From Rosistilla oblonga (lineage in GTDB: Bacteria > Planctomycetota > Planctomycetia > Pirellulales > Pirellulaceae): a stretch of DNA of 64,000 nucleotides. A program made the position numbers and the translations under genes. A model generated the notes under the pieces. That model was not told where the DNA came from and made no database searches. It saw nothing but the letters and a program-made list of their open reading frames with translations. The stretch is taken from assembly GCF_007751715.1 (NCBI RefSeq), contig NZ_CP036292.1:6951339-7015338 (forward strand), in the 5' to 3' direction. This document shows, one piece after another, positions 1 through 64,000 of this stretch. The stretch's first letter is position 1, and each line of letters opens with the position of its first letter.

Positions 1-240
1 CGACTGCCCAAGACGGGCGTCGAAGACCCGCGTTACGAACACAACTGGGGCTGGATCCCAGGCCTTGGGCACTCGGTCGTCTGTTTCGGCCGCCTCCCCA
101 ACGGCAACTTCATCGTCGGCGATCCTTCGATCGGCCGCGAACAATGGACGACTGAAGACATGAAGATCCTGTGGCATGGCGACGGGATTCGCTTGCATAA
201 GCGAGGGGAGCCCTTCGACGCCAACGCCCCGAAGCACTAG
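1..240 (+). CDS. C39-like cysteine peptidase, C-terminal fragment
   Basis: The reading frame is open from the first base and ends with TAG at 238-240, so only the last 79 residues are in the window. The fragment contains GHSVVCF (His at residue 24 of the fragment) followed 17 residues later by the Asp of IVGDPSIG. That His/Asp spacing is typical of the C-terminal half of papain-like C39 bacteriocin-processing peptidase domains, where they complete the triad. The catalytic Cys would lie upstream, outside the window. The gene ends 104 bp before lipA and runs in the same direction. The family call rests only on these two motifs, so the substrate and location are unknown. Confidence 0.55.
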   Translation, partial: RLPKTGVEDPRYEHNWGWIPGLGHSVVCFGRLPNGNFIVGDPSIGREQWTTEDMKILWHGDGIRLHKRGEPFDANAPKH

Positions 241-344
241 AATGCGATTGGCCCGGTGCGATTCGGAGCGATCCCAAAGCGGCACCCGCGCAGCGAAGAA
301 CAAGCAAAACGACGTTAGAAAACCTCCACAAGAGTATTTCAAAG

Positions 345-1259
345 ATGGCATTTCGGTTACCAGTTGTCGCCGACCCGATCCCCGATCCAAACACTCCCGT
401 CTCGGGTTCCGGTCGCCTGCCGCGGTGGCTCAAGCGCGAAGTCCCCAAGGGAAACGCAAACAACTTCACCGCTGGCCTGCTGGACGAACTGCGTCTGGAA
501 ACCGTCTGCGACAACGCCAAGTGCCCCAACCGCTCGGAATGCTACTCGCAGAAAACCGCGACGTTCATGATCCTGGGAGCGATCTGCACGCGGCCCTGTG
601 GATTCTGTGCCGTCAATCGCGGCCGGCCACCGGAAAAGCCGGAGGTGGACGAACCGCAACGGCTTGCCGAAGCTGCGGCGCGACTGGGGCTGAAGCATGT
701 CGTGATCACCAGCGTCACTCGCGACGACCTGCCCGATGGCGGAGCGGATCATTATTACCAATGCATCACCGCGGTCCGCGAGCGGACCGGAGCGACTGTC
801 GAAGTCCTCACTCCCGACTTTGTGCAATGCAAAGAAGCACTCGACCGCGTCGTCGAAGCGCGTCCGGAGGTCTTCAATCACAACATGGAAACCGTGCCGC
901 GGATGTATCGCCGCGTTCGTGGTCCGAAGAGCGATTACCAATGGACGCTGCAGTTGCTGCGTCGCGTCAAAGAGCTCGATCCAACGATCAAAACCAAGAG
1001 CGGCCTGATGTTGGGGCTCGGCGAAACCCGCGACGAACTGCTCGACGCGCTGGCCGACATGCGAGCCTACGACATCGACTTCCTGACTCTCGGCCAATAC
1101 CTGCAACCGGGCGAAAAGTACCTGCCGGTTCAGCGATACATCACGCCGGAGGAATTCGACGAACTGGGCGAGATCGCCAAGAAGCTCGGCTTCAAGCAAG
1201 TTGCCAGCGGACCGTTTGTCCGCAGCAGCTACCACGCCCGCGACATGGCCGAAGCGTAG
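345..1259 (+). CDS. lipA: Lipoyl synthase LipA
   Basis: Radical SAM enzyme that inserts two sulfur atoms into protein-bound octanoyl groups, making the lipoyl cofactor of 2-oxoacid dehydrogenases and the glycine cleavage system. The 304-residue protein has both required [4Fe-4S] motifs: the auxiliary-cluster motif Cx4Cx5C (C55, C60, C66, in CDNAKCPNRSEC) and the radical SAM motif Cx3Cx2C (C81, C85, C88, in CTRPCGFC). Later LipA motifs are also present (VTRDDLPDGGA, FNHNMETV, KSGLMLGLGE, LTLGQYLQP). Length matches the family. The ATG at 345 precedes the first conserved block and has no strong Shine-Dalgarno. No lipB is visible here. The gene converges on the coiled-coil membrane protein gene, with a large palindrome between them. 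Confidence 0.96.
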   Translation: MAFRLPVVADPIPDPNTPVSGSGRLPRWLKREVPKGNANNFTAGLLDELRLETVCDNAKCPNRSECYSQKTATFMILGAICTRPCGFCAVNRGRPPEKPEVDEPQRLAEAAARLGLKHVVITSVTRDDLPDGGADHYYQCITAVRERTGATVEVLTPDFVQCKEALDRVVEARPEVFNHNMETVPRMYRRVRGPKSDYQWTLQLLRRVKELDPTIKTKSGLMLGLGETRDELLDALADMRAYDIDFLTLGQYLQPGEKYLPVQRYITPEEFDELGEIAKKLGFKQVASGPFVRSSYHARDMAEA

Positions 1260-1293
1260 CCAACGGGCGAACGATGCTGCCGACGCGCACATC

Positions 1294-1351
1294 AGCCGCC
1301 ACGCGTTAGCGTCCGGTTGCCAACAGAACCGGACGCTAACGCGTGGCGGCT
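1294..1351. repeat. Palindromic repeat, family A (copy 1)
   Basis: Perfect inverted repeat with 25-bp arms (1294-1318 and 1327-1351, core gcgttagcgtccggtt) and an 8-bp loop. It lies between the convergent lipA and the coiled-coil protein gene, so it may also end transcription from both sides, although no T-run follows. A near-identical copy is at 60164-60222. Confidence 0.9.
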
Positions 1352-1378
1352 AATTCCCGATACTGGCCAGCGTTCTGG

Positions 1379-2386
1379 CTACTGCGACTGAGATCGCGAG
1401 CCCGAGGGGCTGCCGGCGATCGGATGGCCGTGCGGCAGGGGGCGACCGGCGGTGGCGAAGCCCATTCGGTAGAGATACTCTTTGACCTGCCGGAACTGAG
1501 CAAAACTCTCCGGATAAACCCAGACCGTGACGGTCGTGCTGGCGGGATCGCGGCCAGCCAGTTCATAGGCCAATTGCGATTGTGGCTGCAGTGCTTGAGC
1601 GATCGGTTCGCCGATCGGTTCGCGCAGTGGTTCGATGATCAGTTCCGCCACCTGCACGCGCGATGCCATTCCGATCTGGCCACCGCGAGCGACCGATTCT
1701 CGTGACATCTGCATGCTGTAGTGAGCGACAAAATCGCGGATCGGACCGACCGACGACTCTTTGTCGCCGCTTCGCGCACTGCTGGCCAGCCGCTGGAAAT
1801 CCTCTTTGATCTCGTCTAACAACGCGTCGATCGGGACCATCGCCAACAAACCGTCCTTCAAGCGGAAGTGAACCTCGTCGCCGAAGACGGTCTTGGCCAT
1901 CGGCGTCGGCAAGTGTTCGACGGCGACGATCGATTCGGGAACCTCTTCCAAAGCAGATGCTTGGGCGTTGAGTTCAGCCAGTTCGTTTTCGGCGATCTCG
2001 CGATCGCGTTGCAGCGCCGCCGTCTTTTGCTTTTGCTCGTCCATCTCCGCCAGCGATTCTTCCCACTGCTGCTGAGCCACGTCCAGCAATTGCATCAGGA
2101 CCTCGCGTTCCTTGCGGCGATGTTCCAGTTCGCCGTCGTAGGCGCTGATCGATTTCTCCAACCGCTCGACATCGCGGCTGACCGACAACGCGGTCCGATG
2201 CTCGCGATCGATCAACGCCAACTCCGCTTCGGTCGGCGGTTCGATCTCAATCTCTTGAGCCAGTTGATGCGACCGCGCACCGAGGATCACGACCAAGATG
2301 ATCAGGATGCCGACCAGGTTGGCGACGATATCGAGGAACGAATCGTGCCCGCCGGAGAGTTGATCGGAACGCTTACGTCGACTCAT
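1379..2386 (-). CDS. ExbD/MotB-like single-span coiled-coil membrane protein
   Basis: A 335-residue protein, last in a three-gene operon with the ExbB-type channel. One transmembrane helix near the N-terminus (about residues 16-38) is preceded by a basic cytoplasmic stretch, MSRRKRSD. An aspartate lies at the start of the helix (SFLDIVANLVG), placed like the proton-carrying Asp of ExbD (FIDVML) and MotB. A charged coiled coil follows (about 50-130), then a probably periplasmic globular part (about 200-320). The ATG overlaps the stop of the upstream gene (ATGA), implying translational coupling. There is no clear OmpA peptidoglycan-binding domain. A role as proton-conducting stator partner of the channel protein is inferred from the Asp, the topology and the operon. 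The cargo process is unknown. Confidence 0.7.
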   Translation of the reverse strand: MSRRKRSDQLSGGHDSFLDIVANLVGILIILVVILGARSHQLAQEIEIEPPTEAELALIDREHRTALSVSRDVERLEKSISAYDGELEHRRKEREVLMQLLDVAQQQWEESLAEMDEQKQKTAALQRDREIAENELAELNAQASALEEVPESIVAVEHLPTPMAKTVFGDEVHFRLKDGLLAMVPIDALLDEIKEDFQRLASSARSGDKESSVGPIRDFVAHYSMQMSRESVARGGQIGMASRVQVAELIIEPLREPIGEPIAQALQPQSQLAYELAGRDPASTTVTVWVYPESFAQFRQVKEYLYRMGFATAGRPLPHGHPIAGSPSGSRSQSQ

Positions 2387-4299
2387 CGCACGCTCCTTCC
2401 ATCGACGCCGATCCCACTTCCATGAAGCAGGGTATTCAGCTGGTTAAAATTGGCTTCGCCCCCAGGAGCGATCGCCACCTGCAGAACCGGTTGCCAACGA
2501 CCGCCGGTGAGTGCCAAGCCCCAGTTGTCGACGCGTTGCCGAACGAGTCCCGCCAACCGCACGACCGCGGCCGATGGGTCGGCAGGATCGACGAGGATCA
2601 CGTCGGTGTCGTTGGTCGAATCGCCGATCATCACCAATCGATTGCCATAACATTGAACCTTGACGTTGCGGACGACAGCCGGTCCGTCGGAAGCTCCTTT
2701 GCTGCCACGCATCGCCCAACCGCGGCCACGCTGCTGCGACAACGGAGCACTCGCCGATACGCTTGCCGAAACACTGGCGTTCTGCGCCGCATCGGGATCG
2801 CTGCTGGCGTCGCTTCCCGATCCCATCTGCTGCGCCGACGCTTGCCCCGCGGCGACACTGCCATCGGCAGCGATTCCACCCGCGGCGTCGGAGGACTGTC
2901 CAGACGCATCCGCTTCGGTCCCTGCGCCGGTATCGGAGGAACCATAATCGCTACCGGTCTCGTTGCCACCAGCAGGTCCCTGCATCGCGCCGGGGCTGCC
3001 AAAGTTGCTGCCATCGCCCGTCGGAGGAGACAGCGACAACGAATCGTTAGAACCCGTCGTCCCGGGCGGATATTGGCCCGTCTGCTGCGAAGAATTCGGC
3101 TGGCCGAGCTTCGATCCCGACGCTGACTGCTGCGGCGAACCAGGCTGCCCCTGCTGCGTTCCCGCTGAAAACCGATTCGAAGATCCGTCGGAACTGTTTG
3201 CGATCGAAGAGCCGAGGTTCTGGTTCCAACGCTGCATCGGTTCTTGCATTCCCGAACCGTTGCCGCCGGAATAGCCCGAACCGGTTGGCGATTGACCGGG
3301 ATGATTGCCGCTGCGACGACTAGCGAATCCTGTCGCTTGACGCTGCGTGGCGTCGTCGATCGCTTCGCCAATCGGATCGGATCCCGAACGCCCCTGTCGA
3401 TATCGACTCGGCACGGCGCTGATCATTGTCGCGCGGCGGCGGACCGATTCGGCGACCACTTTTTCAGTTCGTTCGGCCAACACGTTATCCGGTTTCGGAA
3501 ACGCCAACTCGACATCCGCGGGGACCAATTCGTAACCAAACTGATCATCCCAGGCGGTCATCGAAACGCGAGCGGCGGTGTAGGCCATGATCCCATCGGG
3601 ACGGACGATCAGCAGCGGATACGGAGGCTCGCTGCCACTGGTCCCTTGCGATTCCCAGTAGTTGCGGATCGTACGGAGCGCAGCATCCAACGGATTGCCC
3701 GGCCCCGTCGGCCCACGCAATTCATCGATCGTGATCCGAACCCCTTCGGGCTGCAGAACGATTTGATTCGCCGAACACTCCAGATAGATCGGCCGCCGCT
3801 GGGTTCCGTTAGGACCGCGGTGAGGCATGATCGCGACGCGAGGCCGCCGCCCGGCGTTGCGTTCCTTCAGATCTTCTAACGATTCCTTTTTGTCTTCGAT
3901 CTCGGCCGTCAGCTCTTCGATCTTCGACTTCAGTTCCGCTTCATCGGTATCCTCGACCAGAGCGCTGCGAATCTCCGACTGCAACGCTTCCAACTGACGC
4001 TTAACACGGCGCAGGTGATCTTCGACGTGAGCCAACTCCGACCGCCGCTCTTCGAGCACTTGGGTCTGCTGGTCGCGCACGTTCTGCAACTCCTCGGCCC
4101 GCCAACGTTCCTGCTGCGCCACCTCGGTGACCTCTTGCAGCATCTCTTGACGCTGCTGTTGAGCCACTTGTTCGGCGCTTTCCTTGGCATCTTTGGCGAC
4201 CAAAGCGAGCAATAATATGAGTGTGCCTAGCGTACAGACGAGCACCGCAAGGAACGGAAACAGCGACGGCGCTAGACCAGGGCGTCTGCGCCTGCTCAT
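2383..4299 (-). CDS. Single-span coiled-coil protein with Ser/Gly/Gln-rich linker, channel partner
   Basis: A 638-residue protein, middle gene of the channel operon. It has a basic N-terminus (MSRRRRPG), one transmembrane helix (about 10-35, SLFPFLAVLVCTLG) and a long charged coiled coil (about 38-130). A folded segment follows (about 140-280, with YPLLIVRPDG), then a low-complexity Ser/Gly/Gln/Ala linker (about 300-520) and a small C-terminal domain ending in a vQVAIAPGG-type strand. The architecture parallels MotB/ExbD proteins, but the helix lacks the proton-carrying Asp that its downstream neighbour keeps. Both junctions are 4-bp ATGA overlaps, so all three proteins are probably made together. 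It could be a non-conducting structural subunit of the same complex. No enzymatic motif was recognised. Confidence 0.65.
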   Translation of the reverse strand: MSRRRRPGLAPSLFPFLAVLVCTLGTLILLLALVAKDAKESAEQVAQQQRQEMLQEVTEVAQQERWRAEELQNVRDQQTQVLEERRSELAHVEDHLRRVKRQLEALQSEIRSALVEDTDEAELKSKIEELTAEIEDKKESLEDLKERNAGRRPRVAIMPHRGPNGTQRRPIYLECSANQIVLQPEGVRITIDELRGPTGPGNPLDAALRTIRNYWESQGTSGSEPPYPLLIVRPDGIMAYTAARVSMTAWDDQFGYELVPADVELAFPKPDNVLAERTEKVVAESVRRRATMISAVPSRYRQGRSGSDPIGEAIDDATQRQATGFASRRSGNHPGQSPTGSGYSGGNGSGMQEPMQRWNQNLGSSIANSSDGSSNRFSAGTQQGQPGSPQQSASGSKLGQPNSSQQTGQYPPGTTGSNDSLSLSPPTGDGSNFGSPGAMQGPAGGNETGSDYGSSDTGAGTEADASGQSSDAAGGIAADGSVAAGQASAQQMGSGSDASSDPDAAQNASVSASVSASAPLSQQRGRGWAMRGSKGASDGPAVVRNVKVQCYGNRLVMIGDSTNDTDVILVDPADPSAAVVRLAGLVRQRVDNWGLALTGGRWQPVLQVAIAPGGEANFNQLNTLLHGSGIGVDGRSVR

Positions 4300-5579
4300 G
4301 CCGCTTTACTCCGATTGGATTGCGATGGAACACGATCGACGATCAGATCGATGGCGCGGGCCAGCGAACGCATCGCGTCGCTCATCTCGGGCATCGCGGA
4401 GAGTCCCGCGGTGTTGGTCTGCAGCAGTTCGCGAACCTCGGCCAATTCCTTGGCGCGGTCGGCGGTACCGATCAGCAATTCGTTCTGTTGGGCGAGTGTT
4501 TGTTGTTGCACCATCAGAACCCGCGCGTTGTCGCTGAGCGCGGTCTGCCATTGCTTCCAACGTTGTTCGATCTGCTGCGAAGCGTTTTGGTGAGTCTTGT
4601 CGACGTGCTCGGCGTGGCTTTGCAGTGTCAGCTCGATCGCTTCGGTGAGCGCCGATTGCACTTGGTCGCCCGCGTTACCGACGACGCTGGTCCAGTGGTC
4701 GTGAGCCGAATCGACGGTCTTCTTCCACAGCTCGGCTTGCGTTTCAACTAACTGATTGACCGACGCTAAGACGGCCCGATTCATTTCGGCAATCGCCTGC
4801 AGAGGTTGGTCCGCAGTCGATTCTTCGGGGAAACCGCCCGAGAGGATTTCGATCGACCGTTGATCGAGAGTCGCCATCAAGTGATTCATCTTCTTCTCGA
4901 CAGGGAACTGCAAGAAGATCGCGATCACGGAAAGGACCAGCCCCAACGCCGTTGTATCAAAGGCGACGTACAAGCCGGCTTTTAAGTTGTCGACGGCGTT
5001 CTGGCCGTCGCTGAAGTCGAGGCCACCGAGCGTCTGCGTGATACCGACCACGGTTCCCAGGAAGCCCAACATCGGGATCGCCCAGACGATGATCCGCACC
5101 AATTGCAGGCTATCGTGCGATTGATCCGCTTCGCGATCCGAGACATCGCGAAGGTCGTCGTTCAAGAAACGCGTCGTTTTGCGGCGTTGCTGGCGGCCCA
5201 GCAGATCTTCCAGGCGATGGACCAACTGGCAACCGCGCTCGCTGCGCGGCAACTGAGCCAAATGATCGAGCCAGTGAGTGACGTGCTCTCCCAAATCCGA
5301 CGACGTCCGCTCGGCTGGCTTAAGTTCGCTGTCGGCCAGACCGGCGACGATTCCCAGCTGGCGACGCGTATCCAGATGCCGAACGATCAATCCGACCAGG
5401 GCGACAAAAAACAGCACGGTCGCCGCATAAGCGACCGGGTGCCCCATGAAGTAGCGGTGCAGGAAAGGGACCGGGGAAACATACAGAACGCTATAGAAGA
5501 TCGCCGCGACCAAGGGGCCCAGGGCGACGCTAGCGAGACCACTCCAACTATTCGAAGCCAAATTGTTTCGACCTGCCAT
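4296..5579 (-). CDS. MotA/TolQ/ExbB-family proton channel protein
   Basis: First gene of a three-gene operon. The ATG at 5579 (MAGRNN) was chosen over one at 5645 because an AAGG Shine-Dalgarno lies about 8 bp upstream; this gives 427 residues. Four hydrophobic helices are visible: two N-terminal (about 9-35 and 46-67) and a core pair (about 160-185, IPMLGFLGTVVGIT, and 205-230, AFDTTALGLVLSV). These core motifs match the GxxGTVxGI and TTALGL signatures of ExbB/TolQ. A hydrophilic, partly coiled C-terminal region of about 200 residues follows. These proteins form pentameric ion channels that turn proton flow into mechanical work with an ExbD/MotB partner; here the likely partners are the next two genes. 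No TonB, Tol or flagellar genes are nearby, so the process driven is unknown. Confidence 0.88.
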   Translation of the reverse strand: MAGRNNLASNSWSGLASVALGPLVAAIFYSVLYVSPVPFLHRYFMGHPVAYAATVLFFVALVGLIVRHLDTRRQLGIVAGLADSELKPAERTSSDLGEHVTHWLDHLAQLPRSERGCQLVHRLEDLLGRQQRRKTTRFLNDDLRDVSDREADQSHDSLQLVRIIVWAIPMLGFLGTVVGITQTLGGLDFSDGQNAVDNLKAGLYVAFDTTALGLVLSVIAIFLQFPVEKKMNHLMATLDQRSIEILSGGFPEESTADQPLQAIAEMNRAVLASVNQLVETQAELWKKTVDSAHDHWTSVVGNAGDQVQSALTEAIELTLQSHAEHVDKTHQNASQQIEQRWKQWQTALSDNARVLMVQQQTLAQQNELLIGTADRAKELAEVRELLQTNTAGLSAMPEMSDAMRSLARAIDLIVDRVPSQSNRSKAA

Positions 5580-5976
5580 CGTTGACCTTCGTTCGCACGC
5601 GAGATTCCGAACCGTGCGCCAGAGAGACTCTGGCACACCTATCACTTCAACCCGTCATCGTCCGTTACAAACGTGCAACTTGATTGGATCGTTAAAGTTT
5701 GCGCAACTGAACCCAAGCAGGGGGCGATTTCATAACCTATCGTTCAACTTCCTGGCGAAACCGCATCGCTTGCTAGCACAGATCGATCTTGATGTTGGAT
5801 GCCCGACCGACCTACAACCGTCGGTCTAAACGACTGATTCGATTGTGCGGCAAATATCCTTCGTAGCGGCACAGCGCGGCAGACCGACGCCGAAAGCGCT
5901 TGAAGCTTTCGAGCAACGGCTCATAATGCCGTGAAGGATGTTTCCGCAGATGGCACAAGATAGGGAGATTGGTGCG
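5580..5976. other. Divergent intergenic region, no gene seen
   Basis: 397 bp between the minus-strand channel operon and the plus-strand small secreted protein. It presumably carries both promoters, but I could not identify convincing -35/-10 pairs. The only clear signals are the Shine-Dalgarno sequences at its two edges. No conserved ORF, tRNA or repeat was found. Confidence 0.6.
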
Positions 5977-6324
5977 ATGCGGTTATGGCTGGGACTTGTG
6001 ATTGCGGTGTTCACTCTCGTATTGGCGAATGTTTCGCCGGGCTCGGGAGCGGGCGAGACGCAGACGAAACCCGAGGCATCGCGGCCCGCCCTGGTGGCTG
6101 GAGCTGGAGAATTGCTCGGTTTTGTAAATCCTCAAGCAAACGACGGCCAGCAGATTACAATCGTAAATGCTACTCGCGGCACGATGCTGGTGTATCATAT
6201 AGATGGCCCCACAGGTCAGATTACGCTGAAAAGCAGTCGTCGACTGACCTGGGATTTTTCCTTAGACGAATACAACGCCACTGCGCCGCTGCCGACCGAA
6301 ATCCGGCAGATGGTTGAGCGTTAG
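5977..6324 (+). CDS. Small secreted protein of unknown function
   Basis: A 115-residue protein starting at ATG 5977 (MRLWLGLVIAVFTLVLANV), preceded by GGGA about 8 bp upstream; an in-frame ATG at 5938 lacks this. The first 27 or so residues are a signal peptide ending near GSGAG, so export is expected. The mature part is short, without cysteines, and includes a likely beta-rich segment (ITIVNATRGTMLVYHI, then GQITLKSSR). I do not recognise the family. It lies 92 bp upstream of the HTH/acidic membrane protein in the same direction and may share its transcript. Confidence 0.7.
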   Translation: MRLWLGLVIAVFTLVLANVSPGSGAGETQTKPEASRPALVAGAGELLGFVNPQANDGQQITIVNATRGTMLVYHIDGPTGQITLKSSRRLTWDFSLDEYNATAPLPTEIRQMVER

Positions 6325-6416
6325 GCCGGTCGGTCTGACGTTTGCCAAAGGGCCGCCAGTGGAACGTGAATCAACATCGCGCTTCTCTTCCTTTTCAGAC
6401 ACTGGTTCGGTAGGTC

Positions 6417-8204
6417 ATGGCAAACAAATTCATCCCCCTCGAAGAAGCTGCACAGCTGTTGGGCATTCCAACCGAAAAGCTGGTTGAAATGCGTTCCAGT
6501 GGAGATGTCCGTGCCTTTAAGGATGGAGCCAGTTGGAAGTTTCCCAAGGACGAGATCGACCGCCTGTTGGCCGATGGGATCGAAGGCGATTCGGGGATCT
6601 ACACCGGATTTGGCATCAGCGACGACGATGAGGGATCGTCGATCCTCGTCACCGAACAAGGCGCCGGGTCGGGCAGCCGAATCATTGGCGGCAACAGCTC
6701 GCCATCGGACAGCAGCGATTTGGAAATCGGCGGTGAACCCGAAGGGCAGGGGAGCGACGTCGCGTTGGTCGCTCGATCCAACGACGATGCCGGCAGCGAC
6801 AGCGATGTGCAAATCATCGCCAACGAACTAAAGCTCGAAAGCGACGACTCGGCCATCGACAGCGGAGCTTCCGAAGAGAGCGCCGCCGATAAGATCAGCT
6901 TGAGCCTCGCCGACGATTCGATGGGCGACCTGGAACTGGCAAGCCCAGAACAATCTCCCGCCGCCGACGACGAAGTCGACTTGAGCCTCGATCTCAGCCT
7001 CGCCGACGACAGTCCTTCCGATGGCGGTAACATCGATCTCAGCCTCGCCGACGACGGCGGCAGCGACATGGGCGACGTCGACCTCTCGCTTGCCGAACCG
7101 GCGACCGGCGGCAGCGATCTGGACCTGAACTTCGACGACGTGGCCGGATCGGGACAGGGCGACAGCGCCATCCATCCCCCGGAGATTTCACTGGGGGCCG
7201 ACAGCGACGCCGACGACTCGATTGGCGACCTGGGACTGATGGAGGACAGCGACGACGAGATCGACCTCTCCGACCCTCCCGTAAAAAGCGGTTCCAATCG
7301 AGGTGGCGACGATGTCCTCTCCGAACTCGACCTCCTGGGCGTCGATCAAGGCGGTTCGGGCAGCCTGATCAGCGGCGATAGCGAACCTTCGCTGCTGGGC
7401 GACCTGGACATGGAGTCGGCTCTTTCGGGCATCTCCGATATCGATGACGCCCTAAACGACGACGATGACTTGGTCATCTCCGGCGACGACGACGACTTGG
7501 TTCTCGGCGGCGCGGGGAGCGACATTTCGGTCGTCGGCGACAGCGGTATCAATCTGATGAGCCCTTCGGACAGCGGTCTGTCGCTGGAAAGCGAACCGTT
7601 GGACCTGGCCGGATCGAGCATTTCGGCACTGGATCTCGGCGGCGACGGCAGCGGCGTGACTCCCGGTTCGGGACCTGGCAGCAGCGGTCGATCGGCCGGT
7701 GGCAGCGGATCGCTTGTCGATTTCAAAGCGGACGAGGAGTTTCAGCTTTCGCCATCGGGAATCGGCCTGGAAGCCGACGACGATAGCGCTTCCCAAGTGA
7801 TCGAAGTCGAAGAGTCCGACGCCTTTGGTGCCGCGATGGACCTCGGCGACGCTGGCTTTGTCGATCCGTCCACCGGGGACGGCCGCGGCTGGGCCGAACG
7901 AAACGAATTGCTAGCGGATGACGCGCAGGGGATCGACGAAGCTGGCCTGGTTGCCGACGGCGTCGAAGAGGATCTGATCGTCGCCAACGCTCCGGTACAA
8001 CAAGCCGCCGCGGTGGCCCCCGGATATGAAGTCCCCTTCTCGGTCTGGAACGTTTCCGCCTTAGCCGGCATCCTGGTGATGATGAGCGTCGGTGGGATGA
8101 TGACGACCGACCTGGTCCGCAATCTCTGGACCTACAGCGAAACGACAAGCCCGATCAGTTCGTTGACCGAAACGATCTTGAGTGCATTGGGCATGAACGG
8201 CTAA
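6417..8204 (+). CDS. Excisionase-like HTH protein with acidic linker and C-terminal membrane helix
   Basis: A 595-residue protein with three parts. Residues 1-50 (FIPLEEAAQLLGIPTEKLV, then WKFPKDEIDRLL) are a MerR/excisionase-type winged helix-turn-helix (HTH_17 class), normally DNA-binding. Residues about 55-530 are extremely acidic and repetitive, rich in Asp, Ser, Gly and Leu, with recurring units such as DLSLADDS and SDSGLSLE; no folded domain is recognisable. Residues about 540-565 (VSALAGILVMMSVGGMM) form one transmembrane helix, followed by about 30 residues. The HTH would be cytoplasmic and tethered through a very long flexible chain. It is followed by a lipoprotein gene 64 bp downstream. 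Its target and role are unknown; a membrane-tethered DNA-binding or nucleoid-linked protein is an inference. Confidence 0.75.
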   Translation: MANKFIPLEEAAQLLGIPTEKLVEMRSSGDVRAFKDGASWKFPKDEIDRLLADGIEGDSGIYTGFGISDDDEGSSILVTEQGAGSGSRIIGGNSSPSDSSDLEIGGEPEGQGSDVALVARSNDDAGSDSDVQIIANELKLESDDSAIDSGASEESAADKISLSLADDSMGDLELASPEQSPAADDEVDLSLDLSLADDSPSDGGNIDLSLADDGGSDMGDVDLSLAEPATGGSDLDLNFDDVAGSGQGDSAIHPPEISLGADSDADDSIGDLGLMEDSDDEIDLSDPPVKSGSNRGGDDVLSELDLLGVDQGGSGSLISGDSEPSLLGDLDMESALSGISDIDDALNDDDDLVISGDDDDLVLGGAGSDISVVGDSGINLMSPSDSGLSLESEPLDLAGSSISALDLGGDGSGVTPGSGPGSSGRSAGGSGSLVDFKADEEFQLSPSGIGLEADDDSASQVIEVEESDAFGAAMDLGDAGFVDPSTGDGRGWAERNELLADDAQGIDEAGLVADGVEEDLIVANAPVQQAAAVAPGYEVPFSVWNVSALAGILVMMSVGGMMTTDLVRNLWTYSETTSPISSLTETILSALGMNG

Positions 8205-8268
8205 AAAGGGGAATAAATCCGCGCGGCTCGCTGCGGATCCTCCCTGCATTTCCGTTCAGGCTTCGTCG

Positions 8269-8595
8269 ATGAACCCCCAAGCCGTTTTTCTATTGTGCGT
8301 CGCGATGCTGTTACCGGCATCGACAGGCTGCAGCCTGTTTGGACGCGACAAGGCGGCTCATCTAGAATCGGAATCCGAACGGCTGCTCGCCGACTATCGC
8401 TACGAGCGCGAGCGAGCCAATCGCCTGGAACTGCTCAACAATGTTTTGACGCAGCGCGTCGAGAGCCTCGAAAAACGACTGGCGATCAACACCGACCAGA
8501 CCGCCCCCACCCCGGTCGCCGACCGCCGACAACCGGTCGACTTTCCCAGCACCGCTCCAGCTGTCGATCCTTGGAAACCGACGCTCCGTCGCTAG
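8269..8595 (+). CDS. Small coiled-coil lipoprotein
   Basis: A 108-residue protein with a lipoprotein signal peptide and lipobox (PASTGC, Cys about 21). A charged heptad-like stretch follows (about 32-70, ESERLLADYRYERERANRLE then VLTQRVESLEKRL) and a Pro-rich tail. It is probably anchored in the outer or inner membrane with a coiled-coil stalk. It follows the HTH/acidic protein by 64 bp. Its TAG stop shares the palindrome CTAG with the stop of the convergent HD-domain gene. No family recognised. Confidence 0.75.
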   Translation: MNPQAVFLLCVAMLLPASTGCSLFGRDKAAHLESESERLLADYRYERERANRLELLNNVLTQRVESLEKRLAINTDQTAPTPVADRRQPVDFPSTAPAVDPWKPTLRR

Positions 8596-9704
8596 CCAAA
8601 CATCGTTTCCAGACTACGGATATAGTCGAGCGCATCGCCGACATCATCCACCTGCACTCCCTGCTGGCGCCCCAGCCGGTCGGCATCCGATAGCGACACC
8701 AAGTCGTCGTGCCAGGGATGTTCCACCAACCGGCGACGCGCTCTGGCGCCGAGTGTTCGATCGCGCAACTGGTGAGCCAACATGTGGTGCTCGATCAACC
8801 AAGCGGTCCGCGGTTGGATAAATCCGTCGAGCGCTTCGAGCCCCGCAGCCACATGGTCCTGCGGATCGATCGCCTTGCCAACGTCGTGCAGCAGCGCCGC
8901 CAATAGAAAGTCCTCGTCGTAAGGCATCTCATCGCGAGCGTGTTCGAAGACTTGCAAGCTGTGATAAAGCGCGTCCCCCTCGGGATGATACTTCAGATTC
9001 TGCTTGACGTTCTCCAGCGGCCACAACAACGACTCGTACAACTGAAACCGATCGACTTGGCATTCGGCTTCCTCCAACGCATGATCCTGCTGGTCGATCC
9101 CCTGGCCGTGCTCCAGTTCGATCAACCGCTGCAACTGCGGTAGGCTGGCCCGCTCGATCGCCTTCCCCGTGATCGAACTCTTAAAACGATGGCCGATCAG
9201 CGACGGATGGTAGACCGTCAGTTCGACGGGAAATTCGTCGCGGAGATGGATGTGCGTGAAGACGCGTTCCTCGCCATCCTTGCGAACTCGCTTGCGTTCC
9301 ATCTGGCAACCGCTCCCCGTCTCTTCGACGTGCAGCAAGATCGACTGCGGATTGCTGGCGAAGACATGGATGTCGATGTCCGAACCATCGCGGACGTGCC
9401 CGGTCAGCACGCTGCCGATCAGATAGGGATGGAACGCCTGCAACTGACGCATCCACCACAGAGCTCGCAGCCGCATCTTGTGCAGTCGCTGGGAATGCCC
9501 GAGATCGCCTTCGTGCATCCGCGCCATCATCTGGACCTGGTCGCGGATCTCCGCATTGCTAGGCAGATCGGCCGGTTTGACCCAAGATTTCTGAACCCGC
9601 CGCGCCGCCTTCAGCTTGGCTCGGTAGTATTCGGATTCTTCGTGATCGTACAGCAGCCGAGCTGCTTCCCAAGCGATTGCATAACGCAATTTGGGTGATG
9701 CCAT
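8592..9704 (-). CDS. HD-domain protein with nucleotidyltransferase fold
   Basis: A 370-residue protein starting at ATG 9704 (MASPKLRY); an in-frame ATG at 9773 would add 23 residues without similarity to the rest. Around residues 95-115 the motif GSVLTGHVRDGSDIDIHVF matches the GS...DxD signature of polymerase-beta-type nucleotidyltransferases. Near residue 270, LLAALLHDVGKAID is an HD phosphohydrolase motif, and a later HHML may complete metal binding. The combination resembles tRNA-nucleotidyltransferase-related or GlnD-like enzymes but is much shorter and lacks their other domains. A nucleotide- or RNA-modifying role with opposing transferase and hydrolase activities is plausible but unproven. 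The gene is monocistronic and convergent with the small lipoprotein gene. Confidence 0.8.
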   Translation of the reverse strand: MASPKLRYAIAWEAARLLYDHEESEYYRAKLKAARRVQKSWVKPADLPSNAEIRDQVQMMARMHEGDLGHSQRLHKMRLRALWWMRQLQAFHPYLIGSVLTGHVRDGSDIDIHVFASNPQSILLHVEETGSGCQMERKRVRKDGEERVFTHIHLRDEFPVELTVYHPSLIGHRFKSSITGKAIERASLPQLQRLIELEHGQGIDQQDHALEEAECQVDRFQLYESLLWPLENVKQNLKYHPEGDALYHSLQVFEHARDEMPYDEDFLLAALLHDVGKAIDPQDHVAAGLEALDGFIQPRTAWLIEHHMLAHQLRDRTLGARARRRLVEHPWHDDLVSLSDADRLGRQQGVQVDDVGDALDYIRSLETMFG

Positions 9705-9853
9705 TTCACAAGGCTCGAACGATGCGAGCCGGAAAGATCGAGTAACAAGAGTCGATTGACGCGAGATCGCCAAACGGAAGTCACTTCGATCTTACGCCAG
9801 CGGTTGGTGAAAGGCAATCAAAAGGCGATCGGCCAGCGGGGCAACCCACAGTT

Positions 9854-11536
9854 TCAATTTGCCGCATCCGCCGGCTCGATCACATCGATGTAGCGATCCA
9901 ATTGGTCGATTTCGATCTGCTGCTCTGCGCCGCTGGGCCAGACGACACGAAGACTCTCTGCCGTGGCTCCCGCTGGAATCCCCAACAGAACGCGTGGATC
10001 GCAATGCGACAGATAGCTGCCGCCACCGGCGAGCGTCCGGAACTGGGGCCCGGCGGATGTCTGCAGGTAGATCTTGGCACCGATCGCCGACCGATTCGAA
10101 CGACGCCCGATCAACCGGACTCCCAACCAATGCGTCTCGCAAGAGGTTCGGTTTCGGATCAACGCGGCGTCGGCGTTGTTATGCGAGAAGACAAAATCGA
10201 GCATTCCGTTGTTGTCAAAGTCGGCCGATGCTAACCCGCGACCAAGATGCGATTGGCCGAAGTAATCGTCCTCAGCAAACGCGACTCGCTGAAAGCTATT
10301 CCCCTCATTTTGAAGCAGAATCGGTTTCTGTTTGACGAGACCACTGGTGGGACGCTTGATCACGTGACCGTTGGAGACGACAAGGTCTTCGTCGCCATCG
10401 CGATCGATGTCGCAAGCAACTGTACCAAAACCGACGTTGGTCGAATTCAACCGATAGATCCCGGCCGACTGGCTGGCATGGGTGAAGACATTGCTCGCGT
10501 CGTTCCGGTAGAGCGCAAAGGATTCGTTTTCATAATTGGCCACCCACAGATCGGGCCGCTGATCGCGATTGAAGTCCAAGACGGCCACGCCCATGCTTCC
10601 GTTAGGGACGCCGCGATCATCGGTTGCCAAGCCTGCGATGGTGCCGGTTTCGGAGAGTTTCGCATTACCATCGTTCACGTAATAGAAGTTGTCGACAGTA
10701 TCGTTGGCGACGTAGACATCGAGATCGCCGTCGAGGTCGAGGTCGGCGACGGTGACTCCAAGTCCCTTCCCGCCTGGCACGAGCCCCATCTCCTCGCTCG
10801 CATCGCGAAACGTTCCATCGCCATTGGCCATGTACAAAACATCGTCGACTCCCGAAAAACTTCGCGGCGGACAGATGTCTGCAACTCCACTGCTATCGGT
10901 GCAATCGGGGTCGTTTTCCCACGACCAATCGACGTAGTGGACAACGTACAGATCGAGATTGCCATCGCCATCGAGATCGCCCCACGCCGCACTGCTGCTC
11001 CACAGCGAATCGCTGAGTCCGCGATCGACATGCGTTTCGCGAAAGGTTCCGTCCCCTTGGTTTTGAAACAATTGCAGACCGCCGTAACCGGTTACCAACA
11101 GATCGTCGAAACCATCGTTATCGAAGTCGCCGACCGCGCAACCGTGAGTATAGAACTGGGACGATGCGATCGATGCATCATCCGACACATCGTCGAACTG
11201 AAACGCTGAATGCTGGCGAAACAATCCGCTTGGTCGCGGGCCCGGTGTTTCACCGGCGGCCAACACTCCACCACCGGGAAAAAAGATATCGCAGTGCCCG
11301 TCGCGGTCGTAATCCAAGACCCCCACGCCGCCGCCCAACGCCTCCAGGATACTATTGGTCGTCTCCAGCCCACCATGACGATACATAAACTGGACACCGC
11401 TACCGGCCGTAACGTCATCCAACTGAATCGTCTCGATAGGATCGCTGACTTCATCCTTGCTGGGTTGGGGATCGGGTGTCGATCGCGAGCATCCAATCGA
11501 CAGCAGGATCAGCGTTGAAACGACAAGTGTTCGCAC
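9854..11536 (-). CDS. CRTAC1/FG-GAP repeat lipoprotein with ASPIC/UnbV domain
   Basis: A 560-residue exported lipoprotein (lipobox SIGC, Cys about 16). The body is a beta-propeller of FG-GAP/VCBS repeats, seen as calcium-binding DxDxDGxxD loops: DFDNDGFDDLL, DLDGDGNLDLY, DLDLDGDLDVY, DFNRDQRPDLW, DIDRDGDEDLV, DFDNNGMLDFV. The last 90 residues or so (RSAIGAKIYLQT, then LRVVWPSGAEQQ) are an ASPIC/UnbV domain. Such proteins are abundant in planctomycetes and are thought to bind ligands or other proteins at the cell surface; no catalytic site is known. It lies 68 bp downstream of the TPR membrane protein gene on the same strand and is probably co-transcribed, a pairing common in planctomycetes. 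Confidence 0.9.
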   Translation of the reverse strand: MRTLVVSTLILLSIGCSRSTPDPQPSKDEVSDPIETIQLDDVTAGSGVQFMYRHGGLETTNSILEALGGGVGVLDYDRDGHCDIFFPGGGVLAAGETPGPRPSGLFRQHSAFQFDDVSDDASIASSQFYTHGCAVGDFDNDGFDDLLVTGYGGLQLFQNQGDGTFRETHVDRGLSDSLWSSSAAWGDLDGDGNLDLYVVHYVDWSWENDPDCTDSSGVADICPPRSFSGVDDVLYMANGDGTFRDASEEMGLVPGGKGLGVTVADLDLDGDLDVYVANDTVDNFYYVNDGNAKLSETGTIAGLATDDRGVPNGSMGVAVLDFNRDQRPDLWVANYENESFALYRNDASNVFTHASQSAGIYRLNSTNVGFGTVACDIDRDGDEDLVVSNGHVIKRPTSGLVKQKPILLQNEGNSFQRVAFAEDDYFGQSHLGRGLASADFDNNGMLDFVFSHNNADAALIRNRTSCETHWLGVRLIGRRSNRSAIGAKIYLQTSAGPQFRTLAGGGSYLSHCDPRVLLGIPAGATAESLRVVWPSGAEQQIEIDQLDRYIDVIEPADAAN

Positions 11537-11604
11537 GATTGCAACCTGGGATCAAGACGGGGCGGTAGGTGAAGTGTGAGTCAAACCAAAGCCTAGGCGA
11601 TCGA

Positions 11605-13011
11605 TCACGGCACGACTACCGATGTCGATTCCGATGGGACAGCGAGAATCTCGTTTGCCAATCCACGATGACGCCTAGCAAGCTCCGCAAATGATGGCGA
11701 GCGAGCGGCATTGTTTTCGTAGTAGGTCGCCAAAGCGTCGTGCGCACCCCAGTGCCGAGGATCCTGAGCGAGCACACTCTGCAACCAAAAGATCCCGAGC
11801 TTTGGCGATTGGTACTTTAGATAGATCATCGCCACCTGAAACCGCGCCTCGTTGTCTGTCGGGTCGGTGCCGAGAGACGTCCGTAGATTTTCAGTTTTCG
11901 CAAGCTCCTGCCGGACGGTTTTGACGTATTCGAACTCCTTCTCCGCCTCGGCTTGCTCACCTTGCCCCCGCAATGCGATCGCCAACGCATAACGCGCATC
12001 GAGATCATGAGGATTCGCTGACACAGCCCGCCGCAGCCGAGGAAGGGCGGCAGCAAAATCGCCGTTTGCGGAATCCAACTTCCCCAGTTCAAACGCCGCG
12101 GGATCGCCATCGGGCTGGAAACCAAGACGCTGAAAAGCGACGACAACCTGCTGCGGCTGGTAGTCTTCAACCTGCTGGAGAATTTCGCGGGCATCGTCGC
12201 TGTTGCCCAACATCACCAGCGACCTCGCTTCACCGATTTGCGCCGCAGCGGCAGTGTCGGGCGAGACCTTGTGACAAAGCTGAAAAAGCTCCAACGCCTC
12301 CTCGGGCCGCTTGCGTTCCAAAAGCAGGCGAGCCAACGAATAAATCGCCGGTGCGTAGCTGGGCTGCTTCGCCAACGCGCGGCGGTACTCCTCTTCCGCC
12401 GCGTCCTGCTGCAGCGCGTATTCGCCAATCCTCGCTCGCTTCACATGCGGCTTGGGATCTTCGGGAAACCCCGTTTGCCAAGCTTCCAAAAGTAACTGAG
12501 CTTCCTCCAGCCGACCTTGGCTTGCCAAACCGTGGGTATAGGCGTCGCAGATGTCGGCGCCGTCGGTCCCCGGCGATTCGAGCCAAGCCTTCAACTCGGG
12601 CTCAATCTTCTCCAACTCCCCATTTAGCGCAGCCGCTAAAAGTTTTTCTCGTTCGATGTCGCGAGAATTTGCCCCGTGCTGTTGGGCGCGGCGCAGCTGC
12701 AACTCCGTCTCCGCCAAATCTCCACGCCGCAGACTGATCCTCGCCCTCAGCAGATCGATGGAAACTTGATCACCATTGCAAAACTCCGCAAGCTGCAACG
12801 CCTCGATCGCCGATGCATGATCCCGCCGATCCATCGCCGAGCGAGCATTTTGCAGCGGCCAGAGCGCAAACCCTCCTTGCAGATAGGCCACGAGAACAAG
12901 CAGAACGAGGACCACGCCCCCCACTACGGCCGTACGTCGTTTGCTGCCAGGCACTTGCTGCGGCGAAGCGGGTTTGGCGGTGCAAGCGACACGACTGTTC
13001 TTCCTACTCAT
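11605..13011 (-). CDS. Membrane-anchored TPR protein
   Basis: Starting at ATG 13011 (MSRKNSR) this is 468 residues; an upstream in-frame ATG at 13047 is less likely. A single transmembrane helix (about 26-48, VVGGVVLVLLVLVAYL) follows a basic N-terminus. The rest is a chain of tetratricopeptide repeats, for example ARSAMDRRDHASAIEALQLA, YRRALAKQPSYAPAIYSLAR and ALPRLRRAVSANPHDLDARY, giving an all-helical solenoid probably outside the cytoplasmic membrane. TPR solenoids are protein-interaction scaffolds. The following gene, a CRTAC1-type lipoprotein, is the natural candidate partner. No enzymatic domain is visible. Confidence 0.85.
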   Translation of the reverse strand: MSRKNSRVACTAKPASPQQVPGSKRRTAVVGGVVLVLLVLVAYLQGGFALWPLQNARSAMDRRDHASAIEALQLAEFCNGDQVSIDLLRARISLRRGDLAETELQLRRAQQHGANSRDIEREKLLAAALNGELEKIEPELKAWLESPGTDGADICDAYTHGLASQGRLEEAQLLLEAWQTGFPEDPKPHVKRARIGEYALQQDAAEEEYRRALAKQPSYAPAIYSLARLLLERKRPEEALELFQLCHKVSPDTAAAAQIGEARSLVMLGNSDDAREILQQVEDYQPQQVVVAFQRLGFQPDGDPAAFELGKLDSANGDFAAALPRLRRAVSANPHDLDARYALAIALRGQGEQAEAEKEFEYVKTVRQELAKTENLRTSLGTDPTDNEARFQVAMIYLKYQSPKLGIFWLQSVLAQDPRHWGAHDALATYYENNAARSPSFAELARRHRGLANEILAVPSESTSVVVP

Positions 13012-13154
13012 CCCGCAAATTGTATCCCAACCAAAAAAGGGCTCCAAAAGAAATCATTGACACGCATACATCATACCGATTTAATGGTTAGCTGGTGCCC
13101 TTGACCCGGCTGCAAGGGCCACATTCTTCCTTTTCTATTGAGAGATATCTTCTT

Positions 13155-14189
13155 ATGAAAAGCAAACGCGAAGGTTTTACCCTAGTTGAGCTGCTGGTTG
13201 TGATTGCAATCATCGGCATTTTGGTTGGGCTGCTGTTGCCAGCAGTCCAAGCTGCTCGCGAAGCAGCCCGGCGTATGAGTTGTTCTAATAACATGAAGAA
13301 CATTGCGCTCGCGTTCCACAATTACCACGACACGTACAAAAAATTCCCGATTTACACCAACCGCTTCACAAGTAGCGCTGGAACATGCAGCCACTGGGAA
13401 GGATTCAGTGCGCACACAATGATCCTGCCCTTCATGGAGCAGCAACCGCTTTATGATCAAATCAGCGCAATGTGGACCACTGCCCCACAATTGCACGAGG
13501 GTTGGCGTGTCGACCCGTTCACCACACCACGTCGAACTCGAATCGATGCATTCATGTGCCCGTCGGACGGATCGAATTCCGGTGCAGACACGGGCAACTG
13601 CAGCTACGCCGTTAGCGAAGGCTGTGCGTTGGGATGGACCGGAACCAATGCAAACAACAACGGTATGTTTGGTCGCGAAACCGGATTTGAACGTCGGATG
13701 GCCGACGTTAAAGACGGAACCTCCAACACCGTGATGGTCGCAGAACATTTGTTGGGAGACCACGACAACAACTTCTATCGCCCCGGCGACGTAGTTCGCG
13801 CTATCGGATGGACAGGCACGAATAAGGCTTGGCCAGTAACCGGAGAACTCTACAGCCCAGGTGACATTGAAACCTATGGCCAGGCTTGTGAAGCTGCCAT
13901 CGCAAACCACCACAGTCACGCTGGTCGGGATTGGATGGCGCCGATGCCAACCCAAACCGTCTTCAACACCGTAGCCCCACCAAACTGGAAATACCCCAAC
14001 TGCCAGCCCTGTAGCGGTTGCGGATGGATGGACAGCGAAGGCGTCTTTCCTTCGCGAAGCCAGCACCCTGGCGGTGCCATGCACGGCTTGGCCGATGGCT
14101 CGGTCCGCTTTGTCGCCGAGACGATCAATGGACAAACGTATTGCCACTTGGGCAATCGTAATGACGGTCAAGCCATCTCGCTCGACTAG
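13155..14189 (+). CDS. DUF1559 prepilin-like protein
   Basis: A 344-residue protein starting at ATG 13155, chosen because it places the type IV prepilin cleavage motif at the N-terminus (KREG, then FTLVELLVVIAIIGIL). A hydrophobic helix and AAREAARRMSC follow, then the DUF1559 domain with its C-terminal signature HPGGAMHGLADGSVRF. Planctomycetes carry many paralogues of this family. They are processed and secreted like pseudopilins, but their exact role is unknown. Many cysteines (for example NCQPCSGCGW) suggest disulfides. A small lipoprotein gene follows after 53 bp, a usual partner of this family. Confidence 0.93.
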   Translation: MKSKREGFTLVELLVVIAIIGILVGLLLPAVQAAREAARRMSCSNNMKNIALAFHNYHDTYKKFPIYTNRFTSSAGTCSHWEGFSAHTMILPFMEQQPLYDQISAMWTTAPQLHEGWRVDPFTTPRRTRIDAFMCPSDGSNSGADTGNCSYAVSEGCALGWTGTNANNNGMFGRETGFERRMADVKDGTSNTVMVAEHLLGDHDNNFYRPGDVVRAIGWTGTNKAWPVTGELYSPGDIETYGQACEAAIANHHSHAGRDWMAPMPTQTVFNTVAPPNWKYPNCQPCSGCGWMDSEGVFPSRSQHPGGAMHGLADGSVRFVAETINGQTYCHLGNRNDGQAISLD

Positions 14190-14242
14190 ACTCGCTGAAT
14201 TGCAAACCCTTGCAATCACACCTTCAACTGGACTAAGGACAA

Positions 14243-14557
14243 ATGGAAATGATGGGACGTTGTGTTTTCGGCGTTTTACTGACTCTTGCGATGATCGGCT
14301 GCGGATCGGGTACGGCACCAGTAAAGGTCCAACCGACTGCGACACCAGCGGCACAGACAGTAAAAGCCACGCTTGAACAGGTCGCCGAATCCGGCGAACT
14401 CGGCAGTGGAGCTGAAGAGCTTCAGAAGGCCTTAGAGGAGATGAAGGCGAGTGATCCCGCCAAAGCAGACGCGCTGCTTTCCGACTTCGAGAGCCTGAAA
14501 AACAGCTCAGGCGCTTCGGCCAAGTCGAAGGCAAAGGCAATGCTGGGCAAGATGTAG
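14243..14557 (+). CDS. Small lipoprotein, partner of DUF1559 protein
   Basis: A 104-residue protein with a lipoprotein signal (LAMIGC, Cys about 20) and an AAGGA Shine-Dalgarno just upstream of the ATG. The mature part is helical and charged (EELQKALEEMKASDPAKADA) and ends in a Lys-rich stretch. It follows the DUF1559 prepilin-like gene in the same operon, 53 bp apart, and a strong terminator hairpin closes the unit. Function unknown; the arrangement suggests it works with the pilin-like protein. Confidence 0.8.
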   Translation: MEMMGRCVFGVLLTLAMIGCGSGTAPVKVQPTATPAAQTVKATLEQVAESGELGSGAEELQKALEEMKASDPAKADALLSDFESLKNSSGASAKSKAKAMLGKM

Positions 14558-14593
14558 CGTTCGCGAGATCGAACGGCAGCATTCGAAATTGAC

Positions 14594-14638
14594 GCTGGCC
14601 GGTCACCAAGCTTTATTGCTCGGTGCCCGGCCAGTTTT
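14594..14638 (+). terminator. Rho-independent terminator
   Basis: Strong hairpin: ctggccgg pairs with ccggccag, and the inner cacc with ggtg, followed by TTTT. It ends the DUF1559-lipoprotein unit. The stem may also serve the minus strand, from which the ceramidase-like gene arrives. Confidence 0.8.
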
Positions 14639-14698
14639 CGTTCTACAACCAATGAACTTCAACTGAATCGGTAACTCTCGATTCCATCAGCGGATCGG

Positions 14699-16102
14699 CT
14701 ATTTCAGGTCCTGCATCAATTCTAGCAGAGTCTCGGTGATTCGGTCGGAGGCGTCCAACTGAACGCGGTTGGTTCCCATCCAGGTTTCGTAGCCGCCCAG
14801 TTTGTGTTGAGCCGGCGTGGGGAGATAACCGTAGCTGCCGTTGGCCAGTTCGATCGTGAAAGCGTCCGCAAAGGGAGCCTTCTCTTTGATGTCCAATCCG
14901 ATCTGCGTAAAGACTTCGAACGGGATCGCGGCGATCGTCAGGTCGCCGATCCGCACCGCTTGCAACAACACGTCCCATTGATCGGGACCTTCCAGCAGTC
15001 GCTGGACGCGGCCGGCATAACTTTTCTGATGCCGGTGATATTCCTTAGCTCCCTCGGGCAAGGCTTTGATCGATGCAAAGTATTCCTGCATCTCGGCGTC
15101 CGGCTTGCGGACCTTGAGCGTCAGATCGCGGTGAGCAACGCTCAGTGGCACCCAGTCCTGGAATTCGATCTTGGCGTGCGCATCGATCACCTTGTCGGCC
15201 ACTTTGTGCGCTACCTCGGTCATCTTTTCATAAGGCTTGTAGGGACGGCCGCGATCGCGGAAGTTGATGTTGTTGACATCGCCGCTGGTCCCGTTGGTGA
15301 GGATACCAACAAATGGTTTGTCGCTATCGGAGGCCTTCAGTAGCTCGCCGATCCGCTGGGAAAAGACGCCAAAGTAGTCCGCGGAGACCTCGCCTTTGCC
15401 CATGCCGCCAACGTAGTGCAGCGAATAATTGGCCATCAGCGAAATCGGACGGCCGTCGATCGATTGGACGCTGATAAACGAGATCTCCGGATCGACGGGG
15501 CCCGCCGGCTTGATCAGAGTCGGGTGACCGCTGGGTGGGTTCATGCGAACCGTATCGACGCCGCCAAACGGATTGCGACGGTGCCGCTCATCGCCGATGT
15601 GCCAGCGGCGGTTGAAGACCTCCGACGGCTCCTCTCCCGCCCCCCAGCCGATTTTGGCGGGTTCGAGATTCTCGACAGCTTCGGCAACTGCTTTGACGAT
15701 TCCGGCAACCAGAATCGGGCGATACTTTTCCGAAGTCGCTCGCGTGGCGCTGTGCGTGTGCGTCGCCGACATCAACAGATTTTCGCCGTCGATCGCACCG
15801 GCTCGATCGATCTGCTCGCGCGCTTCGTCCCAGATCTCGCGCGAGATCCCAACGTTGTCGCAGACGACAAAACCGATCCGGTTCTTGCCGTCGTCCAGGA
15901 TCAAACACTTCGCGTGCAATGGATCGTGGATATGTTGAGCGGGAATCGGAACCCAGTTGCCGACGACGAGTTCGCCAAGCGGAGGCGTGATATCGACCAT
16001 CGCAGCACCGGCGCGCAACGTCGGCTTTTCCGCGGCGGTAGCATCGAGGGGAGCGATCGCGATGGCGATCAACAACAGACAGAACGGGACACGGCGCAAC
16101 AT
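14699..16102 (-). CDS. Neutral/alkaline ceramidase-like secreted hydrolase (1)
   Basis: A 467-residue protein starting at ATG 16102 (MLRRVPFCLLLIAIAIA), with AAGGAAAAGG just upstream; an upstream ATG at 16183 would hide the signal peptide. After cleavage near ATAA, the mature protein begins with the ceramidase-like block LRAGAAMVDITPPLGELVVG. Further family features are CDNVGISREIWDEA, SATHTHSA (zinc-binding histidines), NYSLHYVGG and TNGTSGDVNNI. Neutral/alkaline ceramidases cleave an N-acyl amide. In planctomycetes the real substrate is unknown, and this protein lacks the long C-terminal domain of true ceramidases. It is one of three ceramidase-like proteins in the window. Confidence 0.88.
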   Translation of the reverse strand: MLRRVPFCLLLIAIAIAPLDATAAEKPTLRAGAAMVDITPPLGELVVGNWVPIPAQHIHDPLHAKCLILDDGKNRIGFVVCDNVGISREIWDEAREQIDRAGAIDGENLLMSATHTHSATRATSEKYRPILVAGIVKAVAEAVENLEPAKIGWGAGEEPSEVFNRRWHIGDERHRRNPFGGVDTVRMNPPSGHPTLIKPAGPVDPEISFISVQSIDGRPISLMANYSLHYVGGMGKGEVSADYFGVFSQRIGELLKASDSDKPFVGILTNGTSGDVNNINFRDRGRPYKPYEKMTEVAHKVADKVIDAHAKIEFQDWVPLSVAHRDLTLKVRKPDAEMQEYFASIKALPEGAKEYHRHQKSYAGRVQRLLEGPDQWDVLLQAVRIGDLTIAAIPFEVFTQIGLDIKEKAPFADAFTIELANGSYGYLPTPAQHKLGGYETWMGTNRVQLDASDRITETLLELMQDLK

Positions 16103-16676
16103 GACGGGGACCTTTTCCTTCTTGAGTGAATTCGTAGGGAGGAGCGACAGATCCAACGCGATCGCGGCGGGAAGCGGCCCCAAGAAACGGGAACACTTGA
16201 TCGACGAGGACCCCCGAAAGTATAGCAGTCAGCGCGAGGCGATGCCTTCAACTTGTAAGACAGCCCTCACGCGGCAGGCCGGGGCTGCTCCCCACACTTG
16301 CCCCAGCGAAGCTCGGGAGGGTCGGAAAACGTGCGTCTAGCAAGTTTTTCGGAGAGAGTGCAGTCGTGTATCGCTACAGGGACGCCCTTTCCGTGACGGT
16401 CCATCTTCATGTTGTGACGCAATGCGATTTAGGGAACGCCGGCTCTCCTCTAGCTTGCCTGGGCAGATTTGCAACGGTTTGGGCGATCGCAGCACTGTGC
16501 AATTATTTTCTCAAGCCGAACCGATTCCCCGCACCGCTCCTGGCGGCGGAACGAAACCTAGCGTTCACCGTAGCGGGTTCATTTGATGCGGGGTACGTCC
16601 AGGCGGGCGCTCGATCGAATACCGCGATGCCTGATCCATTCAGCGTCTATTCAATCGAGTCCAAGGGCAAAACAGT
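16103..16676. other. Intergenic region, no gene seen
   Basis: 574 bp between the divergent ceramidase-like gene and the LEPR-XLL-like gene. It contains a GC-rich stretch near 16255-16330 (cagcgaagctcgggagggtc) that resembles intergenic repeats of planctomycetes. Otherwise there is no convincing ORF, RNA or promoter. Confidence 0.5.
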
Positions 16677-18455
16677 ATGAAGCGGTTCGTTCAGTCCATC
16701 AAAAATCTATATCTCGGAAGCATATCCAACGAAACCGAAGCTCCCGAGCTCCCGAAACCGCGTGCAATCGGCGACGGTACCGAAACGACTGAGCCGATGT
16801 TGCTGATGTCGGCTTCCTGCGGAAACGCTGGCGATATCGTCGACAACGACATGCCCGCACCCAACGACGACATGCCTTCGTGTGGCAATGATGGTGGCCA
16901 CGGTTGTGGTGCCAACGGCCACGATCTGTTCGGCAAAACCGGCGACGACGCGTGCGACATCTTCTACGACGGCGGACAGGACGACGGCGGACAGGACGAT
17001 GCTGGACAGGACGATGCTGGACAGGACGATGCTGGACAGGACGATGCTGGACAGGACGATGCTGGTCAGGACGATGCTGGTCAGGATGATGCTGGTCAGG
17101 ATGATGCTGGTCAGGATGATGCTGGTCAGGATGATGCTGGTCAGGATGATGCTGGTCAGGATGACGTCATCAATACGATCGACGGGACCGACGGACACGA
17201 CTTGTTGGTCGGCGGTGAAGATGCCGACACGATCAATGGCAACGCGGGATCGGATCTGCTCAAGGGTGGCGCTGGCAATGACACGATCGACGGCGGCAGT
17301 GGCGACGATCTGATCAAGGGCGGAGCTGGCGATGACAAGCTCGAAGGAGGCGAAGGTGCCGACTTGCTCAAGGGCGAAGAGGGTGATGACCTAGTGAAGG
17401 GAGGTGCCGGAAACGATGTCCTCCAAGGCGGCCTTGGCGATGACTTGATCGACGGCGGCGAAGGCAACGACCTCGCCGACTTCAGCGGCAACCGCGACGA
17501 TTATTCGATCGTCGACCTCGGCAACGGAACGCTGCAGATCAGCGGTCCCGATGGCGATGACCTGATCCGATCTGTCGAAACACTCCGCTTCAGCGATCAG
17601 ACCGTACTCGTTTCCGACATCCTCAACCCCACACCACCGGTCGTCGTCGAACCACCGGTTGTCGAACCACCGGTAGCTGAAGAACCGCCCGTAGTCGTCG
17701 ATCCTCCCATGGTTGATCACCCACCCGTCGTCGAACCACCGGTAGCTGAAGAGCCGCCAGTAGTCGTCGATCCCCCGATGGTAGATCACCCACCCGTCGT
17801 CGAACCGCCGGTAGCTGAAGAACCACCCGTAGTTGTCGATCCTCCCATGGTTGATCACCCACCCGTCGTCGAACCACCGGTAGCTGAAGAGCCGCCAGTG
17901 GTTGTCGATCCCCCCGTGGTTGATCACCCGCCCGTCGTCGATCCACCGGTAGCTGAAGAGCCACCCGTGGTCGTCGATCCTCCCGTGGTTGCTTACCCAC
18001 CTGTCGTCGAACCTCCGGTAGCTCAAGAGCCACCTGTGGTCGTCGATCCCCCCGTGGTTAATCATCCACCTGTCGTCGAGCCGCCGGTAGCTGAAGAGCC
18101 ACCCGTGGTCGTCGATCCTCCTATGGTTGGCCAACCACCTGTCGAAGAGCCACCGGTAGCTGAAGAGCCGCCAGTGGTCGTCGATCCCCCCGTGGTTAAC
18201 CAACCACCGGTCGCCGAACCACCGGTGGCTGAAGAGCCACCGGTGGTCGTCGATCCCCCCATGGATGGATATATAACCAATGGCGGAATGGATGACGGAT
18301 CCGATGACGGATCCGATGACGAGGATGAGGACGAATATTGGCGAAACGGAAGCGAGCGGGCGAACGAATATCGCCGCAACGTTTTCGAATACCTGAAAGC
18401 CAACAAGCGTGGCGGATCGGGCGGCGATAAAGACAATCCGTTCGGCGGCTACTAA
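16677..18455 (+). CDS. LEPR-XLL-like surface protein with calcium-binding repeats
   Basis: A 592-residue low-complexity protein. Near residues 38-45, EPMLLMSAS resembles the LEPR-XLL motif at the N-terminus of large planctomycete surface proteins. Then come a Cys/Gly/Asp segment, 13 tandem 5-residue units (consensus AGQDD, 16971-17165), and about seven hemolysin-type calcium-binding nonapeptides (GGAGNDTID, GGSGDDLIK, GGEGADLLK, about 165-270). A strand-rich piece follows (YSIVDLGNGTLQI), then about nine 23-residue Pro/Val/Glu units (17632-18266) and a charged C-terminus. No classic signal peptide is visible, so export is presumed by another route. The RTX block should fold on binding calcium, and the Pro-rich part is likely an extended stalk. 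The role is probably structural or adhesive. Confidence 0.8.
   Translation: MKRFVQSIKNLYLGSISNETEAPELPKPRAIGDGTETTEPMLLMSASCGNAGDIVDNDMPAPNDDMPSCGNDGGHGCGANGHDLFGKTGDDACDIFYDGGQDDGGQDDAGQDDAGQDDAGQDDAGQDDAGQDDAGQDDAGQDDAGQDDAGQDDAGQDDAGQDDVINTIDGTDGHDLLVGGEDADTINGNAGSDLLKGGAGNDTIDGGSGDDLIKGGAGDDKLEGGEGADLLKGEEGDDLVKGGAGNDVLQGGLGDDLIDGGEGNDLADFSGNRDDYSIVDLGNGTLQISGPDGDDLIRSVETLRFSDQTVLVSDILNPTPPVVVEPPVVEPPVAEEPPVVVDPPMVDHPPVVEPPVAEEPPVVVDPPMVDHPPVVEPPVAEEPPVVVDPPMVDHPPVVEPPVAEEPPVVVDPPVVDHPPVVDPPVAEEPPVVVDPPVVAYPPVVEPPVAQEPPVVVDPPVVNHPPVVEPPVAEEPPVVVDPPMVGQPPVEEPPVAEEPPVVVDPPVVNQPPVAEPPVAEEPPVVVDPPMDGYITNGGMDDGSDDGSDDEDEDEYWRNGSERANEYRRNVFEYLKANKRGGSGGDKDNPFGGY
16971..17165 (+). repeat. 15-bp tandem repeat, 13 units
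   Basis: Thirteen contiguous 15-bp units encoding GGQDD (two) then AGQDD (eleven). Synonymous changes occur in blocks: units 1-6 use gga-cag-gac, unit 7 uses ggt-cag-gac and units 8-13 use ggt-cag-gat. This ordering shows stepwise expansion from one end. Confidence 0.95.
17632..18266 (+). repeat. 69-bp Pro/Val/Glu-coding tandem repeat, about 9 units
   Basis: Imperfect 69-bp units coding for 23 residues that begin PPVVEPPVAEEPPVVVDPP and end in a variable four residues (MVDH, VVDH, VVAY, VVNH, MVGQ). The units are more diverged than the upstream 15-bp array, so this array is probably older. Confidence 0.9.
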
Positions 18456-18593
18456 TCGTTCGCTCGCCAGAGCGAGCTAGATCCCCCAGGCACGCCGCGT
18501 TTTGCACACAGCAATCCGCGGCGGCGCAACGGCATCGAAGAACGAAAGGGAGCGGTCATGGGACGACCGTTCCACTGGTGATCACGGAATCGA

Positions 18594-20549
18594 TCAACGA
18601 CGGTTGCCGGTCGCAGAGCCATTGGCGTGCGGCAGCGGTTCCATCTGCAGATGGACCATTTCTTGATAGCGACCGTTTTGCGACATCAGCTCTTGGTGCG
18701 TGCCGACTTGCACGACGCGTCCCTCCTCCATCACGACGATCTTGTCGGCGTGGATGATCGTACTCAAGCGGTGAGCGATCACGATCGAGGTCCGGTTCTG
18801 CAGCAGATAGCCGAGACTGTCTTGGATCAGTCGTTCGCTTTCGCTGTCGAGATTGCTTGTCGCTTCGTCCAGGATCAAGATCTTCGGATCGGCGAGGATC
18901 GCTCGAGCGATCGCCAGCCGTTGGCGCTGGCCTCCGCTCAGCTTGACGCCCCGTTCGCCGATCCAGCTCTCGTAGCCTTCGGGCAGCTTTTCGATAAACT
19001 CCGCCGCCGCAGCCGCCTGCGCCGCCGCTTGCACTTCGGCCAGCGAGGCATCGCGTCGGGCGTAACCGATGTTGTCGCGGATCGTCCCGTCGAACAGGAA
19101 GACATCTTGTTCGACGATTCCTAACAGCTTGCGAAAACTCTCCAACCGAATGTCGCGCAGATCGCGGCCATCCAAGCGGATCGCACCGGAAACGGGATCG
19201 TAAAACCGGGCGATCAGATTCGTCAGCGTCGTCTTCCCGGCGCCGCTGCGTCCGACCAACGCGACAGTCTGCCCAGGTTGGATCTCCAGGCAAACGTCCT
19301 GCAAGACCATCGATTCGGTATCGGGATAGTGGAAGCCGACGTTTTCGAGCGTGATCGCCCCGGCAACCTCCTCTTTTCGCAGACTGACCGCCGTCGGATT
19401 GGTCGGCAGCTCGCGAGGGCTTTCCAAAACGTCCAGCACGCGATCGAGCCCCGCCAGGTTGTTTTGGAAGGTGACTGCGCTGCCGGCTAGCGCGGCGATC
19501 GGGTCCAACAGCATCGTCAGATAGACCAGGAACATCATCAGATCGCCGAGCGTTAGTTCGCCGTTGATGATCTGCGAACCGCCGTACAGCAGCAGCCCCG
19601 TCGACGCCAGCGGAATCACGACCTCCCAAATGATCTCGATCGCCCGGCTCCACCACCATGTGAACAATTGTTGCCGAACCAACATCGTCCCCTCGCGGAC
19701 GAAGCGGTTCGATTCGCTGCGGGCACGAGCAAAGGTGCGGACGATGCGGATCCCGCCAAACGTTTCGGTCGCTCCTGCGTCGATGTGCTGCCGTTGCTTG
19801 CGGATGTCTTTGAACATCGGCCGGATCCGGTTGATCCATGTGCGATGAGTGATGTAGACGCCGGGCAACAGCAGCAGCCCGCCGAGCATCAGTTTCCAAT
19901 CGACCAACATCAAAATGATCAAGCTGCCCACGAACTGGATGATCGCACGCCACGGGTTGTACAGCATGCTGAAGATCAGATCGGCGATCCCGCCGGCATC
20001 CTCGCGGATCAGGCTCGCCGCACCGCCGCTCTTCAGTTTGTAGACTCGGGTCAGCGGCAATCGGATCGCGTGATCGAAGACTTTGCGACGGATCGAGATT
20101 TGCACCTGATTGACGGTCTTCGTCGCCAGCCAGCGGCCCCACAATTGGATCACCGTGGCGCAAGCTGTAAAAAAGGCGGCTCCCAACGCGATCGCTACCA
20201 GCAGCGACATCTTCTCCTCGGGCCAGGCGAACCCTTGCAGGAAACCGGGCATCGGTTTGGCTGGATCGGTCAGCACGCAATCGATCGCCAACTTAGTCGC
20301 CGCCGGCGGAACCAGACGCAGCAGCGTGGCCACCGATAACGTCGCCAGCCCCAGGATCACGCGTCCGCGATATCGGCCCAACAGTCCCCAGAATTCGGTG
20401 AACAACTGGAAGAAGGAGCGCTGGCGGTTGGTGCCGCGATCGCTGTGCGGGCTTGGACTCGCCGAGTGAGGATTGCCACCGGAGCTTCGTTTTTCTCGAA
20501 ATTCTTGGCGGTACTGGTCGAAACGCTGGCGTGAGGATTCTGGATGCAT
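18594..20549 (-). CDS. ABC transporter, fused permease and ATPase (MsbA-type)
   Basis: A 651-residue half-transporter that would work as a homodimer. A hydrophilic N-terminal tail (about 1-60) precedes the type 1 exporter membrane domain with six helices (about 60-370). The ATPase domain follows, with Walker A GRSGAGKTT (about 433), Q-loop VEQDVFLF, signature LSGGQRQR (about 533), Walker B ILILDEATSNLD (about 556) and H-loop VIAHRLS. The family exports lipids, drugs or peptides from the cytoplasmic membrane. The closest general class is MsbA/multidrug exporters, but the substrate cannot be told from sequence. The gene stands alone, between the LEPR-XLL-like gene and the deacetylase-cytochrome fusion. 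Confidence 0.93.
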   Translation of the reverse strand: MHPESSRQRFDQYRQEFREKRSSGGNPHSASPSPHSDRGTNRQRSFFQLFTEFWGLLGRYRGRVILGLATLSVATLLRLVPPAATKLAIDCVLTDPAKPMPGFLQGFAWPEEKMSLLVAIALGAAFFTACATVIQLWGRWLATKTVNQVQISIRRKVFDHAIRLPLTRVYKLKSGGAASLIREDAGGIADLIFSMLYNPWRAIIQFVGSLIILMLVDWKLMLGGLLLLPGVYITHRTWINRIRPMFKDIRKQRQHIDAGATETFGGIRIVRTFARARSESNRFVREGTMLVRQQLFTWWWSRAIEIIWEVVIPLASTGLLLYGGSQIINGELTLGDLMMFLVYLTMLLDPIAALAGSAVTFQNNLAGLDRVLDVLESPRELPTNPTAVSLRKEEVAGAITLENVGFHYPDTESMVLQDVCLEIQPGQTVALVGRSGAGKTTLTNLIARFYDPVSGAIRLDGRDLRDIRLESFRKLLGIVEQDVFLFDGTIRDNIGYARRDASLAEVQAAAQAAAAAEFIEKLPEGYESWIGERGVKLSGGQRQRLAIARAILADPKILILDEATSNLDSESERLIQDSLGYLLQNRTSIVIAHRLSTIIHADKIVVMEEGRVVQVGTHQELMSQNGRYQEMVHLQMEPLPHANGSATGNRR

Positions 20550-20675
20550 GAACTATTGTTATGCGTTTTACCGTAAAATGACAAGTCGGCTGCACGCGAC
20601 GAACCAGCAAAAAACGACCCCACACGCTGCGGAAGCATCGCAGCGGAATACTGGAAAAAGCAGGAACGGCGACGT

Positions 20676-20702
20676 CCGCCGATCGCTACATTCGATCGGC
20701 GG
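20676..20702. repeat. Perfect 10-bp hairpin
   Basis: Arms ccgccgatcg and cgatcggcgg with a 7-bp loop, in the 252-bp gap between the two minus-strand genes. No T-run follows on either strand, so it is not a standard terminator. It may be a repeat or attenuator. Confidence 0.5.
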
Positions 20703-20801
20703 AGATGATCGCCTGCAGCGCTTTGAGGCAGCGGGGGGCTTGGAACGAAGCCTATGCGGAACGGTTGACTGAACGACCATCCCCGCCGATTTCTGAGGCT
20801 G

Positions 20802-23800
20802 CTACTGAACAGGTTTCAGCGTGATCGCTCGCAGATCCAACAGCCACTTCTTCAGTTCTTCCGTCGCTTGCAGGCTGGCGGTCAACGTCGACGCTGGCAA
20901 TTCGATTGTGCCAATTTTCACCTGTTCGTAATCGTCCCACGATCCGGTGCCGGCGACGGTGCCGGTCAGCGTTTCGTTGCCACAGCGGAACTGGAACCGA
21001 TTCCCCGCCGTGCCGTCGGCGCAGGCGTAGTCCAGCCAGACTTCATAGTTGCCCGCTGCGGCGACCTCCAACGTCCACTCGGCGCGATCCCGTGGGCTTC
21101 CCCAGTGGCCGATGTTTTTGTATTTCGATTCGAAGACGCAGCGATCGCCGTAGATCCGGCTCGCGGTCGCCGTCAGCGAAAGGTTTCCATCGGCAGCCGG
21201 CAGAACCGTCGCGGGATGGTTACCGTCGAACTGCTTGGCCGGCGGACCGACATCGTCCAGGAAGGCGAGCAGATCGTTCATCTGATTGACGGGGATCAGT
21301 TTTTCAAAACCTTCGGGCATCAGCGACGTGCCGGTGTTTTGAATCTGTTCGATATCCTCGCGGAGGATCGTCTTTCGCTTCCCCTCCTGCATTTGCAATT
21401 CGATCGCCGTGCTCGATTCGTTGGCGATAATCCCAGCGGTCGCGACGCCATCGATCGTCAGCACGCTGTAGCCGCGGTACTTGTCTTCGACCGCTGCGTT
21501 GGGATCGAGGATCGCCGTCAGCATCGCAACGGGAGATCGATCCTTGAGGCTTGTCAGATCGGGGCCGATCGGATGGCCAATCTCTCGCACGCGGTGACAC
21601 GCGGCGCAATGCTTGGTGAAGATCGCCGCACCACGCGAGGCATCGCCATGCTGCGGCGCTGCCGTTTGATATTGTTTCATCAGCATCTGCTTGTCGGCTG
21701 CTGAACTCGATTCGCCGAACAACTTGACCGCTGCCGCTTTGACTTTCGCGCTGGCGTGCGACGCCAGTTGCTGACGCTGGCTGGCACCAAGCGTTTGCGG
21801 CGGCAGGCGTTTCGTTTGCAGCGCGTCGATCAGGATCAGTGCCGATGCTTCGCGCGAGAGGACTGTCTCCAGGATCGCCGTCCGCACGCTGGGACTTAAC
21901 GATTCCAGGCGTTCCAAAATCTCCGCCGGTTGCTTGGCTGCAAGCACTCGCGACGCTGCGACTTGGACTTCGATCGGCTCTGCCGCATCGACGAGCCCAA
22001 GCAGGTTGTTGGTGCTGTTCCCGAGCGACGCGATCATTTCGATAGCAGCTACGCGGCGGGGAACGTCGGCGCCGGGATCGGTTGCCCAATTCGTGGCATC
22101 GCGGACGATCTGATCGATCTGCGATTGAACGCCTTCGCTGAGCGAAACGTTCTGTTGCCGGATCGACGCCAGCGTGCCGCTGAGCGAATCGAGCTGGTCC
22201 GCTGTTGGTTTGCCATCGATCGCTGCAATCATCTCGCCCACGCGCTGCGACAAAAACTTGGCATCTTTGCTTCGCACCGCCATCTGCAAAATCGGCGACT
22301 GGAACGCTTTTGCTGCTGCCGGATATTGTTCGATCGCCGCATGAAAATCGGCCAGGTTTTGAGGGCTCAACGAGCTGATCACCGCCGCGCGGATGTTGCC
22401 ATCGCTCACCGAATCGCTAGCGATTTTGGCTAACAACTGCGTCGCACGCGGCGATTCCGAGAAGCCCAACGAATAGGCTAACTGCAAGCGAACGTGGGGA
22501 TCGGTCGCGTCGCAGGCGATCAGCGCCGAGAGCAGTTCGTCGCTGGCGGCATCCCCTTTCGCCAAGAATGATTCGGACAATCGAATCGCGTGGCGGCGGA
22601 CGGTTGGATGGGGATCGGCGATGGCGGATTGCAGCGTCGCAACGTTTAAGGCAGCAAGGCCGTCGAGCGTGCAGATCGCATGCAGCCGAGCCAGCGGAGC
22701 TTCGGACGTTTTGGCGGTCGCTTGCAACAGCGGAACGACGCTGGCATCGGCGCGGTCGATCAGGATCGCTTGCGCGAGATCGCGGGTGCGGCCGTTGGGC
22801 GAGGCGAGTTGGGCGACGAGTTGTTCGCTGCTCATCGGGCCCAATTTGGCAATCGGTCGCGGTTTCTTGTCGCTTGGGTAGATCCGATAGATCCGGCCGC
22901 GATCGTGGCCAGCGCGGAGGAAGAGTTCCTTTTCTCGTTGGTCGTCGATCCATTCGGGATGTTCGATTACCAGGCGATACATGTCGGCAACCCAGAGCGC
23001 ACCGTCGGGGCCGGTGGTGACTGTCGACGGCCGGAACCAACTGTCGCTGGAAGCCATGAACTCGATCCCCGCTTCGTCCGCCGGACGAACGCTCTCAAAA
23101 GTCACGCCTTGAGGGACCAATTGGCGCCGGTGGACTGCATTGTGAACCGGTTCACAAGTGAATGTGTTTTGTTGGAACTCCGGCCCCAACAGGTCGTCGC
23201 GATAGACCATCGTGCTGCAGGCCGATGTGAATTGATGCCCGCTGCCGGCGACTGGCGGTTTGTATCCCGACCAATGACTCAGCACGCGCGAGATTGGAAA
23301 CAATTGAGTGTTATCGAGCCGAGCGATATTTCGCCCCGAGGCGGGAGGAGCGACCAACGGATTGCGTCGCAGATAATGATCAGCAAACACGTAATGCCGA
23401 ACGGGGACCGAATTGTTGCATCCGAACCAATTGCCGTGATCGTCGCGGTGGCGGCCAAATTGCGTCTGGCCAGCTTGCACGTCCAGCGATCCATCCTCGG
23501 GCCGGATCCGCAGATCCTGGCCGCGAATGTCGATCGTTTTGCCGGTCTGTTTCGATTCAACCGTGCCGCCGCTGTCCCCATTGGCCAGATACAGCCAGTT
23601 GTCCAAGCCGCGTTCGAATCCGTTGACCAAGTGCTGTTGGTTGCCTTGAGTGAAGCCGTGGTAGAGTTCGGTGCGAGTGTCCGCGGTGCCATCGCCGTCG
23701 CTGTCGGCGGCGTAGAAAATCGTCGGCGCAGCGCTGACGATCACGCCGTCGCGATAGGCGATCACGCCGGTCGGATACGGGATGTTGTCCAAGAACAGTG

Positions 23801-25877
23801 TCGACTTATCGTAAGTCCCGTCGCCATCGGTATCCTCGAGGTAGCGGACGCGGCCTCCCGGTTTCCCCTTGTCGTCCAACCCCAGCGGATAATCGGCCAT
23901 CTCCGCGACCCACAGCTTGCCGTCGGGGCCCCAGTCCAAGGCAACGGGATCCATCACCAAAGGCTCGGCGGCAACCAATTCCACCGTAAAGCCGGGGCGA
24001 ACTTGAATCGAGCGCCATGACAAATCGGGACTCCGCGGCCCCGGATCAGCGTTGCCGATCAACTCGGCAAACGTGCGGCGGTCGACGCCATCGGGCAAGC
24101 GGTGCGTATCTTCGTTCTGCAACCACACGTGATCGGCGGCAAACCAAGCTCCGTTGTTCGTGCCGGCTCGGACGATCAAAGGTATCTCGGTCGCCGGTTC
24201 CACGTCGCGGGTGAAGTCGCCGGTCGCACTGTCGTACAACCGAATCGCCGACTGGCGCGTGTTGGAGACGATCATGTCGTCGTAGCCATCTTTGTCAAGG
24301 TCGACAAATCGCAAGCCGTTGTCGCCGCCGGTTTCATCGACGATGGCAAACGGCAGCGGCACCGGATCCGATTTCCAGTTGCCGTCGCCGTCCAGCGAGA
24401 AGACCTGCCGCGTCTGTTCATTGGCAACCAAGACTTCGGAGATTCCATCGCGATCGAGGTCGCGCATCCGCACGCCTTGATCGACACCGTCGACGCTGGT
24501 CTTCGCGGCGGCAAGCGGCTCGGGGAGCGGACTTCGCTCGATTCCGTCGTCACTGACCCGATAGATCGCTTGGTCCTTCGCATTGTTCACCAACAGCGAA
24601 ACGCTGGCGTCGCTCGACAGCTGGCCAAAACGAACGCCCAGGTCGACGCGCTGTTTTGCCTCGCCCGCGGCTGTGAACTGGACAGGGCTTTCCAGCTCGC
24701 GCCACTCTCCGGTTTTCGGCTGCCAAATCCGAGCCAGCTTGCGATCTTCGTTGCCGATCATCACGTCGACGAAGCCATCGCGGTTGAGGTCGACGACCCG
24801 GACTCCATTGTCGCCACCACCGTCGGGGCGGCGGAGCGGTTGGTCGGCCAGCAGATTCTTATTGATCCGGTCGATACATTCCTTGAAGGTCAGGAATTTG
24901 ACTCGCTTGCCATACTTCGTGTTCACGCGGTCGACGACTTCGGCGATCTGTTCGCTGCGAATCCATTCGTACGGATGAAAGACGATGTTGGCGATTCCCT
25001 GCTTGATCACCGTCGCATCGATCGCGGCGACCATGTCGTCGACGGTTCGTGGATTCTTCGGTTGTTGAATGTTCTGCGCCTGCCAGTCGTCGGGAATCGT
25101 GCAGGGGAATTCCCAACACAGCTTCCCGATCACATACGGGTAAGGGTAGTTCTCGATTTTGTTGACAAACGAAGGGAACGGGATGTAGCGTCCAAAGCGT
25201 TCCTCACCCTCGTCGGTCAGCGTGAGCGAACGTGGCAGTTGGGGATCGCGTGACGTGAAGACGCAGACGACCGAGGTGCTCGCCTGCAGGAAGTTGCCAC
25301 CAGGCGTCGTCTTGTTAATAATTTCAGCAAACCCACGCGGGCTGGGCGTGTTCTGGGAATCCATGCAAGGAAAGCGGAACGCGACAGGACGGCTGTTCGG
25401 AATCGACGACATCAGGTCGACACAGCGGTCGTAGGTCGATTTGGCTTTGGCAAAATCGCCCGCTTGCAGGCACGGACAGGGATGGTCGACGGTGTGTGTT
25501 TCGATCGACAGTCCTTCCTCCAGCCAAGCTTGCAGCTGAGGATCGGCGGGGTCGACCTGGCAGGACATGATGCTAACCGGCGCGCGACCATCGATCTGTT
25601 TCAACCGGTTCAGGATCGGCCTCAGATAGGTCTCGTATTTCGCGGTGTCGCGCATGTCGTCGATCCCCAGCGTCACCACCGCTTCGACGCCCGGTTCGCC
25701 AACCCATTGCGGCGTCGTCAACTTGGCAAAGTCGGCGTGGGGATAATAGGAATCGGAATAGGCGTCGAGATAGGCAACGGGATTGTCTTGCGTTGCGTCG
25801 TGTTGATTCGTCGTCGATTGGGCGAGCAGCGTTCCGCACCAGAACGCCGCGATCCAGCCAAAATACATCCGCAGCAT
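20802..25877 (-). CDS. Secreted polysaccharide deacetylase / FG-GAP / PVC-type cytochrome fusion
   Basis: A very large 1691-residue secreted protein with a signal peptide (MLRMYFGWIAAFWCGTLLAQ). Visible parts: a NodB-like polysaccharide deacetylase region (about 60-330, THTVDHPCPC and FHPYEWI); FG-GAP-like repeats with DxNxDGxxD loops (about 345-600); the PVC membrane-bound dehydrogenase propeller (about 627-1000, RPGFTVELVAAEPLVMDPVA and EDTDGDGTYDKSTLF); a HEAT-like helical region (about 1030-1400); a c-type haem domain with CAACH (C1424); and a C-terminal carbohydrate-binding-like module (about 1560-1691, YEVWLDYAC). Dehydrogenase plus haem proteins of this kind are thought to oxidise sugars in the periplasm; adding a deacetylase suggests action on modified polysaccharide. 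The ceramidase-like gene lies 12 bp upstream, so the two are probably one transcript. Confidence 0.87.
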   Translation of the reverse strand: MLRMYFGWIAAFWCGTLLAQSTTNQHDATQDNPVAYLDAYSDSYYPHADFAKLTTPQWVGEPGVEAVVTLGIDDMRDTAKYETYLRPILNRLKQIDGRAPVSIMSCQVDPADPQLQAWLEEGLSIETHTVDHPCPCLQAGDFAKAKSTYDRCVDLMSSIPNSRPVAFRFPCMDSQNTPSPRGFAEIINKTTPGGNFLQASTSVVCVFTSRDPQLPRSLTLTDEGEERFGRYIPFPSFVNKIENYPYPYVIGKLCWEFPCTIPDDWQAQNIQQPKNPRTVDDMVAAIDATVIKQGIANIVFHPYEWIRSEQIAEVVDRVNTKYGKRVKFLTFKECIDRINKNLLADQPLRRPDGGGDNGVRVVDLNRDGFVDVMIGNEDRKLARIWQPKTGEWRELESPVQFTAAGEAKQRVDLGVRFGQLSSDASVSLLVNNAKDQAIYRVSDDGIERSPLPEPLAAAKTSVDGVDQGVRMRDLDRDGISEVLVANEQTRQVFSLDGDGNWKSDPVPLPFAIVDETGGDNGLRFVDLDKDGYDDMIVSNTRQSAIRLYDSATGDFTRDVEPATEIPLIVRAGTNNGAWFAADHVWLQNEDTHRLPDGVDRRTFAELIGNADPGPRSPDLSWRSIQVRPGFTVELVAAEPLVMDPVALDWGPDGKLWVAEMADYPLGLDDKGKPGGRVRYLEDTDGDGTYDKSTLFLDNIPYPTGVIAYRDGVIVSAAPTIFYAADSDGDGTADTRTELYHGFTQGNQQHLVNGFERGLDNWLYLANGDSGGTVESKQTGKTIDIRGQDLRIRPEDGSLDVQAGQTQFGRHRDDHGNWFGCNNSVPVRHYVFADHYLRRNPLVAPPASGRNIARLDNTQLFPISRVLSHWSGYKPPVAGSGHQFTSACSTMVYRDDLLGPEFQQNTFTCEPVHNAVHRRQLVPQGVTFESVRPADEAGIEFMASSDSWFRPSTVTTGPDGALWVADMYRLVIEHPEWIDDQREKELFLRAGHDRGRIYRIYPSDKKPRPIAKLGPMSSEQLVAQLASPNGRTRDLAQAILIDRADASVVPLLQATAKTSEAPLARLHAICTLDGLAALNVATLQSAIADPHPTVRRHAIRLSESFLAKGDAASDELLSALIACDATDPHVRLQLAYSLGFSESPRATQLLAKIASDSVSDGNIRAAVISSLSPQNLADFHAAIEQYPAAAKAFQSPILQMAVRSKDAKFLSQRVGEMIAAIDGKPTADQLDSLSGTLASIRQQNVSLSEGVQSQIDQIVRDATNWATDPGADVPRRVAAIEMIASLGNSTNNLLGLVDAAEPIEVQVAASRVLAAKQPAEILERLESLSPSVRTAILETVLSREASALILIDALQTKRLPPQTLGASQRQQLASHASAKVKAAAVKLFGESSSAADKQMLMKQYQTAAPQHGDASRGAAIFTKHCAACHRVREIGHPIGPDLTSLKDRSPVAMLTAILDPNAAVEDKYRGYSVLTIDGVATAGIIANESSTAIELQMQEGKRKTILREDIEQIQNTGTSLMPEGFEKLIPVNQMNDLLAFLDDVGPPAKQFDGNHPATVLPAADGNLSLTATASRIYGDRCVFESKYKNIGHWGSPRDRAEWTLEVAAAGNYEVWLDYACADGTAGNRFQFRCGNETLTGTVAGTGSWDDYEQVKIGTIELPASTLTASLQATEELKKWLLDLRAITLKPVQ

Positions 25878-25889
25878 GGGGTGTTGTCC

Positions 25890-27308
25890 TTAAGTGGTTC
25901 GCGTGAGCAATTGATTGGCAAAGTCGGCCAACTGACTGGCCGCAGCGGTTTTAAACGGCGGCAGGTCGAGGATTCGCGGGACCGTGACGGCGGCGTATTC
26001 GCCCGCCTCGTAGGCCCGCGGGTCGACGAGATACCCGATCAGATCGTCGGTGTAACCGACAACGATCGTGTTTTTTAGCGGTGAATCGCGTTGGATCTGC
26101 AGCCCGTAATAACTGTACAGTTCGCTGGAATGGAACAGGATGCCGAGATCTCCCAGCCGCAGCGCCGTCGTGGGCGTGGCATGCGTTGTCCGCTGCAAAT
26201 CCCAATCCTTCGCCGATTCGTACCAGGCTTTGGCAAAGCCGGCATCGACCCACTGGCCCGACGCACATTGCTCGGGATGCTCGCGATAGAGTTCCAGTTG
26301 CTGTTGCAACAGATCGATGTTCAGCGGCAATGCAAACGGTTCGCTGACCAGTCGCAGTTCATTGGCGTCGACCCGTTCGCTGGCGTCCAACGCGCGGTCG
26401 ATCCCCTGCACGATCGCCGCCGCCGTCGGTTCGGCTTCGCCAATCCAGATGTCTCCATCCCCAGGGTTCACGTCGCCAGCGTGTCCTTGCAGGAAGCCGG
26501 GGGTGACGCCATGTTTGGCTTGCACTTGATCGGCGACCAGCCCGAGCCAATCGGGGCCGGCTTCGCCATCACGATAACAGACCGGATGGCAGGCAAAGTG
26601 ATACCACATCACGTCGGGTTTGTTGGCTCGTTCGAAACGCAGCACATGCAGGATCGTATCGAGCCAGCGATCCGCGGCGGTTGCATCTGCAGTGAATTCC
26701 TGGTCGGTCTTCCAGGTCGGGCTGGTTCGATTGAAGTTGCCTCCGTCGACCGAACTCTTGCCGACGTACAGTTCCGCCGCCGAGAGATCGCGATGCGCCT
26801 GGACGACGGCATCGACGACGTGCCCCAACGTCTCTTTCAGGTAATCTTCGGGGATGGCTCCCCATTGCCGTAGATAAGAAAACGCGGGCATCGAATGCGT
26901 GTGCGTGGCGCAGACGCGGACGTTGGCAGCCGGGATGCCCGTCTGTTTTGCGACCCGCTGTTGCACTTGTTGTGTGAAGCCGGGCGAGACGCTCAAAATG
27001 TCGAGCGAGACGATTGCAACGGATTGATCGGCCACTCGCAGCACCAGCGCTCGGGCGGCTGTCTTTTGGCGAATCCCCGTGATTCGGCGTTCTTGTCCAA
27101 CCGGTTTATGGAACCCGGCTAGCTCGATTCCCAACGGCGGCGTGGTGTCGACGACGGCGTGGCCGATCGAAAGCGAACCGCTTGTGGATGTCGCGTCCGC
27201 AGCGATCCCGTGGCAGGGCCAAGCGGCAGCGGTGGTCGCGGCACCGAGACTCGCCAGAAATCGGCGACGATCGTGGGGCGGCAACGAAGTGGGTTGGGAT
27301 TTTGGCAT
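25890..27308 (-). CDS. Neutral/alkaline ceramidase-like hydrolase (2), Tat-exported
   Basis: A 472-residue protein starting at ATG 27308 (MPKSQPTSLPP) with AGGA about 9 bp upstream; the longer open frame to 27632 looks non-coding. A twin-arginine signal (DRRRFLASLG) suggests folded export through Tat. The mature protein opens with the ceramidase-like block GHAVVDTTPPLGIELAGFHKP and keeps CATHTHSMPAFSY (metal-binding His pair) and FLQGHAGDVNPGD. The substrate is unknown: the fold fits amide hydrolysis, and the neighbouring deacetylase-cytochrome gene 12 bp downstream suggests joint work on a glycoconjugate. It belongs to the same superfamily as the genes at 14699-16102 and 39546-40916, but only this one has a Tat signal. 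Confidence 0.85.
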   Translation of the reverse strand: MPKSQPTSLPPHDRRRFLASLGAATTAAAWPCHGIAADATSTSGSLSIGHAVVDTTPPLGIELAGFHKPVGQERRITGIRQKTAARALVLRVADQSVAIVSLDILSVSPGFTQQVQQRVAKQTGIPAANVRVCATHTHSMPAFSYLRQWGAIPEDYLKETLGHVVDAVVQAHRDLSAAELYVGKSSVDGGNFNRTSPTWKTDQEFTADATAADRWLDTILHVLRFERANKPDVMWYHFACHPVCYRDGEAGPDWLGLVADQVQAKHGVTPGFLQGHAGDVNPGDGDIWIGEAEPTAAAIVQGIDRALDASERVDANELRLVSEPFALPLNIDLLQQQLELYREHPEQCASGQWVDAGFAKAWYESAKDWDLQRTTHATPTTALRLGDLGILFHSSELYSYYGLQIQRDSPLKNTIVVGYTDDLIGYLVDPRAYEAGEYAAVTVPRILDLPPFKTAAASQLADFANQLLTRTT

Positions 27309-27568
27309 GGCTTGTTTTTCCTGGAGGGCTAAGGAGGGAAAGCAAAGCTGCGATCGCGGGGAGTGTTGTCGTGCGATTGGCGGGCTGGGGGAGGTGGGCC
27401 TATTGTAGTCGATCGGAGAGCGATCGTTGCCATTCGCCAAATCGGCGGATCCGCCGACTGCTGATCCGCCGAAACGCGGTAGATGTTCGTTTCGGTTGGC
27501 GGCTACACTACGTGCCGCCGCGCCCGACCGATGCTCCGCGCACGGTACCCCCGACCAAGGATGAACCG

Positions 27569-27976
27569 ATGTTTTTTCATGCTCCGTTGCTTTCGATCGC
27601 CGTTCTCGACGGGACCGGTTCTCGGTTCGCAATCACCACGACTTCGCTGCTGTTGGCCCAAAACGATTCGACCGACGGAGTGGGGATCGGTCCGCTGGCG
27701 ATGATCTACGCCGTGGTGATGTTGATTTTGTCGCTGCTGAGTTTCGCGAGCTACGGCTGGGACAAGCGGCAGGCGCGGGCGGATCGCCAGCGGATCAGCG
27801 AACGAAGATTGCACACGATCGATCTGCTGGGCGGCTGGCCGGGCGGTTGGGTCGGCCGGCGGACGTTCCGTCACAAGACGAGCAAGCGATCGTTTGTGAT
27901 CGTGTTTTGGATGACGGTGGTGCTGAACCTGAGCCTCGTCGGCGCGTGTTTCTACGGCCTGTCTCGATTGATGTGA
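27569..27976 (+). CDS. DUF1294 membrane protein
   Basis: A 135-residue protein starting at ATG 27569, with AAGGA 8 bp upstream; the longer open frame to 27182 is not supported. Two or three hydrophobic helices (LAMIYAVVMLILSLLSFASY and FVIVFWMTVVLNLSLVGACF) flank the DUF1294 signature: YGWDKRQAR, then RISERRLHTIDLLGGWPG and FRHKTSKRSF. Family members are small integral membrane proteins, sometimes fused to a cold-shock domain; this one has none. Biochemical function unknown. It diverges from the ceramidase-like gene. Confidence 0.88.
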   Translation: MFFHAPLLSIAVLDGTGSRFAITTTSLLLAQNDSTDGVGIGPLAMIYAVVMLILSLLSFASYGWDKRQARADRQRISERRLHTIDLLGGWPGGWVGRRTFRHKTSKRSFVIVFWMTVVLNLSLVGACFYGLSRLM

Positions 27977-28024
27977 GCTGCGCGGGCCGCGGCGAGCTGG
28001 CCATCGACGTTTGCGGGTAAAACA

Positions 28025-28117
28025 CATGCCGTCGCTTCGCGACTGACGCGGCAGGTTGGGGCTCAGATTCCTGGGACTTGCGTCCCAGGCTCTTGGATGC
28101 CGTCGCTTTGCGACTGA
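28025..28117. repeat. Intact copy of a ~93-bp intergenic repeat
   Basis: The unit begins catgccgtcgcttcgcgact, passes through a small palindrome (ctgggacttgcgtcccag) and ends gccgtcgctttgcgactga. A second copy starts at 28160 and is split at the same palindrome by the 402-bp element, which makes this copy the empty-site reference. Confidence 0.85.
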
Positions 28118-28218
28118 TCGCCGCACAGTCGCGAAGCGATGACACTGGACCGGAAACCGCATGTCGTCGCTTCGCGACTGACGCAGCATGTTGGGGCCTA
28201 GATTCCTGGGACTTGCGT

Positions 28219-28620
28219 CCTGTCAGTTATACGTAAGGCATGATGAGTTGTCGCGACCGAACGCTTGCCCGGCCAGTGTGAAGTCTTTCGTTCGTCGCAG
28301 ACCGTTCCACATCGCAATCATCCATGTTAGGGCCGCAGGCTCGACCATTTGCATAGCCCAGGCCATCGGCCTGGGTTCTAGGGGCGTTGATTGACATGGT
28401 TGGGCTGAAGGCCCGGTCGATTGTCACAACCACTCCCCGGGGCGTTGCCCCTTCGCCTGTTGTGAAATGAAACCGGGCGCCGTCGGCTGATACCCAGCCC
28501 TGCAGGCTGGGCTATGCAAATTGCTGGACCTTCGGCCCGCGCCAGGCGTGCCAGGAATGTGCGTGTCCCCTTTTGCCCCTTGCTTTCGCCGTTATCTGCG
28601 ACTTACGTATAACTGACAGG
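28219..28620. mobile_element. 402-bp MITE-like element with 19-bp TIRs and 8-bp TSD
   Basis: The ends are perfect 19-bp inverted repeats, CCTGTCAGTTATACGTAAG (28219-28237) and its complement (28602-28620). Direct repeats acttgcgt (28211-28218 and 28621-28628) are the target-site duplication. An intact copy of the target is at 28025-28117. Inside is a second, imperfect inverted repeat (28330-28360 with 28508-28538) holding two small palindromes (28355-28377 and 28492-28513). No full transposase is present. A minus-strand frame ending in the left repeat reads like a transposase C-terminus (TWMIAMWNGLRRTKDF, stop 28223-28225). It is therefore best seen as a non-autonomous derivative of an insertion sequence. 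Confidence 0.85.
28223..28345 (-). pseudogene. Possible transposase C-terminal remnant
   Basis: A minus-strand frame without an intact start ends with TGA inside the left terminal repeat of the 402-bp element. Its last 30 or so residues (WNGLRRTKDFTLAGQAFG, then RDNSSC) look protein-like. A stop overlapping the terminal repeat is usual for transposases. The family cannot be named from this fragment. Confidence 0.4.
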
Positions 28621-28714
28621 ACTTGCGTCCCAGGCTCTTGGATGCCGTCGCCTTGCGACTGAATCGCGACTGGGACGCGGGCCGGTGGATGCGATCGCTG
28701 TCGAGGTCGACTTT

Positions 28715-28876
28715 CTAGTACGACGTGCCGGAACCTTGGGGCTTGCTCGCGGGCTCGTCGGCTGTCTCGGTCGCGGGAGCGGTTGTGGGTTCTTCCGTGG
28801 GAGTGCTGGGAGCACATCCGATCATTGGGATGCAGAGCGCGGCGGTCAGAAGAGCGAATCGAATTACGGAAAACAT
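28715..28876 (-). CDS. Very small lipoprotein
   Basis: A 53-residue frame, ATG 28876 to TAG 28715. It has a textbook lipoprotein signal: MFSVIR, a hydrophobic stretch FALLTAALCIPMIG, then Cys21. The mature 32 residues are Thr/Pro/Glu/Ala-rich (PTEEPTTAPATETADEPASK) and probably unstructured. Planctomycetes have many such mini-lipoproteins next to larger genes. Only a weak GAGG lies upstream. It sits between the inserted element and arsS, all on the minus strand. No function recognised. Confidence 0.65.
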   Translation of the reverse strand: MFSVIRFALLTAALCIPMIGCAPSTPTEEPTTAPATETADEPASKPQGSGTSY

Positions 28877-29001
28877 CGTTGGTTTGGCCTCGGACGAATA
28901 TTGTTGGCGTGACGGGGAAACGAATCAACAATTTTGCCCCGCCCCGAGGCGGATGTCTGTGAGCCACCGCACAACATCCGCACAAGCTGCCTTGCACAGA
29001 T

Positions 29002-30069
29002 CTAGGCAGGCTTTTCGGTACCGATCTTGACGACCGCTCCTTGGCAGCTGGAACCGTTGCCGGCGGTGCAGCCGAAGCAATGCCGGCCGGTCTGGATGCC
29101 GCGACTGGCCAGCGATTCAAAATCGAAATCGGAGATATGCCGCGGTTGCTCCGGCGACAGGCCGATGTTGAGCATCTGATTGAAATCGCAATCGAACAGA
29201 TGGCCCTGCCAGTCGACCGAGACCATCGTGCGGCACATCACGCCTTCGACAGTCACCGGATTAAACGACTCGATCAACTTTTGCATGTAGTTGTCGAATT
29301 GGTCCGACCGCAACAGATCGTCCAGAAAGCGGCTGATCGGCAGGTTGGTGATCGTGTGCAGATTCGTGAAGACGATGTCGTATCGCGACTTCAATTCGCT
29401 GCGGTAGGTCGCTTCGAGAGCGGCTTGCGATGGCGGAAGCGATGGGCCGACGGGGTTGTAGACCAGGTTCAGCGTCCGCGGCGAATCGGGTTGTCCGTAG
29501 CCGAGGGCGTTGAGTCGGCGGAGGCCATCGATCGATCGCTTGAAGACGCCATCGCCCCGCTGGCTGTCGCAGTTCTCTTCTAGGTAACAGGGAAGCGACG
29601 CGACGACTTCCACCTCGTGCTCGGCCAGGAATTCAGGGAGGTCGCGATAGCCATTGGCCATCAGGATCGTCAGGTTACAGCGGTCGATCACGCGGCGGCC
29701 CAGCAACGTCGCCTGTTCGACGAGCCAACGAAAGTTCGGGTTCATCTCCGGCGCACCGCCGGTGATGTCGAGCGTCGGAATATCGTGGCGAGCCAAGACG
29801 TCGATGATCGCCTCGGCGGTCGCTCGCGACATGCTCTCGCGGCGATCGGGGCCAGCGTCGACGTGGCAATGGGTGCAGGTTTGGTTGCACAGTTTGCCGA
29901 CATTGATCTGCAGCACCTCGATCCCGGTGGCGGTCAGTCGCGGCAATCCGTTATTCGACAGCGCTTCGGTGAAGTAGGGGAGCGGAGGCGTGAATTCGTC
30001 TTCGAGCACCTCGCGTTGCCGAGCGGCGTTGGCGAGTTCACTCTGTTGTCGCAGAAGAGATAATTGCAT
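29002..30069 (-). CDS. arsS: Arsenosugar biosynthesis radical SAM protein ArsS
   Basis: A 355-residue protein from ATG 30069 (MQLSLLRQQ); a longer frame to 30168 starts inside a palindrome. The radical SAM motif CNQTCTHCH (Cx3Cx2C) follows NVGKL, with the SAM-binding GGAPEMN downstream. The C-terminal half contains NLVYNPVGPSLPPSQ and the Cys-rich FGCTAGNGSSCQGA of the ArsS family. Some family members carry selenocysteine in this Cys-rich part; here the codons are ordinary cysteines. ArsS joins a 5'-deoxyadenosyl group to dimethylarsenite, the committed step of arsenosugar synthesis. The methyltransferase supplying that substrate is the next gene upstream (arsM, 137 bp away), so they probably form one operon in the cytoplasm. 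Confidence 0.93.
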   Translation of the reverse strand: MQLSLLRQQSELANAARQREVLEDEFTPPLPYFTEALSNNGLPRLTATGIEVLQINVGKLCNQTCTHCHVDAGPDRRESMSRATAEAIIDVLARHDIPTLDITGGAPEMNPNFRWLVEQATLLGRRVIDRCNLTILMANGYRDLPEFLAEHEVEVVASLPCYLEENCDSQRGDGVFKRSIDGLRRLNALGYGQPDSPRTLNLVYNPVGPSLPPSQAALEATYRSELKSRYDIVFTNLHTITNLPISRFLDDLLRSDQFDNYMQKLIESFNPVTVEGVMCRTMVSVDWQGHLFDCDFNQMLNIGLSPEQPRHISDFDFESLASRGIQTGRHCFGCTAGNGSSCQGAVVKIGTEKPA

Positions 30070-30111
30070 CGTGTGGATTCTTTGCGGATCGGACGGTTGA
30101 TGAACGGAGAC

Positions 30112-30186
30112 TTCGTTTAACCGCGTGGGCATCGCCCCGCGTTTCTGCTGCGTGTGCAGCCTCGACAAGCTCGCGGTTTAAACGAA
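30112..30186. repeat. Palindromic repeat, family C, between arsM and arsS
   Basis: Inverted repeat ttcgtttaaccgcg ... cgcggtttaaacgaa (one-base bulge) enclosing gggcatcgccccgcg. It lies in the arsM-arsS gap, in the leader of arsS. A looser copy starts at 40971, also just upstream of a minus-strand gene. Confidence 0.7.
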
Positions 30187-30206
30187 AACTTCAATGCGAC
30201 GGGGCA

Positions 30207-31385
30207 CTAGCAGCAGGGCTCTTCGTCGCTGCAACTACTGGCGTTCCCCTGGCTGGTCGCATCGTAATCGAGCCCCTTCGATTCGCGAGGATCGCGACAA
30301 ACGTTGCGTCGACAGTCGAACGCTTTGGCATCTTCCAAGGCGATCGATTCTCGCGGCTCGATCGCGTCGAACATCTTGGCATAAGGAGCCCGCTGGAGCA
30401 GGTGGAACGTTTTGTCACAGACTGCCATCCGCTGGCCGCGGTGGTAGGTGTGGCCGTCGTCGTCGACGACCTTTTTGAATGGGCCACGATAGACAACGGC
30501 TTGATTGCGTTCCAGGCATGGTCCTTGCTTGCCCTTGTGAGCGACGACGGTGACCGATCGAAATTCGATCCCCTCGACCGTCCGCCACGGTTCGCTCTGC
30601 CGTTTGACGATCTCGATTCCGTGGAATCCGGCTTCTTCAAACGCCTGCAAGAACTTGTCCTCGCGGAACGCTCCGGTGATACATCCCGACCACAACTCGG
30701 GATCCTGCTGCAAGCGATCGGGGACATCTTCATCGCTGACGATATCGCTGATCGCCGCCCGTCCGCCGCGACGCAAGACGCGGAAGATCTCCGAAAACAG
30801 CGGCCGGCGATCCTGTTGGCGGACTAGGTTCAGCACGCAGTTCGACAGGACACAATCGACGGAATCGTCGTCGACCAACGGGTGCTGACGACGCAGACGT
30901 TCTTCGGTCTGACGCAGCGAAAGGTAGCCGGCCGGATCGTGGACCGGGTGCTCGGCCAGTTCGCTGGCCAAAAGGTCGAGGTCGAGTCCCAGGTCTTGGA
31001 TCAATCCGTAACGGAAATCGACGTTGGCGTATCCGATCGTCTCGGCGACTGTCGAGGTGTGCTTGCGAGCCAGGTCGAGCATTTCGCGATTGCAGTCGAC
31101 ACCGATCACACGCCCCTCGCGACCGACGACTTGCGACGCGATGTAGCAGAGCTTGCCGCCGCCGCTGCCTAGATCGAGCACCGTCTCGCCGGGACGAACG
31201 TAGGGAGTTGGGTCGCCACAGCCGTAGTCGCGCTCGATGATCTCTTGCGGAATCGCGGCCAGCAGGTCGGTGTTGTATTCGACGGGGCAGCAGAGTGCGG
31301 GTTCGACGGCATGGGCTGCGGCGGCATAACGATCGTAGACAGAGGATTCAGAAGACGGGGCCTCGGCGGTCGTCGTGGTCTTCAT
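30207..31385 (-). CDS. arsM: Arsenite methyltransferase ArsM (arsenosugar type)
   Basis: A 392-residue SAM-dependent methyltransferase from ATG 31385 (MKTTTTAEA), preceded by AAGGA about 8 bp upstream. The SAM-binding motif is VLDLGSGGGKLCYIA. Arsenic-binding cysteines typical of ArsM are present: CC at 32-33 (CCPVEYN), SNCVLNLV near 182 and SGCITGAF near 232, the last two equivalent to the catalytic pair of algal ArsM. An extra C-terminal region (KTFHLLQRAPYAKMF, then RRNVCRDPRESKG) and a Cys-rich tail (SSCSDEEPCC) go with the arsenosugar-type subfamily. It methylates As(III) to dimethylarsenite, the substrate of ArsS encoded next. A structured leader lies upstream (31408-31480). Confidence 0.93.
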   Translation of the reverse strand: MKTTTTAEAPSSESSVYDRYAAAAHAVEPALCCPVEYNTDLLAAIPQEIIERDYGCGDPTPYVRPGETVLDLGSGGGKLCYIASQVVGREGRVIGVDCNREMLDLARKHTSTVAETIGYANVDFRYGLIQDLGLDLDLLASELAEHPVHDPAGYLSLRQTEERLRRQHPLVDDDSVDCVLSNCVLNLVRQQDRRPLFSEIFRVLRRGGRAAISDIVSDEDVPDRLQQDPELWSGCITGAFREDKFLQAFEEAGFHGIEIVKRQSEPWRTVEGIEFRSVTVVAHKGKQGPCLERNQAVVYRGPFKKVVDDDGHTYHRGQRMAVCDKTFHLLQRAPYAKMFDAIEPRESIALEDAKAFDCRRNVCRDPRESKGLDYDATSQGNASSCSDEEPCC

Positions 31386-31407
31386 TCGCGGTTTCCTTCC
31401 AGGAGAC

Positions 31408-31480
31408 AAGGATTGGCTGGCAACACGCAGGTCGATGCGTGTGTTTTCGTCAAGGTAGACGGTCTCGGTTGCCAGTCCTT
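31408..31480 (-). promoter_or_regulatory. Structured 5' leader of arsM (candidate cis-regulatory RNA)
   Basis: Read on the minus strand, AAGGA-CTGGCAAC (31468-31480) pairs with GTTGCCAG ... TCCTT (31408-31424, with a CCAA bulge). An inner hairpin ACACGCA/TGCGTGT (31423-31442) lies within. The structure ends about 22 bp before the arsM ATG and next to its Shine-Dalgarno. It matches no riboswitch I recognise. It could also be an operator for a repressor. Confidence 0.4.
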
Positions 31481-31501
31481 ACGAATTCTATTCGTTTTTT
31501 T
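31481..31501 (+). terminator. Small hairpin followed by T7, no gene upstream on this strand
   Basis: ACGAA-ttcta-TTCGT followed by TTTTTT has the form of an intrinsic terminator on the plus strand. No plus-strand gene precedes it for several kilobases. It would end only a short RNA divergent from arsM, if one exists. Confidence 0.35.
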
Positions 31502-31682
31502 CTCGGGAATGGCATTCGGCGGCTGTAAAAGTGGACGGGGGAACACGATCGTTGGGTCAAGCGGTTGAAGCTCGGCAAGAACGGACATTTGGCGGACCTG
31601 TGAGCGAATTCACAGATTCCGAAGCAAGACGGTACTAAATTGCAGCATCTGCATCGCGATCTCGATGCGTCGCCCCAATACG

Positions 31683-32468
31683 ATGTCCCAGGTGACCGCT
31701 ATCAATCAAGCCGAATCCGCAGCCGTGAGCGCTGCGGCGAATCCCGTCTCGTCGCATCTGCAATCCGTTGTCGTCGTGATCCCCGCGCTGAACGAAGAGC
31801 GATCGTTGCCGTTGGTTCTGGGCGATCTGCCCGACGTCGGCCAAGTGATCGTGATCGATAACGGCTCGACCGACCGGACCGCCGACGTCGCCAGAGCGGG
31901 CGGAGCGGTTGTCGTCAGCGAGTCGCAGCGAGGTTATGGAGCGGCTTGCTTGCGTGGTCTGGCGACGATTGAACAACAGATAAATGACGGGCGTGCGGCT
32001 CCCGACATCGTCGTCTTTCTGGATGCCGACTACAGCGATCACCCCGATCTTTTGCCGCGGTTGGTGGCACCGATCTTCATGGGGCAAGCCGATTTTGTGC
32101 TCGGGTCGCGACTGCTGGGAGAACGCGAAAAGGGAGCGATGCCGCCGCAAAGCGTCTACGGCAATCGACTCGCTTGCTTCTTGATGCGGCTGCTGTTTGG
32201 TGCCCGCTACACCGACCTGGGCCCGTTCCGCGCGATCGACTACGGCAAGCTGTGCGATCTTAAAATGGCCGACGAGAACTTCGGTTGGACGATCGAGATG
32301 CAGATCAAAGCGATCTTTGCCCATCTGCGTTATCTGGAGATTCCAGTTCCCTACCGCAACCGCGTCGGGACCAGCAAGATCAGCGGAACGGTTAGCGGAA
32401 CGATCAAAGCCGGCTCAAAGATCCTCTACACAGTCGCTCGCTATGGTTTGCGACGGGGATCGATGTGA
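31683..32468 (+). CDS. Family 2 glycosyltransferase
   Basis: A 261-residue protein from ATG 31683 (MSQVTAINQ); an in-frame ATG at 31665 is also possible. The GT-A fold motifs are clear: VVVIPALNEERSLP, VIVIDNGSTDRTADVA and the metal-binding DADYSDHPDLLP. The C-terminal part (GWTIEMQIKAI, then IPVPYRNRVGTSKISG) fits the polyprenyl-phosphate sugar transferase (DPM1-like) subgroup, but there is no C-terminal membrane helix. The next gene, a multi-span glycosyltransferase-like protein, overlaps its stop, so the pair may make and use a lipid-linked sugar at the membrane. The acceptor is unknown. Confidence 0.88.
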   Translation: MSQVTAINQAESAAVSAAANPVSSHLQSVVVVIPALNEERSLPLVLGDLPDVGQVIVIDNGSTDRTADVARAGGAVVVSESQRGYGAACLRGLATIEQQINDGRAAPDIVVFLDADYSDHPDLLPRLVAPIFMGQADFVLGSRLLGEREKGAMPPQSVYGNRLACFLMRLLFGARYTDLGPFRAIDYGKLCDLKMADENFGWTIEMQIKAIFAHLRYLEIPVPYRNRVGTSKISGTVSGTIKAGSKILYTVARYGLRRGSM

Positions 32469-34216
32469 TGGATGGTGCCGACCGACCGCACGATCGAACA
32501 GCTGTCGCAACGCGATCGCTGGCCGTTTTGGCGATCGTTTCAATCGGGCTGTATGCGGCGATCGCCTGGCTCAGCTGGCAGTTCGATTACCACGCGGCAG
32601 GCGTCGACCGACCGATCCTTGCTGTCTTAGGACTGTTCGCCGTCGCGTTTGCACTCTATCTGATCGCGATCCGAAGCGTGGCTGCCGGTCCGGGGAATCT
32701 GAAGTTAGTAGTTGTGGCGGCGATTGGGTTTCGGATCGTGGTGCTCTTCTCGCTGCCGATTCAAGAGGTCGATATCTATCGGTACCTGTGGGACGGAGCG
32801 GTCTCGGTGGCGGGAGTGAGCCCCTATCAATACAGTCCACAACAGGTTCAGGATGCTGCGTTTTCAACGACCGACGATCCCGAACTGCAGCGATTGATCG
32901 CGGTCTTGGATCGAGAGCCTCCGTTGGCGGAGATCTTGGCTCGCGTTCACTTTCCCGAATTGCCAACGATTTATCCGTCGACCAGCCAAGTTGTCTTTGC
33001 CGCCAGCGAAATCACGACGCCCGCTGGTGCGTCGCTGCTGGCCCGCCTCTTCATCATGAAGGCGTGGCTGATCGGATTCGACATCGCAACGCTGCTGGTG
33101 GTGATCGGATTGCTGCGGGCGTGCGGGCGATCCGCCGATCTATGCGTGATCTACGCTTGGTGTCCGCTGTTGATGAAAGAGGTCGCCGGGAGCGGCCACT
33201 TGGACGCGATCGCCGTCTTCTTCACAGCGCTCTCGATCTACCTGGCCGTCCGACTGTTAAAACGAGACGCTGCGACGGTGAAGCCCAACGACCTTGGATT
33301 GGCAGGCGTCGCGATCACGCTCGCACTAGCCATCGGTGCCAAGTTGTACCCTGTCGTGCTGGCACCGCTGATGGTGTTGGTTGTCGCCCGTAGATTCGGC
33401 TGGCGACATTTGCTGATGCCCGGAGCTGTCCTGGCCGTTGGAACGCTGCTGCTATTGTGGCCGATGATGCCACGCGATGCGGAAGTTGCTGAACCGATCG
33501 TAGCACTCGTCGCGGAGCACTCCGGCGGTTCGATGCCTGAGCCGATCGAGGTGATCTCGATCGCACCTCCCAGCCCACCGGCGACCGATCCCAGCCTGGG
33601 CGTGGCGACGTTTTTGAAACGCTGGGAAATGAACGACTTCCTATTTTTGATCCTGATCGAAAACCTGAAGCCGACCAGCGAGCTACCATCCGATCGCATC
33701 GCCTGGTTTTCGATCGTTCCCGACGCGGCCCGAGAGAGCGCCCTCGAAACGGCTCAGCAATCGATGGGCATCGAAGCGGCAGAGGCTCCGTTTTTTGTCG
33801 CGCGAGCGATCACAGCGGCCGCGTTTTTGCTGGTCGCAATCGGGCTGGCGTGGCGAGCTTCCTCCGCTGCCGACGGGGCATTGTTTTGCGAGACCGTCTT
33901 CCTGACGCTCGCCTGGTTCTGGCTGCTGTGCCCCACACAGAATCCGTGGTACTGGAGCTGGGCGCTGCCCTTCCTGCCGTTTGCCCGCGGGAGAGCTTGG
34001 TTGGCGATCAGCGGACTGGTGCTGGTCTACTACCTGCGATTCTGGCTGGACTATCACCACGCCGACACCACCGTCCTCGGTACCCGATACGCCGGAGTCG
34101 CATTCTATGACTTTGTCGTCACCTGGCTCGAGTTCGCGCCCTGGATGGCCTTCCTAGCAATCGACGCCTGGCGACGTCCGAAGCGGCCAGCATCTCCATC
34201 GCTGAACGTAGGTTAA
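32465..34216 (+). CDS. Polytopic membrane glycosyltransferase-like protein
   Basis: A 583-residue integral membrane protein with about 10-12 hydrophobic helices. Start is GTG 32465 or ATG 32468; the latter overlaps the stop of the upstream gene as TGATG, a coupled arrangement. Early residues QEVDIYRYLWDGAV, after the third helix, resemble the acidic external loop of GT-C enzymes (mannosyltransferase/GT87 type), which use a polyprenyl-phosphate sugar donor. A large hydrophilic loop (about 340-430) lies between helices. With the adjacent DPM1-like enzyme as a possible donor maker, a role in glycan or glycolipid assembly on the outer face of the membrane is likely. The sugar and acceptor are not identifiable. 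Confidence 0.75.
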   Translation: MMDGADRPHDRTAVATRSLAVLAIVSIGLYAAIAWLSWQFDYHAAGVDRPILAVLGLFAVAFALYLIAIRSVAAGPGNLKLVVVAAIGFRIVVLFSLPIQEVDIYRYLWDGAVSVAGVSPYQYSPQQVQDAAFSTTDDPELQRLIAVLDREPPLAEILARVHFPELPTIYPSTSQVVFAASEITTPAGASLLARLFIMKAWLIGFDIATLLVVIGLLRACGRSADLCVIYAWCPLLMKEVAGSGHLDAIAVFFTALSIYLAVRLLKRDAATVKPNDLGLAGVAITLALAIGAKLYPVVLAPLMVLVVARRFGWRHLLMPGAVLAVGTLLLLWPMMPRDAEVAEPIVALVAEHSGGSMPEPIEVISIAPPSPPATDPSLGVATFLKRWEMNDFLFLILIENLKPTSELPSDRIAWFSIVPDAARESALETAQQSMGIEAAEAPFFVARAITAAAFLLVAIGLAWRASSAADGALFCETVFLTLAWFWLLCPTQNPWYWSWALPFLPFARGRAWLAISGLVLVYYLRFWLDYHHADTTVLGTRYAGVAFYDFVVTWLEFAPWMAFLAIDAWRRPKRPASPSLNVG

Positions 34217-34263
34217 AGGGAGAGCTGAAGAATGACGCTACGACGCAGTTGCCGCTGCGCAGG

Positions 34264-34434
34264 TTAGACGTTCGCCGGATCGCTTGCTTGAGCTGCGGCG
34301 GCTAGGGCTGCGCCGGGCTCGATCGAGCTGCCCGATTGACGCAGGATCGTTTCCAGGGCGGCCAGGATCAGGGTTACGTTCCGCGCCGTGCAACTGTGCC
34401 CCACCACGCCGATTCGCCATGACGACCGAATTTT
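34264..34434 (-). pseudogene. Remnant of a class V (alanine-glyoxylate type) aminotransferase
   Basis: A minus-strand frame ending at TAA (34264-34266) encodes only a C-terminal piece: SWRIGVVGHSCTARNVTLIL, then ALETILRQSG. This matches the WRIGLMG...ENV...L.AL block that ends serine-pyruvate/alanine-glyoxylate aminotransferases. Upstream, the frame soon meets stops and the PLP-binding region is absent. The rest of the gene appears to have been deleted. The flanking 34440-34640 shows no homologous coding. A strong AAAGGAGGT at 34467-34475 precedes no convincing ORF. Confidence 0.6.
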
Positions 34435-34721
34435 GTGAGTAGATCGGACATTCTATCGGACATGGTAAAGGAGGTCCTGTTGTCGCGGGGGGGCAATGCT
34501 GAGCGGTGGCCCGGGCGGCGTTTCCGCGTTTCCCGGGCGACGTCGTATCGCAACAAAGGTTCGCCTGCCGGGCGGCTCCGCGACGAATTGGCATTCGATT
34601 CGCACCACACCCCACCGAATGGTTACACTGGAAACAGTGATTGCCTACGGATTCTGGCAGGTTCGCGGTTATCGGAAACGCGAGGCCCGCCTGCTCTTCG
34701 GCTAACTCCTCGTGCACGAAC

Positions 34722-37532
34722 ATGCGAATCGTTCATAAGCTGCTGCTTGCGTCGTTGATCCCAGCCATGCTGATTTGGATCGTCGGCAGCTACGCAACTA
34801 ATGTTAGCGAGCGAAGTCTGCGGCATGCGATCGAAACGACTTCGCTGATGCGAGCCAGCGCGGTGATCGATGAGATCGATCGAGTCGTTCAATCGCGGTC
34901 GGCCGATTGGAAAGCCTATTCGCAAAGCGGCTTAGTTCAGCAGACGTTGCAGGCTTCCAATCGCGAGTTTTCCGAACTCGACCAGCCGGAGCAAACGATC
35001 GCCCAGCGCGATCGCCAATGGACCGATGCACCGGCGAGTCAAGAAACCGAGCTGATGCAGACGCTGATGCTCAACGCCCTGTCGCGCGATCTCCGCCTGC
35101 GACTGCAAAAGCTGAACGAGGGAAGCGGGTATCTGATCTTCGGCGAGGTCTTCATCACCAATCGCTGGGGCGTCAACGCGGCGCTGACCAATCGCACGTC
35201 CGATTACCGCCAAGACGATGAAGACTGGTGGAAGCACGCGGTTCGCGAAGGCGTCTTTATCGATGACGTGCGGTTCGACGAGAGCGCGGGGATCTATTCG
35301 GTCGACATCTGCCAACGGATCGACGATGAGCAGGGCGAATTGCTGGGCGTGATCAAGATCGTGATGAATATCCAAACGGTGTTGGATGTCTTCGACGCTC
35401 GCGTTCAACGGCACAGCCCCGACGAGCGCTTGGTGCTGTTCACCGCCAAGGGGAAGATCATTCGAGCCAGCGATATGGATCTGGAGCCGCTGGCCGATGG
35501 CACCGCATTCCTGGAGCATCTTGTCGTCGCGGACAAATCGAACAGCAGCGTCTTCTACCGACGCGACCCGATCAGCGACGAACGCTACCTTTCCGCTTTT
35601 GCCATCTCCCGCGGCTTCGCCGATTACGCCGGGCTCGGCTGGATTGTGTTGGACGAGCGAGCTGAATCGATCGTCTTCGCCCCGGTCGACACGTTGCGGC
35701 AACGGATCGTCTGGCTGTCGTTGATGGCAACGCTTGTTGCGATGCTGATCGGCACTCTGACCGCGATTTCGATGTCGCGGCGATTGCATCGATTGTCCGC
35801 TGCGGCGGAGGCGATCGGTCGAGGCGAGCTGCAGACCACCGTCGCGATCACCGGCAGAGACGAAGTCGCTGGGCTGGCGGCACAATTTAATGCGATGAGT
35901 GGCGAGTTGGCACAGGCGAACCGCGAACTGGTGGTCGCCCGCGACGAAGCTCGCGACGCCAACAAAGCGAAGAGTTCGTTCCTGGCGAACATGAGCCACG
36001 AGATCCGCACGCCGATGAATGGGATCATTGGGATGAGCGATCTAATGGCGGGATCGAAGCTCAGCGGCGAGCAGCGGGAATATTTAAAGATGATCCAGCA
36101 TTCGGCCGATGCCCTGCTGCGATTGCTGAACGATATTCTCGATTTTTCAAAGATCGAAGCCGGCCGATTGGAACTGGAGGAGATCGAGTTCAGTCTGCGC
36201 GATTGCGTCGGTCTGACCGGCCAGGCGCTGGCGATCCGAGCGGCTGAAAAGGACCTGGAGCTTGCTTGCCGGGTCGCGCCGGAGATCCCCGATACGTTGC
36301 GAGGGGATCCCGGACGCCTGCGGCAGATCCTCGTGAATCTAGTCGGCAATGCGATCAAGTTCACAAACGCCGGCGAAGTGATCATCGACGTCGGCTTGGA
36401 ATCGCGATCCGACGACCGGGTGCGGATCCACGCTCGCGTGATCGATTCGGGCGTCGGCATCCCCGACGACAAGTTGGGGCACATCTTCGAAGCGTTCAGC
36501 CAAGCCGATGCGTCGACCACGCGGCGATTTGGCGGGACTGGACTAGGACTGACGATCTCGTCGCAATTGGTCGAACTGGCGGGAGGCAAGATCTGGGTCG
36601 AAAGCGAAGTGGGGACCGGGACGACGTTCCATTTCACTGCCGAGTTTGAAGTGCTGGAAGATCGCCAACCGGTCGCCCGATTCGATTCGCTGCCCGATCG
36701 GCCGCTGCGAGTTCTCGTCGTCGACGACAACGCGACTAACCGCCGCGTCTTTATCGAGATGCTCAAGAGTTGGGGGATCGAATCGGTCGCGTTGGCTTCG
36801 CCGCTGGCTGGGCTCGAGGCATTGCAGCAGTCGATTCAGGCAGGGCCGCCGTTCGATTTGGTGCTGCTCGATTACATGATGCCCGAGATGGATGGGTTTG
36901 CTTTCATCGAACGCTGCCGTAGCGACAACGCGCTCCGCGACACAAAGATCGTGATGATCTCGTCGGCAGCGCAAGCGGGACACACCAAGCGATGCGAACA
37001 GTTAGATGTGATTCGCTACATGACCAAACCGGTGATCCAGTCCGAACTGCTGCAGACTCTGGTCGACATCTTCGCCGACCAATGCGGGGCGGGTGCGACA
37101 TCCACATCGTCCGAGCCCGATGACGCGACCGACGGTGAAACCAACGGCATTCCGCTGAAAATCCTGCTGGCCGAAGATGGGCTGGTCAACCAACGCGTGG
37201 CGATTGGTTTGTTGAAGCGGCAAGGTCACGAAGTGGTCGTCGCCGCCGATGGCCGCGAAGCGATCCAGGCTTGGGAGCACGAGTGCTTTGATTTGATCCT
37301 GATGGATGTGCAGATGCCCGAAATCGATGGGCTGCAAGCCGCCGAAATGATTCGCGAGAAAGAACAAGGCAGCGGCGGGCACATCCCGATCATCGCGATG
37401 ACCGCCAGCGCGATGAAGGGGGATCGCGAGCGGTGCCTCGCCGCCGGCATGGACGACTACGTCACCAAGCCGATCGTTTCGGCGGAACTGTTTGAGACGA
37501 TCCGCCGGCAAACGCAGCCTTCCAGCAGTTAA
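34722..37532 (+). CDS. Hybrid sensor histidine kinase with two receiver domains
   Basis: A 936-residue protein from ATG 34722 (MRIVHKLLL); upstream codons from 34641 are not conserved-looking. Domains: an N-terminal membrane helix (about 4-25), a periplasmic Cache-like sensor (about 26-325), a second helix (about 328-350), HAMP (350-400), HisKA with phospho-accepting His in [10 protein letters not shown] (about 426), HATPase (NLVGNAIKF near 541, then GTGLGLTIS), receiver 1 (VLVVDDN near 665, Asp in [11 protein letters not shown] near 716) and receiver 2 (ILLAEDG near 815, Asp in [11 protein letters not shown] near 861). Both receivers keep the phospho-accepting Asp. The double-receiver layout (BarA-like, without HPt) implies phosphorelay to a separate HPt protein. 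No response regulator gene is adjacent, and the signal sensed is unknown. Confidence 0.92.
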
Positions 37533-37811
37533 AGCTGCGCGTCGCACGCCCCTTCCCACACCAGATAGGTGACGTGCTAGCAAATTGATAGCAATGCTTG
37601 CACCGGCAACTTGAAGGTTTCTTGGTGGGAATCTCAATCTTTTTTGCCGACTCGCAAGTCTTGGAAACTTCACGGTTTGGGCGATTTGCTTGCGGCAACT
37701 ACGAGCGCTGCCGCCACGATTCTCGCCGACAATGACGTTGGACGCGGTCGCGTCTCCGCGTAGACTCCCCGCTCTCCAAAACCGAACCCCGATGGATCGA
37801 GGTCTTTGAGC

Positions 37812-38906
37812 ATGGAAGCTCGCTTTCTACGCAGTCTCTTCGTTGTCGCAACTCTCCTAGCCGTACCCGCTTTCGGCGCCGGCTACCGAACGCAGAACTT
37901 CATCGTACAAGCCAGCACACCGCAGTTTGCCAAGCAGGTTGGCGACGCGGCGGAGCAGTTTCGATCCCAATTGGCGATCGATTGGCTGGGCAGCGAATTG
38001 CCACCGTGGCCCGCTCCATGTCCGATCCGCGTGCAAGACGCACCGCATCTGGGCGCTGGCGGAGCGACCGAATACACCCCAACACGCCGCGGCGTCCGCG
38101 ATTTCCGGATGTCGATCCAAGGATCGCAAGTCCGAATCATGGACAGCGTGTTGCCGCACGAAGTCACCCACACCGTCTTGGCGACGCACTTCGGCCAACC
38201 GCTGCCACGCTGGGCCGATGAAGGGGCCAGCACAACCGTGGAACACCACAGCGAACGCCAGCGACACGAAGAGATGCTTCGCGAGTTCTTGAGCAACAAC
38301 CGCGGGATCCCGATGAACCAGATGTTCATGATGCGGGAATACCCCAGCGATATCCTGCCGCTGTACGCTCAAGGATTTTCGGTTTCGCGATTCCTGATCG
38401 AACAAGGCGGCCGCCGCAAGTTTGTCGACTTCGTCGGCGAAACGCTGCAAGGCAGCCAATGGACTCAAGCCGTTCGCCGCCACTACGGATACGAGAGCCT
38501 GTCCGAACTGCAAGACACCTGGCTCGCCTGGGTCGCCAGCGGCAGCGGCCCCGTCGACGCGTATGTGAAGAACCGTGGCCCCGCCGCAGCCGACGTGGCA
38601 CAAGTCGCCGCCGTCGCTCCGGCTGGCAACATGTCGCAACCGGGCGATGTCACGCAAATCGCCGCCGCCACACCAAGCCCGCAACGCCAAGGGATGCAGG
38701 CGACGTTGGCATCAGCTGACGGCAGCGGATGGTACATGCGACGACGCCAAGAAGTTGCCGCCGGCGAAGTGGCGGATCCCGAACCGCCACAAAGCTTCAA
38801 CAAGAAATCGATCCGCGATCACGGCCTCGCTCGCCCGCAAGCGATGCAGACGATTGCACCTCAAGGCGTCCCATGGGGACCCGAGCAGGGAACCGTCTGG
38901 CGATAA
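37812..38906 (+). CDS. Secreted HEXXH zinc metallopeptidase-like protein
   Basis: A 364-residue protein from ATG 37812 (MEARFLRSL); a TTG at 37806 is less likely. A signal peptide (LFVVATLLAVPAFGAG) directs export. The zinc site is LPHEVTHTVLATHFG with H116, E117 and H120, and a third ligand, E137, in RWADEGAST, the gluzincin (peptidase MA-like) pattern HExxH...E. The C-terminal 100 residues (about 265-364) are Ala/Pro/Gln-rich and hydrophilic. The last 20 residues are encoded by DNA that is repeated three more times downstream (38845-39542). The substrate is unknown. Confidence 0.85.
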   Translation: MEARFLRSLFVVATLLAVPAFGAGYRTQNFIVQASTPQFAKQVGDAAEQFRSQLAIDWLGSELPPWPAPCPIRVQDAPHLGAGGATEYTPTRRGVRDFRMSIQGSQVRIMDSVLPHEVTHTVLATHFGQPLPRWADEGASTTVEHHSERQRHEEMLREFLSNNRGIPMNQMFMMREYPSDILPLYAQGFSVSRFLIEQGGRRKFVDFVGETLQGSQWTQAVRRHYGYESLSELQDTWLAWVASGSGPVDAYVKNRGPAAADVAQVAAVAPAGNMSQPGDVTQIAAATPSPQRQGMQATLASADGSGWYMRRRQEVAAGEVADPEPPQSFNKKSIRDHGLARPQAMQTIAPQGVPWGPEQGTVWR

Positions 38907-39542
38907 CGAACGCACCGTTGGTCGCCTTTCGCTCCGCGAAAGTGCGGCGACTGACAAGCGTTCTTCTTAAACCAGTTCTTGACGTGCACGCACTTTCGCG
39001 GAGCGAAAGGCGACAATCTTGCAGACGATTGCACCTCAAGGCGTCCCATGGGGCCCCGAGCAAGGAACCGTTTGGCGATAACGAACGCCCCGTTGGTCGC
39101 CTTTCGCTCCGCGAAAGTGCGGCGACTGACAAGCGTTCTTCTTAAACCAGTTCTTGACGTGCACGCACTTTCGCGGAGCGAAAGGCGACAATCCTGCAGA
39201 CGATTGCACCTCAAGGCGTCCCATGGGGCCCCGAGCAGGGAACCGTCTGGCGCTAGCGAACGCCCGTTGGTCGCCTTTCGCTCCGCGAAAGTGCGGCGAG
39301 TGACAGGCGTTCTCCTTAAACCAGTTCTTGACGCGTACGCACTTTCGCGGAGCGAAAGGCGACAATCTTGCAGACGATTGCACCTCAAGGCGTCCCATGG
39401 GGACCCGAGCAGGGAACCGTCTGGCGATAACGAACGCCCCGTTGGTCGCCTTTCGCTCCGCGAAAGTGCGGCGACTGACAAGCGTTCTCCTTAAACCAGT
39501 TCTTGACGTGTACGCACTTTCGCGGAGCGAAAGGCGACAATC
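38845..39542 (+). repeat. Four 175-bp tandem units carrying the 3' end of the metallopeptidase gene
   Basis: Units start at 38845, 39020, 39195 and 39369 (periods 175, 175, 174). Each holds the last 60 or so coding bases of the gene (tgcagacgattgcacctcaa to the tgg-cga codons; stop taa in three units, tag in unit 3). A palindromic family B element follows: left arm ggtcgcctttcgctccgcga and, about 50 bp later, its complement. The units differ by only a few bases. The period is not a multiple of three, so the copies are not read through. The array is contiguous without spacers. Confidence 0.93.
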
Positions 39543-39545
39543 AGC

Positions 39546-40916
39546 TTATTCGGCTAACAAGCGGTTGACCGCACCTGTCAGAACGCCTTCGACTTGTGGA
39601 GCGACTCGCGACGCGCGCTCGCTGGTCTCGTAGCCTCCTTGGCCATAAGCGATCTCGGTGCCGATATAGCCGGGGGCGTAATCGCCGTAAGCGGCCATCG
39701 CCACGAACAGATCGGGGCGTTGCTTCTGAGCTGCCAGCTGGTATTCGACGAACAGTTCGCCCGGCATGTGTAGCACTCGCGCCTTGCCGATCCGCAAGCA
39801 AGCGATCTCGATCGGCCAATCCCCCGCTTCGCAGCGACGCAGCCAAACCAGGTTCCTAGCGGCCGCTTGCCGTACCGGGCCTGCGGCCGTTGTGTCCTCC
39901 AAGATCTTCTGCAACGGTTCGGCTTGCAGGTGTTTGCCGACGGGCAGTTGCACCGATTCGGTCTCCCATCCGATGTCGGCGGCAGCGATCGGCGTTCGCT
40001 TGGTCGCTTCCCAAGCCTTCTTCATTCCCGCCGCGACGCGGTCGGCCAGCACCTGTCGGTTTTCCTTCGAGCCATCGTTCCATTTCCCCGCACCGATGTT
40101 ACCGCCGGCGCCGTTGAAGTGGATGTGCGGCACACCGGTCTCGGCCTGGCGAGCGTTTCGAGCCATGCCGGGGAAGTCGGGATTCGCCAGCCCGGTGCGA
40201 TAGTAGCTTTGCGGATGCGTGGCGTAGTAGGTCAGCACTGCCACGGCCGATTCACCGTTCCAGAAACTGATCATCTTCAACATCGGATCGATCGTCCCGA
40301 CCGGGGCAGCTCGGATCACGGGGTTGCGCGTGGCGGAATAGCGAACGTATTTTACTTTGCCATCCTCGCCGAGGACGCGGCGGTTCGAAGCGACCTTTTC
40401 GATCTCTCCCTCGCCCACGCCAAGGTGCGTGACCGGCGTGGTGTCAGCTGTCGCTTCGGCTACCGCCTTGGCAGCTCGTTCGATCACCTGCTGCGCGAAA
40501 TGCGAATCGTACCGCACCTTGGTGACGCCGTGTTGAGCGAGCAATTGAGCCGCGGTGAAATCGCAGGCGGGGGCATCGTGTTGGTGCAACGCATGCACCG
40601 CCACGCGATCGGGAGTTGTCCCGGCAGCTTTGGCGAGTGCGCGACGGAAGTCGCGATGCCCATCGTTCCCCACGCCGATCCAATCGATCGCGCACAACAC
40701 GATCGGTTCCCCCGATCCTAGCAGCACGATGCCGCTGCACGAAAGAGGCGTTTGCACGCCGATGGTCGGATCGTAGGCCAACGGACTGCCGACCGGCGGC
40801 GAAGCATCGACGCTGAACCGGCCGACGCGCAGCGCTGGCTCATCCGCCGAAACAGGACCGGATAATAAGAAGAGACTCAGCAACATCAACCACGCAGGGC
40901 AAGGGATCCGTTTCAT
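39546..40916 (-). CDS. Neutral/alkaline ceramidase-like secreted protein (3)
   Basis: A 456-residue protein from ATG 40916 (MKRIPCPAWLMLLSLFLLSG), a clear signal peptide cleaved near VSA; the open frame extends to 41357 only through repeats. The mature N-terminus LRVGRFSVDASPPVGSPLAY, CAIDWIGVGNDGHRDFR, HALHQHDAP and YYATHPQSYY correspond to the ceramidase-like core, although the His pair reads HQHD rather than THTH. Later motifs are HIHFNGAGGNIGAGKWNDG and VEYQLAAQ. The protein may have changed metal binding or specificity. It converges on the 175-bp array and lies downstream of the symporter gene on the same strand. Confidence 0.75.
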   Translation of the reverse strand: MKRIPCPAWLMLLSLFLLSGPVSADEPALRVGRFSVDASPPVGSPLAYDPTIGVQTPLSCSGIVLLGSGEPIVLCAIDWIGVGNDGHRDFRRALAKAAGTTPDRVAVHALHQHDAPACDFTAAQLLAQHGVTKVRYDSHFAQQVIERAAKAVAEATADTTPVTHLGVGEGEIEKVASNRRVLGEDGKVKYVRYSATRNPVIRAAPVGTIDPMLKMISFWNGESAVAVLTYYATHPQSYYRTGLANPDFPGMARNARQAETGVPHIHFNGAGGNIGAGKWNDGSKENRQVLADRVAAGMKKAWEATKRTPIAAADIGWETESVQLPVGKHLQAEPLQKILEDTTAAGPVRQAAARNLVWLRRCEAGDWPIEIACLRIGKARVLHMPGELFVEYQLAAQKQRPDLFVAMAAYGDYAPGYIGTEIAYGQGGYETSERASRVAPQVEGVLTGAVNRLLAE

Positions 40917-40970
40917 CGCAGCACACACTCCAGGCAGGGAAGGGGAAGGGAGGAAGGAAAAGGCAGGTTG

Positions 40971-41037
40971 TTTAACCGCGGTGGCAACGCCCCGCGCGCC
41001 ATGCAGTACAACGCGCGGCCCGCCGGGCACGCGGTAA
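40971..41037. repeat. Palindromic repeat, family C (copy 2, imperfect)
   Basis: Begins tttaaccgcggtggcaacgc and contains cgcgcggcccgccggg, similar to the element at 30112-30186. It lies just upstream of the ceramidase-like gene at 39546-40916. Confidence 0.5.
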
Positions 41038-41048
41038 GGGTGGGCGTT

Positions 41049-41113
41049 GGTCGCCTTTCGCTCCGCGAAAGTGCGTTCCAGCACCTCGCACTTTCGCGGA
41101 GCGAAAGGCGACC
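41049..41113. repeat. Palindromic repeat, family B (solitary copy)
   Basis: Arms ggtcgcctttcgctccgcga..gtgcg (41049-41075) and the complement (41087-41113), 27 bp each, with an 11-bp loop. It is the same palindrome that is embedded in each 175-bp tandem unit at 38845-39542, here with a different loop and no coding sequence. Confidence 0.9.
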
Positions 41114-41137
41114 ATCGTTCATGGTCCGTGACATACC

Positions 41138-41293
41138 AGCACGAAGCGCAAGCGAGTGGTCGAGAACCAGCTCGGTCGCGTTTCGTGCTCGGATCGTATT
41201 TCCAGCGTAATCGAATGCAGAACCACTCGCTTGCGCTTCGTGCTAGTATTTGCAACGCAAGCGAGTGATCAAACATCCGCTTGCGTTTCGTGC
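41138..41293. repeat. Palindromic repeat, family D
   Basis: Inverted repeat with 23-bp arms (41138-41160 and 41222-41244, core acgaagcgcaagcgagtggt), followed by a second, shorter inverted pair (41255-41293, acgcaagcgagtgat ... cgcttgcgtttcg). It lies immediately 3' of the symporter gene and may help end its transcript. Confidence 0.8.
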
Positions 41294-41305
41294 CCGTGTT
41301 TTGGC

Positions 41306-43468
41306 TTAGGAGCCGATTTGGGCTACCCAGACCAACAGGCCGATGATCGCGGCGCAAACCGCGATCGAGAGCACAAATCCGCCGATGTCTTTGCGGCCGG
41401 GACGCATGATCTCAATGTCGCCACCAGGCACCAACCGACGATCGTCGAACCGTGTCGGGTCGGCGTACGATGCTTCCAGCTTCGCTCGATCCTTCTCCGG
41501 ATCGGGATCGACCTCGGTTTTCATCTTGGCGTAATAGCGGTCCAACTTCTCTTTGTCATCGCGTGGGGTCAGGTAGCTGACGACGATCAGGAATACAAAC
41601 GGCATCACGACCCGCGGCGGAAGACGCAGCGAGGCGAGGGTCGCTTTAGAGACGCTGCCGAGATCGATCCCCAGCAGATGGTAGACCATAAAATCGATGT
41701 TGAAGTTGCCTTTCCCCTCCATCGGTCCGGTCTGTTTTTGCACCAGCGTCTTCACGCCATCCGCTTCGGTTTCGGAAACGGTTTCCAGTTTCGCATCGCC
41801 GATCGGGACAACTCCTTCGCTCCAGAAGATCGATGCGCCGCCAGTCTTATTGACTAGCGTGATCGGTTGCCCGATCTCCGCTTTGGGCGGCGCGGCGCCG
41901 ATCGATTTCAGCACGGCGGCCAATCGCTCGGGATCGTCCGCGTGACGCTCTTCGGCTTGAGCGACCGCCGTCTCCCAAGCTTCATGTTTGGCAACGTCGA
42001 CTGGCGTCGCTTCGCGAACGCGGGTTGTGGTCACGATCTGAGTGGTCGTTGTCAGCGAAGGATCTTCGCGCATCGCAGGGTTCACGATCGGCAGGGCGAT
42101 CGGCAGGATGAAGAAGACGACAGCGACAAAACTGATCGTCATCCAGACCGCCGTTCGGTTCGCTCTTCGCCAGACCATTCCGATCCAGAACGGAGCGGCA
42201 AACAGCAACGGCAACTCGATCGCCATCTTGAACTGACCGAAGACGTTCGAGAAATAGATCGCCACGATCGACGCGCCTACGATGATGATCAAGCCGGTCA
42301 TCCGCGCGACGCCGACACATTTCGCTTCGGTTGCGTCGGGCTCGATGTACGCCGCGTAAACGTTGCGGACGACCAAACCCGAGGTGACGATCATATAAGC
42401 GTCAGCGGAACTCATCATCGCCGCCAATAAACAGGCCAGCATCAGCCCAACCAGACCGAGGTTCAACGGACCCAGGATCTCGCGAGCCGCGACGCCCCAG
42501 ACTCGATCCGGATCGGCGGCGATCTCCGCGTTGCCTGCCAGCAGCGCCAGGGCGATCAACGCCGTCAACGCCCAACCGGCGGTGCACAAGCGTTTCAGCA
42601 AGTTACCGACGACCAGACCGATCCGAGCCTCATCTTCGCTCTTCGCCGAACCGCCACCGGTCGCGATGAAGTGCGGCTGGACCACGATCCCGACCAGGGC
42701 GAGCAATGTCAACGCGAAGATGTATTGCGGCGGGAACTCACCAGCACTGGGGCCGGCGAACAGACTGAAATTATCGGCGGCAACGCGTTGATGCAGGATC
42801 GTAAATCCGTCCATGATTCCCATCGTCGCCGGATCGCCGAACTGTTTCACCAGTGCCAGCAGGCCAAAGGGGATCAACAGGATCGACAACAAGATGATGA
42901 AGATGCCTTGGATCAGATCGGTCCAATAGGCGGCGGTCAATCCGCCCAGCACGCCGTAGACGATCACGATCGCCGCGATCGTCGGGATCAGAATGTACTT
43001 CAGTTCATAGCCCCACAGCGTCTCGACCCCCATCAACGGCACCGAAAACTTGGCGATCGCCGAGAGCATCGTCGACAGGTAGAACATATAGAAGACGATC
43101 GCGAACAGCGTGTACGCGGCGCCGAGGGCTTTGGAGTTGTAGCGTTCGACAAACCAATCGCCGAGGGTCAGGTGCCGCATCCGGCGATACCAGACCGCGG
43201 TGAACCAATAGATCGGCGTCACGAACAACCACATCAGCGCCGACCAAACGCCCGACAGCCCGCTGGTCCAACCGGTCCGGCCGACTTGCACCGGTTCATG
43301 AGCTCCGGTTCCGGCACCAAAGGCGGCGAAGGTTTGCAGCAGCTTGCCAAACCCGCGGCCGCCCATGAAATAATCTTCTTGCCCTTTGACACGCCGCATG
43401 GCCCACAAGCCGATGCCGATCATGGTGCCAAAGTAGACGATCAAAACAATGATATCGATAACAGTCAT
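41306..43468 (-). CDS. Sodium:solute symporter family protein
   Basis: A 720-residue membrane protein with a sodium/solute symporter (SSS) core of about 13 helices: N-terminal IIVLIVYFGTMIGIGLWAMRR, YFMGGRGFGKLLQTFAAFGAG, and a helical repeat to about residue 470. A hydrophilic insert (about 475-590, REATPVDVAKHEAWETAVAQ) interrupts the C-terminal membrane part, then two more helices and an amphipathic tail. SSS proteins import sugars, amino acids or vitamins with Na+. The substrate cannot be inferred here. The insert makes the protein longer than typical 500-600-residue members. The gene stands alone, divergent from yyaL. Confidence 0.87.
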   Translation of the reverse strand: MTVIDIIVLIVYFGTMIGIGLWAMRRVKGQEDYFMGGRGFGKLLQTFAAFGAGTGAHEPVQVGRTGWTSGLSGVWSALMWLFVTPIYWFTAVWYRRMRHLTLGDWFVERYNSKALGAAYTLFAIVFYMFYLSTMLSAIAKFSVPLMGVETLWGYELKYILIPTIAAIVIVYGVLGGLTAAYWTDLIQGIFIILLSILLIPFGLLALVKQFGDPATMGIMDGFTILHQRVAADNFSLFAGPSAGEFPPQYIFALTLLALVGIVVQPHFIATGGGSAKSEDEARIGLVVGNLLKRLCTAGWALTALIALALLAGNAEIAADPDRVWGVAAREILGPLNLGLVGLMLACLLAAMMSSADAYMIVTSGLVVRNVYAAYIEPDATEAKCVGVARMTGLIIIVGASIVAIYFSNVFGQFKMAIELPLLFAAPFWIGMVWRRANRTAVWMTISFVAVVFFILPIALPIVNPAMREDPSLTTTTQIVTTTRVREATPVDVAKHEAWETAVAQAEERHADDPERLAAVLKSIGAAPPKAEIGQPITLVNKTGGASIFWSEGVVPIGDAKLETVSETEADGVKTLVQKQTGPMEGKGNFNIDFMVYHLLGIDLGSVSKATLASLRLPPRVVMPFVFLIVVSYLTPRDDKEKLDRYYAKMKTEVDPDPEKDRAKLEASYADPTRFDDRRLVPGGDIEIMRPGRKDIGGFVLSIAVCAAIIGLLVWVAQIGS

Positions 43469-43816
43469 GCGGCGAACTCGTACAGGCGGGAAGATGTTTG
43501 CTGTGAGAAGAGGCGGGACACTTGGGGGACGAGTATAGCGTACCGATCACGCCAGTGCAGGCGTTCACTTCGCGGAGACCAGGGCAAATTTCGGTTTCAA
43601 TTTGGGGCACTATCCGCCGCGTGATCGCATCGGGTTCTCATAGCCGATCCGGATGCGATCGCGTTGCCGCCGATTCGTCGCAGCCCAAACGTTGCGTCTC
43701 CTTTTCGCGGGGACTTGCCAGTCGAGCCGACTTGCTGAAGACTTGAGTTAATGGACGGGGTCCGATCCGCCACACTCCCCATCGCTGAACTCTGCCCTCT
43801 CAAGAAAGCTGCTGCC
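43469..43816. other. Divergent intergenic region with small inverted repeat
   Basis: 348 bp between the symporter (minus) and the YyaL-type gene (plus). It holds a 9-bp inverted repeat, gatcgcatc (43623-43631) and gatgcgatc (43652-43660), which could be an operator or a chance palindrome. No promoter was identified with confidence and no short ORF is convincing. Confidence 0.45.
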
Positions 43817-45883
43817 ATGACCAATCGACTCGCTCAATCCAACAGTCCTTATCTGTTGCAGCATCAAGACAATCCCGTCGATTGGTATCCGTGGGGTGAG
43901 GAAGCGCTGCAGCGGGCGAAAGACGAACACAAGCCGATCTTTCTGTCGATCGGATATGCGGCGTGCCATTGGTGCCACGTGATGGAGCACGAGAGCTTTG
44001 AACAACCGCGGATCGCCGAACTGTTGAACGATCGCTTCGTCTGCATCAAAGTCGATCGCGAGGAACGCCCCGACATCGATCAGATCTACATGCACGCGGT
44101 CCAAGCGATGACCGGCCAAGGAGGCTGGCCGATGAGCATGTTCCTGACTCCCGAGGGGAAACCGTTCTACGGCGGAACCTATTTCCCGCCGACCAGTCGA
44201 TCGGGCATGCCCGGCTTCGATACGATCGTCAACGCAGTCGCCGACGCTTGGGAAAACAAGCAGTCCGATGTTTTGTGCCAAGCCGATCAGATGACGAATC
44301 ACCTGCAAGAGTCGCTGCAGCCGCAGCCCGATGGCAAGCCCGAACTGTTTTCCCGCTGGATCGCGGCGGCGTGCAAAGCGAAAGCGGAAACCTTCGACGC
44401 TCAAAACGGCGGCTTCGGATCGCGGCCCAAATTCCCGCATCCGATGGATCTGGAACTGATGCTGCGTCACTGGCATGCGACCGGCGAGGATCGCTGGCTG
44501 AACATCGTCACCGTTACCCTGTCGAAGATGGCCGATGGCGGGATCTACGATCATCTGGGCGGCGGATTCGCGCGGTACAGCGTCGACGAGCGTTGGCTGG
44601 TCCCGCACTTCGAAAAGATGCTCTACGACAACGCGCTGCTGGCCGGCATCTATCTACGTGGCTATCAAGCGACCGGCAACCAGCGGTTTGCTCAAGTCGC
44701 TCGCGAGTCGCTCGAATACCTGATCCGCGACATGTTGGATCCCTGCGGCGCGATCCACTGCACCGAAGATGCCGACAGCGAGGGAGAGGAAGGCAAATAT
44801 TATGTCTGGACGCCAGACGAGGTCGTGAAGGTTTTGGGCGAAGCGCGAGGCGAGCGGTTCTGCCAAATCTACGACATCACGCAAGAAGGAAACTTCGAAG
44901 GCAAGAGCATCCTCAACCTGCGGCGTCCGCTGGAGTTGATCGCCAGCAGCCAGGGGCTCGATTACGAAACGCTCCGCAGCGAACTGGCCGAAGATCGCCA
45001 GCGGCTGCTGGAGGTTCGCGAGTCGCGCGTCCGGCCGGGCCGCGACGACAAGGTGCTTGTCAGTTGGAACGCGCTGGCAATCGACGCGTTGGCGTTGGCC
45101 AGCGGCGTGCTGGGCGACGCGCGGATGTTGGAGGTCGCTCAAGGAGCGGCCGAGTTCATCTGGACTCAGATGCGAACCGATCAAGGACGACTGCTGCACG
45201 CCTATCGGCAAGGCACGTCGCATCTCGACGCGTACGTCGATGATTACGCGACGCTGATCACGGCGTTGGTTTCGCTGTTCGAAGCCGATGGCGACTGCAA
45301 GTGGCTCGCCCGCGCCAGCGAATTGGCCGACCAGATGCTCGACCATTTCAGCGACACCACCGCCGGCGGTTTCTTCTATACCGCGGACGATCACGAATCG
45401 CTGATCCTGCGGACCAAAGACTATCACGACAGCAGCGTTCCCAGCGGCAATGGCGAAGCGGCATATGCGTTGATCCGCTTGGCGCGTCTGACCGGCAACG
45501 AACGCTTCGAAGCGGCGGCGAACTTGACGCTGCGATCGGCCGTGACCGTGATGACCGAACAATCGATGGCCGCCAGCCGATTGCTGATCGCGCTAGACAT
45601 CTGCCTGAATCCGACGCAGCAGTTTGTTCTAGTCGACCCGTCGGCGGAATCGCTGACGAAGCTGAAATCGGCCTACTTCCAGGCCTATCGCCCGCGAGCC
45701 GTCTTGGCCGCGGAAGTCGCCACCGGAAGCGAACCGAGCCGCGACCTGACCATTGAAAATTTGTTCCGTGGCAAAACCGCAGTCGATGGAGATCCGACGC
45801 TTTACCAATGTGAAAGCTTCACCTGCAAGGAACCGGCCACCGGCACCGCAGCGATTCTCGACGCGCTGGGATCCAAGAACTAA
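43817..45883 (+). CDS. YyaL/DUF255 thioredoxin-domain protein
   Basis: A 688-residue cytoplasmic protein from ATG 43817 ([20 protein letters not shown], the family's standard N-terminus). Residues 1-170 are a thioredoxin-like DUF255 domain with the active site CHWC (C50, C53) inside [19 protein letters not shown]. The rest is an (alpha/alpha)6-barrel like those of glycosidases and N-acylglucosamine epimerases ([49 protein letters not shown]). The exact function of YyaL/SPATA20 proteins is unsettled; a redox-linked role is suggested. The last 40 or so codons recur as a decayed copy at 46746-46858. Confidence 0.93.
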
Positions 45884-45998
45884 AAGAACGAAACGACTTG
45901 CCAGTCCCAACCCGCTGCCTACAGTCAATTGTTGGCGGTGCGAGATACCATCGCTTGCGTAAGTCACAGACGCGGCACCCTCTTGGACTGGTCGAAAG

Positions 45999-46703
45999 AT
46001 GCAAGACAAAAATTTCGTCATCGTTGGTGGCAGTCATGGGATCGGCGCAGGGATCGTCCGCCGCTGCGTGGAGAGAGGAGCCAAGGTGACGGTGCTTTCG
46101 CGTGGCATCGGCGAACTGCCCGATCTGCCCGGCGTTCGGCACGTTCCGTTCGATGTGACGCAGCGGGGGCCGACGGCGGATGAACTGCCCGATTCCATCG
46201 ATGCTTTGGCCTACTGCCCGGGATCGATCAACCTGGGACCGCTGCGATCGGTCACCGAACAGACGCTGCGAGATGATTTTGAGCTCAACGTGGTCGGCGC
46301 CGTCAGGTGCATGCAAGCCTGCTTGGCCGGACTGAAATCGGGAGCTTCCGCCAGCGTCGTCCTGTTCAGCACCGTCGCCGTTCAACAGGGGCTCGCCATG
46401 CACACCTCCGTGGCGGCAGCGAAGGGAGCGATCGAAGGTTTAACTCGCACTTGGGCTGCGGAACTCGCCCCCAAGGTTCGCGTCAACTGCATCGCCCCGG
46501 CCCTGACCGCAACTCAACTGAGCGAACGTCTGCTGGCCACCGACGAGAAACGTCAGGCGATGGCGGCCATGTATCCTCTAGGCCGCCACGGCGAAGTCGA
46601 CGACATCGCTGCGGCAGCCGAATTCTTGCTCTCCGATGCCAGCAGCTGGATCACCGGCCAAGTTCTGGGAGTCGACGGCGGTCTATCGTCGCTACGCAAA
46701 TAG
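45999..46703 (+). CDS. Atypical short-chain dehydrogenase (SDR) lacking the catalytic Tyr
   Basis: A 234-residue Rossmann-fold protein. The cofactor loop GGSHGIG (residues 10-16) and the C-terminal GQVLGVDGG are standard. The catalytic region reads VLFSTVAVQQ (S124) and MHTSVAAAKGAIEG: in the YxxxK motif the Tyr is replaced by V138 while K142 is kept. The usual NNAG strand end is YCPGS. The fold is clearly that of classical SDRs, but the proton donor is missing, so it either uses another residue or does not catalyse the usual reaction. It starts 115 bp after the YyaL-type gene, and a decayed copy of that gene's 3' end follows it. Confidence 0.85.
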   Translation: MQDKNFVIVGGSHGIGAGIVRRCVERGAKVTVLSRGIGELPDLPGVRHVPFDVTQRGPTADELPDSIDALAYCPGSINLGPLRSVTEQTLRDDFELNVVGAVRCMQACLAGLKSGASASVVLFSTVAVQQGLAMHTSVAAAKGAIEGLTRTWAAELAPKVRVNCIAPALTATQLSERLLATDEKRQAMAAMYPLGRHGEVDDIAAAAEFLLSDASSWITGQVLGVDGGLSSLRK

Positions 46704-46745
46704 CACGCCCCCGGTGCTCTCGAAGCAAAACACCGGCAAGCCAGT

Positions 46746-46858
46746 GCCGCGACCTGACCACTGAAAATTTGTTCCGTGGCAAAACCGTGATCGATGGCGA
46801 TCGGACGCTCTGTTTACGTGAAAGCTCCGCCTGCAGGGAGCCGGTTACGGGGGAGTAA
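46746..46858 (+). pseudogene. Decayed copy of the YyaL gene 3' end
   Basis: The region gccgcgacctgaccactgaa ... gaaagct...ccggttacgg matches 45738-45858 of the YyaL-type gene at roughly 80-85 percent (counted by eye). The frame still reads [18 protein letters not shown] and stops at TAA 46856-46858, but has no start and lacks the rest of the gene. With the original it forms a direct repeat flanking the SDR gene. Confidence 0.75.
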
Positions 46859-47070
46859 TGGTGCTTAAGTCAATCGGTTTGGAGAGCTGAAATGCTGGTG
46901 GACTAGCTGGCTGCGCGGCTTGATGGAGTCGTGCGGGCGATTTTTGTCGATCGAGGGCTACAAAAAGTTACCCCTCGCTGCACCCGTTGCTACAATGGCT
47001 GCAGCACTCTCGCAGTGCTCCTCGCCTAAAGTTCATTCGACACCTTTCCCACCTTTTGGATGTCTCCGGA

Positions 47071-50000
47071 ATGCGATTTCCCCGCCGCGCCCTGCGCTCC
47101 GCTTGTCTCGCAAGTTTGCTGCTCCCCTTTTCTCCGCTCGCCAGTGCCGACGATATCGTGAAATCGCGAAAAGTCACGAAGGCCGACATGCCGCGGATCC
47201 CGCACACCGAACCGGCCGACGCGTTGGCTGGGTTCCGCACCGCCGACGGCTTCAAGCTGGAAATGGTTGCGTCCGAACCGATGGTGGGCGACCCCGTCGA
47301 TGCCTGCTTCGATGAATACGGGCGGATGTTTGTCGCCGAAATGCACGGTTATCCGTTTTCCCAAGAGCCGACCAAACTGAATCCCGAAGGGGGCGGATTG
47401 GTCGACGCCGGGATCATCCGGATGTTGGAGGATACCGATGGCGACGGCGCGATGGACAAGAGTGTCGTCTTCGCCGATGGGCTCAGCTGGCCTACATCGC
47501 TGTGCTGCTACAACGGCGGCATCTTCGTTCTGGCCCCTAAATACCTGCTGTATCTAAAAGACACCGACGGTGACGGCAAAGCCGATGTGCGCGAAGAGAT
47601 CTTGGCCGGGTTTGGCCGGGGCAACGTGCAAGCGGTCACCAACGGTCTGAAGTGGGACCTGGACAATCAAATCTATTTTGCGGCCGGTCGCAATCCGATG
47701 TCGTTGACGCATCGCGGCGAACCATTGTTCCCGATCAGCGGTGCCGATCTGCGGCTGAATCCAAAGACCGAAAAATTTGAACCGGTCACCGGCGGTTCGC
47801 AGTTTGGCCACAGCATCGACGACTGGGGGACGCGGTTCGTCTGCAGCAACAGCGACCACATCCAACAAGTTGTCTATCCACGCGATTACCTAGAACGGAA
47901 TCCTTATTTTGTCGCCTCGGGGATGATCCGCAGCATCGCCCAAGATGGAGCGAGCGCCCGCGTCTTCCGCCGCAGTCCGCCCGAACCGTGGCGAATCATT
48001 CGCCAGAAATGGCGAGCTGCCGACAAGGGCTATAAGCTGGTTGTCAAAGAAGACGGCGAGTGGGAGTTCATTCCGCTGGATCCGTCAAAGCCAAAGAATG
48101 CCGTTCCCACCGAACACCCGATCGGATATTTCACCTCGGCAACCGGCATCACCATCTATCGCGGCAACGCCTACCCCGAACGTTACCGCGGCAACGCCTT
48201 TGTCGGCGATGTCGGCGGCAACCTGGTTCACCGCAAGACGGTCGACACATCGTCGGTTGTCTACCGTGCCAAGCGTGCTGATGAAGGAGTTGAAATCCTG
48301 GCGTCGTCGGACAACTGGTTCCGTCCAGTGAACTTCGTCAACGCTCCCGATGGCAGCCTGTACGTGCTGGACATGTACCGCGAAACGATCGAGCATCCGT
48401 ATTCGATCCCGCAGGAGATCAAGCAGTTTTTGCATCTGACCAGCGGCAACGATCGCGGCCGGATCTATCGCTTGGTCAGCCCCGATATGAAACGAAATCC
48501 GGTTGTCAAAATCGGCGATCTGCCGCCAGCCGAACTGGTTCAACAATTGGCCTCCGACAACAGCTGGAACCGCGAAACGGCGCAGCGTTTGATCTGGGAA
48601 CGCCAAGACAAAACGCTGGTTCCGCAATTGCGAGAACTGTTGAAAACATCCGACAAGCCACTGGCTCGGCTGCACGCAATGTACTGCTTGGCCGGACTCG
48701 ATTCGTTGACCGAAGCCGACGTTCGCGGCGGACTGAAAGATTCCGAAGGACGCGTGCGAGCGCATGCGATTCGATTGTCCGAACCGATGCTGGCGACATC
48801 GCCTGCGGTTCTGGACGACCTGCTGTCGCTGTGCGACGACAAAAACGAACACGTTCGTTTCCAGTTAGCCTTTTCGCTGGGCGAATCGAAAGATCCTAAA
48901 GCGATCGACGGCTTGGCCCGCTTGGCTCGCAACCCAAACAATTCGGCAGAGGTCGTCGCGGCGTTGATGTCGTCGGTCGGCGGCACCGCCGACCAATTGG
49001 CCGCCTCGCTGATCAGCGACGCCGACTTTGCAAAACAGAAGCAGGCCGCTTCGATCATCTCGCAACTGGCCCTGATCGTCGGTGCAACTCCCGAAGCCGA
49101 TGGCACGCTGAACTTGATCGGCGAATGCTCCAAGCCAGGTGTTCCCGCATCGGTTCAACGGACCGTGATGGCTTCGTTGGGCGAAGGACTGAAGCGACGC
49201 GGCAGCTCGTTTGCCAAGCTAATCCCAACCGCATCGGCTGACGATGCCCGCGTTCAAGCGTTTGCCGCGATGATGCAACAAGCAAACGATCGCGCAACCG
49301 ATGAAGATGAATCGATGGCCGACCGCACCGCTGCGGTCCAGTTGCTCGCCTTTGCCGATCTGGAAACCGCGACGGAAACGTTGCCCGCGATGCTCGATCC
49401 GCAATACCCGCAGAGCTTGCAACTGGCTGCTGTCCAATCGATGGCTCAATTGAATTCCGACCTGCTGGCCAGCGAGATGCTGGAAGGCTGGCGTGGACAC
49501 AGCCCACAGATCCGCCAAGCGGTTCTAGTCGCGCTGTCGGATAAGCCAGCGTGGCTCGGAAAATTGCTGGACAGTGTGGAAGCCAAGGCGATCAAGCCGG
49601 GCGAACTGCCTGCGGAGACGAAGCAATTGGTGATGGCGCATCCGAACAAGCAGCTGCAAGCTCGCGGCAAAGCATTGTTCGCCGGAGCGGTCAACAGCGA
49701 CCGAGCCAAGGTTGTCGACCAGTATCAGGACGTGCTGAATCTCGAAGGCGATTCGACTCGTGGCCTGGCGATCTTCAAGCAGAAATGTGCTGTCTGTCAC
49801 CAGGTTGGCAAGCTAGGGCACCAAGTTGCTCCGAGCCTGGAATCGGTGAAAAACAAATCGACAGCCGATCTGTTGATCGCGATCCTGGATCCCAACCGCG
49901 AAGCGCAACCGAACTTCAACACCTACATCGTGCAAACGATCGACGGTCGTGTGCTGACCGGGATGATCGGGGCGGAATCGTCCAGCAGCATCACGCTCAA

Positions 50001-50154
50001 ACGCGCTGAAGGGAAGGAAGACGTGATCCTTCGCAGCAACATCGACCTGATGCAAGCGACGGGCGTGTCGTTGATGCCCGAAGGATTGGAAACCGATCTC
50101 AAACGCCAGGACTTGGCCGATGTGATTTCGTTTGTAAAGACGATCCAGCCCTAG
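47071..50154 (+). CDS. PVC-type CxxCH cytochrome with membrane-bound dehydrogenase domain
   Basis: A 1027-residue exported protein from ATG 47071 (MRFPRRALRSACLASLLLPF, signal peptide to ASA). Residues about 50-440 form the PVC membrane-bound dehydrogenase propeller: FRTADGFKLEMVASEPMVGD, RMFVAEMHGYP, EDTDGDGAMDKSVVF, VGGNLVHRK and VLDMYRETIEHP. Residues about 480-880 are HEAT-like helices. A c-type haem domain has CAVCH (C906, C909, H910), then VAPSLESVKNKSTADLLIAI and a C-terminal strand block with QATGVSLMPEGLE. Such proteins are typical of planctomycetes and are thought to oxidise sugars or alcohols in the periplasm and pass electrons to haem. It resembles the C-terminal two thirds of the 1691-residue fusion but has no deacetylase. 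Confidence 0.93.
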   Translation: MRFPRRALRSACLASLLLPFSPLASADDIVKSRKVTKADMPRIPHTEPADALAGFRTADGFKLEMVASEPMVGDPVDACFDEYGRMFVAEMHGYPFSQEPTKLNPEGGGLVDAGIIRMLEDTDGDGAMDKSVVFADGLSWPTSLCCYNGGIFVLAPKYLLYLKDTDGDGKADVREEILAGFGRGNVQAVTNGLKWDLDNQIYFAAGRNPMSLTHRGEPLFPISGADLRLNPKTEKFEPVTGGSQFGHSIDDWGTRFVCSNSDHIQQVVYPRDYLERNPYFVASGMIRSIAQDGASARVFRRSPPEPWRIIRQKWRAADKGYKLVVKEDGEWEFIPLDPSKPKNAVPTEHPIGYFTSATGITIYRGNAYPERYRGNAFVGDVGGNLVHRKTVDTSSVVYRAKRADEGVEILASSDNWFRPVNFVNAPDGSLYVLDMYRETIEHPYSIPQEIKQFLHLTSGNDRGRIYRLVSPDMKRNPVVKIGDLPPAELVQQLASDNSWNRETAQRLIWERQDKTLVPQLRELLKTSDKPLARLHAMYCLAGLDSLTEADVRGGLKDSEGRVRAHAIRLSEPMLATSPAVLDDLLSLCDDKNEHVRFQLAFSLGESKDPKAIDGLARLARNPNNSAEVVAALMSSVGGTADQLAASLISDADFAKQKQAASIISQLALIVGATPEADGTLNLIGECSKPGVPASVQRTVMASLGEGLKRRGSSFAKLIPTASADDARVQAFAAMMQQANDRATDEDESMADRTAAVQLLAFADLETATETLPAMLDPQYPQSLQLAAVQSMAQLNSDLLASEMLEGWRGHSPQIRQAVLVALSDKPAWLGKLLDSVEAKAIKPGELPAETKQLVMAHPNKQLQARGKALFAGAVNSDRAKVVDQYQDVLNLEGDSTRGLAIFKQKCAVCHQVGKLGHQVAPSLESVKNKSTADLLIAILDPNREAQPNFNTYIVQTIDGRVLTGMIGAESSSSITLKRAEGKEDVILRSNIDLMQATGVSLMPEGLETDLKRQDLADVISFVKTIQP

Positions 50155-50216
50155 CGAAACGGGAAACATCTTGAGAGAATGGGCGCGACTTTCCTCTACA
50201 TTTGGAACCCACGCCC

Positions 50217-51494
50217 ATGAGCGATCAGATCAATCTCGACGGACCTGCAATCGACCAATCGACCGAAGATCCGCAACCCGAGCCGTTTCAAATTCGTGTT
50301 GCCAATCGGGTCGATCGGTTGCCGCCGTACATGTTCGGGCGGATCAACGCGATGCTTTATCAAAAGCGTCGCGACGGTAGCGACGTAATCGATATGGGGA
50401 TGGGTAATCCCTCCGATCCGCCGCAGACCGACGTCGTCGAGAAACTGACCGAAGCGGCTCACGATGAACGCAACCACGGCTACAGCAAATCGAACGGTTT
50501 GCTGAATCTCCGCCGCGAGGTCTGCAATAAGTACGAACGTAAATACGACGTGCAGCTGGAAGCCGATCACGAAGTCATCGCTTGCCTGGGAAGCAAGGAG
50601 GGATTTTCGCACATGTGCCTGGCTCTAATGGGGCCTGGTGACACCGCAATCATCCCATCTCCCTATTTCCCGATCCACATGTACGCGGTCATCTTGGCGT
50701 CGGGGAACGTCGTCACGCTGGACGTCTTCGACCCCGAGAAATTTCTCCGCAACGTCGAATACACCTGCCAGACTTTCACGCCGCGGCCGAAGTTGTTGAT
50801 CATCAACTACCCGCACAATCCGTCGGCGGCGACGATCGAGCCCGACTTCTTCGTCGAGGTGGTGCGTCTGGCCAAGAAGTACGGGTTCATGGTGATCCAC
50901 GACTTTGCCTACGCCGACATCGGCTTCGACGGCTACCAACCGCCCAGCTTCCTGTCCGCCCCCGGAGCCAAGGATGTTGGCGTCGAGTTCACGACGATGA
51001 GCAAGGGCTACAACATGGCTGGCTGGCGAGTCGGCTTCTGTGCTGGCAACGCCGACATGATCCGCGCCTTGGGAACGATCAAAGGCTACTACGATTACGG
51101 CATGTTCCAAGCGGTGCAGATCGCTGCGATCGTGGCGATGCGCGACACCGAAGACGCAGTCGCCGAGCAGGCGCTCGTCTACCAAAGTCGCCGCGATGCG
51201 CTGGTCGATGGGCTGCGACGGATCGGCTGGGAAATCGACCCACCCAAGGCGGGAATGTTCGTCTGGGCGAAGGTACCCGAACAGTGGCGTCATATGAGCA
51301 CGATGGATTTCGCCATGATGCTGCTGGAGAAGGGGGACGTCGCCGTCAGCCCGGGCAGCGGATTTGGCCCCGCCGGCGAAGGCTACCTGCGGATGTCGCT
51401 CGTCGAAAACGAACAGCGTCTGCGCCAGGCGGTTCGCCAGATCTCGCGATGCTTGGACAAACAGAGTGCTCTGGAATCGGAGGCGACGACGTAA
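50217..51494 (+). CDS. alaC: Class I/II aminotransferase (AlaC-like)
   Basis: A 425-residue PLP enzyme from ATG 50217 (MSDQINLDG); the TTG at 50202 is rejected. Class I motifs are present: [27 protein letters not shown], the aromatic/Asn active-site region [24 protein letters not shown], the PLP lysine in [16 protein letters not shown], and the substrate arginine in [17 protein letters not shown]. These fit the AlaC/YfdZ group that makes alanine from pyruvate and glutamate. Substrate preference within the group is uncertain. A terminator-like hairpin follows 37 bp after the stop, separating it from pstS. Confidence 0.88.
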
Positions 51495-51531
51495 CGAGGT
51501 CGCCAGCCCCGAAGCAGTCCTTGTGGCGAAC

Positions 51532-51557
51532 AGCCGCCGCCAAAGGCGGCTCTTCTT
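51532..51557 (+). terminator. Rho-independent terminator
   Basis: AGCCGCC (51532-51538) pairs with GGCGGCT (51545-51551) around a 6-base loop and is followed by a T-rich cttctt. It ends the aminotransferase gene before the pst operon. Confidence 0.7.
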
Positions 51558-51682
51558 CACGCAAAATTAGCGCAGCGACGGGTGCTTTCCAGGAGGCGAA
51601 GGGTGTAAAGTTCAATGCGATTTGCCTCGACGAAAACCTGAAAAACGTCACCTCCACAACCTCGCAGAAAGCGGAACGAACG

Positions 51683-52759
51683 ATGAGACAGACATTTGGC
51701 AGAACGACACTCACGGCAATGTTGTGCATTGGCTTCCTGACTGTCGCGGGATGCGGTTCGAAAAAGTCGGGCGGGGATTCCGACGCGGGTGGCCCCGTCG
51801 TTTCCGATGGCGAGGCCGTCTCGCAATTGACCGGCAAGATCGCCGTCGAGGGATCGAGCACCGTCTCGCCGATCACCACGCAAGCTAAAGAACGTTTCAA
51901 CGAACAGCACCCCGACGTGACGATCTCGATCACGGGGGAAGGGACCAGCAACGGGTTCAAGTCGTTCGCCAAGAAGGAGACCGACATCCAGGACGCGTCG
52001 CGGCCGATCAAGCAGAAGGAACTCGACACCTGCAACGAAAACGGCATGGAGTTCATCGAAGTTCCCGTCGCTTACGACGGTTTGACGATCGCCGTGCATC
52101 CTAAAAACAAGTTCGTCAAATCGCTGACCGTCGACCAATTGAAGAAGATCTTCCGCTCGGGCGATTCGGCGAAGACGTGGAAAGAGGTCGATCCGCAATG
52201 GCCCGACAAGAAGATCTCGATCTTCTCGCCAGGAACCGGGTCGGGCACGTACGATTACTTCAGCGAAGTCGTGATCGGCAAAGAGGGTTCGCTCCGCGAT
52301 GACAACCAGATCAACTTAAACGAAGACGACAACATCCTGGTCCGCGGCGTCGCTGGCGATGAATTTGCGATCGGCTACTTCGGTTACTCTTATTACGACC
52401 GGAACAAGAACGACCTGCAAGCGGTGCCGATCATCAACCCGGCCGGGGAAGCAGTGTTGCCGACCGCGGAGACGATCGAATCGGGAGAATATGCCCCTTT
52501 CAGCCGCCCGCTGTTCATCTACTTGAACTCCGAATCGCTGGACAAGGTCGAGGTGGAAATCTTCGTGGAATCGTACATGACGAACATTCGCGAAATTGTC
52601 GCCGCTGCGAACTATGTACCGCTTCCCGAAAGCGTCTATACTGCCGCCACACACAACATCGAAAACCGCGTTGCAGGAACCCATTACCTGACGGCTGAAG
52701 GTGAAAAACGCGAGGGTTCGATTATCAACGTCTTTAAGCCTGAGAATTTGAAAAAGTAA
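51683..52759 (+). CDS. pstS: Phosphate ABC transporter substrate-binding lipoprotein PstS
   Basis: A 358-residue lipoprotein from ATG 51683 (MRQTFGRTTLTAML...), with lipobox TVAGC (Cys about 24). The mature protein has the PstS phosphate-binding signatures VEGSSTVSPITTQA, ISITGEGTSNGFKSFAKK, DASRPIKQKE and SPGTGSGTYDYFSEVV. It captures phosphate in the periplasm and delivers it to PstCA. First gene of the pstSCAB-phoU operon; the stop is 2 bp before the GTG of pstC. I could not see a convincing Pho box in the 188-bp upstream gap, so regulation by PhoB is assumed from the family only. Confidence 0.94.
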   Translation: MRQTFGRTTLTAMLCIGFLTVAGCGSKKSGGDSDAGGPVVSDGEAVSQLTGKIAVEGSSTVSPITTQAKERFNEQHPDVTISITGEGTSNGFKSFAKKETDIQDASRPIKQKELDTCNENGMEFIEVPVAYDGLTIAVHPKNKFVKSLTVDQLKKIFRSGDSAKTWKEVDPQWPDKKISIFSPGTGSGTYDYFSEVVIGKEGSLRDDNQINLNEDDNILVRGVAGDEFAIGYFGYSYYDRNKNDLQAVPIINPAGEAVLPTAETIESGEYAPFSRPLFIYLNSESLDKVEVEIFVESYMTNIREIVAAANYVPLPESVYTAATHNIENRVAGTHYLTAEGEKREGSIINVFKPENLKK

Positions 52760-52761
52760 TT

Positions 52762-53718
52762 GTGTCGAGTGGAACACCCGTCGAATTGCCCAGCGCGTTG
52801 CGGAAGCGACGCATGCGGCCCAGTGCAACGAGCAAGCGAAACCAAGCGTTTGTCGTCTCGCTACTGACTCTGTGCGCAACGCTTTCGATCGCAACCACCG
52901 TCGGCATCGTCACGATTTTGCTGACCGAATCGTTTGGATTCTTTTCGCGGATCGACCTCGGCGATTTCCTGCTGGGGACCGAATGGACGATCGGCCGATC
53001 GAAAAACGAAGCCGATTACAAATATGGAATCTGGCCGCTGCTGCTGGGTACCCTGCGGATCACGTTGATCGCGATGGCGATCGCGATCCCGCTGGGGCTG
53101 ACAACAGCTGTCTACTTAAGTGAATACGCACCGCGATGGGTCCGAGCGATCCTGAAGCCTGTGCTTGAAATATTGGCCGGTATGCCAACCGTCGTGTTGG
53201 GATATTTTGCCGTCGTCGTGATCACGCCGTCGCTACTCGAACCGCTCGGCTTCAAGCCCTACAACGCCATGTCGGCGGGGATTGCTGTCGGCATCCTCTG
53301 CTTGCCGCTTGTCAGTTCGCTGGCCGAAGACGCTCTGCAAGCCGTTCCTCGCGGCCTTCGCGAGGCAGCTTATGGGCTTGGTGGCACGCGATTCGATAGC
53401 GTCGTGAAGGTAGTGATCCCCGCGGCGATGTCGGGAATCGTGTCGGCTTTCCTACTGGCCTTTGCCCGCGCGATCGGCGAAACGATGATCGTCGCTCTCG
53501 CCGCCGGTTCGATCCCCACGTTTACGGTGGACCCTCGTGGCCCCTCGCAAACGATGACCGGATTTATCGTCGAGGTCTTCCAGAGCGAAGACGTGATCCC
53601 CGGCACGATCGCCTATTATTCGATCTACGCCGTCGCCCTGACCCTCTTCCTGTTGACGTTCATCACAACATTGATTGGTCAGTTCGTCCGCCGCCGATAC
53701 CGTGAGGCCTACGAATGA
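52762..53718 (+). CDS. pstC: Phosphate ABC transporter permease PstC
   Basis: A 318-residue permease starting at GTG 52762 (MSSGTPVELPSAL), immediately after pstS. About six helices are seen; the ABC permease EAA region is in EDALQAVPRGLREAAYGLGGTR. Further PstC-like features are YAPRWVRAILKPVLEILAGMP and IVVFAL-type helices. With PstA it forms the phosphate channel. Its stop overlaps the pstA start by 4 bp (ATGA). Confidence 0.93.
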   Translation: MSSGTPVELPSALRKRRMRPSATSKRNQAFVVSLLTLCATLSIATTVGIVTILLTESFGFFSRIDLGDFLLGTEWTIGRSKNEADYKYGIWPLLLGTLRITLIAMAIAIPLGLTTAVYLSEYAPRWVRAILKPVLEILAGMPTVVLGYFAVVVITPSLLEPLGFKPYNAMSAGIAVGILCLPLVSSLAEDALQAVPRGLREAAYGLGGTRFDSVVKVVIPAAMSGIVSAFLLAFARAIGETMIVALAAGSIPTFTVDPRGPSQTMTGFIVEVFQSEDVIPGTIAYYSIYAVALTLFLLTFITTLIGQFVRRRYREAYE

Positions 53719-54932
53719 GCGAAGCCGATTACCAAGTTCCCGCGGTCGACCCGCAGCGAGCGAAGAACCGGCATACGATCAGTGCCATCTTTCGCGTTGC
53801 CTGCATGTTGGTCGCCGTTCAGGCTGTCGTGATCCTGATCGTCTTGTTGACGACGGTCTTCGTTCGCGGCGTCGACCAACTCTCCTGGGATTTCCTGACG
53901 GGCGTCCATCGCGACGACAACCCCGACGGCTCGGGGCTCTGGCCAGCGATCATCGGATCGATCGTGATCTGTTTGATCTGTGGCGCCGCGGCGCTGCCGA
54001 TCGGGATCGGCACGGCGATCTTCTTGGAAGAGTTCAAACCGCGCAACAAGGCGCTGGCGATCCTGCACAATCTGGTGCAATTGAACATCACCAACCTCGC
54101 CGGCGTGCCGTCGATCGTCTACGGCATCCTCGGGCTAACCGCGTTTGTCTACATGTTTGGTCTGTTTGGAACCTACGAAGCCAACAAGGCGGCCGACTTG
54201 GAGTTTGGTGCACAGCGTTATTACCAGGTGCGAACTGCCGCCAAGACGTTCGTCTGGATTCCCGTCACCGACAAAACACTTCGCGTGCTGGAAATCGAAG
54301 AACCGATCGCTGCGAGGTATCCCGACGGCGGCGATTTCACACTCAACGTGATCGATCGCGGAGCGACTAAGCCAACCGACCCGACGGTACTGGGGCAGAC
54401 GGTCTACCGCGGATCCAAAGCCAGCATCTTTGCCAAACACCCCTGGCATTACCTGCGTCTGCCGTTTCACAAGAGTGTCTTGTCGGCTGGCCTTACGCTG
54501 GCGCTAGTCGTGCTGCCGATCGTGATCATCTCCTCGCAGGAATCGATCCGCGCGGTTCCCGATACGATGCGCGACGCCGGCCTTGGGCTGGGTTGCACTC
54601 GCTGGCAGATGGTCCGCACGATCGTTTTGCCCGCTTCGATTCCTGGAATCATGACCGGGGCGATATTGGCGATGAGCCGCGCTGTAGGGGAAGCTGCGCC
54701 GCTGCTGGCGGTGATGGGGGGCGTGGTCGGCAAGCGAAATGCACCCGAAAATTTGATGGACAATGCCGCCGCGATGCCGATCACAATTTATAATTGGGCC
54801 CGCGACGATAACCCTGGATTCTGGGAGCTTTCGGCGACGGCGATTATCGTCCTGCTGTGCCTGCTGTTGACGATGAATTCGATCGCTATCTTGCTTCGCT
54901 ACTGGGCAGAAAAGAAGTTCGCGTCGCGTTGA
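53715..54932 (+). CDS. pstA: Phosphate ABC transporter permease PstA with a large insertion
   Basis: A 405-residue permease; PstA is usually about 280-300 residues. N-terminal helices, [20 protein letters not shown] and the EAA-type motif in [19 protein letters not shown] are standard. Between the helix ending [12 protein letters not shown] (about 158) and the next helix ([18 protein letters not shown], about 255) lies a hydrophilic insert of about 95 residues ([18 protein letters not shown] and [18 protein letters not shown]). By topology it is probably periplasmic, where it could touch PstS. The start overlaps pstC by 4 bp. pstB follows after about 60 bp. Confidence 0.92.
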
Positions 54933-54994
54933 TCACGATCGGCGATCGTTGCGAACAGTCGACGAACAGGGCCCCAACCTACACTGCATTTTTA

Positions 54995-55828
54995 ATGTCT
55001 GAAGCCGCAATTAAAACCAATCGAGTGACACCTGCGATGGCCAATGACGCGAACCAGTCGCCTGGCGAAAGCGCCGAAGCCGCGATCAGCACCCACAACT
55101 TCAACGCCTGGTACGGCGATTTCCAGGCGTTGCACGATCTCTCGCTGCAGATCCCTCGAAATCGAGTGACTGCGTTTATCGGCCCCAGCGGTTGCGGCAA
55201 GAGTACGTTTTTGCGATGGATCAATCGCATGAACGATACGGTTGCGATCGCCCGTGCCAGCGGATCGCTGCAGATGGGCGACCTGGATCTGCTGTCGGAT
55301 CGCACCGATGTCGTCGACCTTCGCCGGCGGATTGGGATCGTGTTCCAGAAGCCGAATCCATTCCCCAAGACGATCTTTGAAAACGTCGCCTTCGGGCCGC
55401 GGTTGCACATGCGGATCTCCCGCAGCGAACTCGAAGAACTTGTCGAATGGGCGCTCCGCAAAGCCGCTGTTTGGAACGAAGTCAAGGATCGGCTCAACGG
55501 GCCCGCCTTCGGTTTGTCCGGCGGCCAGCAACAACGGCTGTGCATCGCTCGAGCGATCGCGACGGGCCCCGAAGTGCTGTTGATGGACGAGCCCTGTTCG
55601 GCGCTGGATCCGGCTAGCACGCTGGCGATCGAAGATCTGATCTACGAACTGCGCGAACAATACACGATCGTGATCGTGACTCACAACATGCAGCAAGCGT
55701 CGCGGTGCAGCGACCAGACCGCTTTCTTTTACGAGGGCAAGCTGATCGAACTGGGGTCGACGTCACAGGTCTTCACCAAGCCATCGAACAAACAGACCGA
55801 AGACTACGTCAGCGGCAAATTTGGATAA
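54995..55828 (+). CDS. pstB: Phosphate ABC transporter ATPase PstB
   Basis: A 277-residue ATPase. ATG 54995 (MSEAAIKTN) is taken; ATG 55037 (MANDANQ) is an alternative, and the longer frame to 54857 overlaps pstA. Motifs: Walker [14 protein letters not shown]-loop [20 protein letters not shown] (typical of PstB), signature [10 protein letters not shown], Walker [14 protein letters not shown] and H-loop VTHNMQQA. It powers phosphate import through PstCA. phoU follows after 75 bp. Confidence 0.96.
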
Positions 55829-55903
55829 GCCCGACGCCATGTCGCTGTCGGCTCACGCAATTCCTGACGCCACCGATCCTCTTGCCACCCTAAGGTTAAT
55901 AAC

Positions 55904-56629
55904 GTGTCGGACGAACTGAAGAACAAGCTCCGCCGATCTCGGCACCTGCAACGCAGTCTCGATCGCTTGCAATCCGATCTGCTGTCGCTGTTTGGGATCG
56001 TCGAACAGATGATCAACAAATCGGTCCGATCGCTGTACCAACGCGACATCAACCTGGCCGACGAGGTGATCAAGTCCGACGAGATCGTCGACCAACGCGA
56101 GGTGGCGATCGAAGACGACTGTCTGAATCTACTGGCTCTTCACCAACCGGTCGCCAGCGACTTGCGCTGGACCACGACGGTGATCAAGGTCAACAGCGAC
56201 CTGGAGCGAATGGCCGACTTGGCTTGCAACATCGCCGAGCGAGCGAAGGCGTTGACCCATTTCCCGCTGTTCCCGATCCCCGACGACTTCGAACCGATGG
56301 TCAGCGAAGCGACGACGATGGTCAGCCGAGCGCTCGATTCGTTTGTCGAATCCAACACTTCGCTCGCTTTTAGTGTGATGCGGTCCGACGAGCGAGTCGA
56401 CGAATTGAATCGCAGCCTGATCCAAGAACTGCGCGAGATCATGAAACGCGATCCCGATTCGGTCGAACCGGCACTGCACTGCTTCAGCGCCGCCCGCCAC
56501 TTGGAACGGATCGCCGACCTCGCCGAAAACATCTCCGAAGATGTGGTCTTCCTGGTCGAGGGAGAGATCATTCGCCACAAGCCGGAAGAGCACGGCCGCA
56601 GCACGCCGCGCCCTGACAGCGACAGCTAA
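55904..56629 (+). CDS. phoU: Phosphate signalling protein PhoU
   Basis: A 241-residue helical protein starting at GTG 55904 (MSDELKNKLRR), with AAGG 9 bp upstream. Two PhoU repeats of three helices are visible: IVDQREVAIEDDCLNLLALH then SDLERMADLACNIAERA, and DELNRSLIQELREIMKRD then HLERIADLAENISEDVVF. The E/DxxRxxD-like metal-binding helices appear in both. PhoU links Pst transport state to the phosphate sensor kinase and keeps it inactive when phosphate is plentiful. No phoR or phoB is in this window, so the kinase is elsewhere. Last gene of the pst operon. Confidence 0.95.
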   Translation: MSDELKNKLRRSRHLQRSLDRLQSDLLSLFGIVEQMINKSVRSLYQRDINLADEVIKSDEIVDQREVAIEDDCLNLLALHQPVASDLRWTTTVIKVNSDLERMADLACNIAERAKALTHFPLFPIPDDFEPMVSEATTMVSRALDSFVESNTSLAFSVMRSDERVDELNRSLIQELREIMKRDPDSVEPALHCFSAARHLERIADLAENISEDVVFLVEGEIIRHKPEEHGRSTPRPDSDS

Positions 56630-56674
56630 AACGTCTGCCGGCTAGAGGGTCTGCCGGGTAAAACGCCTGCCGGG

Positions 56675-56701
56675 CGAAGCCGCTCTTGCCGAGCGGCTTC
56701 G
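56675..56701. terminator. Bidirectional terminator hairpin
   Basis: Perfect 11-bp stem cgaagccgctc/gagcggcttcg with a 5-base loop, between phoU (plus) and the DUF3500 gene (minus). Short T-run on the plus side (gttcccc). It probably serves both genes. Confidence 0.7.
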
Positions 56702-56716
56702 TTCCCCGTCGATCGC

Positions 56717-57679
56717 TTAAGCCTTCTTGACGCCGATGTTGATGTAGGCGTGAACGTGAGGTGCGCCGCGGAAATGGCAAACCAAGTTCGGGCCTTCGAT
56801 TCGCCACAGATCCCAGACCTTGTCGTTTAATAGGTCTTCGTCTTGATAGAAGGCCATTCGCAACTGATCGACGCCGCCGTTGGTGTCCAGAATCGACATC
56901 GCTTCTTCGACGTCGGTCTCGCGGTAGGGAGCGATGATCGTTCGCAGTGTCTGTTCGACGAGCTGCTTTTGTTCGCCGGAGAGATCCGCGACAGCAACGC
57001 CTTCGAATTTCCCTTCGCTCCCCTGCAGTTCGACCTCCCACTCACCGGGGAAGCCTTCCAGCAGAGCCGCCTTGGCTTGGTCGGCATCCAGCGACTTGAA
57101 GACCTCGTTGGCGACCGCTGTCTGGTAGCCGAATAGACTGCGCTTCGGGTTGCCGACACCGTGGCCGTAGACCAACGGTCCGCCAAAGGCAGCGCCGGGG
57201 ACGCTGTTCCCGTCGGCTCGCATCGTCAGGTGGCGACCTGTCAGTTCCCACTGAAACTGATCGGTCGATGGATCGCCAAAAATCGCGATCGCATAATTGT
57301 GGACCCCTTCGTGATCGGAGGTCATCTGTCGCTGGAACCTCTCGTAGCCATCTTCGCTGGTCACGCCGCGGATCACGCGGTCGATCAGATCGCGTTGCTT
57401 GTCGCTGTAGAAAGTGTCGCCGATCTTGTGTTTGGTGACGTGCCAGTTGGCGCTGATCTCGCTTCGCTTGGAGTGATTGAAGTCGAAGCAGATCTCGCCG
57501 CGCTGCGCCTCGGACAGCGAAGAGTAGAGTTCGCCGACGGCGCTTTCAGCAGGCTGACGAGCCGCCGGGGCACCGTGAGCAAACCGAGCGATCGAGCCAG
57601 CCAAGGGGACCGCAACGGTGGCGGCGCTAGCGATTCGAACAAACGAGCGACGATCGATGGCGTTGGGTTGCCTGGTCAT
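56717..57679 (-). CDS. DUF3500 secreted protein, Tat-exported
   Basis: A 320-residue protein with a twin-arginine signal, AIDRRSFVRIASAATVAVPL. The mature region contains DUF3500-family features: FDFNHSKRSEISANWHVTKH, YAIAIFGDPS...QWELTGRH (cf. the family GRHL block), FGGPLVYGHGVG and the closing PHVHAYINIGVKKA. The family's biochemical role is unknown; the Tat signal suggests folding or cofactor binding before export. The gene stands alone, divergent from the desaturase and convergent on phoU. Confidence 0.82.
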   Translation of the reverse strand: MTRQPNAIDRRSFVRIASAATVAVPLAGSIARFAHGAPAARQPAESAVGELYSSLSEAQRGEICFDFNHSKRSEISANWHVTKHKIGDTFYSDKQRDLIDRVIRGVTSEDGYERFQRQMTSDHEGVHNYAIAIFGDPSTDQFQWELTGRHLTMRADGNSVPGAAFGGPLVYGHGVGNPKRSLFGYQTAVANEVFKSLDADQAKAALLEGFPGEWEVELQGSEGKFEGVAVADLSGEQKQLVEQTLRTIIAPYRETDVEEAMSILDTNGGVDQLRMAFYQDEDLLNDKVWDLWRIEGPNLVCHFRGAPHVHAYINIGVKKA

Positions 57680-58146
57680 GCGACTGCGAACTCCTGAGTG
57701 GATGGATTGGGGCGGGAAGGCGGAGAATCCATTTTACGGGTGTTTCTCGCCGGTTGCATCATTTTTCGGCCTTTCGGTACCGCGGCCGACACAAATTCGC
57801 AAATGCGGGGGCGTTACGCCTCCCTCGGCTTGGGCGACCGAGAAGGAGATCGACCGGTAACTCCAGCCCCTCGACGGTTTGCCGCCAGAGCAAATCACGG
57901 CTCGAGATTAGGGATTACTGGCAACCCGACGCGTAAGCGAGCGGTCCCGGGAATTCCTCGCTTACGCTTCGGGTTACCCGTTTCATGGGGCGTTCGAGCT
58001 TGAAAAACTTAATTGCACTGTTGTTTGTCGCTTGCAATTGCGGATCGACCGAGCAAGCTACACTAAAAGGGTGGGAAGCTATCAACTCCCCACCCCATCT
58101 CCGACACAGGACTTCCAATTTGCAGGGGCTCGCCCCACCGGAGCCG
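57680..58146. other. Divergent intergenic region with a palindromic repeat
   Basis: 467 bp between the DUF3500 gene and the desaturase gene. A family E inverted repeat is at 57923-57975, listed separately. The rest is low in features. A long open frame upstream of the desaturase start (57985-58146) looks non-coding. No promoter was assigned. Confidence 0.5.
57923..57975. repeat. Palindromic repeat, family E
   Basis: Inverted repeat with 19-bp arms, aacccgacgcgtaagcgag (57923-57941) and ctcgcttacgcttcgggtt (57957-57975), with two mismatches and a GC-rich loop. It is unrelated in sequence to families A-D. Confidence 0.8.
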
Positions 58147-59202
58147 ATGAGAACCGTTGATCAGATCCTGAACGATGCAGCCGATGGCAATCGGCCCGCG
58201 ACCGATGAGAGCGAACTGCCGCTGCCCCGCTTCTCGCGAACGCGGCACATCGAAAGCGTGCGAGCCCTATCGGACGTCAACGGTTGGCGAACGACCGGCT
58301 ATCTATTGTTCCATTGGTCGCTGATGATCGCCGCGATGTTCGCCGCCGGATACAGCGGCCACTGGGCGGTCTACCTGGTCGCGGCGTTTGTCGTCGCCAG
58401 CCGGATGCAGGCGTTGGGCGTGATGCTGCACGATGGAGTCCATTACCTGCTGTACAAGAACCGCAGCGTCAACGACGTCGTCTGCGACCTGTTTATCGCT
58501 TTCCCGATCGGGATGAGCACCACGCTATATCGCCGGACACACTTCCGTCACCATCGGTTTGCCAACACCGAAGAGGATCAAGATCTCGCGGCTCAGCGCG
58601 AAGAACAGGAATGGTTTGAATGGCCCAAGACCCGTTGGGGATGTTTTGTCACGATGCTCCGCAGCCTGCTGGGGATCAACGCGCACCGCAGTTGGATCCT
58701 CTTCAAATACTGGGCGCCGTGGAACCATTTGTATCGGCCTGTCGACGCCGCGTTCCCGATGCGAGCTCGCGTGCTGTACGTGGCGTCGATGATCGCCGTC
58801 TATTCCGGATTCGCCGTGGCGATCAAAGTTTCGCCACGCCTCACGCTCTCGTTGATGGCGTTATATATGTTTTCAGGGATCACGCTGCTGAATCTGATCA
58901 ACCGCGTTCGCGCGACGGCGGAGCATCTAGGCACGCGGCAGACTCACGAACTGAACGCCACGCGGACCGTGCTGCCAAGCCTTTTCGAGCGGATCATGAT
59001 CGCACCCTACGGCGTCAACTATCACCTGGAACATCATCTGTTCCCGTCGGTCCCCGGATGCAACCTTTCCAAATTGCACGACGAACTGATGCAGGACGAT
59101 GAGTTCTGCGAGCACGCGCACGTCACGAAGACCTACGTCGGCGTGATCCGCGAACTGATGACACCTGCGCCGTCCAATGAATCAGCAGCTCCGATCGCCT
59201 AG
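58147..59202 (+). CDS. Membrane fatty acid desaturase
   Basis: A 351-residue integral membrane protein from ATG 58147 (MRTVDQILND). The three histidine boxes of diiron desaturases are HDGVH (95-99), RRTHFRHHRF (about 129-138) and YHLEHHLFP (about 293-301). Four or so hydrophobic helices are placed as expected. These enzymes insert cis double bonds into acyl chains using O2, ferredoxin or cytochrome b5; the acyl substrate is not predictable. The 3' end overlaps the convergent methyltransferase gene by 21 bp, with no terminator between. Confidence 0.92.
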   Translation: MRTVDQILNDAADGNRPATDESELPLPRFSRTRHIESVRALSDVNGWRTTGYLLFHWSLMIAAMFAAGYSGHWAVYLVAAFVVASRMQALGVMLHDGVHYLLYKNRSVNDVVCDLFIAFPIGMSTTLYRRTHFRHHRFANTEEDQDLAAQREEQEWFEWPKTRWGCFVTMLRSLLGINAHRSWILFKYWAPWNHLYRPVDAAFPMRARVLYVASMIAVYSGFAVAIKVSPRLTLSLMALYMFSGITLLNLINRVRATAEHLGTRQTHELNATRTVLPSLFERIMIAPYGVNYHLEHHLFPSVPGCNLSKLHDELMQDDEFCEHAHVTKTYVGVIRELMTPAPSNESAAPIA

Positions 59203-60069
59203 CTTTTCGAAGCTCAAGATCAGATAGCGGATCAATTTCTTGCGAGACGCTTTCCGCAGCCAACCCGTCGCTTGCAGGAACAGCTCGGCGTGATGACGGT
59301 CGTGCCATCGCTGCGCCCCTTCGCACAAGAAGTCGTAGGTTGGCAGAGTCTGCTCGGTCACGTCCTCGCAAGCCAACAACCGCATCCCGTTTTCGGCGGC
59401 GAGTTGTTCGTATCCGTCGAGGCTGCACGACATGTCGACATCGCCGTAGGTCCAGCGGATCGCTTCGCTCATCGCACCGGCGCCGCCGGTCATGAAGTCA
59501 GCCATCTGCGGCTGAGGGACAAAATCGGAAAGGCTCAGCACGCCGCCGGGTCGCAGGATTCGAGACGCTTCGGCAAAGAAGCGAGGCCGATCGAAGTGAA
59601 AGATACACTCGACAGCCAGCACGGCATCAAACGCTGCATCGTCCAGTGGCAGCGACGCCGCGTCGGCACAGGTCCACTGGACCTGGTTGTCCGCCGCCGG
59701 GACCACCTGTTCCTCAGCCCGCTGCAATTGCCGCGGATCGATGTTGATCCCCGTCATCGCCAGCGACTGGTACCGCTCGTTCAGGCTCGCGATCGTGCCG
59801 CCGAAACCGCAACCGACATCGGCGATCCGGGCGGGCGGTTGGATCTTGGCGGCGTCGCAGATCCGCTGACACATTCGCTCTGCCGCCTGCAGATAATCGG
59901 CGGCACTTCCGTCAGCGGCGGCGGGGGAATCCCAAAGTCCCCAGTGAACATGCCGCCCAAACGCGGTCACCGCCTCGCGATCGCCCGACGCGATCCGGTC
60001 TAACAGAACATCGAAGTAGGGCGGGTTGGGAGATTCGGATGCGTTCACGGCTTCATAATTCAAGGGCAA
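59182..60069 (-). CDS. Class I SAM-dependent methyltransferase
   Basis: A 295-residue protein. The start is uncertain: TTG 60069 or GTG 60048 (VNASESPN); no upstream ATG is present. The SAM-binding motif ARIADVGCGFGGTIASLN, then MTGINIDPRQLQRAEE, WTCADAASLPLDDAAFDAVL and FAEASRILRPGGVLSLSDF are those of small-molecule or lipid methyltransferases. A preceding segment (GDREAVTAFGRHVHWGLWDS) resembles the cap of sterol/phospholipid-type members. The substrate is unknown. It converges with the desaturase and shares 21 bp with it, which suggests the two are not co-transcribed. Confidence 0.85.
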   Translation of the reverse strand: MPLNYEAVNASESPNPPYFDVLLDRIASGDREAVTAFGRHVHWGLWDSPAAADGSAADYLQAAERMCQRICDAAKIQPPARIADVGCGFGGTIASLNERYQSLAMTGINIDPRQLQRAEEQVVPAADNQVQWTCADAASLPLDDAAFDAVLAVECIFHFDRPRFFAEASRILRPGGVLSLSDFVPQPQMADFMTGGAGAMSEAIRWTYGDVDMSCSLDGYEQLAAENGMRLLACEDVTEQTLPTYDFLCEGAQRWHDRHHAELFLQATGWLRKASRKKLIRYLILSFEKLGDRSC

Positions 60070-60163
60070 GGGATGGCGTGCCGACCTGACCTAGTGTATC
60101 GATAAAGCTTGCAGACGATAGCCGATCACCCAGGGCTAATGAGTGTTTGTGCATAGGCAAATT

Positions 60164-60222
60164 AGCCGGCACGCGTTAGCGTCCGGTTCTCCAGGCAAAC
60201 CGGACGCTAACGCTTGCCGGCT
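60164..60222. repeat. Palindromic repeat, family A (copy 2)
   Basis: Arms at 60164-60188 and 60198-60222 (core gcgttagcgtccggtt), almost the same as 1294-1351 with a different loop, near the start of the M20 peptidase gene. Confidence 0.9.
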
Positions 60223-60289
60223 GATACCTCCACTTGAAACAATGCATTGCCCTGGCCGATCACCCCATAACCACCGAGAAGCGAATCCC

Positions 60290-61483
60290 ATGTCGAGATC
60301 TATTCCATTGGACACCCAGCAAGCTGTCGATCGCGTGATCCGATTGATGGCGATCCCCGGCATCAGCGGCTGCGAGACGGCGGTCTCCGAAGCGATCATC
60401 GCCGAACTGACCGACGCCGGCGCCGCGATCGCTCAGTTCAGCTACGACGACGCCAACACGCGAACTCGGCTGGCGGGTGAAGTCGGTAACCTGATCTTCC
60501 ATCTGCCCGGCAAGTCGGACCTGCCGGCGCGTCTGTTGACCGCACACATGGACACCGTGCCGATCTGCGAAGGCGCTCAACCGGCTCGCGAAGGGGACCA
60601 GATCGTCTCGACCGATCCGGCGACTGGCTTAGGGGCCGACGATCGTGCCGGCTGTGCTGCGATCCTGACCGCGGCGCTCGAAGCGCTCAAGCTGAAAGGC
60701 GATCACCCGCCGCTGGTCTTCGGTTGGTTGATCCAAGAAGAAGTCGGTCTGCAGGGGGCGCGAAACCTCGACGTCGGCAAGATCGGCGACGTCGGCTTGG
60801 CCTTCAACTTCGATGGCGGCACCGTCGACAAGTTGACAGTTGGTGCGACCGGCGGCGAGCGGATGGAGATCAAGATCACCGGACGCCCCAGCCACGCCGG
60901 AGTCGCTCCCGAACAAGGGATCAGCGCGATCGCCATCGCAAGTCTCGCGATCGCTCGCCTGCACAACGACGGCTGGCACGGCCGCATCGAGAAACCCGAG
61001 GGCCGCGGCACCAGCAACGTCGGCGTGATCCAAGGCGGCCAGGCGACCAACGTCGTCACTCCCGAAGTCAATCTTCGCGTCGAGGCTCGCAGCCACGATT
61101 CGGCGATGCGAACGCGGATCGTCGACGAGATCCGATCGGCTTTCCAATGGGCTGCGACGCAGGTTACCGCCGCCGATGGCTCGGTCGGCCAGATCGAATT
61201 CAGCTCGCACCTGGATTACGATTCGTTCCGTATCGACGACGACGCTCCCAGCGTTCGCATGGCGGCGGCGGCTGTTGAACAATTAGGCCGCAAGCCCTAC
61301 ACCGAATTGGCAGGGGGCGGCCTGGATGCCAACTGGCTCTACAAGCATGGCATCCCCGCGGTCACTTTGGGCTGTGGCCAACGGAACATTCACACCGCCA
61401 ATGAAACGCTCGAAATCGATGACTACCTGGACGCCTGCCGCGTGGCGATCGCGTTGGCTTGCGACACGACGAGTGGCGTGTAA
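60290..61483 (+). CDS. M20-family metallopeptidase (peptidase T-like)
   Basis: A 397-residue protein from ATG 60290 (MSRSIPLDTQQAV); the longer open frame crosses the palindrome. Dizinc site motifs are TAHMDTVP (His, Asp), LGADDRAGC (bridging Asp), GWLIQEEVGLQGA (catalytic/zinc Glu), FNFDGG and, near the C-terminus, GGGLDANWLYKHG then LGCGQRNIH (His ligand). The fold is that of M20 exopeptidases, closest in motif layout to tripeptidase PepT. No signal peptide, so cytoplasmic. A 2-bp gap separates it from the [2Fe-2S] protein gene, so they are one operon. Confidence 0.88.
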   Translation: MSRSIPLDTQQAVDRVIRLMAIPGISGCETAVSEAIIAELTDAGAAIAQFSYDDANTRTRLAGEVGNLIFHLPGKSDLPARLLTAHMDTVPICEGAQPAREGDQIVSTDPATGLGADDRAGCAAILTAALEALKLKGDHPPLVFGWLIQEEVGLQGARNLDVGKIGDVGLAFNFDGGTVDKLTVGATGGERMEIKITGRPSHAGVAPEQGISAIAIASLAIARLHNDGWHGRIEKPEGRGTSNVGVIQGGQATNVVTPEVNLRVEARSHDSAMRTRIVDEIRSAFQWAATQVTAADGSVGQIEFSSHLDYDSFRIDDDAPSVRMAAAAVEQLGRKPYTELAGGGLDANWLYKHGIPAVTLGCGQRNIHTANETLEIDDYLDACRVAIALACDTTSGV

Positions 61484-61485
61484 CG

Positions 61486-61752
61486 ATGGAACTCGACGAC
61501 GAACTGTGCCTCTGTTTTCACGTCACCAAACGGAAGGTCGTGAACTTCATCCGCATCCGCAAGCCTGTCAAAGCGAGCCAGTTGAGCGAGTGTTTTGGCG
61601 CGGGGACCGGTTGCGGTTGGTGCCGTCCGTTTCTGCAGCGGTTGCTGGAGCAATCGGCCCAGCAGATCGAACAACCCGACGACGGCCTGCCCGATACCGA
61701 CGCTTACGCTTCGGGACGCCAACAGCATCGCAAGAACAAAGGACTCACCTGA
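61486..61752 (+). CDS. BFD-like [2Fe-2S]-binding protein
   Basis: An 88-residue protein from ATG 61486 (MELDDEL). Four cysteines are placed as in bacterioferritin-associated ferredoxin (BFD) domains: LCLCFHV near the N-terminus and GTGCGWCRPFL about 35 residues later. It should bind one [2Fe-2S] cluster. Free-standing BFD proteins mobilise iron from bacterioferritin, and BFD domains also occur in redox enzymes. No ferritin gene is adjacent. It lies between the M20 peptidase (2 bp) and the serine hydrolase (1-bp overlap), which is unusual company. Confidence 0.8.
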   Translation: MELDDELCLCFHVTKRKVVNFIRIRKPVKASQLSECFGAGTGCGWCRPFLQRLLEQSAQQIEQPDDGLPDTDAYASGRQQHRKNKGLT

Positions 61753-62837
61753 TGATCGGTCAAAATCTGTTTCGCATTGGCATGTTGTTGGTCTTGGCGT
61801 CAGCCGTCGTTGCGGCTCCGTCGCAAGCCGACGACGATGTCGCCGCGATCATCCAGCAACTCGCCACGCCATACATCGAATCCAAACAAGCGGCTGGGCT
61901 TTCGGTTGGCGTCTTGAAAGGCGACCAGGCGACGACGCAGCACCTCGGGCAAACTCGAACCGGCGGCCCTACACCCGATGACGACACGATCTACGAGATC
62001 GCGTCGATCTCCAAAGTCTTCACCGGCTTGCTGTTAGCTGATGCCGTCGCTCGCAAGCAGTTGCAACTCGACCAAGCCGCCCAAGAACTGTTGCCCGAGG
62101 GTGTCACGATGCCCGCTGGCGAAACGCGGCCGATTCAATTGGTCGATCTCGCCACACATCGCTCCGGCCTGCCGCGGCTAGCCGATAACATGCCCAGCCT
62201 GCAAACCGACAACCCCTACGTCGATTACACGACAACGCTGGCTTACGAATTTCTGAACTCCCACCGTTTGCGACGCGAGCCCGGCGCGGCTCACGAATAT
62301 TCGAACCTCGGCTTTGCCCTGTTAGGAAGTGCTGTCGCCGATCGAGCCCAACTCTCCTACGACCAACTGCTGCAGCAACGGATCGCCGAGCCGCTGGGGA
62401 TGGCTGACACGCGAGTCGCACTGACAGCTTCGATGCGCGATCGGCTGGCGAAACCACATCTGGCCGACGGCACCGAGACCGCCAACTGGGACTTCGCCGA
62501 CATGCCGGGGGCAGGTGGGATCCGCAGCAGCCTTGCCGATATGCTGCGATTTGCAGCGGCGAACCTGAAGCCAGAATCGAGCAAGCTTGGGCCGGCGATC
62601 GAAATCGCGTGGCAGGTCCATCGCGACGATAGCGATCAGGGACCGGTGATGGGACTCGGCTGGCACGTCACCGGTGACGGTTCGACGCGGTGGCACAACG
62701 GCCAGACTGGCGGTTACCACAGCATGCTGATGATCAATCGTTGGGCGGGGGCCGCGGTGGTCGTGCTATCGAACACCGCCAGCGAAAAGATCGACACCCT
62801 GGCAGTCCAGTTGCTGCAAGCCGTCGCTCAGAAATAA
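61752..62837 (+). CDS. Serine hydrolase of the beta-lactamase (class C/PBP4*) family
   Basis: A 361-residue secreted protein from ATG 61752, whose A overlaps the upstream TGA stop. Signal peptide MIGQNLFRIGMLLVLASAVV. The catalytic motifs of the family are SISK (SxxK), YSN (YxN) and HNG (in RWHNGQTGGYHS, replacing KTG/HTG). Class C-like features include EIASISKVFTGLLLADAV, LATHRSGLPRLADN and YSNLGFALLG. The family includes beta-lactamases, DD-peptidases and esterases; which activity applies here is not clear. It follows the BFD-like gene as the last gene of the operon. Confidence 0.9.
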   Translation: MIGQNLFRIGMLLVLASAVVAAPSQADDDVAAIIQQLATPYIESKQAAGLSVGVLKGDQATTQHLGQTRTGGPTPDDDTIYEIASISKVFTGLLLADAVARKQLQLDQAAQELLPEGVTMPAGETRPIQLVDLATHRSGLPRLADNMPSLQTDNPYVDYTTTLAYEFLNSHRLRREPGAAHEYSNLGFALLGSAVADRAQLSYDQLLQQRIAEPLGMADTRVALTASMRDRLAKPHLADGTETANWDFADMPGAGGIRSSLADMLRFAAANLKPESSKLGPAIEIAWQVHRDDSDQGPVMGLGWHVTGDGSTRWHNGQTGGYHSMLMINRWAGAAVVVLSNTASEKIDTLAVQLLQAVAQK

Positions 62838-63088
62838 GCGACAGTCGACGAGAATCGCAGACACGGCGGCGCGAGTGCCTTGTGGATAACGTGTCTGGTC
62901 TTGCTTTGCAGACCCGCGGGAATGCCGCCGATGCGAAACGCTGGCCGGGAGGCAAACGCTGTGCTCCGAACCAGCAAGCGCTTGAGGCGTTCCTCCGCTA
63001 TCGGGCTGCCGCTGCAGAGAGTCCGATAGCCTGGAGGGGGCAGACGCATTACCGGTGACATGAGCCACCGGTATCGGGCTGGCACCGT

Positions 63089-63625
63089 TTAGCGAGGCGC
63101 CAACATGCAGATGATTCGGCGACCGTTGCGTTGCGGCGCCGACTCGACCTTGCCGACTTCAGCCAGCTGTTCGAGGACCAGTTCCATCACCTTTTCGCCC
63201 TCGTCGATGTGAGCGTTTTCACGGCCACGGAAGAGGACGGAGACTTGGACCTTGTCCTTGTGCCCCAAGAATTTTTCGGCCTGACGGATCTTGGTGTCGA
63301 TGTCGTTCTGGCCTGTTTTGGGCCGCAAACGAATCTCTTTCGTCTTCGTCTGGTGCGAAGTGTGTGAGTTTTTCTTTTTGTTCTTGTCGTATTTGTATTT
63401 GCCGTAATCCATGATTCGGCAAACCGGCGGCCGTTCGTTGGGAGCGACCTCAACTAGATCGAGACCGGCATCTCGGGCTCGCGATAGCGCGTCTTCGGTG
63501 GAAATTACCCCCAATTGATCCCCTTCGGGACCTACAACGCGGATCGGAGAAATACGAATCTGGGTATTGATCCGGGTCGAATCACGCTCGACCTGCGGTT
63601 GCATACCTCTTCTTGCTAGTGCCAT
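63089..63625 (-). CDS. infC: Translation initiation factor IF-3
   Basis: A 178-residue protein from ATG 63625 ([11 protein letters not shown]), with GAGG upstream; an internal ATG at 63604 is an alternative. IF-3 signatures are present: [49 protein letters not shown] in the N-domain and linker, and [20 protein letters not shown] with [14 protein letters not shown] in the C-domain. It keeps 30S subunits free and checks the initiator tRNA. Unlike E. coli infC it does not need an AUU start here. No rpmI-rplT pair is within the window. It stands between the serine hydrolase gene and the tRNA-Val. Confidence 0.97.
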
Positions 63626-63950
63626 TCACAAACCTCGGCCAAACCTTATTCGGCCCATGGGGAAAAAAACATCTTCGCCGTCATCGCGACAGCCAACATA
63701 AACCCTTAGCATCCGAATCGTTACAACAGTGGAAGCAAGGGCTTTTCAAAAGTATCAGTGCTCGGGAAGGGCCCAGTCAACAGCATTTTTAACGATTTTA
63801 TAAGATTTAACGGCTTATCGCCCCCATTGATCCCTCTCCCCGCCCTTGACGAGAAACGATCTTGAAGCAAGACTACCGGACCAGCCGATAAATGTTTTGG
63901 TTAAGTGTCGCCCGTCGACAAGCCGAAACACCTAATCGGATGCCCATCGA
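63626..63950. other. Intergenic region before tRNA-Val, nothing recognised
   Basis: 325 bp between infC (minus) and the tRNA (plus). AT-rich runs (gtcaacagcatttttaacga) may hold promoters, but no clear pair was found. No ORF or repeat. Confidence 0.5.
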
Positions 63951-64000
63951 GGGCGATTAGCTCAGTTGGTTAGAGCGCTACGTTGACATCGTAGAGGTCG
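63951..64000 (+). tRNA. tRNA-Val (anticodon GAC), 5' part only
   Basis: Begins GGGCGAT (acceptor stem), TA, then D stem GCTC...GAGC, and an anticodon stem CTACG/CGTAG around loop TTGACAT, giving anticodon GAC for valine. The window ends after 50 bases; the T arm and acceptor 3' strand lie outside. Confidence 0.93.

Follow-up and report, generated by a model that had tools for sequence, protein, structure and literature searches.

A non-autonomous MITE of a Tn5-like IS4-family insertion sequence inserted at the centre of a repeated palindrome in Rosistilla oblonga

The window analysed here, a stretch of 64,000 nucleotides from Rosistilla oblonga (contig NZ_CP036292.1, positions 6,951,339 to 7,015,338, forward strand), carries at 28220-28619 a 400-bp MITE that sits at the centre of a palindromic repeat belonging to RF01687 (Acido-Lenti-1). 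An uninterrupted copy of this repeat lies upstream on the plus strand (28066-28117; RF01687 at 28070-28115, 47.3 bits against a gathering score of 37), and the right-hand portion of the interrupted repeat follows the element on the same strand (28617-28660), where it reaches 22.6 bits, below the gathering score of 37, and shares with 28074-28117 a direct repeat of 44 nt at 98% identity; the repeat copies in the window are 67 nt long and 135 bp apart. On the minus strand, 29002-31409 encodes a radical SAM protein with DUF3641 beside a methyltransferase, a pair that may point to arsenosugar synthesis.

The limits of the element were set by an end search against shuffled sequence and by comparison of 17 two-ended rows, that is, elements and their orthologues from three genomes: the one that holds the window (G000, one contig of 7.25 Mb) and two sister species of the genus (G001 and G002). 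The ends are perfect 18-bp inverted repeats, CTGTCAGTTATACGTAAG, at 28220-28237 (plus strand) and 28602-28619, matched twice in the window at zero mismatches and never in 100 shuffles. An earlier note, made from this sequence, had described perfect inverted repeats of 19 bp, which were indeed perfect but one pair too long, the 19th pair belonging to the duplication. The decamer GACTTGCGTC is present on either side of the MITE (28210-28219 and 28620-28629) and constitutes a 10-bp target duplication; since its first base is G and its last C, the duplication of the window copy may, taken alone, be read as 8 or 10 bp, and the 10-bp reading was chosen because the other family copies decide the matter. 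The exact 10-bp duplication is found in 12 of the 17 two-ended rows (9 of 13 when orthologues are merged), two further rows match at nine of ten positions, the orthologue of one of these two has 9 bp, and two rows lack a duplication. Exactly 8 bp was found in none of the 17, so that the 8-bp duplication acttgcgt of the earlier note, and with it the element size of 402 bp, give way to 10 and 400 bp. As a single strand, the MITE folds better than shuffled sequence (z -5.0), as expected from its inverted repeats.

The interior of the MITE joins pieces of different origin. Its left 96 bp (28220-28315, minus strand) correspond to the right end of a full-length insertion sequence at 91% identity (a 97-bp match from 28219) and include, at 28244-28315, the last transposase codons, matching residues 454-477 of the parent protein; its last 22 bp (28598-28619, minus strand), within which the right terminal inverted repeat lies, match the left end of the same insertion sequence at 95%. 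The longest transposase piece in the MITE, about 24 codons, is the C-terminal remnant that the earlier note had suspected, and there is no complete transposase gene, which together with the shared ends and the duplications bears out the description of a short, non-autonomous transposable element.

The parent is a 1528-bp element (L029, G000:C1:5703970-5705497) that has the same ends with one mismatch each, is flanked by the 10-bp duplication GCTGGTAGGG and carries an uninterrupted frame of 478 codons; a full-length element with these ends, and with a C-terminus that matches the remnant, had been predicted. Its transposase scores 373.8 bits against the IS4-family model NF033590 (cut-off 160), carries Tn5-type DNA-binding and dimerisation domains that exceed their cut-offs together with a DDE_Tnp_1 domain just under its own (21.3 versus 23), and matches Tn5 transposase structures. 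The YREK signature, spaced Y-x2-R-x3-E-x6-K, was read by eye in the parent protein (P0001) as YVTRWPIETYFRVYK; the name of the motif for the IS4 family is taken from PMC2266710. The parent is accordingly a Tn5-like member of the IS4 family, and not of IS66, IS1595, IS6 or ISL3, the families from which the earlier note had proposed to choose. The named record closest to the transposase, from a Planctomycetia MAG, is 54% identical. A relative of the parent in G001 measures 1518 bp and has the duplication GCATAGTAGT; in G002, although it has MITEs, no close parent was found.

Between the two parental ends lies an inner repeat unit (28326-28577), whose inverted arms at 28330-28376 and 28492-28538 agree with the nested inverted unit proposed beforehand. 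This unit occurs without MITE ends at G000 6863177 (95%) and G001 6729234 (94%) and partially so at G000 6489220 (94%), and more distant copies, about 70-80% identical, form arrays; several one-ended MITEs stop at its right border, and at 4272795-4273422 a second unit follows the first head to tail. Repeats that match its arms surround the gene for a Y1 (IS200/IS605-type) transposase at L027 (2076047-2076388), and no arm matches were found at the other four Y1 loci of G000 at E 1e-4. Against RF01687 the arms reach 16.8 bits (E 0.43), which is chance level, as are the microRNA matches obtained in the RNA-family search of the window. The middle of the MITE is a separate repeat of about 250 bp and not parent sequence. 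An array of about 3.4 kb, composed of diverged inner-unit copies (~75%) and without MITE ends, was also observed at L024 (G000:C1:5861500-5865900).

The further copies with duplications that had been anticipated do exist. At least one recognisable end occurs at 14 places in G000, seven of them two-ended, including the full-length parent, and seven one-ended, including a broken parent copy; a match resembling a terminal repeat at G000:1438425 was dropped, there being no surrounding element. The family is carried by both other genomes compared from the genus. In a survey of the taxonomic family that covered 199 genomes, with at most three candidates scored per genome, near full-length copies are listed in the three genus genomes only; some match was obtained in 39 of the 199, and outside the genus it concerns the inner arms or the end of an insertion sequence. 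No mention of this element by name was found in the literature searched.

The duplication in the window is centred in the palindrome CCTGGGACTTGCGTCCCAGG, which at up to three mismatches has 49 matches in G000, at 46 distinct places and 24 of them exact, while the control has none; 46 uninterrupted copies of the palindrome are thus spread over 7.25 Mb. It hosts three of the 14 element sites of G000, namely the window and the one-ended copies at 2453164 and 167489, each of which still has half of the repeat as its surviving flank; at a fourth site, 6678980, the centre falls in a palindrome that has diverged, with two RF01687 matches below the cut-off close by. The neighbouring uninterrupted copy, which the earlier note had taken for the empty site, does exist upstream of the element; it is, however, a local paralogous copy of a multicopy repeat and not the site itself before insertion, since in both sister species the MITE occupies the orthologous place and the extra unit is missing, and we have for this reason rejected it as a pre-insertion state.

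Two alternatives bear on how the MITE was moved and why it lies where it does. G000 contains a second Tn5-like insertion sequence, with 17 open-frame copies (L039-L055) and a transposase 54% identical to that of the parent, and this element is also present in G002, where no close parent was found, so that it could be thought to have mobilized the MITE in place of the 1528-bp element. We consider this very improbable: the second element has different ends, CTGTYGATTACCCACAAGTC, and an 11-bp duplication (with the two sides identical in 15 of the 17 copies), and all 17 of its restored sites match, at zero to three mismatches, another repeat, GTAGTGGACGAGGTTACGAGTCC, whereas the 1528-bp element is the one with which the MITE shares its terminal repeats and the end that is 91% homologous. 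The repeat GTAGTGGACGAGGTTACGAGTCC, which starts with GTAG, has 122 matches genome-wide at up to three mismatches and none in the control, and GTAG-tagged repeats are known from planctomycetes (PMC3733652). The palindrome insertions, for their part, might merely reflect repeats being safe intergenic places, without any recognition by the transposase, and in favour of that explanation 11 of the 14 sites in G000 lie outside the strict palindrome and, although target symmetry is high overall for 11 two-ended targets, the seven outside palindromes are not significantly symmetric (P 0.19; the test used 11 of the 17 rows, leaving out the two without a duplication and four orthologues). These same two observations led us to reject targeting of the palindrome alone. 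Nevertheless, the duplication is exactly centred in all four two-ended palindrome sites, the chance of finding three of 14 sites in the palindrome is about 9e-14 genome-wide and still about 3e-7 within intergenic DNA, for which 1 Mb was assumed, and, as set out below, two independent MITE lineages occupy one orthologous palindrome. Safe places as the whole explanation therefore seem unlikely to us.

A related question is why the window copy is nearly identical in the three species. Of its 400 positions, 3 differ from one orthologue and 2 from the other, while the 400-bp flanks differ at 46 and 32 of 645, a disparity that could be due to constraint on a single old insertion, to exchange between species or to late parallel insertion. 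The latter two gain credit from a one-ended G001 paralogue that is almost as close to the window copy as the orthologues are, and from another locus, G001:2392796 and G002:2280070, where MITEs of different supported clades lie in one orthologous palindrome (93% over 2.1 kb, the right flank aligning over only about 220 bp) with duplications that differ by one base, the same base standing on both sides of each copy; two independent insertions fit this locus best, gene conversion being a possible origin of the differing MITEs. Parallel insertion at the window would, on the other hand, require that the same one of about 50 palindromes was hit in three species, and the three orthologues group together with support (96/90). 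We would give about even weight to late parallel insertion or exchange, taken together, and to one old, constrained insertion. Low divergence as a sign of a family-wide function was rejected: among five other orthologous MITE pairs it is reduced in two and not in three, the comparison at 4272795 being misaligned in an array.

With these alternatives weighed, the reading we favour, and hold with high confidence, is that the feature is a non-autonomous MITE derived from a Tn5-like insertion sequence of the IS4 family, mobilized in trans by the enzyme of the parent or of a relative, inserted at the axis of the RF01687 palindrome with a 10-bp duplication, and with a middle that was replaced by a second repeat before the family spread. 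Mechanistically, the transposase encoded by the full-length parent of 1528 bp, or by a relative, would act on the MITE through the shared 18-bp ends, probably reading the symmetry of the target, and a staggered cut would yield the 10-bp duplication centred on the palindrome axis. The replacement of the middle by a unit with an inverted pair of the second repeat family would have preceded the spread of the family.

The nature of the target repeat itself may be less settled than its database entry implies. Rfam files RF01687, which was defined in Acidobacteria and Lentisphaerae, as an sRNA, and in Table 1 of PMC2864571 the motif carries a 'y', the mark for a probable RNA. In G000 there are at least 72 matches at E 0.001 and at least 41 over the gathering score, with 150 of 1427 candidates scored, and there are none in 14 control genomes. 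Nine copies, eight over the gathering score, surround a Y1 gene (3246379-3246717) at L156 (G000:C1:3245300-3248000); weaker matches, none of which reaches the gathering score, number four at a second Y1 locus, L157, and one at L027, and two further Y1 loci of G000 have no match. Within the taxonomic family, 32 of 60 genomes have RF01687 matches, 24 of them over the cut-off. A homologue of the Y1 protein encoded at L156 was found in 15 of 16 genomes with RF01687 versus 4 of 16 without (P 2e-4), a comparison of related and hence not independent genomes that were picked with the RF01687 result known, except for G001, which was placed by RF01687 at its Y1 loci. At the level of individual loci (30 of 43 Y1 matches searched), RF01687 reaches the gathering score in 12 of 30 and is lacking at that score in 18, and at both L201 and L205 the Y1 gene is flanked by one inverted copy on either side. 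The Y1 proteins pass NF033573 (IS200/IS605) and fail the curated RAYT model NF047646 (22.2 and 21.1 bits versus 80). The distribution of these copies suggests that RF01687 behaves as a mobile DNA repeat; that it is an RNA, as filed, is possible, and its covariation would look the same whether it arose from DNA or RNA hairpins.

A broader proposal, which we put forward tentatively and regard as somewhat less probable than its negation, is that the Acido-Lenti-1 'sRNA' is a DNA hairpin repeat of IS200/IS605-like Y1 transposases, that such repeats serve as self-renewing landing pads, that two Tn5-like transposases each read a different repeat palindrome, with duplications of 10 and 11 bp, and that the MITE holds a third repeat family. 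If so, mobile DNA would both consist of other mobile DNA and target it. RF01687, as a curated RNA family, is suggested for re-examination as a DNA repeat. Tn5 is known for its loose target choice, and close relatives with a preference for one palindrome could throw light on the evolution of such choice; here one small genus brings together a Tn5-like transposase, the MITEs that go with it and a natural, defined palindrome as target.

Compared with known systems, the parent resembles the IS50/Tn5 subgroup of the IS4 family in its transposase domains, its catalytic layout and its size of 1528 bp, and, by eye, the right end of the MITE and the left end of the parent agree with the IS50 end consensus (Table 1 of PMC2266710) at six of seven specified positions and the right end of the parent at five of seven. 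It differs from that subgroup, for which PMC2266710 gives duplications of 8-9 bp, by the 10 bp of the parent and the MITEs and the 11 bp of the second element, and by its preference for a repeated palindrome. For the latter there is a precedent in another phylum, since all ten copies of ISRm22, an IS4-family element of Sinorhizobium meliloti, lie in REP palindromes (Table 2 of PMC1525189); ISRm22 nonetheless belongs to subgroup IS4Sa (PMC2266710), and the portion of PMC1525189 available to us mentions no MITE. The RF01687 repeats resemble the REP repeats of Y1 transposases in RAYT systems, being multicopy, two-hairpin and clustered around Y1 genes, yet the Y1 proteins here fit the IS200/IS605 model and fall below the RAYT cut-off. 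Like other bacterial MITEs, those described here are short, have ends in common with an insertion sequence, are flanked by target duplications and occur in many copies; unlike them, they have in the middle sequence of a second repeat family, members of which are also found by themselves and in arrays. The element is, in sum, of an ordinary kind, a MITE whose parent is a Tn5-like insertion sequence of the IS4 family; part of it comes from one repeat family, and its landing site belongs to another.
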